Shown here: positions 1 through 35,912 of the stretch, piece by piece
How positions within the stretch are numbered: the first letter of the stretch is position 1
Layout: the number at the start of each line of letters is the position of its first letter
Origin: Candidatus Gastranaerophilales bacterium
GTDB lineage: Bacteria; Cyanobacteriota; Vampirovibrionia; Gastranaerophilales; Gastranaerophilaceae
DNA: 35,912 nt
Reading direction: 5' to 3'
NCBI GenBank assembly: GCA_944326125.1
Contig: CALVCR010000119.1
Coordinates: 1 to 35,912, forward strand
Translations under genes and position numbers: made by a program
The notes under the pieces: generated by a model
What the model saw: the letters and a program-made list of their open reading frames with translations, nothing else
What the model was told of the DNA's origin: nothing
The model's database searches: none

Positions 1-504
1 TACCTCAGGAGGAAGCGCTTTAATTTGTTCTATAACATCATTTCTATCCAGTTCTTCATGCATGAAGAAATTAGCAAGATCATCTTCTGTAAACATCATA
101 ATTATTTGTTCTAGCGGAAATGCTTCTCTTACGACATTTACCAATTCTTCTACATCTACATGCATGAGCATTTCAAGAAGTTTTTCCTGCGTAAAGAAAT
201 ACAGTCCCATAACAAGTTCTTCGCTATTAAGCATAGGGAGGATTTTTTCCCTTGTTTTAGAATCCATATTATGAAGAAGTACAAACTTATTTTCTATATC
301 TGTTAACTTAAATATCTTTATAAGTTTTTCAGGAGAATGATAAATTTCGCGGGCATACTTAACCGCCTGAGTATTTCCTCTTTCGGCTTCAGCTTCAATA
401 ATCTCATCAACCGTACTAAGTCCGTATTCGCGAATCATTCTGGAAGAGGTTATATTCATCCTCTCCGCAAAAAGTTTCATATTCGCATCTATTACGATTG
501 ACAT
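1..504 (-). CDS. Hypothetical helical-repeat protein (MgtE-N/FliG-like), truncated by window edge
   Basis: The reverse strand reads open from an ATG at 504 through the left edge, giving 168 codons of a longer gene. An AGGAGAG ribosome-binding site lies just upstream. The protein starts MSIVIDANMKLFAERMN and has no signal peptide. Residues ~55-165 are repeated amphipathic helix pairs such as 'LPMLNSEELVMGL', 'LLEMLMHVDVEELVNVV' and 'ALPPEV'. These resemble the helical repeats of MgtE N-domains and the FliG middle domain, but the match is by eye only. The upstream region carries an AT-rich 18-mer (about 528-545) that also lies in front of the gene starting at 4028. Function unknown; the C-terminus is not visible. 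Confidence 0.7.
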   Translation of the reverse strand, partial: MSIVIDANMKLFAERMNITSSRMIREYGLSTVDEIIEAEAERGNTQAVKYAREIYHSPEKLIKIFKLTDIENKFVLLHNMDSKTREKILPMLNSEELVMGLYFFTQEKLLEMLMHVDVEELVNVVREAFPLEQIIMMFTEDDLANFFMHEELDRNDVIEQIKALPPEV

Positions 505-576
505 AGTCTCTCCTTAAATTATTTCTTATATATATAAAGTATATAAGTTATAAATAATTGCCTTTTTTGTGAAGAT

Positions 577-606
577 TTGTAACATTGAGTTTGATTGTGG
601 TATAAT
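577..606 (+). promoter_or_regulatory. Extended -10 promoter directly in front of the hydrolase start
   Basis: TTGTAA (577-582) is separated by 18 nt from TGG-TATAAT (-10 at 601-606). The predicted transcription start (about 612-614) falls 2-4 nt before the ATG at 616, so there is almost no leader and no room for a Shine-Dalgarno sequence. Confidence 0.65.
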
Positions 607-615
607 TTTACTGTT

Positions 616-1383
616 ATGAAAAGAGTAGCTCTATTTATTTTAACATTATTTTTGCTTTTAATAAATATATCCTCTGATGCTGCGCAAAAATACACAAAAA
701 AAGTAATTAAAGCAGTTTCTACAGACGGATTTAATATTAATGCAACTTTAACTTATCCTAAAATTAAAACTCAAAAAGAATTCAAAACGGTTATCTTATT
801 ACACTCTCTTGGATACAGCTCCGACTGGTGGGGAGATTTGCCTCAGCTGTTGCTTGATAAAAATTACGCGGTATTGGCGATTGACCTGAGGGGGCATGGC
901 AAAAGCATTTATGATCCGTCGCTGGAAAGAGTATCTTGGAAAAATTTAAAAAATACTGCATACGCGAAATATCCGGATGACGTAATTGCGGTTATAAATA
1001 AAGTTAAAGAAGAAAACAGTAAAAGAATATTCTTTAATAATTATGCTGTCGTAGGATCTGATATCGGTGCAAGTGCAGGTGTTCTGGCATCCGATAAGTT
1101 AAAAATAAGACCTAAAACAATAGTTATGCTCTCTCCTGTTACAGAAACAAAAGGGCTTTATATACCTGTAAGCCTTGCACATCTTGATAACGTAGATATT
1201 TTAGCAATATCAGGTACGGATGATGTTATAGCAAAAGAAGCATCTGATTATCTGAGTAAGTTTGCTCAGGCGCATTTTACGGAATATACATCAGAATCTA
1301 AAACCTCCGGCATGCTGATGTTAAAGAATGATGAAAGCCTTGCAGACATTATCGCCGAATGGGTCGGAGAATATTTAAACTAA
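616..1383 (+). CDS. Exported alpha/beta-hydrolase-like protein with altered catalytic residues
   Basis: The start is placed at the ATG at 616, not the in-frame ATG at 595, because the latter lies upstream of the TATAAT box and the peptide from 616 begins with a clean signal peptide (MKRVALFILTLFLLLINISSDAA). The 255-aa protein has the hydrolase framework: oxyanion segment LLHSLGYSSDWWG, AIDLRGHGKS, a nucleophile-elbow region VVGSDIGASAG, SPVTETKGL, and the acid-loop segment ISGTDD. In related DLH-like proteins the elbow reads G-A-S-I-G and the last catalytic segment contains H-G. Here the elbow serine position is Asp and the His position appears to be Lys (SESKTSGML). It could be a pseudoenzyme or use a different chemistry. 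Its stop codon overlaps that of the convergent downstream gene by 4 bp. Confidence 0.8.
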   Translation: MKRVALFILTLFLLLINISSDAAQKYTKKVIKAVSTDGFNINATLTYPKIKTQKEFKTVILLHSLGYSSDWWGDLPQLLLDKNYAVLAIDLRGHGKSIYDPSLERVSWKNLKNTAYAKYPDDVIAVINKVKEENSKRIFFNNYAVVGSDIGASAGVLASDKLKIRPKTIVMLSPVTETKGLYIPVSLAHLDNVDILAISGTDDVIAKEASDYLSKFAQAHFTEYTSESKTSGMLMLKNDESLADIIAEWVGEYLN

Positions 1384-2069
1384 AGACTTGCCCCGTTATC
1401 TTTGAGTTTATTGAGGGCTTGTTTTGCTCCGTCATAGTTTCTGCATAGTTTTACAACAAACTCAATTGAAGCTTTATCCTGCTTAATTGCGTCTTTAAGT
1501 TTATAAATATCCGCCAGCTGTAAGTTATTAATACCTTCATCAGAATACAGATACTTTTTCAAAAGCTCCTGCGACTCGGTATCTAAGCCTGCAATATTAT
1601 GTTTGAATGAGTACCAGTTATAAAAATAATAAATAAAGAAATATTTGTTTATCTCCCCTTTTGTTAATACAAACATCTCATCTGTTTTCAGCTTGAATTT
1701 ACTTTGTGTCAAAAGGGAAAGATAAAGAGCCTTTGCTCCACGCTGGGGGTAAATGAAGCCCTCATTCTCTCCTATAGAATTTAAATATGAAACTTTTTCT
1801 ATATAATAAACACCCGTTCCGTGTTTTTTTACATACTCAAGCAGCTCTTTAGGCTCATAACTCGAACTCTTTAGAATAAGCTGGATTTCTTCTTCCATCT
1901 TTTCTTTTTCGCCCTGAGCTAAAGAATCTAAACTCAACAGACACCCGTCAGAATAAAACCTTTTTCTTGAAGAAGTATTCTTTACCCCGATAGTTTTTGA
2001 CAATCTTCTGGTAAGGATTTTTTCCTGAACGGACAGTATAAAATAAATCAGATTCTTAAATAAGCTCAT
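1380..2069 (-). CDS. Hypothetical protein, 229 aa
   Basis: Intact reading frame starting MSLFKNLIYFILSVQEKILTRR. I do not recognise a family. The protein is predominantly helical and basic, with an aromatic-rich stretch at about residues 143-155 (KYFFIYYFYNWYSF) and no obvious catalytic motif. The N-terminus is mildly hydrophobic but not a convincing signal peptide. No Shine-Dalgarno precedes the ATG. Instead a consensus-like promoter (2076-2104) ends 6 nt before the start, implying a leaderless mRNA. The 3' end overlaps the convergent hydrolase gene by 4 bp. It follows the 639-aa gene by only 40 bp on the same strand but appears to have its own promoter. Confidence 0.75.
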   Translation of the reverse strand: MSLFKNLIYFILSVQEKILTRRLSKTIGVKNTSSRKRFYSDGCLLSLDSLAQGEKEKMEEEIQLILKSSSYEPKELLEYVKKHGTGVYYIEKVSYLNSIGENEGFIYPQRGAKALYLSLLTQSKFKLKTDEMFVLTKGEINKYFFIYYFYNWYSFKHNIAGLDTESQELLKKYLYSDEGINNLQLADIYKLKDAIKQDKASIEFVVKLCRNYDGAKQALNKLKDNGASL

Positions 2070-2075
2070 AGTTTA

Positions 2076-2104
2076 ATTATGACATTAAATACAGAATCTA
2101 ACAA
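2076..2104 (-). promoter_or_regulatory. Promoter abutting the start of the gene at 2069
   Basis: On the minus strand TTGTTA (2104-2099), a 17-nt spacer and CATAAT (2081-2076) are followed by only 6 nt (TAAACT) and the ATG. No ribosome-binding site is present, so transcription should begin at or next to the start codon. Confidence 0.6.
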
Positions 2105-2108
2105 GAGA

Positions 2109-4028
2109 TTAAGCTCTTTTTTCTTCAATTTTTTCTGCAGCATCTTCAATCTGCTGTGTAGCGTAGAAGTTAGAGAATGTTTCATCCTTGATATTCATTA
2201 ATGTGCTGTCAGAAGTATGTTTAATAAGAGCACTTAAACCGGCATTGTTAACGTTCTTTAATGTATCAGCCTGAATACCGTCTGCAAAAGTTTCATAAAT
2301 TCTGAGAGCTTGTTTTACGATACCTTGATTTGCAATATATTGAAGATTATTAAATACGTCAACTACAGCTTTTTTAGTTCCGTTATTTTCGATATAAGCT
2401 TTAAAACCGCTGATACCTGCTCTTGCAGCAGATGCAATGTTGTTTGAAACAGAGGCTGCAGTATTTCCATTTACCCCTTCTTCATTTACCCCTTCAACAG
2501 GTTCAACAGCTGTATCCTGTGATGCAATCTGAGACGTAAGCTGCTGTAATCTTGTTGTATCAACGGATGGAGTGTTATTAAATCCGAATGAATTGTTATT
2601 ATCAGTATTTGAAGATGCATTGTTTGAAGCTGTTTCAGCCGGAGTGCTTACAGCTGCAGGAGCAGGTTCGTTTAATGCTGTTGTTGTACCGTTTTTGATA
2701 TCGTTAACAACTGTAGAGTAGTTACCGTTAGTAACTTCGTCCATCAATTTAACAAACTCTTCAGAAGTCATTGTCATTGTTTCAGGATGTTTTTCAACAT
2801 AAGAAACAACCTGTTCCATAACTTCTCTGTAAACAGGAAGCTCATAAGCATCAGAGTTCATTGTATTTAATATTTGAGTTTTGAATTCATCAGAAATGCC
2901 AACGTTATTTGCAGTACCTGTCATTTCACCGGCTGCACCTGCAACGTATAAATTATTCTTTTTAACAAGAAGCTGCTGTTCTTCTTCAGTAAGTTCTTCA
3001 CCGTTTGCAATTTTATTTTCGATAACTTTTAAAGCTTCTGCATTTTCTTCAAAGAACTTTTTAGCACTTTCATTTAATTCTGTATGATAGTTTGCAACGC
3101 CTTCTTCGCTTCTGTATTTAGCAGCCACTGCTGAAATCTGGGTAGCACCATCCATATCAGGAACGTTGCCTTCAATATCTTTTTCTGTAGTTAATTCTTC
3201 TATATCTTCAACAGTAACACTGTCTGCAGCTTCGGTTCTTTTCACATCATCGGTGTAGCTTCTGAATACAGATTCAAAACCTTCAGGTCTGCTTTCTGCC
3301 AATAAAGCCTTTGCTGCATCAATAAAGATTTGGCGTTTTTCTTCCGGTGTATTGATTAATAACTTAGCAAAATCTTGTAATTGAAGTTTTACAGCTTCTT
3401 CTCTTGACATACCCTTATCGATTTTTTCGGTAAAGAAGTTGTCAAAATATTTTTTTAAATAGCTTTTAATTTCTTCTTCAGAGCAAGAATACAAATCTTT
3501 AACCCCAAAGAATCTTTCAAAACGATCTGCTATTGATTCATTATTACGGCTCTGAGCTTTTTCAAATCCTTCAATAGACCATCCCGTATGAATTGCAATA
3601 TTATAGTTGTTAGCGAGGGTTGCTAGCTCTTTTAGATCAACTTTACCGTTTACGGAAAGTTTTTCAAGAGCTGCCTTTAAGCATTCAACGTGTTTTTGGA
3701 TTTCGCTGTTCGGCATATTAAGAAGTTCTTCCTGCGGAACACCTGCAATTTTTTCCATAAGACCGATTTTTTTAGCTTCGCTGAGGCTGATACCGTACTG
3801 TGTGCAAAGAGCTGCAATTGAGTTATAAAGCTCATCTACAGTACGTTTTTGTGCTGCTTGAGTGTTTGAGGTATTGTTTGTTTGAGTAACATCAATGTTG
3901 CCTTCGCCTTCTACTACTTTTTGATCAACCAATTCAATAGCTGCAGAGGTATTGACAGCAGAAGAACCTGCAGCCTGTATGCTGCCGGTCTGTTGATTGT
4001 ATAAATTTTGAACATTAATATCTGTCAT
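2109..4028 (-). CDS. Large helical, low-complexity protein of unknown function, 639 aa
   Basis: The start is taken at the ATG at 4028 (MTDINVQNLYNQQTG), preceded by GAGG 6 nt upstream; the 26 upstream in-frame codons look like non-coding AT-rich sequence. There is no signal peptide. Residues 1-65 are Ser/Thr/Asn/Gln-rich and probably disordered. Residues ~65-440 are acidic helices. Residues ~460-545 form a Pro/Ala/Asn/Ser linker (AVSTPAETASNN), and a final helical domain ends in EKIEEKRA. No enzyme motif is visible. A disordered Ser/Asn N-terminus without a cleavable signal is seen in some substrates of type III/flagellar-type export, but that is only a possibility. Its upstream region shares two motifs with other unrecognised genes here (4037-4054 and 4082-4103). 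Confidence 0.8.
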   Translation of the reverse strand: MTDINVQNLYNQQTGSIQAAGSSAVNTSAAIELVDQKVVEGEGNIDVTQTNNTSNTQAAQKRTVDELYNSIAALCTQYGISLSEAKKIGLMEKIAGVPQEELLNMPNSEIQKHVECLKAALEKLSVNGKVDLKELATLANNYNIAIHTGWSIEGFEKAQSRNNESIADRFERFFGVKDLYSCSEEEIKSYLKKYFDNFFTEKIDKGMSREEAVKLQLQDFAKLLINTPEEKRQIFIDAAKALLAESRPEGFESVFRSYTDDVKRTEAADSVTVEDIEELTTEKDIEGNVPDMDGATQISAVAAKYRSEEGVANYHTELNESAKKFFEENAEALKVIENKIANGEELTEEEQQLLVKKNNLYVAGAAGEMTGTANNVGISDEFKTQILNTMNSDAYELPVYREVMEQVVSYVEKHPETMTMTSEEFVKLMDEVTNGNYSTVVNDIKNGTTTALNEPAPAAVSTPAETASNNASSNTDNNNSFGFNNTPSVDTTRLQQLTSQIASQDTAVEPVEGVNEEGVNGNTAASVSNNIASAARAGISGFKAYIENNGTKKAVVDVFNNLQYIANQGIVKQALRIYETFADGIQADTLKNVNNAGLSALIKHTSDSTLMNIKDETFSNFYATQQIEDAAEKIEEKRA

Positions 4029-4105
4029 AATATACCTCATATATATAAAGTATATATAAATAGCATAAATTGCAGGCGGTTGGCAAAAATTTACAAAACT
4101 TAACA
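4029..4105 (-). promoter_or_regulatory. Upstream region with two shared AT-rich motifs
   Basis: Reading on the minus strand, a 22-nt block at 4103-4082 (core TTAAGTTTTGTAAA, ending TTTGCC) is matched at 19 of 22 positions by 15049-15028, upstream of the EF-hand gene, also on the minus strand. Closer to the start lies an 18-mer (TATATACTTTATATATAT) repeated upstream of the gene starting at 504. A TTGCCA / 18 nt / TATTTA pair is a possible promoter. Confidence 0.4.
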
Positions 4106-4245
4106 ATATGCGTTTGCGGAAAGATTAGTATTTTCCCGCCTCCTCACATTGTGTAAACTTTTGTTAAATTTGAGTTCAAATTATTAAAGTTTTTAAAAAA
4201 AATGCCGTTAATGATTTTGTAAGGTAATTGAAAGGAGTATAAGTT

Positions 4246-4374
4246 ATGTATTCAATGTGGCCTGGATGTTACAGTTTTAGGGACGAATTAAAGCTATTTA
4301 TGCTGTTGATTAAGGATTGGGCTGATTCAATTGTGTTAAAAATCTACGAACTTGATAGCAGATTACACACATAA
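4246..4374 (+). CDS. Small protein ORF, 42 aa, unknown
   Basis: ATG at 4246 preceded by AAAGGAG with an 8-nt spacer. The peptide begins MYSMWPGCYSFRDELKLFML, with a mostly amphipathic helical remainder (LIKDWADSIVLKIYELDSRL), and ends 28 nt before a strong intrinsic terminator. Good ribosome-binding site, plausible peptide and own terminator support a real gene. I see no recognisable family. A TAAACTTTTGTTAA motif lies 78 nt upstream (4154-4167). Confidence 0.5.
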   Translation: MYSMWPGCYSFRDELKLFMLLIKDWADSIVLKIYELDSRLHT

Positions 4375-4402
4375 AAAAGTTTAACTCTCGAAATACGTAC
4401 TA

Positions 4403-4430
4403 AAGCACTTCAGAGAAGTGCTTTTTTTTT
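4403..4430 (+). terminator. Intrinsic terminator after the 42-aa ORF
   Basis: A perfect 9-bp stem, AAGCACTTC / GAAGTGCTT, with a 3-nt AGA loop runs into nine or more T residues. It separates the small ORF from the amidase gene. Confidence 0.9.
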
Positions 4431-4442
4431 CCTGTTTTTTTT

Positions 4443-4450
4443 GGTAGAAT
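4443..4450 (+). promoter_or_regulatory. Candidate extended -10 for the amidase
   Basis: TGG-TAGAAT at 4442-4450 matches the extended -10 seen upstream of rsgA. No good -35 is visible in the T-rich tail of the preceding terminator. It would give a leader of about 48 nt before the ATG at 4505. Confidence 0.35.
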
Positions 4451-4504
4451 ATTAGGAGAGATATTGGGGTGTAATATTTTCGTTGAAAGTATTACGGTTA
4501 AATT

Positions 4505-6409
4505 ATGAAGAGAATATTTTTTCTAATAACGTTATTCATATTTTTTATCCAGTCATTTTTGCCGGCACTAGCAGAGGGAGAACCTCTGAAAATTATGTCG
4601 CTTCATTATGATGACTCATCCTCAATAGTTTATCTCACCTCAAAAGACCAGCCGTCTGATCCGAAAGCTCTATCTAATATAAAGTATGTACGTTTATCCA
4701 ACCCGAACCGTATTTATTTTGATATAGAAAACGCCGTTCTTATTGGAGAAAAACAGCAGCTTGTCTTTGAAAAAAGTAATGTAAAAGAAATCAGACTTGC
4801 GCAGTTTGAAACAAATCCCGATATTGTAAGGGTTGTAATAACTTTTGAAGAAGATTTTGATACTTCTAAAATAAAATTATTCTCCATAGACGGAAATATC
4901 ATCGTCCAGGTTGCAAAGCCCGCGATTGGAAATGATTATTTTAATACAATTTATGATGAGAACACGATAAACCCTATTTATTCAAGCATTGTAGCGAATT
5001 CGCAGTTTATCCAAAAAGTTACAATCCCGACATCTTCTCAGGTTAAGATTCCGGCTAACGTAATGGATGATATTCAAAGAGCTTTTGAAAACTCCACACT
5101 TCCTAATACAGACGGGAAAACTTATGATTCTACGGTTTCAGTAGATATATCATCAAAACTAAAATTGAGAACAAAGTATTTTATTGACCAATATATAGCA
5201 AAAGACGGCGGGCTTCTTGTAAGCGGGTTAGGGCAGGTTACAACAGCTAAAATGTTTTACCTCAAAGAACCTAACAGAGCCGTAATTGATCTTCCTAATA
5301 CATATCTGGATAAAGATGTCAGAAACAAAGAAATCAATCTGTGCCCTGACGGAAGCTGCAAAGATACCGCAAAAATAGGACAGTTTGAATACAACAAAGC
5401 ACGTATCGTTATAACATCCGATAAACCCGACAAATATATGCCTATATATTCTCAGGACGGGCAGTCTCTGTTTGTGATAGATTCTGACAAGCTTGACCAT
5501 ACAAAATTGGCAGACAACGTATCTAATATAAACAAGGCTTTTGTAAGAAAGATTGACTCACGAACAAACGAGTTGGTTTTATCTTTTTCATCTCCTGTTG
5601 TGCATTCAATCTTGAGAACAGATAATTCTTTAAACTTTTTCCTGTTTAATGTTAAAAGCTATAACGAAATGGACATAATAAAAACCTTAGGGAACAGTTA
5701 CTACAAACAATTTACTCTCTCTCTTCTGCCTAAAATAGGTGTTCGGGCTGCTATGCCGATTAACAAGGCCGATATAGTAAAAGTTGAGCAGAGTTTAGAC
5801 GCTAAAGCTCTTAAAATTACTATTATAAGAACCCAGCAGGAAACCAAGACAGAAAAACCGCTTAAGAAAGGTTCAACCAAGAATAAAGTTGTACTTGATG
5901 CAGGCCATGGAGGCTCTGACTACGGAGCAATAAGAGAAGGTATAAACGAAAAAGATATCACTCTTGATATTACTCAAAGGGTGGACGAAATCTTGCGTTC
6001 AAAAGGATATAAAACTGCGCTTACAAGAAAAAATGATACATATGTATCATTGGAAGACAGGGTTAATTTCTCAGAAGATGAGACCCCGGAAATCTTTGTA
6101 AGTATTCACGTAAACTCCGCAGTGGCAACAACTCCTAGCGGAATAGAAACCCACTATTATCACGAATACAGCAAAGATCTGGCAAAAGTTGTACATAAAC
6201 ACCTAATGAAAGAGATTGATACAAACGACAGAGGTCTTATTAAATCTAAGTTCTACGTAATTAACCATACAACGGTGCCGGCAATTCTTTGTGAAATCGG
6301 ATTTATATCAAACGATAAAGAACGAAATGAACTGATTTCCGAAAAACGCAAAAAAGCTACGGCGAAAGCTATTGCAGAAGGTATTATTGAATATCTGAAG
6401 GGGAAATAA
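4505..6409 (+). CDS. amiC: AMIN-domain N-acetylmuramoyl-L-alanine amidase (AmiC type)
   Basis: 634-aa exported enzyme that cleaves the bond between MurNAc and L-Ala in peptidoglycan. Signal peptide at residues 1-23 (MKRIFFLITLFIFFIQSFLPALA). Two AMIN-like beta-rich modules are visible at ~27-140 and ~215-325, with a further beta-rich region to ~440. AMIN domains target amidases to specific wall sites. The Amidase_3 domain runs from about 460 to the end. Zinc and catalytic residues are present: H468 in DAGHGG, E482 in NEKDI, H535 in SIHVN, E597 in CEIGF. Long multi-AMIN amidases of this kind are typical of cyanobacteria, where they act in septal splitting. MurI follows 64 bp downstream in the same direction. 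Confidence 0.95.
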   Translation: MKRIFFLITLFIFFIQSFLPALAEGEPLKIMSLHYDDSSSIVYLTSKDQPSDPKALSNIKYVRLSNPNRIYFDIENAVLIGEKQQLVFEKSNVKEIRLAQFETNPDIVRVVITFEEDFDTSKIKLFSIDGNIIVQVAKPAIGNDYFNTIYDENTINPIYSSIVANSQFIQKVTIPTSSQVKIPANVMDDIQRAFENSTLPNTDGKTYDSTVSVDISSKLKLRTKYFIDQYIAKDGGLLVSGLGQVTTAKMFYLKEPNRAVIDLPNTYLDKDVRNKEINLCPDGSCKDTAKIGQFEYNKARIVITSDKPDKYMPIYSQDGQSLFVIDSDKLDHTKLADNVSNINKAFVRKIDSRTNELVLSFSSPVVHSILRTDNSLNFFLFNVKSYNEMDIIKTLGNSYYKQFTLSLLPKIGVRAAMPINKADIVKVEQSLDAKALKITIIRTQQETKTEKPLKKGSTKNKVVLDAGHGGSDYGAIREGINEKDITLDITQRVDEILRSKGYKTALTRKNDTYVSLEDRVNFSEDETPEIFVSIHVNSAVATTPSGIETHYYHEYSKDLAKVVHKHLMKEIDTNDRGLIKSKFYVINHTTVPAILCEIGFISNDKERNELISEKRKKATAKAIAEGIIEYLKGK

Positions 6410-6416
6410 ATATTAA

Positions 6417-6448
6417 CCCTCTCCTTGAGGAGAGGGTAGGGTGAGGTG
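6417..6448 (+). repeat. Dispersed hairpin repeat, copy A
   Basis: CCCTCTCC-TTGA-GGAGAGGG is an 8-bp perfect hairpin followed by TAGGGTGAGGTG. The same hairpin and GGGTGAGGTG tail occur in inverted orientation at 34303-34338. It sits between the amidase stop codon and murI. Confidence 0.75.
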
Positions 6449-6473
6449 AAGATAATGAACGAGGTTAAAAATA

Positions 6474-7262
6474 ATGGATAAATATTCTCCTATAGGCTTT
6501 TTTGATTCCGGTGTAGGCGGATTATCCGTACTTTCTTGTTTTAAGAATATTTTACCCAATGAAGATACAATTTATTACGGAGATTTAAAGAATTTACCGT
6601 ATGGAGATAAATCTCAGGCTCAGATTATCGGTTACTCAAAAAAAATTCTTGATTTTTTTGAAAATCAAGGCGTAAAGGCTGTGGTTATTGCCTGCAATAC
6701 CTCTTCAGCTTTGGCTTATGAGAGTGTAAAAGATCACTATGATTTCAAACTCTATCCTGTTTTGCAGTCCTGTGCCAAGGTTGTATCAAGTATGCCGATT
6801 AAAAGAGTCGGTATCTTTGCAACTGAAGGAACCGTGAAATCAGGAGCTTATACAAAAGAGATTACAAAAAATAATCCCGATATTCAGGTTAAAGAAATGG
6901 CCTGTCCTAATTGGGTAAAAATAGTGGAAAAACTTACTCCGGATATTGATCCGGAAGCTGATATTAAATCAAAACTGGATGAAATGCTTCAATGCAGTCC
7001 TGATAAGATAATTTTAGGCTGCACTCATTATCCGTTTTTAACCCCGATATTGACTAAATTTGCACCGGAAGCTCTCTTTATAAATCCGGCTGATATTTTT
7101 GTTGAATTTATAAAATCAGATCTGGGGGAAAATAATCTGTTAAATCCAAAAACCACCGGCGGCAAAGAAGAGTTTTATGTAAGTGCAAACCCAGAGGGAT
7201 TCAAAGACCACGCAAAAATATTCTACAGAATAAACGAGGGAGTAGGAGTAAATTTGGCATAA
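6474..7262 (+). CDS. murI: Glutamate racemase
   Basis: 262 aa, the usual length. It interconverts L- and D-glutamate, supplying D-Glu for the second position of the peptidoglycan stem. Family motifs: GFFDSGVGGLSVL at the N-terminus, ACNTSSA with catalytic Cys74, and GCTHYPFL with catalytic Cys183. Start chosen at the ATG with GAGG 9 nt upstream. It follows the cell-wall amidase and converges on tsaD, with a 45-bp AT-rich gap. Confidence 0.97.
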   Translation: MDKYSPIGFFDSGVGGLSVLSCFKNILPNEDTIYYGDLKNLPYGDKSQAQIIGYSKKILDFFENQGVKAVVIACNTSSALAYESVKDHYDFKLYPVLQSCAKVVSSMPIKRVGIFATEGTVKSGAYTKEITKNNPDIQVKEMACPNWVKIVEKLTPDIDPEADIKSKLDEMLQCSPDKIILGCTHYPFLTPILTKFAPEALFINPADIFVEFIKSDLGENNLLNPKTTGGKEEFYVSANPEGFKDHAKIFYRINEGVGVNLA

Positions 7263-7307
7263 TTGAATCTTATTACCTTATTACCCTATTACTCTTTTTA
7301 TTATATT

Positions 7308-8345
7308 TTACCCCTCCTTGGCGCGCGAAAAGACTTCGGTATCAATATTATCAAAACTCTTATCAAAGAAAAATGCACAGCTTGCCACCATTGAAGCATT
7401 ATCAGTACAGTATTTCATCTGAGGAGCGTAAACATCGTAGCCTAACTCTTTAAGGCTGAAAACTTTTCTTCTGATTTCAGAGTTTGCGGCGACACCGCCT
7501 GCGAGGACAACCTGTTTATACCCTCTTTCTTCTGCAGCTTTTTTAACTTTTTTATACAAAGTTTCCGAAACACATTCCTGAAAACTTGCGCAAATGTCTT
7601 TAACAGGAAGCTCCTGTCCGTCAAAACTTTTAACAAGCCTTAAAACGGCCGTCTTAAGCCCTGAAAAGCTGAAATCATAACCGCCGACATTTGCTTCCGG
7701 AAGTTTAAAAGCGTGAGAATTTCCTTCCTGAGCCATTTTATCGAGTTTCGGACCACCCGGATATGGAAGCCCAATTAGGCGTGCTACCTTATCATAGGCT
7801 TCACCAACCGCATCATCGATAGTTTCACCAATTATTTCAAGTTCAGAATATGATTTAACATCAATAATTTGAGTATGTCCACCGCTTACAAGAAGTGCAA
7901 TGAACGGCGGCTCGAGAGCCGTATCTATAAAATTAGCGCATATATGTGCGTTCAAGTGGTTTATTCCGATAAACGGCTTGTCATAAGCTAAAGCAAGAGC
8001 TTTTGTAGCATTTAACCCGACAAGAAGGCACCCTACTAATCCCGGGCCTACAGTTCCTGCAAAAGCCGTAATATCTTGAGGTCTTACACCTGCCTGCTTA
8101 AAAGTTTCATCTACAACAACATTAACCGCTTCAAGGTGTTCGCGAGCAGCAATTTCAGGTATTACACCGCCGTATTTTTCGTGGGTTTTAATCTGAGAAG
8201 CCACAACATTAGCAAGAACCTCTCTTCCGCCTTTTACTATAGCACAAGCTGTCTCATCGCAGCTGGATTCCAGCGCCATTATTAAAGAATTTTCATCAAT
8301 TGTAACGGGTTTGTTACTGAATAATGTATTTTTTACCTTTTTCAT
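7308..8345 (-). CDS. tsaD: tRNA N6-threonylcarbamoyladenosine (t6A) transferase TsaD
   Basis: 345 aa from the ATG at 8345; usual length is about 340. TsaD, with TsaB/C/E, installs t6A37 on ANN-decoding tRNAs. Visible motifs: MALESSCDETACAIV (ASKHA phosphate-1), the HLEAV and HLNAH metal-binding histidines, and SGGHTQI, GGPKLDKMA and AGGVAANSEIR. The frame stays open for 157 further codons upstream, but that stretch is antisense to obgE and unlike any TsaD. The start has no Shine-Dalgarno and a TATAAT box ends 6 nt before it, so the mRNA may be leaderless. It diverges from obgE. Confidence 0.95.
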   Translation of the reverse strand: MKKVKNTLFSNKPVTIDENSLIMALESSCDETACAIVKGGREVLANVVASQIKTHEKYGGVIPEIAAREHLEAVNVVVDETFKQAGVRPQDITAFAGTVGPGLVGCLLVGLNATKALALAYDKPFIGINHLNAHICANFIDTALEPPFIALLVSGGHTQIIDVKSYSELEIIGETIDDAVGEAYDKVARLIGLPYPGGPKLDKMAQEGNSHAFKLPEANVGGYDFSFSGLKTAVLRLVKSFDGQELPVKDICASFQECVSETLYKKVKKAAEERGYKQVVLAGGVAANSEIRRKVFSLKELGYDVYAPQMKYCTDNASMVASCAFFFDKSFDNIDTEVFSRAKEG

Positions 8346-8351
8346 AGTAGC

Positions 8352-8359
8352 ATTATAAT
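8352..8359. promoter_or_regulatory. Shared divergent -10 between tsaD and obgE
   Basis: The octamer ATTATAAT reads TATAAT on both strands (minus 8357-8352, plus 8354-8359). On the minus strand it ends 6 nt before the tsaD ATG. On the plus strand it lies about 62 nt before the obgE ATG. Neither direction has a strong -35. Confidence 0.45.
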
Positions 8360-8421
8360 ACAAGGTGGAAATATTTAAAAGCATAAACCCACCCCTGATA
8401 AGAGGTAAATCACAAAGCAAT

Positions 8422-9720
8422 ATGAAATTTTTAGATAAAGCAAAAATTAGAGTAGTATCAGGCAATGGCGGTAACGGAATGGTTGCCTGGAGGCGCGAAA
8501 AATATGTAGACAAAGGCGGGCCTGCCGGCGGTGACGGCGGAAGAGGCGGAGACATATATTTTATTGGTGATGAAAATATGTCAACACTTCTGGACTTTAA
8601 AATCAAATCCGTATACAAAGCCCAATCCGGCGAAAACGGCGGCATAAAAGGAATGCACGGAGCCTGTGCAAAAGACTTATTTATAAGAGTTCCTCTCGGA
8701 ACAATGGTTCGCGATACAAAAACAGGTAAAATTATAGCCGATATAACAGATCCTGAGCAAAAAGTTTTAATTGCAAAAGGCGGAAGAGGCGGAAGAGGCA
8801 ATGCCCGTTTTGCCACCGCACAAAAACGAGCACCTCAATTTTGCGAGCCGGGAGAACCCGGAATCGAAAGAACCCTTGAGCTTGAACTTAAACTTATAGC
8901 TGATGTCGGGCTGCTCGGTATGCCAAATGCAGGAAAATCAACTTTTATAAGCGCGGTCAGCTCTGCACGCCCTAAAATTGCGGATTACCCGTTTACAACT
9001 CTTGTTCCGCACCTCGGAGTAGTTAAAAAAGCCGATGAAGGCTCTTATGTTATAGCGGATATTCCGGGTCTTATTGAAGGAGCATCTGAAGGTGTCGGGC
9101 TGGGGCACGAGTTTCTGCGCCACGTTGAAAGATGCCGTTTCCTTGTTCATATTGTGGATTTAACCTCGCAAGATCCTGTTAATAACTATAAAATTATTAA
9201 TAATGAGTTAAAAAAACACTCGGAAAAATTAGCTAATCTTTATCAGGTTCTTGTATTAAACAAAATTGATGCGATTTCTGAAGAGGATAAAGAAAAATAT
9301 ATAAAAGAGTTTCAGCAATATTCGGACAATGTTTTTGCAATCTCTGCCGTTACAAGAGAAAATCTTGAACCTCTATTATATTTCTTATCAGATAAAGTCG
9401 ATGAAATTCCGAAACCTGAAACAGAGATTGAAATAGAAGAAGATTTAGATGCCTATGATAACGACGATAGCGCGTTTGAAGTAACAAAGCTTGATAAAAA
9501 TACCTACCTGATTTCAGGCGGAAAAATTAACCGCCTTGCAAAGGTTACGGATGCAAGAAATACAGAGCAGGTTATAAGACTTCAAAACATAATGAAAAGT
9601 ATGGGAGTTTTTGAAGTTCTGCATGATTACGGACTGAAAAACGGCGACACTGTAATATTAGGGCATCTGGAACTCGGATATTATGACGATGAAATCTGGG
9701 GAGAAGGAAGCAAGGTCTAA
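8422..9720 (+). CDS. obgE: Ribosome-assembly GTPase ObgE
   Basis: 432 aa. Start chosen at 8422 (MKFLDKAKIRVVSGNGGNG), where the conserved Obg fold begins; 19 upstream in-frame codons lack similarity. Obg binds the 50S precursor and ppGpp. N-terminal glycine-rich Obg domain ~1-157 (repeated GG motifs), then the GTPase domain: G1 GMPNAGKST, G2 PFTTL, G3 DIPGLIEGA, G4 NKID, G5 SAV. The C-terminal ~100 residues match the OCT domain found in many Obg proteins. The ribosome-binding site is weak (AGAGG, 16 nt away). It heads a plus-strand run with tadA and a DUF2400 gene. Confidence 0.95.
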   Translation: MKFLDKAKIRVVSGNGGNGMVAWRREKYVDKGGPAGGDGGRGGDIYFIGDENMSTLLDFKIKSVYKAQSGENGGIKGMHGACAKDLFIRVPLGTMVRDTKTGKIIADITDPEQKVLIAKGGRGGRGNARFATAQKRAPQFCEPGEPGIERTLELELKLIADVGLLGMPNAGKSTFISAVSSARPKIADYPFTTLVPHLGVVKKADEGSYVIADIPGLIEGASEGVGLGHEFLRHVERCRFLVHIVDLTSQDPVNNYKIINNELKKHSEKLANLYQVLVLNKIDAISEEDKEKYIKEFQQYSDNVFAISAVTRENLEPLLYFLSDKVDEIPKPETEIEIEEDLDAYDNDDSAFEVTKLDKNTYLISGGKINRLAKVTDARNTEQVIRLQNIMKSMGVFEVLHDYGLKNGDTVILGHLELGYYDDEIWGEGSKV

Positions 9721-9724
9721 TAGA

Positions 9725-10141
9725 GTGAATTCTGCAATTGAAGAAGCTAAAAAGTGTGAAAAAGATGTGCCGATTGGCTGTGTGATAAAAAAAGACGGGA
9801 AAATTATTGCTTCCGCTCACAACAGACGGGAAATCGACAATGATATAACCGCACACGCAGAAATTCTTGCAATAAAAGAGGCTCAGAAGGTTTTAAACAC
9901 ATCGCGTTTAAATGATTGCGAAATGTTTGTTACACTTGAGCCATGTCCTATGTGCGCCTGGGCAATCATCCAGAGCGGAATAAAAACTCTTTATTTCGGC
10001 TCATATAATCCCCAGTACGGAGCAATGGAGTCAGTACTTAATTTACCCCTGCTTGCAAAATCCAAAATAAAAGTGTATGGTGGTATAGAAGAAGATACTT
10101 GTAATAAAATTCTGAAAGATTTTTTTAAGAAAATACGATGA
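9725..10141 (+). CDS. tadA: tRNA-specific adenosine deaminase (TadA-type)
   Basis: 138 aa from the GTG at 9725. This deaminase makes inosine at the wobble position of tRNA-Arg(ACG). Zinc-binding motifs of the cytidine-deaminase fold: H44-A-E46 with the proton-shuttling Glu, and P73-C-P-M-C77. The GTG lies 5 nt after the obgE stop with AAGG 9 nt upstream. An in-frame ATG at 9683 or 9689 would overlap obgE by up to 38 bp and add 12-14 residues; both starts are plausible, and the longer form is nearer the usual length. The stop overlaps the next gene's ATG (ATGA). A nucleoside or guanine deaminase is the main alternative. Confidence 0.85.
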   Translation: MNSAIEEAKKCEKDVPIGCVIKKDGKIIASAHNRREIDNDITAHAEILAIKEAQKVLNTSRLNDCEMFVTLEPCPMCAWAIIQSGIKTLYFGSYNPQYGAMESVLNLPLLAKSKIKVYGGIEEDTCNKILKDFFKKIR

Positions 10142-10884
10142 TTACAAAAACTGAGCTTGATAAACTTGTAGAAAAATACGAAACACCGGAGTTCATAAAA
10201 GACGACCCGATACAATTTATTCACAGGGGAAACTGTAAAGAAGAGAGTGAACTTTACGGTTTCATAGCATCGCTTTTTGCCTACGGTAACAGAAAAATGT
10301 TTATTAAGAAACTGGAAGATATTTTTAAAAGAACTGATAACGATATTGTTAACTACATTAAAAACGGAGATTTCTCCAATCTTAGAGGGGTTGAATACAG
10401 ATTTTCAAAAGAAAACGATATTATTCCGATTTTTGAGATTCTTAATAAACTTTATACAGAATCCAAAGGGCTGGAAGAATTATTCAGCTACGGATTTTCT
10501 TCTGATAATTTTCTTCAAACTGTAGTTGACTATTTTTACTCAAGAGCCCCTAAAACTGTTGGTCAGGGATTTTATCATATGATACCAAACCCTGCTAACG
10601 GCGGAGCTATGAAGAGAATGAATATGTTTTTACGCTGGATGGTTAGAAAACCTCCGGTTGATTTGGGAATCTGGACTTTTATAAAGCCTAAAGATTTATT
10701 AATACCTCTTGATGTCCATGTTGCACGGGTATCAAGAAATATGGGATTATTAAAGCGTAAAAGTAACGATTTTAAAGCTGTTTTAGAACTTACGGAAAAA
10801 TTAAGAGAATTTTGTCCGGAAGATCCTGTAAAATATGATTTTGCTATGTTTGCTTTTGGTGTAGAATTAAAGAATAAAAACTAG
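10138..10884 (+). CDS. DUF2400 / TIGR02757 family protein
   Basis: 248 aa, the usual size for this uncharacterised family. Family hallmarks: an early 'YGFIASLFAYGNRKMFIKKLEDI', then 'RMNMFLRWMVRKP', 'DLGIWTFIKPKDLLIPLDVHVARVSR' and a final 'DPVKYDFAMFAFGVE'. The C-terminal part resembles a helix-hairpin-helix DNA-glycosylase-like fold, so a nucleic-acid-related role is possible, but the function is not established. Translationally coupled to tadA by an ATGA overlap, and followed 11 bp later by the TPR gene. Confidence 0.85.
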   Translation: MITKTELDKLVEKYETPEFIKDDPIQFIHRGNCKEESELYGFIASLFAYGNRKMFIKKLEDIFKRTDNDIVNYIKNGDFSNLRGVEYRFSKENDIIPIFEILNKLYTESKGLEELFSYGFSSDNFLQTVVDYFYSRAPKTVGQGFYHMIPNPANGGAMKRMNMFLRWMVRKPPVDLGIWTFIKPKDLLIPLDVHVARVSRNMGLLKRKSNDFKAVLELTEKLREFCPEDPVKYDFAMFAFGVELKNKN

Positions 10885-10895
10885 GAGATTGAGTT

Positions 10896-11600
10896 ATGTT
10901 TGAAAATATTGATGAAAAAACCGTTAAGTTTGCTCTGTTAATTTTAGTAATAGTGATAATTTTTTCTATACCTTTTGCAGTTATTTCAAGCAAAACGCCT
11001 TCTTCAAACATGGTTAACACCAGAGCCGTAAACTCCGAAAAATTAAACAATGATACTGTTATTGAAGAAGAAAATAATATACAAGACGAAGAAATGACTT
11101 CTGAAGAAGATTTTTCAGAATCAGAAGAAACAGCTGATACACAAAGCGAAGAAGAGAGTGCCCAAAATACAACAGAAACTCCGGAAGAACATGCTATTGA
11201 GCCGCTCGAACCGTTAGAAAATCTTCCTGAAGACGCTGCTGAAGCAAACGGAGCTGCTACAAATGCTACACAAGAAACTGCAGAAGATTTAATAATAAAA
11301 GCAGATAAATACAGAGCGGACAAAGATTACGTAAAAGCAATTGAAACTTACAAAACAGCTGCTGAGCGTACAGATGATGTAACAATAAAAGCTCAATGCT
11401 ACGAAAATACTGCAACAGTTTACGCTATTGTTAAACGTTACGGTTCTGCAATGTCATATGCACAACAAGCTTATAATATGGCTCCATCTACAAGCAGAGA
11501 ACTTTTACTTGCAAGACTTTATTATAAAACCGGTGAAGTTGATAAAGCTACAAGAAGAGTAAATAACATTTTACAGAGAGATTTTTCAATTGATAAATAA
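10896..11600 (+). CDS. Membrane-anchored TPR protein with acidic linker
   Basis: 234 aa. A single transmembrane helix at ~10-32 (FALLILVIVIIFSIPFAVI) is followed by a Glu/Ser/Thr-rich acidic linker (~50-125). About three tetratricopeptide repeats follow at ~128-232 (ADKYRADKDYVKAIETYKTA, CYENTATVYAIVKRYGSAMSYAQ, LLLARLYYKTGEVDKATRRV). This topology suggests a scaffold presented at the membrane; its partners are unknown. Ribosome-binding site TAGGAG. Its last codons overlap the TTG start proposed for pheA. Confidence 0.85.
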   Translation: MFENIDEKTVKFALLILVIVIIFSIPFAVISSKTPSSNMVNTRAVNSEKLNNDTVIEEENNIQDEEMTSEEDFSESEETADTQSEEESAQNTTETPEEHAIEPLEPLENLPEDAAEANGAATNATQETAEDLIIKADKYRADKDYVKAIETYKTAAERTDDVTIKAQCYENTATVYAIVKRYGSAMSYAQQAYNMAPSTSRELLLARLYYKTGEVDKATRRVNNILQRDFSIDK

Positions 11601-12480
11601 CAGTTTTTGCACGGATTTAAAACAACTTATCTATCTTGGTCCGGAAGGCTCATACTCTAATGCTGCAGCAAATATGTTTTCAGAGCTATACGGTTTAAAA
11701 CCGGAATTTTTACCTTGTTCTTCAATTTCGGAAGTAATAAGAACTCTACAGAGGGCAAACAATGACAAACTGGCAGCAGTAATTCCCATAGAAAATTCCG
11801 TGGAAGGCGTTGTAAGAGAATCAATTGATAATCTCTCAGCTCTTGCTGCATTAGGAATACAAATACTTTCAGAACTAAGATTACCGGTAGAACATGCCTT
11901 AATTGGGTTTGCAAAAGACAAAACCGAAATCAAAACTATTTCTTCCCACCCGCAGGCATTAGCCCAATGCCGAAACTATATTTACAATACCTGGGAAGGA
12001 GAAATTGAAGAAAACCCGGTATTATCAACCTCTTTGGCTGTCAGAGCTCTTTCTCCGGACAAACCCGAATCTGCTGCCATCGGAAGCGAATACTGTGCAA
12101 ATATTTATAAAATACCTGTAATAGACAGATTTATTAATGACGAAAAAAACAATACAACACGATTTATACTTTTAGGCAAAGCCTCCACTGCAAAGGGGAC
12201 TTCTTCCAGAACAAGCATAACTTTTTCGACCGAAAATAAACCCGGAGCCTTGAACAAAGTTTTGGAAGTTCTGGAAAGATTCTCGCTCAATATGTCTTAT
12301 ATAGATTCACGACCTTCCAGAAAACAGCTTGGCGAGTATATTTTTTATATTGATTTTGAAGGTCATATTACTGACGAAAATGTAAATTCCGCCCTGCAAG
12401 AAATAAAAGAATCTACAAACATGTTCACGGTTTTGGGTTCATATGATGTGAGCAAAATGGGGGTAAAAACTAAGCAATAA
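11590..12480 (+). CDS. pheA: Prephenate dehydratase with ACT domain
   Basis: 296 aa monofunctional enzyme converting prephenate to phenylpyruvate in phenylalanine synthesis. Catalytic domain from YLGPEGSYSNAA to the conserved TRF motif (NNTTRFILLGK). Regulatory ACT domain from ~210 (NKPGALNKVLEVL), with YIDSRPSRKQ in place of the usual ESRP motif. That motif binds phenylalanine, so feedback inhibition is likely. No ATG is available before the conserved core. The start is taken as TTG at 11590, preceded by GAGAG and overlapping the TPR gene's stop by 11 bp. Confidence 0.92.
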   Translation: MINNSFCTDLKQLIYLGPEGSYSNAAANMFSELYGLKPEFLPCSSISEVIRTLQRANNDKLAAVIPIENSVEGVVRESIDNLSALAALGIQILSELRLPVEHALIGFAKDKTEIKTISSHPQALAQCRNYIYNTWEGEIEENPVLSTSLAVRALSPDKPESAAIGSEYCANIYKIPVIDRFINDEKNNTTRFILLGKASTAKGTSSRTSITFSTENKPGALNKVLEVLERFSLNMSYIDSRPSRKQLGEYIFYIDFEGHITDENVNSALQEIKESTNMFTVLGSYDVSKMGVKTKQ

Positions 12481-12502
12481 CTCCGGAACGTTAGCTTTGA
12501 TT

Positions 12503-12802
12503 CAGACCTAGATTTTTTTACTTATTTGGGGAAGAAACTTTTGTCTACCGACTTATTTTCTTTTTGGTTACTTTTTCTTTTCAGTTTTTCGCCTCACTTT
12601 TTAAATTTTCTTGAAGCTCTAAACTGAAATATTTACCCCAAAAGTAACTGCCGATGGGGAGACTTCTTGCTCATGAGATAGCTAAACAATCTGCTTGGAT
12701 GGCCAACTTTGAGGCAGACCTGGAATTTTTACTTATTTGGGAAAAGAAACTTTTGTCTGCCGACTTATCTTCTTTTCTTTTTGGTTACTTTTTCTTTTCA
12801 GT
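12503..12802. repeat. Imperfect direct repeat pair with inverted repeats beside tRNA-Thr
   Basis: Copies at 12503-12585 and 12715-12802 share CAGACC, a TTACTTATTTGG block, AAACTTTTGTCT, CCGACTTAT and a GGTTACTTTTTCTTTTCAGT end. In copy 2 that end forms a perfect 14-bp hairpin with AAAGAAAAAGTAAC (12784-12816). In copy 1 a matching TTTCAGTTT / AAACTGAAA inverted repeat brackets about 35 bp of extra sequence. Confidence 0.75.
12640..12664. repeat. Second copy of the tRNA-Thr 3' end (attachment-site-like)
   Basis: These 25 bp are identical to 12808-12832, which comprises the last 16 nt of tRNA-Thr plus 9 nt beyond it. The two copies are direct repeats 168 bp apart. No integrase gene lies between them or in the window. 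Confidence 0.7.
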
Positions 12803-12816
12803 AAAGAAAAAGTAAC

Positions 12817-12889
<73 letters not shown>

Positions 12890-12902
12890 AATTTATTCAT
12901 AT

Positions 12903-13907
12903 TTATATTATACAACGTAATCTTTTAATAATCTCATCTGCAAACCCGCTGCAAGAAGATTCTCCTCCAAGATCCGCAGTTTTAATTCCAGCCCTGAGTG
13001 TTTCAAACAAGGCCGTTTTAATTTTAAAAGCTGCCTCGTTTGCACCTATATAATTCAGCATCTCTATTGCAGACATAAGCATGGCCGTAGGATTAGCTTT
13101 ATTCTGCCCCGCTATATCAGGAGCAGAACCATGTACAGGTTCAAATACCGCACAATCTTCGCCTATATTTGCTCCCTGAGCAATTCCCAGTCCGCCGATT
13201 AAGCCGGCACATAAATCAGAAACGATATCTCCGTACAAATTAGGAAGTAACAAAACATCAAACTGATTCGGATTTTGAACAAGCTGCATACAGCAGTTAT
13301 CAACAAGAATTTCCCTAAATCTTATTTGCGGAAACCTCTCCGCAGTCTCTCTTGCACAATTTAAAAACAACCCGTCAGAAAGCTTGCATATATTAGCTTT
13401 CGTAACAACACAAACCTCTTTGCGGTTATTCTTCAACGCATAGTTGAATGCAAACTCCGCAATCCTTGTTGATGCAGCTCTCGTAATCCTTTTTATACTT
13501 TCCGCCGTATCATCATCTATTTGCCGTTCAATTCCGGCATACAAATCTTCCGTATTCTCTCTTACAACAACAATATCAACATTATCATAACGGGTTTTTA
13601 TCCCCGGAAGATTATAGCACGGTCTCAAGTTAGCATATAGATCAAGTTCTTTTCTTAACTGTACATTAACTGACCTAAAACCTTTCCCAATCGGAGTTGT
13701 TACAGGAGACTTTAAAGCGACACCGTTCTCCATAACAGATTTTATAACCCTGTCTGGAAGCGGGGTCTGTTCTTCAGCTATAACATCAGCCCCTGCAGTT
13801 TGTACATCCCAGTCAATAGAAACCCCTGATGAGTCAATAATTTTTAAGACAGCCTCAGATATTTCAGGACCGATTCCGTCACCTTTTATTAAAGTAATTC
13901 TCTTCAT
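12903..13907 (-). CDS. icd: NAD-dependent isocitrate dehydrogenase
   Basis: 334 aa, the short form of the isocitrate/isopropylmalate dehydrogenase family. It oxidatively decarboxylates isocitrate to 2-oxoglutarate. Motifs: GDGIGPEI, substrate-binding SVNVQLRKELDLYANLRP (the Ser and Asn of isocitrate dehydrogenases), VVRENTEDLYAGIE, LLPNLYGDIVSDL and EPVHGSAPDIAGQNKANP. The Asp-Ile after GSAP is the pattern of NAD-specific enzymes; NADP enzymes have Lys-Tyr there. A homoisocitrate or isopropylmalate role is less likely given the Ser/Asn pair. It lies 15 bp downstream of the TSCPD gene on the same strand. Confidence 0.88.
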   Translation of the reverse strand: MKRITLIKGDGIGPEISEAVLKIIDSSGVSIDWDVQTAGADVIAEEQTPLPDRVIKSVMENGVALKSPVTTPIGKGFRSVNVQLRKELDLYANLRPCYNLPGIKTRYDNVDIVVVRENTEDLYAGIERQIDDDTAESIKRITRAASTRIAEFAFNYALKNNRKEVCVVTKANICKLSDGLFLNCARETAERFPQIRFREILVDNCCMQLVQNPNQFDVLLLPNLYGDIVSDLCAGLIGGLGIAQGANIGEDCAVFEPVHGSAPDIAGQNKANPTAMLMSAIEMLNYIGANEAAFKIKTALFETLRAGIKTADLGGESSCSGFADEIIKRLRCII

Positions 13908-13922
13908 ACAGCCTTCTTATAA

Positions 13923-14225
13923 CTATGCTTTTACAGCCTGTTTTGCTTCTATATACGCAGCCAGAGCCTTGGTAAGCTGATCAGGGCAGCTTGTCGGACG
14001 GCTTCCGCATGGCAGTCCCTGAAGCCTTGATATAACTTCCTCAATATTCATGCCCCTTACTAACATACCGATTCCGGCAAGGTTTCCATTGCAACCGCCT
14101 ACAAATTCAAAATCTTCAATAATATTATCTTTTATACGTATCTGCATCATTTTGCTGCAAACACCTTTCGGCTGGTATTGAACAATATCAACGCCGTTAA
14201 CTTCTTTTATATTAACCTCGCTCAT
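13923..14225 (-). CDS. TSCPD domain protein (TIGR03905 family)
   Basis: 100 aa. It carries the namesake TSCPD at ~80-84 and conserved cysteines: VCSKMMQIRI, GGCNGNLAGIGMLVRGM and GLPCGSRPTSCPDQL. Such domains occur alone or at the end of class II ribonucleotide reductases and may bind metal; the free-standing protein has no settled function. Ribosome-binding site GAGGAGTAAG. Upstream of icd, probably co-transcribed. Confidence 0.88.
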   Translation of the reverse strand: MSEVNIKEVNGVDIVQYQPKGVCSKMMQIRIKDNIIEDFEFVGGCNGNLAGIGMLVRGMNIEEVISRLQGLPCGSRPTSCPDQLTKALAAYIEAKQAVKA

Positions 14226-14300
14226 AATACTTACTCCTCATATAATATCTTTAAAATAATTATATCATAGTGAGGAAATATATTTCAAATTTACTGCAGA

Positions 14301-14966
14301 CTATTTAACCGTATTATTCTTATCTGCTTTAAAAGAATCATAAGCGGATGCCAGATCATAGGTTTTATAGAGTTCCCCGTATAATTTAGCAGCTTCTGCA
14401 GATCTTGCTTTCTTAGAATATTCTATTACAGCATTAAAACCTTTAGAGTTAATAGTTCCGTCTACTTTTGCAATATCCGGAGACGGTTTACTCATCATAT
14501 CGGCAGCAAGGATGTTTGTGCCATATTCCGAAATATCAATTTTACCGTCTTTATTTATATCAAGAGGTTCTGCCGTAAAAGTATCATTAATCAAAAATTT
14601 ATCTTCAAAATCTTTGATCGGATATTCAAGAGCGCCCATTTCTTCATAAGCAGCGCCTAACAGAGCTTTCTTATCAACTTTACCGACCCCAGGCATATAC
14701 CTGTATTCAAACTCAAGAGGCGGAAGCGAATTTAAATAAACATCATTCTTGTATGAAAAATCATCCAGCTTATCAATATTTCTTTGCTGTGCAGCAGGAT
14801 CTTGAGAAAATTCCAAAATCGGAGCAGGGTTATAAATATCGTTAACAATCGGTTTTTCAAGATTGCTGATATAATTTTCTACAGCATTTCTTCCGTATTT
14901 TACAGAAGGATCTGTAACTTTGTTATCATATTTACCGTTATTTCCGTTGATGTTTGATACCGACAT
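14301..14966 (-). CDS. EF-hand-containing hypothetical protein, 221 aa
   Basis: Begins MSVSNINGNNGKYDNKV, with an Asn/Ser-rich N-terminus and no signal peptide. A canonical EF-hand loop is present at ~142-153 (DINKDGKIDISE), with acidic or polar residues at positions 1, 3, 5, 9 and 12. One loop of this kind can bind calcium. The rest is helical and unrecognised. Ribosome-binding site GGAGG. Its upstream region carries a 22-bp block nearly identical to one in front of the 639-aa gene. Confidence 0.8.
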   Translation of the reverse strand: MSVSNINGNNGKYDNKVTDPSVKYGRNAVENYISNLEKPIVNDIYNPAPILEFSQDPAAQQRNIDKLDDFSYKNDVYLNSLPPLEFEYRYMPGVGKVDKKALLGAAYEEMGALEYPIKDFEDKFLINDTFTAEPLDINKDGKIDISEYGTNILAADMMSKPSPDIAKVDGTINSKGFNAVIEYSKKARSAEAAKLYGELYKTYDLASAYDSFKADKNNTVK

Positions 14967-15027
14967 ATCCAGACCTCCACACTATATATATTAAAACCTT
15001 AAATTAAAAATTATTGCTTTTTACGAA

Positions 15028-15049
15028 GGCAAAGCTTTACAAAAATTAA
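15028..15049 (-). promoter_or_regulatory. Conserved upstream block of the EF-hand gene
   Basis: On the minus strand this block starts TTAATTTTTGTAAA and ends TTTGCC, matching 4103-4082 at 19 of 22 positions. It ends 61 nt before the ATG; the other copy ends 53 nt before its ATG. The order and orientation are the same. Confidence 0.45.
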
Positions 15050-15052
15050 TGG

Positions 15053-15080
15053 TTGGAATCAGGCTGAATTATATTATAAT
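15053..15080 (+). promoter_or_regulatory. Promoter of ilvE
   Basis: TTGGAA (15053-15058), a 16-nt spacer and TATAAT (15075-15080). The expected leader is about 12 nt and includes the AAGGAGAG ribosome-binding site. Confidence 0.6.
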
Positions 15081-15098
15081 AGACTAAGGAGAGATATT

Positions 15099-16013
15099 AT
15101 GTCAGAATATATTTTTTTAGACGGCGAATATGTTAAAGCTTCAGAGGCCGTAATTCCGGTAAGGACACATGGTTTTTTATACGGAACTTCTGTTTTTGAG
15201 GGTATAAGAGCTTATTATAATAAAAATGATTCACAATTATATATTTTCAGACCAAAAGAGCATTATGAAAGGCTTCTTGCCAGTGCAAAAGTTATGTGGA
15301 TGAAGAGCAAATATTCTATAGAAGAATATATTCAGATAACAAAAGAACTCCTAAAAAAATGCGAATATAAAACTGACGTCTATATCAGACCAACTCTCTA
15401 TAATTCTTCAGCAAACATAAGCCCTACTTTATGCGATGTTAAAGAATCTTTTTTAATTTTCACAACCCCGTTTGGAGATTATTATGAACCGCAAAGGGGA
15501 TTAAGGCTATGCGTTTCCTCTTGGAGAAGAACCTCTGACAATGCAATCCCGCCGAGAGCAAAAATTGGCGGAGCTTATGCTAACGCATCTTTAATTAATA
15601 CAGATGCTCACCATGCCGGATTTGACGATGCTGTTGTTCTTTCTGAGTCAGGGCAGGTTACTGAAGGCTCTGCTATGAATATTTTTCTGGTTACAAACGG
15701 AAAACTCGTTACTACAAATACAACAGACGATATTCTTGTTGGTGTAACGAGAAATACGGTAATTGAACTGGCTAAGGAGCTTAATATTCCGGTCGAAGAA
15801 AGAGCCGTCGACAGAACAGAACTTTATACAGCGGACGAAGTTTTCTGCTGCGGAACAGGTGCTCAAATAGCGCATGTTGAGAGTATAGATCACCGAGTAG
15901 TCGGAGACGGGAACAAGGGTGAAATTACAAATAAAATCCAAACCCTTTATTTTGATGTAGTAAAAGGAAATATTCCTAAATATAAAGATTGGTGTGTTAC
16001 TGTATATGATTAA
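15099..16013 (+). CDS. ilvE: Branched-chain amino acid aminotransferase
   Basis: 304 aa fold-type IV PLP enzyme exchanging amino groups between valine/leucine/isoleucine and 2-oxoglutarate. Motifs: RTHGFLYGTSVFEGIRAY at the N-terminus, the PLP-lysine region RAKIGGAYANASL, and ESGQVTEGSAMNIFLV with the PLP-phosphate region. Full length. Strong AAGGAGAG ribosome-binding site and a clear promoter. It overlaps mlaE by 8 bp. A D-amino-acid aminotransferase is a distant alternative. Confidence 0.93.
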   Translation: MSEYIFLDGEYVKASEAVIPVRTHGFLYGTSVFEGIRAYYNKNDSQLYIFRPKEHYERLLASAKVMWMKSKYSIEEYIQITKELLKKCEYKTDVYIRPTLYNSSANISPTLCDVKESFLIFTTPFGDYYEPQRGLRLCVSSWRRTSDNAIPPRAKIGGAYANASLINTDAHHAGFDDAVVLSESGQVTEGSAMNIFLVTNGKLVTTNTTDDILVGVTRNTVIELAKELNIPVEERAVDRTELYTADEVFCCGTGAQIAHVESIDHRVVGDGNKGEITNKIQTLYFDVVKGNIPKYKDWCVTVYD

Positions 16014-16737
16014 TTTTCTCGGCAAATGTATGATGAATCTATATTTGAGTGCCAGATACACGCTATCCGGCCGCTCAAGATTTTCATCAGTTATTGCTCA
16101 AGCTGCTGCAATAAGCTATGATTCTTTAATTATTTCACTGGTTATTGTATTTGTATCGGCTGCAGTTATTGCAATACAGGTTTCAAAGCAATTTCTTATG
16201 TCCGGTGCGGAAGCATATGTTGGCGGCTCTATTGCCATTGTTATGATAAGAGAAATCGCACCGGGTTTTGTGGCTCTTGCAATAGGAGCCAGAGCCGGAA
16301 CCGCGATTTCAGCGGAAATTGCTAATATGCAGGTTACATCTCAAGTTGACGCAATAAAAACGCTTAAAGTTGACCCTGTAGGTTATTATTTTTCACCAAG
16401 AATAATCGCAGCCGGAATTACTGTCCCAATGGTAGTCCTTATTGCTGAAGTCATTGGGATTTTGGGAGGCTTGGTAGTTTCTTATTTTACGATAGGACTC
16501 CACCCTGCAAGATATATAACTTCAGTTTGGTTATGGCTTAGCACTAAAGACATCTATATAAGCCTTTTAAAAGCATTTGTATTCGGAATTTTAATAGCCC
16601 TTGTCTGTGCAACTCAGGGGTATGAAACAAAGGGCGGAGCAAAGGACGTTGGTATATCCACGACGAGAGCTGCCGTATTATCCACCGTCTACATGCTCTT
16701 TGCAGACTTTATCATTAACCTTATATTCTACCTATAG
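16006..16737 (+). CDS. mlaE: MlaE-family lipid ABC-transporter permease
   Basis: 243 aa from the ATG at 16006; a GTG at 15994 would add four residues. This family is the membrane subunit of Mla/TGD-type phospholipid transporters. The characteristic core IREIAPGFVALAIGARAGTAISAEIANMQVTSQVDAI is present (residues ~73-110), with about five hydrophobic segments. It overlaps the ilvE stop by 8 bp, so translation may be coupled. The ATPase (MlaF) and MCE-domain partner (MlaD) are not in the window. Confidence 0.92.
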   Translation: MINFLGKCMMNLYLSARYTLSGRSRFSSVIAQAAAISYDSLIISLVIVFVSAAVIAIQVSKQFLMSGAEAYVGGSIAIVMIREIAPGFVALAIGARAGTAISAEIANMQVTSQVDAIKTLKVDPVGYYFSPRIIAAGITVPMVVLIAEVIGILGGLVVSYFTIGLHPARYITSVWLWLSTKDIYISLLKAFVFGILIALVCATQGYETKGGAKDVGISTTRAAVLSTVYMLFADFIINLIFYL

Positions 16738-16738
16738 T

Positions 16739-16767
16739 TTGAAAAAGACCTTTCTACATGGTATCAT
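16739..16767 (+). promoter_or_regulatory. Promoter of the sigma factor gene
   Basis: TTGAAA (16739-16744), a 17-nt spacer ending TGG, and TATCAT (16762-16767): a near-consensus extended -10 promoter between mlaE and the sigma gene. Confidence 0.65.
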
Positions 16768-16793
16768 GCTCATAACAGAATTGGAGTAATGTT

Positions 16794-17600
16794 TTGGCCG
16801 GTAAAGATGAAACAATTTATAATTTAATCGGAGAGTGGTTAGAAACATACCATTCCTCTAACAGCAAGCTGGAACGGGCAAAAGCTAAAACGCTTATTGT
16901 CACAAAAATGATACCAATTGTTAAACATATTGCAAGAACAATTGCAAGACGTGCAAACGACCCTATTGAAGATATGATTCAAGCAGGTTCTATCGGTTTA
17001 TTAAAAGCTATTGACAGTTACTCAAAAGACAAAAATGATAACTTCAAAATATATGCAGGTTATTTAATAATCGGCGAAATGAAACATTACCTGAGAGACA
17101 GACTTAATGCAATAAGAGTTCCGCGTCATATACAAGAATTATCTTACCGTATAAGTAACTTCACTAAAGACCTTACAGTTGAAGAGCTGAATGAACTTAC
17201 CAATGAAGAAGTTGCATCAGCACTCCAAATCTCACCAAAAGATGTAGACTTTGCTCTCCAAATGGACAGAAGAAAAGATACTATTTCACTTGAGGATGTC
17301 TTTAGAGCAGATCAGGACAGTTTAAATTATGAAGAACTTCTTCCCGGGGAGAATTACAAAGAAACAACCGATATTACGGATTCTAAAATACTTCTGAGTG
17401 ACGTAATCAATAAGCTTCCTGAAGAGCAGAAAAAGCTTGTCGGACTTTATTATTATAAAGATATGAATCAAAAAGAAATCGCGGAAGAGCTTAATTTAAC
17501 TCAAATGCAGGTATCAAGAAGAATGAAACGAGCTTTTACAAGCATCTATAAAATGATTGCCGAACTGGAAGAATCCAAACAGGAGATTAAGAATGGATAG
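16794..17600 (+). CDS. Alternative RNA polymerase sigma factor (SigB/SigF/SigG type)
   Basis: 268 aa sigma-70-family protein without region 1. Region 2: VKHIARTIARRANDPIEDMIQAGSIGLLKAIDSY; region 3 ~108-165; region 4: LPEEQKKLVGLYYYKDMNQKEIAEELNLTQMQVSRRMKRA. This resembles group 3 factors of the SigB/F/G and cyanobacterial SigF class. The start is TTG at 16794 with GGAG at a 7-nt spacing; a nearby ATG at 16789 is out of frame. It overlaps the prepilin peptidase gene by 8 bp. In Synechocystis SigF controls pilus genes, so the coupling is suggestive. No anti-sigma factor is adjacent. Confidence 0.9.
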   Translation: MAGKDETIYNLIGEWLETYHSSNSKLERAKAKTLIVTKMIPIVKHIARTIARRANDPIEDMIQAGSIGLLKAIDSYSKDKNDNFKIYAGYLIIGEMKHYLRDRLNAIRVPRHIQELSYRISNFTKDLTVEELNELTNEEVASALQISPKDVDFALQMDRRKDTISLEDVFRADQDSLNYEELLPGENYKETTDITDSKILLSDVINKLPEEQKKLVGLYYYKDMNQKEIAEELNLTQMQVSRRMKRAFTSIYKMIAELEESKQEIKNG

Positions 17601-18480
17601 TTACATCCTTATTCTTATTTGTATTGTAGGCTTATGCTTGGGTAGTTTTTTTAATGTGGTTATATTGCGCTCGCTCAGCGGAGAAAGTATTGTCTTTCCG
17701 GCCTCAAAATGTCCTAAATGCGGGCATAAACTTTATCCGTGGCATAACATTCCTGTTATATCTTATATCTTCTTGAGAGGGAAATGCCATTTCTGCAAAG
17801 AAAAAATCAGTATACAATACCCTATAGTTGAACTTTTAACTATGATTCTGTTTGCAGCAGCATATTTAAAATTCGGAATCAGCCTTGAAACAATATTTGC
17901 GGTTATTCTTCTATCAGGGCTTATAATAATGACCGGAACGGATATAAAAGAAAAGCTGGTCGACTGCAATATTGCAATAGCTCTGGCTGTATTGGGAGTT
18001 ATTTTCAGTTATTTAAGGGTCGGAACTGTAACTGATTCTCTATTGGGAATTACAGCAGGAGCATTGATTATAGAATTAACAGCCCGTCTCGGATATTTAT
18101 TTACACCAAAGACAAGAGTAATGGGCGAAGCTGATACATACGTAGCCGGAGCTCTCGGTGCATTTTTTGGACTGAAAGGAATCTGCTTTGTACTTGTATA
18201 TTCTGTTATTGCTTCAATGGTTCTTGCTCTTCCTATCTATTTATATAACAGGTTTAAAAATAATGATAAGATAACTTGTATACTTTTTATCCTCTTTGTT
18301 CTATCTGTATTAGTATTCAAAACAGTCTTTCAAAACTGTGTTACAGTTTCAGCAGTCGGAATTACTGGGATTTTACTTTCAATATCTGTTTTGAAAAACA
18401 TCAAAAATGAAGGAGACAGAACTTATTTGCCATTTGTTCCAGCACTTGCCGCAGGAGCTGTTTATTTTATGTTTTTCTAA
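17593..18480 (+). CDS. pilD: Prepilin leader peptidase / N-methyltransferase
   Basis: 295 aa multi-spanning membrane enzyme that cleaves and methylates type IV prepilins. N-terminal domain LGSFFNVVILR, then two CxxC zinc motifs (CPKC, CHFC) typical of bifunctional enzymes. Catalytic aspartates lie in GTDIKEKLVD and MGEADTYV; the second is a variant of the usual GxGD motif that keeps the Asp. Seven or more transmembrane segments. Start chosen at 17593, with AGGAG 7 nt upstream; upstream in-frame codons overlap the sigma gene. No pilin gene is in the window. Confidence 0.93.
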   Translation: MDSYILILICIVGLCLGSFFNVVILRSLSGESIVFPASKCPKCGHKLYPWHNIPVISYIFLRGKCHFCKEKISIQYPIVELLTMILFAAAYLKFGISLETIFAVILLSGLIIMTGTDIKEKLVDCNIAIALAVLGVIFSYLRVGTVTDSLLGITAGALIIELTARLGYLFTPKTRVMGEADTYVAGALGAFFGLKGICFVLVYSVIASMVLALPIYLYNRFKNNDKITCILFILFVLSVLVFKTVFQNCVTVSAVGITGILLSISVLKNIKNEGDRTYLPFVPALAAGAVYFMFF

Positions 18481-18516
18481 ATAGAAAATTTTTAATTTAC
18501 GAGTTTTATAAAAAAT

Positions 18517-18927
18517 ATGCTAAGTGTATCTTATCCAAATCAATCCAGAAATTATTGCGTCTTTGATGAAGACAAAATTTCCGCACGGGTAAAAGAGGGA
18601 GAAAAAGGGCTTGTTAAGATACAGCAATCTCTGGAAAATCCAAAAAATGAAGAAGAGGTTCTGGAAAATTTATACATCCTAAACAGAATGCTTGATGAGG
18701 GGGTAAACGGAATTGATAAATTGTATCCTTCTTTATCAAAATATAACAATACAAAGTCTCCAAATATTCAAACCTATCTTGCAGGTATTTACCGCAAGAC
18801 AAAAATTCCGGACGGATTCGGTCCTTTATGGACAATGCTTATCCAAAATGCTATTAACCCGCCAAAAGATTGCCCTTTTGATCCGAATGAAGAAATCGGA
18901 GGCGCAATACTGGACTACTTAGCCTGA
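18517..18927 (+). CDS. Hypothetical protein, 136 aa
   Basis: Begins MLSVSYPNQSRNYCVFDEDK. Soluble and helical, ending in PFDPNEEIGGAILDYLA; no recognised family. No good ribosome-binding site is visible before the ATG. The last 13 bp overlap the convergent vorC gene. It follows the prepilin peptidase by 36 bp on the same strand and may be co-transcribed with it. Confidence 0.6.
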   Translation: MLSVSYPNQSRNYCVFDEDKISARVKEGEKGLVKIQQSLENPKNEEEVLENLYILNRMLDEGVNGIDKLYPSLSKYNNTKSPNIQTYLAGIYRKTKIPDGFGPLWTMLIQNAINPPKDCPFDPNEEIGGAILDYLA

Positions 18928-19460
18928 GAAAGAATTCCGTAACCTGCTTCAAGAGCTTTAATATTTAAAGGCAAAAGGTCTTTTTTCTTGCCTGACATAA
19001 CTTTTTCAAAACCTTTAGCCAAATATTCCTTTGATACAACATCACATACAGAAGAAAGCACTCCGAGCGCAGCCATATTTGTCACCTTGCTGTTTCCCAG
19101 TTCGTTTGCTATTTGAGTCATTGGTGCAAATACATACTCAATATCGCTTCTCGGACGGGATTCCGCAACAAGTGTTGAATTAGATACTATTGTCCCTCCC
19201 GGCTTAACCCTGTGTACAAATTTATCAAAAGACTGTTGGTTTAAAACAAGCGCATAATCAGTATCCTGTTTATGAACAGAGCTGACTTCAGAATCCGAAA
19301 CAACAATTTCGCAATTTACGGTTCCGCCTCGCATTTCAGCACCGTAGCAAGGATACCAGGTAACATTTTTACCTTCCAGCATAAATGCATTTGCAAGAAT
19401 CGTTCCTGCAAGAAGGATTCCCTGACCGCCAAAACCTGCTAATATAAAATTCTTTTCCAT
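18915..19460 (-). CDS. vorC: 2-oxoacid:ferredoxin oxidoreductase, gamma subunit
   Basis: 181 aa. Family start FILAGFGGQGILLAGTILANA, followed by YPCYGAEMRGGTVNCEIVVS, the standard gamma-domain signature. It interacts with the TPP subunit and helps form the CoA-dependent complex. Its ATG overlaps the beta-subunit stop (TAATG). Last gene of a four-gene operon. Substrate class is discussed under the alpha subunit. Confidence 0.92.
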   Translation of the reverse strand: MEKNFILAGFGGQGILLAGTILANAFMLEGKNVTWYPCYGAEMRGGTVNCEIVVSDSEVSSVHKQDTDYALVLNQQSFDKFVHRVKPGGTIVSNSTLVAESRPRSDIEYVFAPMTQIANELGNSKVTNMAALGVLSSVCDVVSKEYLAKGFEKVMSGKKKDLLPLNIKALEAGYGILSQAK

Positions 19461-20215
19461 TATTCACCTTTTTCTGTAGTTATATCTTTATAAACCCCGA
19501 GCGGGAATACAGGAATCATTTCTTCCCTGACTCTCACATGAGCTTCCTGTGGAGTCATATGCCAGTTTGTCGGACAAGAAGAAAGGATTTCCACAAAACC
19601 AAAACCAAGTCCTTGAACCTGTACCTCAAAAGCTTTTTTAAGAGCCTGCTTAGCCTGATTAATATGCGGAATAGTATCCAACGCAACTCTTGCCGAGTAT
19701 GCTGTACCGTCACATAAAGCAATCTGTTCTGCCGTCTTAATAGGATAACCATAATACTCACGATTTCGTCCGTACGGAGAAGTTGTAGTAATCTGTCCCA
19801 TAACCGTAGTAGGTCCAAGCTGCCCGCCCGTCATACCATACGTTGTATTATTAATACATATAGCTGAAACGCATTCCCCCCTCAGCGCGGTGTGCATAGA
19901 TTCGGCTAACCCAATAGAAGCAAAATCTCCATCGCCTTGATATGTGAATACAAACTTATCCGGCCTTGCCCTTTTTACGCCTGTAGCAGAAGCACACGCT
20001 CTGCCATGCGGAGCTTCAACACAATCAATGTCCAAAAAATCATACAAAAACACTGAGCAACCTATTGAAGTTGAACAAATTGTTTTTTCTCTTAAGTTCA
20101 TTTCATCCAGAAGTTCTGCAACAAGTCTTATCGCTACTCCGTGATCGCACCCCGGACAAAATGTATATCTAAAGTCTTTTTTCATTGACTTAGGAATACT
20201 GAATACTTGCTGCAT
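19460..20215 (-). CDS. vorA: 2-oxoacid:ferredoxin oxidoreductase, beta (TPP-binding) subunit
   Basis: 251 aa. Thiamine-diphosphate site: FCPGCDHG near the N-terminus, GDGDFASIG, and NNTTYGMTGGQLGPTT, which closes the Mg-TPP motif. It decarboxylates the oxoacid. The beta subunit has no extra cluster-binding extension. Ribosome-binding site GGAG with 7-nt spacing lies inside the alpha gene, which it overlaps by 26 bp. Confidence 0.92.
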   Translation of the reverse strand: MQQVFSIPKSMKKDFRYTFCPGCDHGVAIRLVAELLDEMNLREKTICSTSIGCSVFLYDFLDIDCVEAPHGRACASATGVKRARPDKFVFTYQGDGDFASIGLAESMHTALRGECVSAICINNTTYGMTGGQLGPTTVMGQITTTSPYGRNREYYGYPIKTAEQIALCDGTAYSARVALDTIPHINQAKQALKKAFEVQVQGLGFGFVEILSSCPTNWHMTPQEAHVRVREEMIPVFPLGVYKDITTEKGE

Positions 20216-21281
20216 ATTTATTCTCCATTATTTTTTCTACTGCACTTACTATTTCTTCCACGCTGAGCCACTCTCCGCAAGGTCTGTTAATTAACCCGAC
20301 ATTAGACTTTCCGTTAACGGCGAGTTTAACATCCTTAAACATCTGCCCCATATTCATTTCAACAACAACAAAGTCTTTCCCTTTTGAAGCTAATTCCTGA
20401 ATTCTTTTGTCTGGGAACGGAGAAAGTGTAATAGGTCTAAAACAACCCGCCTTAATGCCTTTGCGTCTTAAGACTTTCATAGCCGCCTTTATATTACGGG
20501 TCATTGAACCAAAAGAAGTTAAGATAATATCAGCGTCTTCAACCTCAAACTCTTCATAAGAGGTTTCATTTTCCGCTATAACCTCAAACTTTTTGAAGAG
20601 ATTATATACATGCTGAATTTGTTTTTTCTCATCCGTTGCACAAGAATAAATTGCTCTCGCCTCACGATCTTTAGCCCCGGTTAAAGCCCAGGATGAGACA
20701 TCTACATCAGGATAAGGATTTTTACCAAAGCATGCCGGCTCCATCATTTGTCCCAAAAGACCATCTGCAAGGAGAATAACAGGATTTCTGTATTTTTGAG
20801 CAAGATAAAATGCTCTATAAGTATAATCAATGCATTCCTGAACAGTTGAAGGAGCCAGTACAATAATCTTATAGTCGCCGTTTCCGCCGCCATAAACAGA
20901 TTGATAATAATCCCCTTGTGCAGGATAAATATATCCGAGCCCGGGACCGGCTCTCATAACATTTACCAGAACTACAGGCAATTCATCTGAAGCAGCATAC
21001 GAAAGAGCTTCTTGCATCAACGCTACAGCCAGAGATGACGATGAAGTCATGGCTCTTACACCCGTAGAAACAGCTCCAACAACCATGTTTATTGCAGCAA
21101 TTTCACTTTCCGCACAAACATACCCCCTGCCAATTTTTGGCATTTCAGCAGACAAATATTCTCCAATTTCTGTCTGCGGGGTAATAGGATACCCGAAATA
21201 GCACTGACAACCTGCATTTATAGCAGCCTGAGCTATCGCATAGTTTCCCTTTATTAAAACTTTTTCATTGTCTTCCGTCAT
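20190..21281 (-). CDS. vorB: 2-oxoacid:ferredoxin oxidoreductase, alpha subunit (VorB-like)
   Basis: 363 aa. Conserved YFGYPITPQTEIGEYL, SESEIAA-type segment (CAESEIAAINMVVGA) and TSSSSLAVALMQEALSYA. The stretch RAGPGLGYIYPAQGDYYQ resembles VorB of 2-oxoisovalerate oxidoreductases more than the KorA pattern, which usually reads GPSTGLPT here. I therefore favour a branched-chain oxoacid substrate, with 2-oxoglutarate or a broad range as alternatives. ilvE, which makes such oxoacids, lies 4.2 kb away. The ATG at 21281 follows GGAGG at a short 4-nt spacing. Confidence 0.85.
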   Translation of the reverse strand: MTEDNEKVLIKGNYAIAQAAINAGCQCYFGYPITPQTEIGEYLSAEMPKIGRGYVCAESEIAAINMVVGAVSTGVRAMTSSSSLAVALMQEALSYAASDELPVVLVNVMRAGPGLGYIYPAQGDYYQSVYGGGNGDYKIIVLAPSTVQECIDYTYRAFYLAQKYRNPVILLADGLLGQMMEPACFGKNPYPDVDVSSWALTGAKDREARAIYSCATDEKKQIQHVYNLFKKFEVIAENETSYEEFEVEDADIILTSFGSMTRNIKAAMKVLRRKGIKAGCFRPITLSPFPDKRIQELASKGKDFVVVEMNMGQMFKDVKLAVNGKSNVGLINRPCGEWLSVEEIVSAVEKIMENKYAASIQYS

Positions 21282-21298
21282 CAAACCTCCAATTTGAC

Positions 21299-21508
21299 TT
21301 ATTTATACACTGCAGTGATTGCCATATCCGGGCATCTTTTTGCACACATGGCACAGCCGATGCACTCATTGTTCTTATCATCAAACTCTACAAGGTAATC
21401 TCCCAGCCTGTTTGTCTTACTGCTCTTTTTTATCAAGCCTTTAGGGCAGGTTGATACACAGAGATAACAAGACTTACAGCGATTACTGTCAATTATAATT
21501 TTTCCCAT
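21299..21508 (-). CDS. vorD: Two-cluster 4Fe-4S ferredoxin subunit (delta)
   Basis: 69 aa from the ATG at 21508 (MGKIIIDSNRCKSC), preceded by AGGAG 5 nt upstream. Two CxxCxxCxxxCP motifs (CKSCYLCVSTCP and CIGCAMCAKRCP) bind two [4Fe-4S] clusters. As first gene of the operon it is the electron-transfer subunit, passing electrons from the TPP centre to free ferredoxin. Upstream codons to 21547 are open but lie before the ribosome-binding site. Confidence 0.92.
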   Translation of the reverse strand: MGKIIIDSNRCKSCYLCVSTCPKGLIKKSSKTNRLGDYLVEFDDKNNECIGCAMCAKRCPDMAITAVYK

Positions 21509-21562
21509 ATCTACTCCTACTTCCAAATAAAAGTATAACACTAACAAGGTTTTCAGACCTCT

Positions 21563-21590
21563 ATTGTAACAAATTGTAAAAATTTTTCAA
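21563..21590 (-). promoter_or_regulatory. Candidate promoter of the vor operon
   Basis: On the minus strand TTGAAA (21590-21585), a 16-nt spacer and TACAAT (21568-21563), about 55 nt before the first start codon. Confidence 0.4.
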
Positions 21591-21686
21591 AAAAGTGTTA
21601 TTAAAATCCAAAAATGTGGAATTAAGAAAATATAAATGATGCAAGGAAGCATCGGTAGGATGCAAAGGCCAGAAAGGAGTATGAAA

Positions 21687-22553
21687 ATGGCACTTACAAT
21701 TAACACAAACATTTCGTCACTCGTAGCACAATCAAACTTGAGCAAAGCAACTTCATCTTTGAACCAAGCTATTGAAAGAATGACAACAGGTTACAAAATT
21801 AACCACGCTTCAGACAACGCTGCAGGTTATTCAATTGCTACTAACTGGGAAACCCAATTGGGCTCTTTAGACGTAGCCGCAGACAACGCTGCAACAGGTG
21901 CAGACATGTTAACAACATTAGAAGACACTTATTCTCTGTTAACATCTCACTTACAACGTGTAAGAGATTTGACCGAACAAGCTGCAAACGGAACTTATGG
22001 GTCACAATCATTAAAAGCTATCCAATCAGAAATTACAGCCAGATTGGAAGAAATCGATCGTATCTCTGCAAACTGCGAATTTAACGGCTTGAAAATGATG
22101 GACGGCTCTATGGGAGAAATTGCTCTTCAGGTAGGCTTATACAGCTCTGGAGACAGCCAGATTGTTCTAAGTGAAGATTTATTTAAACAAGCAGATGTCG
22201 CAACCCTATTTGGCGACGATATTGAAACTATAGCACAAAATTGTTCTGGTATCGGAGCTGACGGCACAATTCATGGCGGTCAGAGCGACATGCTTGATAA
22301 AATTGATGAAGTAATCAACGAAATTTCAGGTCGTGTAACTACACTTGGTGCTGCTCAAAACAGAATTGAATCAGCAGTAGAATCAATTGATGTACAATCT
22401 GAAAATATTACATCTTCATTATCAACTCTTAGAGATGCTGACATAGCTGAAGAATCTTCAAATTATATTCAATCTCAGATTCTGCAGCAGGCCGCAGCTA
22501 CATTATTAGCAACTGCAAACCAAACCCCAAGCATCGCTTTGAACTTACTATAA
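21687..22553 (+). CDS. fliC: Flagellin
   Basis: 288 aa, short for a flagellin. It has the conserved coiled-coil ends: MALTINTNISSLVAQSNL at the N-terminus (D0/D1), RMTTGYKINHASDNAAGYSIA, and the C-terminal LSTLRDADIAEESSNYIQSQ with QQAAATLLATANQ. The variable centre (~165-215) is small, so the filament should be smooth with little outer domain. Start at 21687, where GGAG sits at 7-nt spacing; a nearer ATG at 21681 is too close. A GATGC-loop-GCATC hairpin lies in the leader (21638-21653). No other flagellar gene is in the window. Confidence 0.95.
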   Translation: MALTINTNISSLVAQSNLSKATSSLNQAIERMTTGYKINHASDNAAGYSIATNWETQLGSLDVAADNAATGADMLTTLEDTYSLLTSHLQRVRDLTEQAANGTYGSQSLKAIQSEITARLEEIDRISANCEFNGLKMMDGSMGEIALQVGLYSSGDSQIVLSEDLFKQADVATLFGDDIETIAQNCSGIGADGTIHGGQSDMLDKIDEVINEISGRVTTLGAAQNRIESAVESIDVQSENITSSLSTLRDADIAEESSNYIQSQILQQAAATLLATANQTPSIALNLL

Positions 22554-22587
22554 TAAGTAACACTATATATATTTACTCTAAAAGAGG

Positions 22588-22616
22588 GCAAGGATTTTTA
22601 TCCTTGCTTTTTTTTA
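22588..22616 (+). terminator. Flagellin terminator
   Basis: GCAAGGAT-TTTT-ATCCTTGC, a perfect 8-bp stem, followed by about eight T residues, 35 bp after the flagellin stop codon. Confidence 0.9.
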
Positions 22617-22633
22617 TTCTTAATTATACATAC

Positions 22634-22663
22634 TACAAAGGTCCCAGAAACGGGACCTTTGTA
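22634..22663. repeat. Perfect 12-bp hairpin between flagellin and secY
   Basis: TACAAAGGTCCC / GGGACCTTTGTA with a 6-nt AGAAAC loop. No T-tract follows in either direction, so it is not a typical terminator. It could be a processing hairpin or part of an unannotated RNA. Confidence 0.7.
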
Positions 22664-22777
22664 AAATTTTCTCACTCTCTCTAACGTATTTGTTAATGCT
22701 CTCTCTTGTATATTAATAAAGTATATCTTTAAGCTTTGATTTCATAAAGAAAACTTTTTGTTACAACTCTTAATAAT

Positions 22778-22807
22778 AAAAAAGGAGGTTTTAAAAACCT
22801 CCTTTTA
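22778..22807 (-). terminator. secY operon terminator
   Basis: On the minus strand a GGAGG-based stem with an AT-rich inner part (GGAGGTTTTT / AAAACCTCC) runs into six T residues just after the secY stop. Confidence 0.8.
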
Positions 22808-22808
22808 T

Positions 22809-24158
22809 TTATTCTTTTAAGAATGTCTCATAATTTCTGGCAAGAAGATGGGTTCGAACCTGATTTATTAAATCAAGCGCAACACCGACCATGATGATTA
22901 GAGAGGTAGCTCCAATACCTTGCAGAGTTGTAATACCTGTAATATAACTTGCAAAAGCAGGTACAAGAGCAATAATACCTAATCCCATAGCACCTATAAA
23001 GGTAGTTTTGGTAAGTATCTTATCTAATGCATCCGCCGTAGGTCTGCCGGGTTTAATACCAGGAATTGAAGAGCCGTATTTTTTAAGGTTATCAGCAATT
23101 TCTTTTGGCTGCATATTCGGCATGATTGATGCATAGAAGAAAGTCAGCGCAACAATCATTACAAAATATATAACATAATAAGTAGGCCCGCTAGGATTAA
23201 AGAATTTGGTTAAAGTTGTAACCGTATTCAAAATCCAGCCCTCAGGAAGGTTCGCCTGTCCGACAAGGCTCAAGATAGTAGACGGGAATAAAAGAATTGC
23301 TACCGCAAAGATGATAGGCATTACGCCGCCCGGATTGAGCTTGAACGGAATAAAGGTATTCACTCCGCCATAGACTTTATTACCTACCTGTCTTTTAGGG
23401 TTAACTATAATAACCTTTCTTATTGCTTCTTGCATAATTACAATAAAAATCATTGTTACAAAGAATATCGCCAGCAATAAAGCCAGATTCCAAGCTAAAG
23501 ACGGTGTTCCCGCAATCATTTGCGCCGTCCTTGATGAATAAAGCGGAATACCTGATAAAATACCTACAAAGATTATCAAAGAACCGCCGTTTCCAATGCC
23601 TTTTTCCGTTATTAATTCTGACATCCACATAACAAGAATTGAACCTGCTGTAAGTGTCAGCACAGAAGAGATATAGAACATTGTATGATTAACACCGGCT
23701 GTTATGGCGTTTGTATGAGCCATAAATGCCATGAAAATCATTGCCTGAAATGCTGCAAGCACAACAGTGAAAACCCTTGTGTATTGAGAAAGTTTTCTTC
23801 TGCCGGCTTCGCCGTCTTCTTTTTGTAACTTTTCAAGAGCCGGAATAATTACAGCCATCAACTGCATAATAATTGATGAAGTGATGTACGGCCCTATACC
23901 TAAGGCAAAAATTGAAACTTTTCTAAGAGCACCGCCGGCAAATAAATCCAGAAATCCCAGAATATTATTTTGGCTTGCGAGATTAGAAAAATATTCATTA
24001 TTAACGCCAAATAACGGCAAATGAATACCGAGTCTGAAAAGCAAAAGCATAAGGAAGGTGAAAATCAATTTTTCCTTTAATCCTGATGCATTCCACATAG
24101 ACATCAAATCTGCCGTAGTAGGCATTCTCATTTTGCCTGAGTTAATTCCGCCAGTCAT
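22809..24158 (-). CDS. secY: Protein translocase subunit SecY
   Basis: 449 aa channel subunit of the Sec translocon, ten transmembrane segments. Family landmarks: FRLGIHLPLFGV, the plug region FAGGALRKVSIFALGIGPYITSSIIMQL, ITEKGIGNGGSLIIFVGI, and the cytoplasmic loop YGSSIPGIKPGRPTADAL. Full length. Its ATG overlaps the rplO stop (TAATG). Last gene of a ribosomal-protein operon; adk, map and infA, which often follow secY, are absent. Confidence 0.97.
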   Translation of the reverse strand: MTGGINSGKMRMPTTADLMSMWNASGLKEKLIFTFLMLLLFRLGIHLPLFGVNNEYFSNLASQNNILGFLDLFAGGALRKVSIFALGIGPYITSSIIMQLMAVIIPALEKLQKEDGEAGRRKLSQYTRVFTVVLAAFQAMIFMAFMAHTNAITAGVNHTMFYISSVLTLTAGSILVMWMSELITEKGIGNGGSLIIFVGILSGIPLYSSRTAQMIAGTPSLAWNLALLLAIFFVTMIFIVIMQEAIRKVIIVNPKRQVGNKVYGGVNTFIPFKLNPGGVMPIIFAVAILLFPSTILSLVGQANLPEGWILNTVTTLTKFFNPSGPTYYVIYFVMIVALTFFYASIMPNMQPKEIADNLKKYGSSIPGIKPGRPTADALDKILTKTTFIGAMGLGIIALVPAFASYITGITTLQGIGATSLIIMVGVALDLINQVRTHLLARNYETFLKE

Positions 24159-24607
24159 TATACTAATTCAACCTTTCCGCCTGCTGCTTCAATTTTTTCT
24201 TTTGCTGATGGTGTTACATAATCAGCCTTAACTGTAATAGCATTTTTAATTTCGCCATTACCGAGTATTCTCAAACCATCGCAAGAAGGATGAGCTTTTC
24301 TGATTTCTTTTAATGCAGCTAAAGAAACTTCTTTAAGGTTCAAAGCATCCAGTCTGCCTACATTAATTTCAGCATAATTTCTTGCATTAATTACCTGGAA
24401 TCCTTTTAATTTAGGTAATCTTCTGTAAGCAGGCATCTGACCGCCTTCAAAACCTCTTTTAGAAGCTCTGCCTGAGCGTTGTCCTTCACCGTTATGTCCG
24501 CGGCTTGAAGTTTTACCGCATCCTGAAGAACGTCCGCGGCCTACTCTTACTGTTTTTTTAGTTGAGCCTTCTGCTGGTCTCAAATCTTCTAATTTTATAT
24601 TTGTCAT
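24158..24607 (-). CDS. rplO: 50S ribosomal protein L15
   Basis: 149 aa. Typical glycine/arginine-rich N-terminus: LEDLRPAEGSTKKTVRVGRGRSSGCGKTSSRGHNGEGQRSG, then GGQMPAYRRLPKLKGF. Binds 23S rRNA late in 50S assembly. A 108-bp gap with a tandem repeat separates it from rpmD upstream. Confidence 0.97.
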   Translation of the reverse strand: MTNIKLEDLRPAEGSTKKTVRVGRGRSSGCGKTSSRGHNGEGQRSGRASKRGFEGGQMPAYRRLPKLKGFQVINARNYAEINVGRLDALNLKEVSLAALKEIRKAHPSCDGLRILGNGEIKNAITVKADYVTPSAKEKIEAAGGKVELV

Positions 24608-24638
24608 TTTTTTAATACCTCTACTATTTTGTTCACAC

Positions 24639-24666
24639 GTGACTCTTGAGTTGTGACTCGTGAGTC
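24639..24666. repeat. 14-bp tandem repeat between rpmD and rplO
   Basis: GTGACTCTTGAGTT (24639-24652) followed directly by GTGACTCGTGAGTC (24653-24666), 12 of 14 identical. The second unit contains a perfect palindrome, GACTC-GT-GAGTC. Confidence 0.7.
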
Positions 24667-24715
24667 GATTATTACGTAATTGTTATTTATTTGCGATTTT
24701 AAATCACTAATATAA

Positions 24716-24901
24716 TTACTCAACTACTTCAACAAGGTGTGAAATCTTTCTGGCCATACCCATAATAGTAGGGCTGTCATAGTGTTCAACAACCTGGTTG
24801 AGTTTTTTCAACCCGAGAGCTTGTGCAACTTTGCGTTGTGATTCCGGGCATCCGATTAAACTTCTTACAAGTTTTATTTTTATTTGTTTTGTCTTAGCCA
24901 T
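24716..24901 (-). CDS. rpmD: 50S ribosomal protein L30
   Basis: 61 aa, the standard bacterial length. Sequence pattern IKIKLVRSLIGCPESQRKVAQALGLKKLNQVVEH, then PTIMGMARKISHLVEVVE. Between rpsE and rplO, the canonical position. From general knowledge, photosynthetic cyanobacteria usually lack L30, so its presence matters for the lineage assignment. Confidence 0.95.
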   Translation of the reverse strand: MAKTKQIKIKLVRSLIGCPESQRKVAQALGLKKLNQVVEHYDSPTIMGMARKISHLVEVVE

Positions 24902-24951
24902 TTTATTTTATCCTTATTATTTCATCTTTAAACTATATCTTGAATAGCCTA

Positions 24952-25608
24952 TTAGTTTAATAATTCGGCCATTGTTAATCCGCGTTTTTTAGCAACTTCG
25001 CTAAACGGTCTTAAAGATTTAAGAGCTTCCAGAGTTGCATTAGCTGCGTTAAGCGGAGATTTTGAACCCAAAGATTTTGAAAGAATATTTTCAATACCTG
25101 CAAGTTCAAGAACTGAACGAACAGCACCGCCCGCAATAATACCGGTACCTTGAGAAGCCGGTCTTAACATAACTGCACCTGCTCCAGAACGGCCTGTGAT
25201 AGGATGCGGAATAGTTGTCTTAAAGATAGGAACTGTAATTAAGTTCTTTCTGCCGTCAGCTATAGCTTTTTGGATAGCAATAATAACTTCTGAAGCTTTA
25301 GCACAACCTACACCAACTTGTCCTTTTTGGTTTCCTACAATAACGATAGCTCTGAAGCTTAATTTTTTACCGCCCTTTACAACCTTTGTTACACGGCGGA
25401 TTTGAACAACCTGTTCTTTCCATTCTGATTCAGGTTTTGCTTCCTGAGTTTCTACTTTTTTCTTTCTTGAACGTTGTTTTTTTGCAGGAAGTTCTGTAAC
25501 AACTTCTTCTGCAGCTTCTGTTGATTCTTCAACTACTGTTTCAGCATTTTCTTCTGCAACAGTTTCAACAGTTTCTTCGACTTGTGTCTCTAATTTTTCT
25601 TCTGACAT
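24952..25608 (-). CDS. rpsE: 30S ribosomal protein S5 with acidic N-terminal extension
   Basis: 218 aa from the ATG at 25608 ([17 protein letters not shown]), preceded by AAGG at 6 nt. Residues ~1-40 are Glu/Val/Thr-rich and very acidic, then a basic patch (KKQRSRKKK) leads into the S5 core. The core has [37 protein letters not shown] and the C-terminal [24 protein letters not shown]. The core is normal; bacterial S5 is usually ~165-175 aa, so the extension adds about 45 residues. It heads the short operon rpsE-rpmD-rplO-secY. Confidence 0.96.
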
Positions 25609-25677
25609 GTTATACCTTTCTTGTTTTCTAACATTGAGTACATTACACATTATTTATACAACTGAATACCTAAACAT

Positions 25678-25723
25678 AAAAAACACCCCCAAACAGGCAT
25701 TTACAGTATATTCAATTGTGGGT
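25678..25723 (-). terminator. Probable terminator or leader attenuator between yuiD-like gene and rpsE
   Basis: On the minus strand ACCCACAA pairs with TTTGGGGGT (one mismatch) across a 22-nt loop and is followed by six T residues. It lies 70 bp after the upstream gene's stop and 70 bp before the rpsE ATG. It could end the first operon or attenuate the second. Confidence 0.45.
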
Positions 25724-25793
25724 TACTTTTCTGACAAAAAAAGTTTATCTTAAACACAGCTAAAATGCAAGTTATTTGTAAAGATTCCTTAAG

Positions 25794-26267
25794 TTATACA
25801 GCAAAAGAGGCAAGGAAATTGTGCATATAGTATGCATATATAATACCAAAAATTGCACCTACAAATACCTGCAGCGGAGTATGCCCCAATAGCTCTTTTA
25901 ATTTACCCCCCGCTTCCTGAAGATCTTGTTTATAAATATCCATAATAATTCTGTTTAAGCATGCCGCTTGCTTTCCTGCAGCACGCCTTACGCCGGCTGC
26001 GTCATACATTACAATAAAAGCAAATCCCAGAGCCACCGCAAATATAACAGAGTCAAAACCATTCAACAAACCGACTCCGGTAGATAAGCTCATCACCCCT
26101 GCGGCATGTGAACTCGGCATACCGCCTGTTGTAGTGAATAATCTTAAATCAACCTGTCTTTTTACAATCAGATGAAAAAAGAATTTTATTATCTGAGCAA
26201 CAACCACACTTGAAAACGAAACCAAGATAATTTCATAACCCGTATTATAAATTTGACTAAAATCCAT
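25794..26267 (-). CDS. Divergent PAP2 family membrane protein (DUF212, YuiD-like)
   Basis: 157 aa with about four transmembrane segments. Family motifs: TTTGGMPSSHAAGVMSL, YDAAGVRRAAGKQAACLN and ELLGHTPLQV. These resemble the PAP2 phosphatase active site, suggesting a lipid-phosphate substrate; no reaction is established. Its ATG directly abuts the prenyl synthase stop codon. That pairing makes a polyprenyl phosphate a plausible substrate, as an inference. Confidence 0.9.
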   Translation of the reverse strand: MDFSQIYNTGYEIILVSFSSVVVAQIIKFFFHLIVKRQVDLRLFTTTGGMPSSHAAGVMSLSTGVGLLNGFDSVIFAVALGFAFIVMYDAAGVRRAAGKQAACLNRIIMDIYKQDLQEAGGKLKELLGHTPLQVFVGAIFGIIYAYYMHNFLASFAV

Positions 26268-27137
26268 CTAGACTCCCGACAATCTGTCTCTTAACTTATT
26301 TAAAATCTCATTAATAACTTTCGAATCGTACTTGTCAATTATATCACAACAATCTTTAATCATGGAATTAAACTTCTGTTTAGCGTTTTCAAGACCGTAC
26401 AACGAAACATAGGTGAGTTTTCCGCTGTTTTTATCTTTGCCTACGGTTTTGCCCAGCTCTTCAAAGGTAGAAATTTCATCCATTATATCGTCATAAATCT
26501 GAAATGCGAGCCCGAATTTCTTCGCAAAATTATCCATTTCTTCAATAACCTCTTTCGAAGCATCTGCTATAATAGCTCCGCACCTTACGGCAAGCCTGAA
26601 AAGTACGGCTGTTTTATTCAAATGTATAAAATTCAGAGTTTCTTCGGGGGATTTAACGTATTTTCCCCCTTCTGATTCTATATCCACTACCTGACCGGCA
26701 ATAAGGCCGTAAGCTCCGGCAAATTTTGTATACTCGTGTATAATTCTTACAAGCTGCTCAGGAGTAAGCCCTTCTGATTTTTCAAGAATTGTCTGAGGGG
26801 CAAAAGTTAAAAGGGCATCTCCGGCAAGGACTGCGTTTGCTTCGCCAAACACTTTATGATTAGACGGCTTACCCCGTCTGAAATCATCATTATCCATACA
26901 CGGAAGATCATCGTGAATTAAGCTTTGCACATGAAGCATCTCAATAGCACATGCGGTCGGCATTGCTTTCAGCATATCCCCGCCGAGCATTCTCACTGTT
27001 TCAAGACACATTACGGGTCTGAGTCTTTTACCCGGCAAAGAAAGCGTGTATTTCATTGCCTTAAATATATCTTCCGGATAACTAATCGGCAGATACTCAT
27101 CTAAATACCCATCAACAAGCTTAATCAATTCTTTCAT
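26268..27137 (-). CDS. crtE: Polyprenyl diphosphate synthase (GGPP/FPP synthase type)
   Basis: 289 aa trans-prenyltransferase elongating allylic diphosphates with IPP. First aspartate-rich motif DDLPCMDNDDFRRGKP, followed by NHKVFGEANAVLAGDALL; second motif DDIMDE. The first motif has the two-residue insertion of the bacterial IspA/CrtE class. The residue five before the first Asp is Gln rather than an aromatic (VQSLIHDD), which allows a longer C20 product, so GGPP is favoured over FPP. Overlaps rsgA by 17 bp. Confidence 0.9.
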   Translation of the reverse strand: MKELIKLVDGYLDEYLPISYPEDIFKAMKYTLSLPGKRLRPVMCLETVRMLGGDMLKAMPTACAIEMLHVQSLIHDDLPCMDNDDFRRGKPSNHKVFGEANAVLAGDALLTFAPQTILEKSEGLTPEQLVRIIHEYTKFAGAYGLIAGQVVDIESEGGKYVKSPEETLNFIHLNKTAVLFRLAVRCGAIIADASKEVIEEMDNFAKKFGLAFQIYDDIMDEISTFEELGKTVGKDKNSGKLTYVSLYGLENAKQKFNSMIKDCCDIIDKYDSKVINEILNKLRDRLSGV

Positions 27138-28125
27138 CTTCTATATCCTTATAAACATTTTGATTTACTGTGTTTCTTGCCTTCTGTCTTTTTTTTGAAC
27201 TTATTTTTGCGGCTGTTCTGTTATTAATCTTCTTTAAAGAAGTTTCTGTCTTTATTCCCTGATATTTAACTTTCTCTTTATATTCTTTAGCTTCTTCAAC
27301 AAACTCTTTATAGCTTTCATATCTTGTAATATCTATACTGTCAAGATGTTCTTTGACCGCACATCCGGACTCAGAAATATGCAAGCAGTCCGGGAATTTA
27401 CATCTTCCTTTATATTTATAAATTTCATCAAACAAAGAATCCACTTCGCCCGGCAGCAAAAAGTCGAATTTAAGATTACTGAAGCCGGGGGTATCGACTA
27501 ACCTTGAGTCTTTATCAATATTTATAATCTCACAGTGCCTTGTTGTGTGAGTACCTCTTTGGGTTTTCTTACTAACCTCTTTTGTCCTTAAATTTACCCC
27601 TTCCGGGCAGACTGCATTAATAAGACTTGATTTTCCTACCCCTGATGCTCCGCACAGAACGGAAGTTTTTCCTTTCAAAATTTCTCTAAACTCTTCCACT
27701 CCGTCTCCCTCAAGTGCGGAGGTAAATAAAATATCAAATCCTAACGGTTCATAAATTGAAAAAACTTTTTCAATGGTGGAATCATCATTTGATAAATCGT
27801 TTTTATTAAAACACAATACCGTTTTAAGCCCATGGTATTTTGCAAAAGCAATATAACGGTTAAGCTGCGAAAAACTCAATTCCGGCTCTTTAACCGCAGA
27901 AATTATAATAACCTGATCGATATTAGCTGCTGAGGGACGAGGAATATGATTATAGCGAGGGAGAATTTTTTCTATGGCTCCGTTTTCAAATTCCACAAAA
28001 TCTCCTACATAAACCTTTTGCTTCTGCTTTTTTAAAATCTCACGAAGCTTGCATTCGTAAGATTTACCCTCTGAGTTTACATAATAAAAATCAGAATGTA
28101 TCTTAAAAATCTGTCCTTTCTGCAT
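27121..28125 (-). CDS. rsgA: Ribosome small-subunit-dependent GTPase RsgA
   Basis: 334 aa circularly permuted GTPase for late 30S maturation. OB fold ~1-70, then permuted motifs: G4 CFNKNDL, G5 TSALEGDG, G1 CGASGVGKSSLIN, G2 RGTHTTRH, G3 DTPGFSNL. The C-terminal zinc knuckle is CKFPDCLHISESGCAVKEHL. A Lys/Arg-rich tail (~298-322, KKINNRTAAKISSKKRQKAR) follows. No Shine-Dalgarno: the -10 ends 7 nt before the ATG. First gene of the operon with the prenyl synthase and YuiD-like genes. Confidence 0.96.
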   Translation of the reverse strand: MQKGQIFKIHSDFYYVNSEGKSYECKLREILKKQKQKVYVGDFVEFENGAIEKILPRYNHIPRPSAANIDQVIIISAVKEPELSFSQLNRYIAFAKYHGLKTVLCFNKNDLSNDDSTIEKVFSIYEPLGFDILFTSALEGDGVEEFREILKGKTSVLCGASGVGKSSLINAVCPEGVNLRTKEVSKKTQRGTHTTRHCEIINIDKDSRLVDTPGFSNLKFDFLLPGEVDSLFDEIYKYKGRCKFPDCLHISESGCAVKEHLDSIDITRYESYKEFVEEAKEYKEKVKYQGIKTETSLKKINNRTAAKISSKKRQKARNTVNQNVYKDIEDERID

Positions 28126-28132
28126 AGGTTTA

Positions 28133-28162
28133 ATTCTACCATGTACAGAATTTATGTTACAA
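28133..28162 (-). promoter_or_regulatory. Extended -10 promoter abutting rsgA
   Basis: On the minus strand TTGTAA (28162-28157), an 18-nt spacer ending TGG, and TAGAAT (28138-28133), then 7 nt and the ATG. Spacing and the TTGTAACAT and TGG elements match the promoter at 577-606. Confidence 0.65.
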
Positions 28163-28248
28163 GTTTATAAATATAGCTTAATCTTATATACGATTTTAGA
28201 AAAATAGTGTATAATGATTTTACACACCACATAGGCTAAGGGGAAAAT

Positions 28249-28710
28249 ATGAGAATTATTGAAGGTTTATTAACTGTCACAAATGAAAAATTTTGTATAG
28301 TAGTATCAAGATTCAATGAATTTATATCAGCAAAGCTTCTTTCCGGAGCTCTTGATGAGTTAAAAAGACACGGAGTATCAGAAGAGAATATAGATGTTGT
28401 ATGGTGTCCCGGAGCATTTGAGATACCGCTTGTTTCAAAAAAATGCGCTCAAACGGGAAAATATAATGCAGTTATAGCACTAGGCGCCGTAATAAAAGGC
28501 TCAACTTCTCATTATGATTATGTTTGCGCAGAAGTTTCAAAAGGAGTTGCTTCTGTCGCACTTGATACAGGTGTTCCTGTAATATTCGGGGTTCTTACTA
28601 CCGACAACATTGAACAAGCAATTGAAAGAGCCGGAACAAAATCCGGAAACAAAGGGTCTGATGCTGCTAAATCAGCTATTGAAATGGCAAGTTTAGTCAG
28701 CAAAATATAA
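28249..28710 (+). CDS. ribH: 6,7-dimethyl-8-ribityllumazine synthase
   Basis: 153 aa, the usual length. It condenses 3,4-dihydroxybutanone 4-phosphate with the ribitylamino-pyrimidine in riboflavin synthesis and forms 60-mer or decamer shells. Motifs: [35 protein letters not shown] with the catalytic His, and [13 protein letters not shown]. Ribosome-binding site AGGGGA. A TATAAT box is at 28211-28216. No other rib gene is nearby and I see no FMN-riboswitch sequence upstream. Confidence 0.96.
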
Positions 28711-28763
28711 TTAGTGTTTATTATTCAGATAACGGCTGCAAATCGGTCAGAAGGAGTGTGTGC

Positions 28764-29657
28764 ATGAGCGACATTATTACAGAGTACAGGAACGAAAATA
28801 CTAAAAACATTGATTTGCTATCCACAATTGATATTGTAAGAAAAATCAATGAAGAAGATCAGATTGTAGCCCGTGCGGTTGAAGATGAAAGTGCTAATAT
28901 CGCCCGAGCAATAGATATTATTGCAAAACAATTTCTTGTAGGAGGTAAATTGTATTACTTCGGCGCAGGTACTTCCGGAAGACTGGGCGTACTGGATGCA
29001 TCCGAGTGTCCGCCTACTTTTGGGGTTGAACCGGATATGGTAGTCGGAATTATTTCCGGCGGAGATGCCGCATTAAGACACTCTATTGAAGGAGCTGAAG
29101 ACAATTTTAACCTTGGTGTTGAAGATGCTAAAGTTCTTACAAAAGATGATGTATGTGTTGCTATTTCGGCAAGCGGGAATCCTAAATATCTGCTTGGCGT
29201 ATTATCCGAAGCTGAAAAGATTGGCTGCAAAACCATTGCACTTACCTGCAACCATAAAGCTGCAATACTTGAGGAAGTAGGGCTTGGTATCTGTGTAGAA
29301 GTAGGGCCGGAAGTTATAGCAGGCTCCAGCAGAATGAAAGCCGGAACCGCACAAAAAATGGTTCTTAATATGCTTACAACAGGAGCTATGATTAAAATCG
29401 GCAAAACATACGAAAACTTTATGATTGACCTTCTGCCTACAAATGAAAAACTTAAAGACAGAGCCATAAGAATAGTTTCAGAAATAGCAAACGTAAGCCA
29501 CACAGATGCATTAAAAACACTGCTTGAATGTGACTGGTCAGTAAAAACAGCTATTCTTATGATTCAATGCAAACTCTCAAAAGACAATGCAAAAGAACTC
29601 TTAAGACGAAACTGCGGAGTTTTAAGAAGGGCTCTCGCAAACTTTTCAAAAGCATAA
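28764..29657 (+). CDS. murQ: N-acetylmuramic acid 6-phosphate etherase
   Basis: 297 aa from the ATG at 28764, with AAGGAG 7 nt upstream; a GTG two codons earlier is less likely. MurQ cleaves the lactyl ether of MurNAc-6-P to give GlcNAc-6-P, a step in wall-sugar recycling. SIS-domain motifs: YFGAGTSGRLGVLDASECPPTFG with the catalytic Glu, SASGNPKYLLG, and EVIAGSSRMKAGTAQKMVLNM. Neither a MurNAc transporter nor AnmK is adjacent. Confidence 0.96.
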   Translation: MSDIITEYRNENTKNIDLLSTIDIVRKINEEDQIVARAVEDESANIARAIDIIAKQFLVGGKLYYFGAGTSGRLGVLDASECPPTFGVEPDMVVGIISGGDAALRHSIEGAEDNFNLGVEDAKVLTKDDVCVAISASGNPKYLLGVLSEAEKIGCKTIALTCNHKAAILEEVGLGICVEVGPEVIAGSSRMKAGTAQKMVLNMLTTGAMIKIGKTYENFMIDLLPTNEKLKDRAIRIVSEIANVSHTDALKTLLECDWSVKTAILMIQCKLSKDNAKELLRRNCGVLRRALANFSKA

Positions 29658-29659
29658 GT

Positions 29660-31225
29660 TTATTTAAAGAAACCGGTAACAAATCCTTTTTGTGCATTCA
29701 TCCAATGCTCTTCAAGAAGATTGAATGTTAATGAATCCTTTTTAAATTTGCTTAAAGTTTTTTCGTAATAATCCTGAGCTTTTTCTAAAGCTGCAGCACG
29801 TTTTTTTGGCTTCAAATCTCTTGTAGCCATAATAACTCTGTATATGTTACGTTTCATCAGTCCTCTTATTGTCGGATCAACAATCGCATTGGCTGCGGCT
29901 GATGCGTAATCCTTGTTTTTTAAGTCTTCTTTAAGATTAAGACAAGGAGAATCCGCACGTTCCAAGCCCTCAACACCTTTATTAAAAACTATATCGATAA
30001 TAGCTTCCTGAATTGATAAAGGTGCTTTATCAAAATCTTTGCCAAAATAATATCTCGCATCCTGTTTAGCAAGCATTAAATCCTGTGCAAGTATTAAATA
30101 AGCTTCATCTTCCGTTATTTCAATAGAATCTTTATTTTTAGAATTCATTTCTACGCCAAAAACACGTCCCGTATGTCCAAAACCGATAGTTAAATAACCT
30201 TTAGGGTGAGCCCTGTCTTTAACCCCGTCATAATATGGTTTTAAATCCGGCTTAGAGTGTCTTCCCTCAATTCCAAACAGAATATCTTCTATATAAGCTT
30301 TAGATACACCTATCTGTTCCGAAATACCTTCTAATGAAGAGCTGTTTAATTTAGTAACGACCTGATATTCAGGAATTTTGACAGTTTCTCCGGGTTTTAA
30401 AGATCTTACTATGACTTCACCTTTTCTGTTTGTAGATTTCAACTGTGGATTAGCCTCTAATAATCTATACATGGATATACCCAGCATGTTTGCCAGCTTT
30501 GCAGGGTTTTTCATACCTTCCTCAACAATATATTCATGCTCCGGTATAGTTTGAATATTATCCTCAAGGATTTTGGTCTTATGTTTAACCTTTGGGATTG
30601 TAATTTCTGAGCCCTGATTAAGTTCCGGATTTTCTACTAAACCAGGGTTCTTTTTAAGTAAAGCATCCATTGATACATTAAATTTCTTTGAAATCTGCTC
30701 TAAAGTATCACCTCTTTCCACCTGATATGGAAATTCCGGAGTTTTATACTTTATTTTCTTTTTAGGTTTAATTTTTTGCCACAAACGAGAGAAAAAAGGC
30801 TCTCGAATCTCTGCAAACGACAGTGTGTCAATTTCGCCGGTTTCTTTATTTTTAACTCTGTATCTGAAAGAATAATCCCTGACTCGGACTTTTCTTAATT
30901 TTATATCCTTTGAATCACCGTAATTTTCTTTAAGAAGTTCTTTCAGCTCTTTTTTTGATAAATCATATAAATCATTTGAGTCAATTCTGCTGTTATAATT
31001 GTCTTTCAAAGCCAGCTGGCTAAAGATTGAGACATGTTCATCAGATAGCTGTATATCATTAACAACTTTACCTTCACCAATTTCTTCACCTTCTGCATCC
31101 AGTTCAAATAGCCGGATAACAGAATCTTGTATAACATATTTCTTGTCATTCGCAATAATGGTACAATTCGGTAAATCCAATGTACTCTTCTGGTTTGAAT
31201 CTGTATTTATAAATGAGTATAACAC
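29660..31225 (-). CDS. LysM and GH24 lysozyme-like protein without signal peptide
   Basis: 521 aa from GTG at 31225, with AAGGAG 5 nt upstream; no in-frame ATG is nearby. Residues 1-150 are unrecognised. A LysM repeat lies at ~165-211 (YQVERGDTLEQISKKFNVSMDALLKKNPG...ITIPK) and a second LysM-like segment at ~230-286. From ~310 comes a phage-type (GH24) lysozyme fold. Candidate T4-lysozyme-equivalent residues are E320 (FGIEG), D333 (YYD) and T346 in GYLTIGFGHTG. The C-terminal ~100 residues are helical and basic. There is no signal peptide or membrane helix, so the protein needs another export route or acts inside. Its 3' end nearly abuts convergent murQ. Confidence 0.85.
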   Translation of the reverse strand: MLYSFINTDSNQKSTLDLPNCTIIANDKKYVIQDSVIRLFELDAEGEEIGEGKVVNDIQLSDEHVSIFSQLALKDNYNSRIDSNDLYDLSKKELKELLKENYGDSKDIKLRKVRVRDYSFRYRVKNKETGEIDTLSFAEIREPFFSRLWQKIKPKKKIKYKTPEFPYQVERGDTLEQISKKFNVSMDALLKKNPGLVENPELNQGSEITIPKVKHKTKILEDNIQTIPEHEYIVEEGMKNPAKLANMLGISMYRLLEANPQLKSTNRKGEVIVRSLKPGETVKIPEYQVVTKLNSSSLEGISEQIGVSKAYIEDILFGIEGRHSKPDLKPYYDGVKDRAHPKGYLTIGFGHTGRVFGVEMNSKNKDSIEITEDEAYLILAQDLMLAKQDARYYFGKDFDKAPLSIQEAIIDIVFNKGVEGLERADSPCLNLKEDLKNKDYASAAANAIVDPTIRGLMKRNIYRVIMATRDLKPKKRAAALEKAQDYYEKTLSKFKKDSLTFNLLEEHWMNAQKGFVTGFFK

Positions 31226-31318
31226 ATTATCTCCTTCTATAACCGATATTTTTCAAATAATCTCAACACTCTATACAACGGCACTTCTTTTTAAATCTTT
31301 AAGAAATTTATATATATT

Positions 31319-31334
31319 GTTACAAAATTTAATA
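31319..31334 (-). promoter_or_regulatory. TTAAATTTTGTAAC motif upstream of the lysozyme-like gene
   Basis: Reads TTAAATTTTGTAAC on the minus strand, about 94 nt before the GTG, and continues into a TGTAACAATATATATA 16-mer that is repeated exactly at 34506-34521. Confidence 0.35.
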
Positions 31335-31371
31335 TTTACTGCTATATCTGCTTTTAAGCAGTTAATTATAG

Positions 31372-31377
31372 TATAAT
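31372..31377 (+). promoter_or_regulatory. Candidate -10 of gpsA
   Basis: TATAAT 38 nt before the gpsA ATG, with TAGGAGGAG as a strong ribosome-binding site. A CTGCTTTTAAGCAG palindrome (31348-31361) lies over the -35 region, where no clear hexamer is seen. Confidence 0.4.
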
Positions 31378-31414
31378 TAATATTATAGATTGACAGCTAG
31401 GAGGAGCACACTTT

Positions 31415-32416
31415 ATGAAACTGACTGTATTAGGTCCGGGATGCTGGGGTTTAACACTTGCCTGGCTATTAAATGATAACTTTGATGAAATTGTTGTCTG
31501 GGGCAGAGAATCAGATTTATATGAAGATTTAATAGTTAATAAACACTGTTCAAAACCGCTTGAAGTACAGTTGGATAAAAAGGTGGAAATCACCTCTGAC
31601 TTAAAAAAAGCTATAAACGGAGCGGATATTATATTATCAGTTGTTGCAACAAGCGGAGTACGTCCGGTATGCGAACAGCTGAAAACAGCCGGTATTAACC
31701 CGAATACACCACTTGTTAATGCATCAAAAGGGTTAGAATTAAATACTCTTATGAGAATGTCCGAGGTCATCAAAGATGTCCTTCCCGAACAAAAGGTTGT
31801 AATCCTCTCGGGTCCGACCCTGGCTAAGGAAGTTCTTCAAGGAAAACCTACTGCGGCATCAGTTGCCTGCGAAGATATGGAAACCGCCGAATTTGTACAA
31901 AAAGCCTGCAATGTACCAAACAGGTTTAGGTTATACACAAATAATGACGTAATCGGAGTTGAACTCGGAGGAAGCCTTAAAAACGTTATCGCAATTGCTT
32001 CCGGTTTTGCTCACACAATGGAGCTGGGCGACAACTGCATGGGCAGCCTGTTAACCCGCGGTATGGCAGAAATTGTACGACTTTCAGTAAAACTTGGCGC
32101 AAATCCTTCAACACTCTACGGACTTTCCGGAATGGGAGACTTGATTGCAACCTGCTCAAGCCCTATGTCAAGAAATTACACAGTAGGTTCTATGTTAGGC
32201 AGAGGGAAAAAAATAAATGATATTTTAAATGAGCTTGGCTCTGTCGCTGAAGGGGTTAAAACCTCTAAAGCGGTATGTGATCTTGCTCAAAAATTAGGGG
32301 TGGAAGTTCCTGTCTCAAACGCTATCTATGAAGCTGTATACACAGATATTACCCCGCAAGAAGTTTTATCAAAATTAATGAACAGAAAGCTTAAAAAGGA
32401 AGAAAGTTATGATTAA
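31415..32416 (+). CDS. gpsA: Glycerol-3-phosphate dehydrogenase [NAD(P)+]
   Basis: 333 aa. It reduces dihydroxyacetone phosphate to sn-glycerol 3-phosphate for phospholipid synthesis. N-terminal Rossmann motif GPGCWGLTLA, then NASKGLE, SGPTLAKEV and the catalytic-lysine region GVELGGSLKNVIAIASG, with LSGMGDLIATC. Full length. Overlaps ricT by 8 bp. Confidence 0.97.
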   Translation: MKLTVLGPGCWGLTLAWLLNDNFDEIVVWGRESDLYEDLIVNKHCSKPLEVQLDKKVEITSDLKKAINGADIILSVVATSGVRPVCEQLKTAGINPNTPLVNASKGLELNTLMRMSEVIKDVLPEQKVVILSGPTLAKEVLQGKPTAASVACEDMETAEFVQKACNVPNRFRLYTNNDVIGVELGGSLKNVIAIASGFAHTMELGDNCMGSLLTRGMAEIVRLSVKLGANPSTLYGLSGMGDLIATCSSPMSRNYTVGSMLGRGKKINDILNELGSVAEGVKTSKAVCDLAQKLGVEVPVSNAIYEAVYTDITPQEVLSKLMNRKLKKEESYD

Positions 32417-33347
32417 ATACGCGGTTCACTATCTCAAAAACACTTTCGTTCCTTTAAAAGGAGCTGACGGAGAATCAGTTCCGAATATAGACGGCAAACT
32501 TGTTCTTGCACGAACAGAAAAAGGCGAAGAGGTTCTTAAAGCTTTTCTCGTAAACCCTGAAGTTGCAAAAAAATTTGAAAAATCAGGTAAGACACCTGAA
32601 CCTTTTGAGTTCATAAGAGTTATGACTCAAGAAGATATGATGATTTATGAAGAGATAAAAAAAGAAGAAGTAACTTCTTTCTTCAAGTGCAAAGAACTTG
32701 TAAAAAAACATAATCTTAACATGAATCTTGTCCAATGCCGTTTGACTTTTGACAGAAGAAAAATTTCTTTTTATTATACGGCACCTGAAAGAGTCGACTT
32801 TAGAGAACTCTTAAAAGACTTAACTCAAGTCTTTAAAAGAATGCGTATAGATTTAAGACACATAGGAGTAAGGGATGAATCCTCAATAATGGATGGAACA
32901 GGTATCTGCGGAAAGCCGTTCTGCTGCTCCTCTTACTTGAGAAAATTTGAGTCCATTAATGTGAAACTGGCTAAAGATCAGGGAATGCCTATTGCACCGT
33001 CTAAAATTTCAGGAACTTGCGGCAGACTATTATGCTGCTTAACCTATGAGTATTCTAATTATATTGAAGCTGCAAAAGGAATGCCTCCTGTAGGATCAAC
33101 CGTTATGACCCCTGCCGGCCTCGGCAAAGTCTGCTTTATCCAATTCCTTAATAATTCGGTTGCCGTAAAATTTGAAGACGGTAAAATTAAAGAATTTGAT
33201 AAAACAGAAATTGAAATGGTTGATGCAGATGTTAATGTCGACATTGAAATTTCTAGAATTACAAACTATACAACTGATGAAAAAGTTGATGCAAAACAGC
33301 TTAAACAACTTGAAGATGACAGAAATAGTTCAACCGGTAACGTATAG
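32409..33347 (+). CDS. ricT: PSP1-domain protein RicT (YaaT-like)
   Basis: 312 aa. Conserved PSP1 core: VQCRLTFDRRKISFYYTAPERVDFRELLKDL, RIDLRHIGVRDE, and the cysteine cluster GICGKPFCCSSYL / GTCGRLLCCLTYEY. In Bacillus, RicT with RicA/RicF carries Fe-S clusters and tunes RNase Y. The cysteines here fit cluster binding. The extra 60 N-terminal residues are unrecognised. It overlaps the end of gpsA. Confidence 0.92.
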   Translation: MIKYAVHYLKNTFVPLKGADGESVPNIDGKLVLARTEKGEEVLKAFLVNPEVAKKFEKSGKTPEPFEFIRVMTQEDMMIYEEIKKEEVTSFFKCKELVKKHNLNMNLVQCRLTFDRRKISFYYTAPERVDFRELLKDLTQVFKRMRIDLRHIGVRDESSIMDGTGICGKPFCCSSYLRKFESINVKLAKDQGMPIAPSKISGTCGRLLCCLTYEYSNYIEAAKGMPPVGSTVMTPAGLGKVCFIQFLNNSVAVKFEDGKIKEFDKTEIEMVDADVNVDIEISRITNYTTDEKVDAKQLKQLEDDRNSSTGNV

Positions 33348-33407
33348 AAAAATATTATCTAGAGGAATTACCCCTCTGACAGAGAAGTATAAAATAAGGA
33401 GTTTATT

Positions 33408-34130
33408 ATGCTAGAAAGAATTGAAAAGTTACAAGTTTTAACAGTCGGCATACTGGCAGTTCTTACTGTATTTGTATGCGCTAAAATGTTATCAACAACA
33501 TTTTCAGGAAATTCAATTTCTGTAACAGGTTCAGCTTATGAAATTGTTAAGTCAGACTCAGGAACTTTGAGCTTTAACGTTACAGTAAAACGCCCGACAA
33601 AACAAGAAGCTTATACTGCAATTCAATCACAAATTAAAACTGTAGAAAAATACTTACAGGACAAAAATATTACCGATATAGAAAGAAAAACCATAAACGG
33701 CTACTACAGCTATAAAAGAGATCCTAAAACAGGCGCATATACAGATATAACAGAAGCTTATAACCTTTCACAACCGTTTATGATTAGCTCTGATAATGTT
33801 GAATTAATTAAAACTATATCAAATGATATTACAGGCTTAATTAACCAAGGAATCGACGTAAATGTATTTGCAGTATCTTACCATTACTCAAAACTTCCTG
33901 AACTTAAAGTTTCATTGTTAGAAAAAGCTTCCGTTGATGCTAAAGCCAGAGCTGCTTCAATGCTTAAAGCAACACATAACAGTGTAGGAAAAATTCAATC
34001 TGTAAGAATGGGTGTATATCAGATTACTCCTGTTAACTCTACAGACGTTTCAGATATGGGTATAAATGATGCAACTACTATTGATAAAAAAGTTACAGCA
34101 GTTGCTAACATAACATTTAAAATTAAGTAA
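33408..34130 (+). CDS. SIMPL-domain (DUF541) membrane-anchored protein
   Basis: 240 aa. N-terminal transmembrane helix ~11-31 (LTVGILAVLTVFVCAKML), then a SIMPL domain: ISVTGSAYEIVKSDSGTLSFNVTVKRPTKQEAY at the start and ARAASMLKATHNSVGKIQSVR near the end. These domains form ring-like oligomers in periplasmic or surface proteins of mostly unknown role. Ribosome-binding site AAGGAG. A perfect terminator follows. Confidence 0.88.
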   Translation: MLERIEKLQVLTVGILAVLTVFVCAKMLSTTFSGNSISVTGSAYEIVKSDSGTLSFNVTVKRPTKQEAYTAIQSQIKTVEKYLQDKNITDIERKTINGYYSYKRDPKTGAYTDITEAYNLSQPFMISSDNVELIKTISNDITGLINQGIDVNVFAVSYHYSKLPELKVSLLEKASVDAKARAASMLKATHNSVGKIQSVRMGVYQITPVNSTDVSDMGINDATTIDKKVTAVANITFKIK

Positions 34131-34136
34131 ACTTAA

Positions 34137-34166
34137 TGCCCCATTTTACATAAAATGGGGCATTTA
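34137..34166 (+). terminator. Terminator after the SIMPL gene, also left arm of an inverted repeat
   Basis: TGCCCCATTTTA / TAAAATGGGGCA is a perfect 12-bp stem with a 2-nt loop, then an interrupted T-rich tail. Its 16-bp centre (34142-34157) recurs in reverse complement at 34480-34495. Confidence 0.75.
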
Positions 34167-34495
34167 TTTTGTTCCTCACACTTGGAGCGAATTCTATATT
34201 TTCTTTAGTTTAATAATTCTTGTAATTTTCTTTTTCTGTTTTCAATGACCATTGGGCATCACAAGGATTGTGCTTCGCACAATCTCTTATGCTCGCAACT
34301 GACACCTCACCCCACCCCTCTCCTAAAAGGAGAGGGGGTTCTATGCATTTTTCGGTAGAAAAATGCAGCAGTGCGTTGTTTTTCTTTCTTATCCAAAGTT
34401 CTTTCTTTTTATATCGCAACAAAAAGAAAGAACTTTGGTGCGGGGTACGGGGCGGCATTAGCCCCGATAAATTATCCATCATTTTATGTAAAATG
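34142..34495. repeat. Array of perfect hairpins bounded by 16-bp inverted repeats
   Basis: Outer repeats: 34142-34157 and 34480-34495 are exact reverse complements. Inside are a GATTGTGC-TTC-GCACAATC hairpin (34266-34284), a 10-bp CCCCTCTCCT hairpin (34315-34337, dispersed repeat copy B), a 10-bp TGCATTTTTC-GGTA hairpin (34344-34367), an 18-bp hairpin (34393-34438) and CGGGGC/GCCCCG (about 34448-34466). I see no convincing protein gene in this gap; the ORFs through it have no ribosome-binding sites or recognisable composition. Confidence 0.75.
34303..34338 (-). repeat. Dispersed hairpin repeat, copy B
   Basis: Inverted copy of the element at 6417-6448, sharing the CCTCTCC/GGAGAGG stem and GGGTGAGGTG tail. 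It lies inside the hairpin array. Confidence 0.75.
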
Positions 34496-34591
34496 AGGTA
34501 TTGTATGTAACAATATATATATTTTATATTGCGATAATAGATAAAACAAGTTATAATAATAAAGTAAATGATTTATTAAAGAGGATACATT

Positions 34592-34789
34592 ATGGATGTA
34601 AGTTCAGTAGGGTACGGAAGCGCCCTAACCCCGGAAGTGCAGGCACAGTATGCAGTGCAATTATTAAGCACGGCTCAGCAGACAGGTTATATTGCAGGTG
34701 ATATTATACAAGATACAGTAGAAATATCAGCCGAAGCGTTAGCTAAATATACAGAAGAACTAACTGCAAGCATTGAAAAATTATTATAA
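34592..34789 (+). CDS. Small protein, 65 aa, possibly YjfB-like
   Basis: Starts MDVSSVGYGSALTPEVQAQY after AAGAGG. The opening MD(V/I)-S and the following Gln/Ala-rich helix (AVQLLSTAQQTGYIAGDII) recall YjfB-family small proteins annotated as putative motility proteins, but the match is weak and made by eye. A strong terminator follows directly. The upstream region contains a TGTAACAATATATATA 16-mer shared with the lysozyme-like gene. Confidence 0.7.
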   Translation: MDVSSVGYGSALTPEVQAQYAVQLLSTAQQTGYIAGDIIQDTVEISAEALAKYTEELTASIEKLL

Positions 34790-34794
34790 ACTTT

Positions 34795-34819
34795 AAGCCC
34801 GATAATATCGGGCTTTTTA
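34795..34819 (+). terminator. Terminator of the 65-aa gene
   Basis: AAGCCCGAT-AAT-ATCGGGCTT stem followed by T residues, immediately after the stop codon. Confidence 0.85.
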
Positions 34820-34914
34820 GTGCAAAAAATCAGAAAAAATAGCTAATCCTTTTCTCTAATTTATTTACGGAAACTCAGGTAATAATAAAAAAGGAACAAG
34901 AAAAGGAGGTAAAA

Positions 34915-35151
34915 ATGAATATCCTGAAATATGTTGCCTATGCCCTTGTTATAATCGGTGCACTTAACTGGGGGATGATAGGTTTATTCGGATTTGATCT
35001 TGTTGCAGCTGTATTTGGTGATATGACAATTCTATCCAGAATTATCTATTCCCTTGTTGGTGTAAGTGCTGTTATCACCGCATTAACTATGCATCAGTGT
35101 GATACGGTCCGAAAAGAAGAAACCTGCGAATACGGGAATTGTAACCTGTAA
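34915..35151 (+). CDS. DUF378 family membrane protein
   Basis: 78 aa. The family signature GALNWGMIGLFGFDLVAAVFG is visible, between two transmembrane helices (~5-28 and ~42-60). Function unknown. The C-terminal tail has three cysteines (HQCDTVRKEETCEYGNC). Ribosome-binding site AAAGGAGG. It sits between two small-gene terminators as its own unit. Confidence 0.92.
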   Translation: MNILKYVAYALVIIGALNWGMIGLFGFDLVAAVFGDMTILSRIIYSLVGVSAVITALTMHQCDTVRKEETCEYGNCNL

Positions 35152-35156
35152 GAAAT

Positions 35157-35190
35157 AAAAAGGTTTGAGGATTCTCCTCAAACCTTTTTT
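35157..35190. terminator. Bidirectional terminator
   Basis: AGGTTTGAGGA-TTC-TCCTCAAACCT, a perfect 11-bp stem flanked by A and T runs on either side. It can end both the DUF378 gene and the convergent gene at 35217-35636. Confidence 0.85.
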
Positions 35191-35216
35191 ATATACTACA
35201 ATAATAGATTAAAAAA

Positions 35217-35636
35217 CTAAACACCTTCTATTTTTTTAATATTACTAAAAGATTGCATTGCATCGTCAGAATTTTCTTTCGGTTTTGTAGCACACAAACC
35301 CAGCAGAGCAAGCGCTGTAGTTGTTGCTGGAATTATAGGCTTTTCTGTTATCGGATCAATTACATTTTTATACATCTTATAATCAGCCGCCTCAAGATTA
35401 TTAGTAACATTTGTGGCTATGGATTTTGAATTATCATAACCAAATTCCTTTGGAATTGCACCATATTTAATAGCAAGATTAGGCTCGGTCTCAACATAGT
35501 AACCTTTATCTGCAGTAGGGTTTAAAGACTTTCCCGGAGTTTTGGCTAACGAAGCCGCTGTTAGAACACCTCCGGCAATAGCCACACTCATAAGGGTAGT
35601 TCTTAATAATGATGGGGCGTAAATTTTGTTCAACAT
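35217..35636 (-). CDS. Hypothetical protein with two hydrophobic segments, 139 aa
   Basis: Start chosen at the ATG at 35636 (MLNKIYAPSLLRTTLMSVAI), which has AAGGAG 8 nt upstream; a TTG six codons earlier lies before that site. Hydrophobic segments at ~11-28 (RTTLMSVAIAGGVLTAASL) and ~108-120 (ATTTALALLGLC). The intervening part is polar (YYVETEPNLAIKYGAIPKEFGYD). No family recognised. Its upstream region contains a (CTA)13 repeat and a TTAAC-AAAA-GTTAA palindrome. Confidence 0.7.
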   Translation of the reverse strand: MLNKIYAPSLLRTTLMSVAIAGGVLTAASLAKTPGKSLNPTADKGYYVETEPNLAIKYGAIPKEFGYDNSKSIATNVTNNLEAADYKMYKNVIDPITEKPIIPATTTALALLGLCATKPKENSDDAMQSFSNIKKIEGV

Positions 35637-35714
35637 GATAAAATCTCCTTTCAAAATGACACTACATTCTTCACATAGCTATTAAGTAAAATAGATAATA
35701 AAAATTGCTCGCAC

Positions 35715-35753
<39 letters not shown>

Positions 35754-35795
35754 TATTCCGCTCTACGCAAAGATTCCAGCTCAGGAAAATTCATC

Positions 35796-35810
35796 TTAAC
35801 AAAAGTTAAC
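35796..35810. promoter_or_regulatory. Palindromic operator-like site upstream of the microsatellite
   Basis: TTAAC-AAAA-GTTAA(C). On the minus strand it reads TTAACTTTTGTTAA, matching the TTAAnTTTTGTwAA pattern found upstream of four other unrecognised genes. Confidence 0.35.
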
Positions 35811-35912
35811 AAACATACATGTTCTTTGCCTCGCAAATAAAGAAAAAGAAATAGGTTTAAAATATACATCTAAAATAAAAAGACCATAGATTAATCATCC
35901 GATTTAAATCTA

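Follow-up and report, generated by a model that had tools for sequence, protein, structure and literature searches.

The described systems closest to the locus analyzed here are the PIT, BoxC and TM_ECO elements of enterobacteria, bacterial MITEs, the BIME/REPIN-RAYT system, and invertons, the invertible intergenic DNA of gut bacteria. PIT, BoxC and TM_ECO share with the element described below the order of pyrimidine arm, loop, purine arm, short second loop and mirror purine tract, and are likewise repeated, intergenic and tied to local genome instability. Potential intrastrand triplex elements (PIT) are treated by Holder et al. (2015, PMC4666352), who cite Hoyne et al. (2000), and the triplex motifs of E. 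coli and its kin have been known for more than 20 years; evidence of selection on the third strand is absent from the papers we found. The G/C-rich triplex motif of E. coli folds as an isolated single strand and was not detected in vivo, and Holder et al. report an excess of local rearrangement at the E. coli triplex motifs (PMC4666352). Our search for literature on triplexes combined with MITEs, or on repeats of the Gastranaerophilales, returned nothing relevant. Here we analyze a hairpin-rich intergenic gap which, judging from sequence comparison, is probably one copy, with its left module deleted, of a dispersed, nonautonomous, MITE-like element of the Gastranaerophilales that has triplex-capable ends, an interior that has been flipped, and a third tract kept by selection.

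The Hairpin-Rich Gap Downstream of the SIMPL Gene

The DNA analyzed (the window) is a 35,912-nt stretch from a Candidatus Gastranaerophilales bacterium; its source genome is designated G000, and nearly all genomes compared are metagenome assemblies. The gap separates the SIMPL gene (33408-34130, with a Pfam SIMPL match) from a gene encoding a 65-aa protein (34592-34789). It shows no coding signal, the overlapping ORFs of 80-90 aa being devoid of Pfam matches. The Rfam search of the window gave a tRNA far from the gap as its sole match, with no covariance-model match in the gap itself, and the structured noncoding RNA that had been considered in the first-pass annotation was thus not borne out. 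Elsewhere in the window, a (CTA)n microsatellite at 35717-35752 lies upstream of a minus-strand 145-aa ORF.

The hairpins named in that annotation are all present and the listed stems are perfect, including the 18-bp stem with arms 34393-34410/34421-34438. The left stem, given as 12 bp, is 13-14 bp long, with perfect arms at 34135-34148/34151-34164 (13 pairs with a 4-nt loop in a separate hairpin scan). The 16-mers reported to bracket the gap (34142-34157 and 34480-34495) are indeed exact reverse complements; since each is in turn palindromic about CA/TG (CATTTTACATAAAATG), the bracketing inverted repeats and the terminal hairpins are the same thing. Folded as RNA, the 375-nt gap reaches -136.3 kcal/mol, compared with -79.5 +/- 5.1 kcal/mol for shuffles (z -11.1); as single-stranded DNA, its minus strand gives a z of -12.5 vs. 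shuffles. A mirror tract beside the 18-bp hairpin, at 34379-34390, had been overlooked.

The Gap Is a Copy of a Dispersed Element with Fixed Module Order

A BLAST search of the source genome returned 47 matches; apart from the window copy, seven are 150 bp or longer. Matches were also found in 32 of 57 relatives, the same composite occurring within the genus and pieces of it in other families of the order. In an intact copy, the element proper lies between TTTA and TAAA and consists of CATAAAATG, a polypurine hairpin, AATGCCCTTCGGGCATT, GTTGTGCTTCGCACAATCTC, (GTGTCCTTCGGACAC), CACCTCACCCCACCCCTCTCC..GGAGAGGG, GGCATTTTTCGGTAGAAAAATGC, a second polypurine hairpin, CGGGGCGGCATTAGCCCCG and CATTTTATG. 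The middle of the element varies between copies and is sometimes broken by inserts. The terminal inverted repeats CATAAAATG...CATTTTATG are seen in copies from G000, G014, G025, G061 and G004. A TA flanks both sides in 8 of 13 copies scored by script, several of the nonscoring copies being script mis-picks with a TA by eye, and inspection by eye adds the window copy and several others; one copy (L206) lacks the flanking TA. The TA may belong to the terminal palindrome and not to a target duplication.

The suggestion of a composite MITE-like element is thus upheld with regard to its multiple copies, fixed module order, terminal inverted repeats and element-free orthologous site (next section), short of a parental transposase, none of which was found. 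The module order common to the copies rules out independent nested palindromes and makes the competing idea of a landing pad for nested palindromes mostly wrong for the window copy. Some modules are also found alone, and some other copies do hold true nested inserts. A nested insert, TGTCTTGAATTATTCGGGGTGTCGG...CGAAAATTCG, breaks the CACCTCACCCC..GGAGAGGG module in L003 (523-912) and L008 (copies C7 and C25). A further repeated module, CCGACCTTTACGAAGCGAACAATCAATGTTAGCGAAAC...GTTCAGGTCGG, adjoins triplex modules in several species (L080, L101 and L102), and the G025 loci L088-L095 form an intergenic mosaic in which the palindromic repeats GTCATTCCGG..CCGGAATC and CCCTGAATCAAGTTCAGGGTGAC are interleaved with triplex modules.

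Alignment of the copies sets the boundaries of the window copy, CATAAAATG...CATTTTATG, at 34149-34488 on the plus strand (340 bp), with the flanking TA dinucleotides, possible target duplications, at 34147-34148 and 34489-34490. According to the hairpin scan, its left terminal palindrome, AATGCCCCATTTTA-CA-TAAAATGGGGCATT (34135-34164), doubles as a terminator-like hairpin of the SIMPL gene, and the right one, ATCCATCATTTTA-TG-TAAAATGAGGTAT (34474-34501), is imperfect. The copy is left-damaged, most of the left polypurine hairpin being missing. Thus, a locus-private left spacer (34165-34216, plus strand) is followed by a remnant of the left-end A/T-rich triplex module (34217-34249, plus strand), which has lost the loop, purine arm and mirror tract present in the intact copies L002, L098 and L209, and by a small AATGCCCTTCGGGCATT hairpin (34250-34261, plus strand) that is decayed relative to other copies. 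The remaining plus-strand modules are a perfect 8-bp hairpin conserved in copies, GATTGTGC-TTC-GCACAATC (34266-34284; arms 34266-34273/34277-34284), a perfect 10-bp hairpin, TGCATTTTTC-GGTA-GAAAAATGCA (34344-34367; arms 34344-34353/34358-34367), and a 6-bp hairpin, CGGGGC-GGCATTA-GCCCCG (34448-34466; arms 34448-34453/34461-34466), read from the sequence and nearly invariant in copies. Two putative triplex motifs, one G/C-rich (34305-34337) and one A/T-rich (34379-34438), are assigned to the minus strand.

An Element-Free Site and Inversion in Place

In G014, whose SIMPL protein is 91% identical, no element is present between the SIMPL and 65-aa genes (L120), and relatives at ~75% identity have short intergenic gaps from which the element is absent. 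In G061, the closest relative sampled (SIMPL 96% identical), the element occupies the same site between near-identical flanks and is exactly inverted. An 88-nt stretch that includes the private spacer (34149-34236) is single-copy in both G000 and G061 and lies on opposite strands relative to SIMPL. Because the private spacer was inverted together with the element, the insertion was flipped in place and not replaced by another copy. By their flanks and module order, loci C7 and C83 also have opposite orientations in G000 and G061, while C97, with two copies, and C111 show no change of orientation. L012 is likewise inverted with respect to G014 and G004. All of these inversions are between species of metagenome assemblies and not within one population. 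The flanking genes of L008 and L007 (C25 and C111) are joined differently in G000 and in G061 (L207 and L215), reflecting either recombination between copies or assembly chimeras; the apparent rearrangements of C25, C111 and C124 relative to G061 C18 and C53 were set aside, as repeats can yield chimeric contigs.

The palindrome arms at the junction vary by locus and species, with inner and outer arms changing together (TTAATGCCCC/GGGGCATT in G000, TTAATCCACC/GGTGGATT in G025). Polymerase template switching between short inverted repeats is reported to leave just this combination of spacer inversion and arm homogenization (PMC8604942), although the spacer between the element ends is 330 bp, compared with 2-5 bp in the template-switch inversions described in yeast. 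An inverton, in which a recombinase acting on the terminal palindromes would switch an output, for example read-through to the 65-aa gene, is in keeping with exact inversion between palindromes at three loci in two close relatives, the other loci being same-oriented and orientation near random. However, the palindromes differ by locus (cores CATTTTA, CATCTTTTTA and CATTTTGGA), unlike a single recombinase site, and no promoter-like match exceeds shuffle level. We regard an inverton as distinctly unlikely.

Three Tracts Covary in the A/T-Rich Module

On the plus strand, reading the arm 34399-34410 (TTCTTTCTTTTT) backwards, without complementing it, gives exactly the tract 34379-34390 (TTTTTCTTTCTT). 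Read on the minus strand, pyrimidine arm, loop, purine arm and mirrored purine tract have the class II intrastrand triplex layout (purine motif), with T1 (the reverse complement of 34421-34432), a 10-nt loop, T2 (AAAAAGAAAGAA, the reverse complement of 34399-34410), a linker, and T3 (AAGAAAGAAAAA, the reverse complement of 34379-34390); the window copy has 0 mirror mismatches. The layout of the plus strand of this module, 34379-34438, is that of class IV (pyrimidine motif). In other copies, the left-end modules repeat the arrangement in inverted orientation, so the triplex-forming tracts face each other from both ends. The loops of the left-end hairpins (e.g., L002 and L098) are often TTTGCGAAGCAAA. 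GCGAAGC is known as an extraordinarily stable DNA mini-hairpin. Against triplex folding, A-rich purine-motif triplexes are expected to be weak.

The arms vary by copy (AAAAAGAAAGAA, AAAGAGAAAGAAA, AAAGAAAAAGAAAAG, AAAGAAGAAAAAAAG and others), and the third tract varies with them. The mirror tract is perfect in 35 of 53 unique copies, which represent 18 distinct arms (swap permutation, 0/20000), in a set that had been preselected for mirror match; pattern scans and a 231-kb sample were added for that reason. Column-wise pair counting was not used because MAFFT misaligned hairpins of changed length. In the pattern scans, arm and third tract had three free positions each. Of the matches obtained from 286 genomes of the order, 30 of 30 were mirror-consistent, with four variants; across all GTDB species genomes plus IMG/VR, the figure was 57 of 58, from Gastranaerophilales and an unrelated Selenomonadaceae. 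Other copies and compensatory changes, whose absence had been taken in the first-pass annotation to mean chance plus one terminator, are thus both found, the latter across three tracts.

The Selenomonadaceae genome JAGBKP01 (Negativicutes) contains ~200-bp elements, TTTTAAAACCGTAC...GTAAGGTTTT, with triplex motifs at both ends as an inverted pair, and two genomes related to it have ~60 matches each to the same element. Mirror triplex arms in Selenomonadaceae are 17-25 nt long. A 231-kb sample of JAGBKP01, not chosen by motif, yielded 14 distinct arms of this length with the mirror tract matching at 0.92-0.96; swapping the arms lowered the mean match from 0.95 to 0.77, and 0/20000 permutations reached the observed value. 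For asymmetric arms, the direct match was mostly 0.67-0.82 (maximum 0.86), well below the mirror values. A control tract 5' of the hairpin never reached 0.9, and shuffled sequence contained no such long-arm hairpins. The residual mirror mismatch is mostly a constant G/C position beside the 3-nt second loop. Swap permutations and direct-repeat controls rule out chance mirror symmetry of low-complexity tracts. A 400-kb sample of G061 gave only eight hairpin detections (one hairpin being detectable on both strands), none above 0.9, and lends no support alone. A long purine mirror repeat around GTACC on an IMG/VR contig (L203, 4809-4841) has no adjoining pyrimidine arm by eye and may be a plain mirror repeat.

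These data bear on whether the element could be a selfish repeat with no function, its arms kept complementary by template switching and its mirror tract a by-product of quasi-periodic purine repeats. The arms are indeed low-complexity A/G tracts, and neutral mutation by template switching can both generate hairpins and preserve them (PMC8794818). Template switching, however, yields reverse-complement and never mirror copies, and such a by-product is at odds with the excess of mirror over direct match and with the loss of match on swapping; this explanation, already disfavored, seems to us very improbable. To our knowledge, no polymerase or templated process copies a mirror image. Since a mirror copy lies beyond any known templated process, the three-tract covariation is best explained by selection for a triple helix.

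The G/C-Rich Module and the Question of DNA or RNA

The G/C-rich motif reads CCCCTCTCC - TTTTA - GGAGAGGGG - T - GGGGTGAGG on the minus strand from 34337 to 34305 and contains perfect 10-bp arms (34315-34324/34328-34337). Its layout is class II, with a T where the mirror has A; the finder of Holder et al. accepts T opposite A-T as a triad (PMC4666352). No match to the exact E. coli TM_ECO consensus was found in the window. Among 103 unique sequences from the genus, the second and third tracts are mirror-concordant at a variable position in 101, and this holds even for the 16 in which the first-second tract pair is T-G; this concordance may reflect only two ancestral lineages and counts less.

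Purine-motif triplexes do not form in RNA, and pyrimidine-motif ones can (PMC4666352); the sequence by itself is thus compatible with both DNA and RNA. Were the element to act at the RNA level, a pyrimidine-motif (U.A-U, C+.G-C) triple helix would protect or terminate the 3' end of the upstream message, with the terminal palindrome as terminator. The plus strand at 34379-34438 has exactly the class IV order for such a helix, the left palindrome (34135-34164) is terminator-like and directly follows the SIMPL stop codon, and the RNA fold of the gap is strong. On the other hand, triplexes that occur in an inverted pair, and in both orientations at the same site, leave no fixed transcript strand, the T opposite A-T in the G/C-rich third tract of the window copy would fit the DNA purine motif and mismatch the pyrimidine motif, and no Rfam family corresponds to the element. 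An RNA-level role therefore appears unlikely to us. DNA is favored by the in-place flip, by the pairing of ends in inverted orientation, and by the T of the G/C-rich third tract.

A Model for the Element and Comparison with Known Systems

The reading we favor, a MITE-like DNA element with triplex-capable ends, suggests the following model. In the lineage of G000, G061 and G025, the element would have entered the region downstream of the SIMPL gene, its interior having flipped since. In an intact copy, a hairpin and mirror purine tract inside each near-palindromic end could form an intrastrand triplex at both ends, as a class II purine motif on one strand and a class IV pyrimidine motif on the other. 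When single-stranded, an end would fold into the triplex, selection for folding would keep the third tract, and the triplex might stall replication or synthesis. A polymerase template switch, or recombination between the terminal palindromes, could then invert the interior and homogenize the arms. More tentatively, these may be members of a class of small mobile DNA elements, found in two or more bacterial phyla, with ends that are recognized or processed in the form of intrastrand DNA triple helices; the conserved end signal would be the triple helix and not the base sequence, its three strands drifting together, and the ends would drive inversion and spread via the host replication fork or an unknown enzyme. 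We consider this extension possible but rather doubtful.

A mobilizer was sought among known transposases. DDE_3 (IS630-type) was found in 0 of 31 genomes of the genus, and Y1_Tnp (PF01797) in one of six element-bearing genomes, G000, being absent from G014, G025, G061, G004 and G315; neither is therefore generally present. The sole Y1_Tnp gene among the six is at G000:C42:7173-7541 (L234). As no general transposase was found, mobility is read from the distribution of copies only.

Comparison with known systems places the element nearest to several of them without matching any one. Like bacterial MITEs, it is short, noncoding, multicopy and TA-flanked, with terminal inverted repeats and an element-free orthologous site, but it differs in that no parental transposase was found, its ends are palindromic across the junction, it contains several hairpin modules, and it flips in place. 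It shares with invertons DNA between inverted repeats and both orientations at one locus; its repeats, in contrast, are palindromic and differ by locus, structural motifs lie at both interior ends, and there is no known recombinase. With BIME/REPIN-RAYT it has in common a mosaic of short palindromic intergenic modules; however, Y1_Tnp is absent from five of the six genomes, and its ends are symmetrical terminal inverted repeats. Finally, the enterobacterial PIT, BoxC and TM_ECO elements are solitary and G/C-rich, with 9-nt stems, and are not tied to mobile elements, whereas the element described here is A/T-rich with arms of 12-25 nt, arranged as an inverted pair at element ends with terminal inverted repeats, and exists in many covarying variants; loops in Gastranaerophilales are mostly 10-11 nt, compared with the 1-6 nt allowed by the PIT finder (PMC4666352). 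In two unrelated phyla, dozens of variants show simultaneous change in all three tracts and are paired at the ends of dispersed, flippable elements. This is covariation of the kind that established RNA structures, here for a triple helix, whose function in vivo is directly testable.
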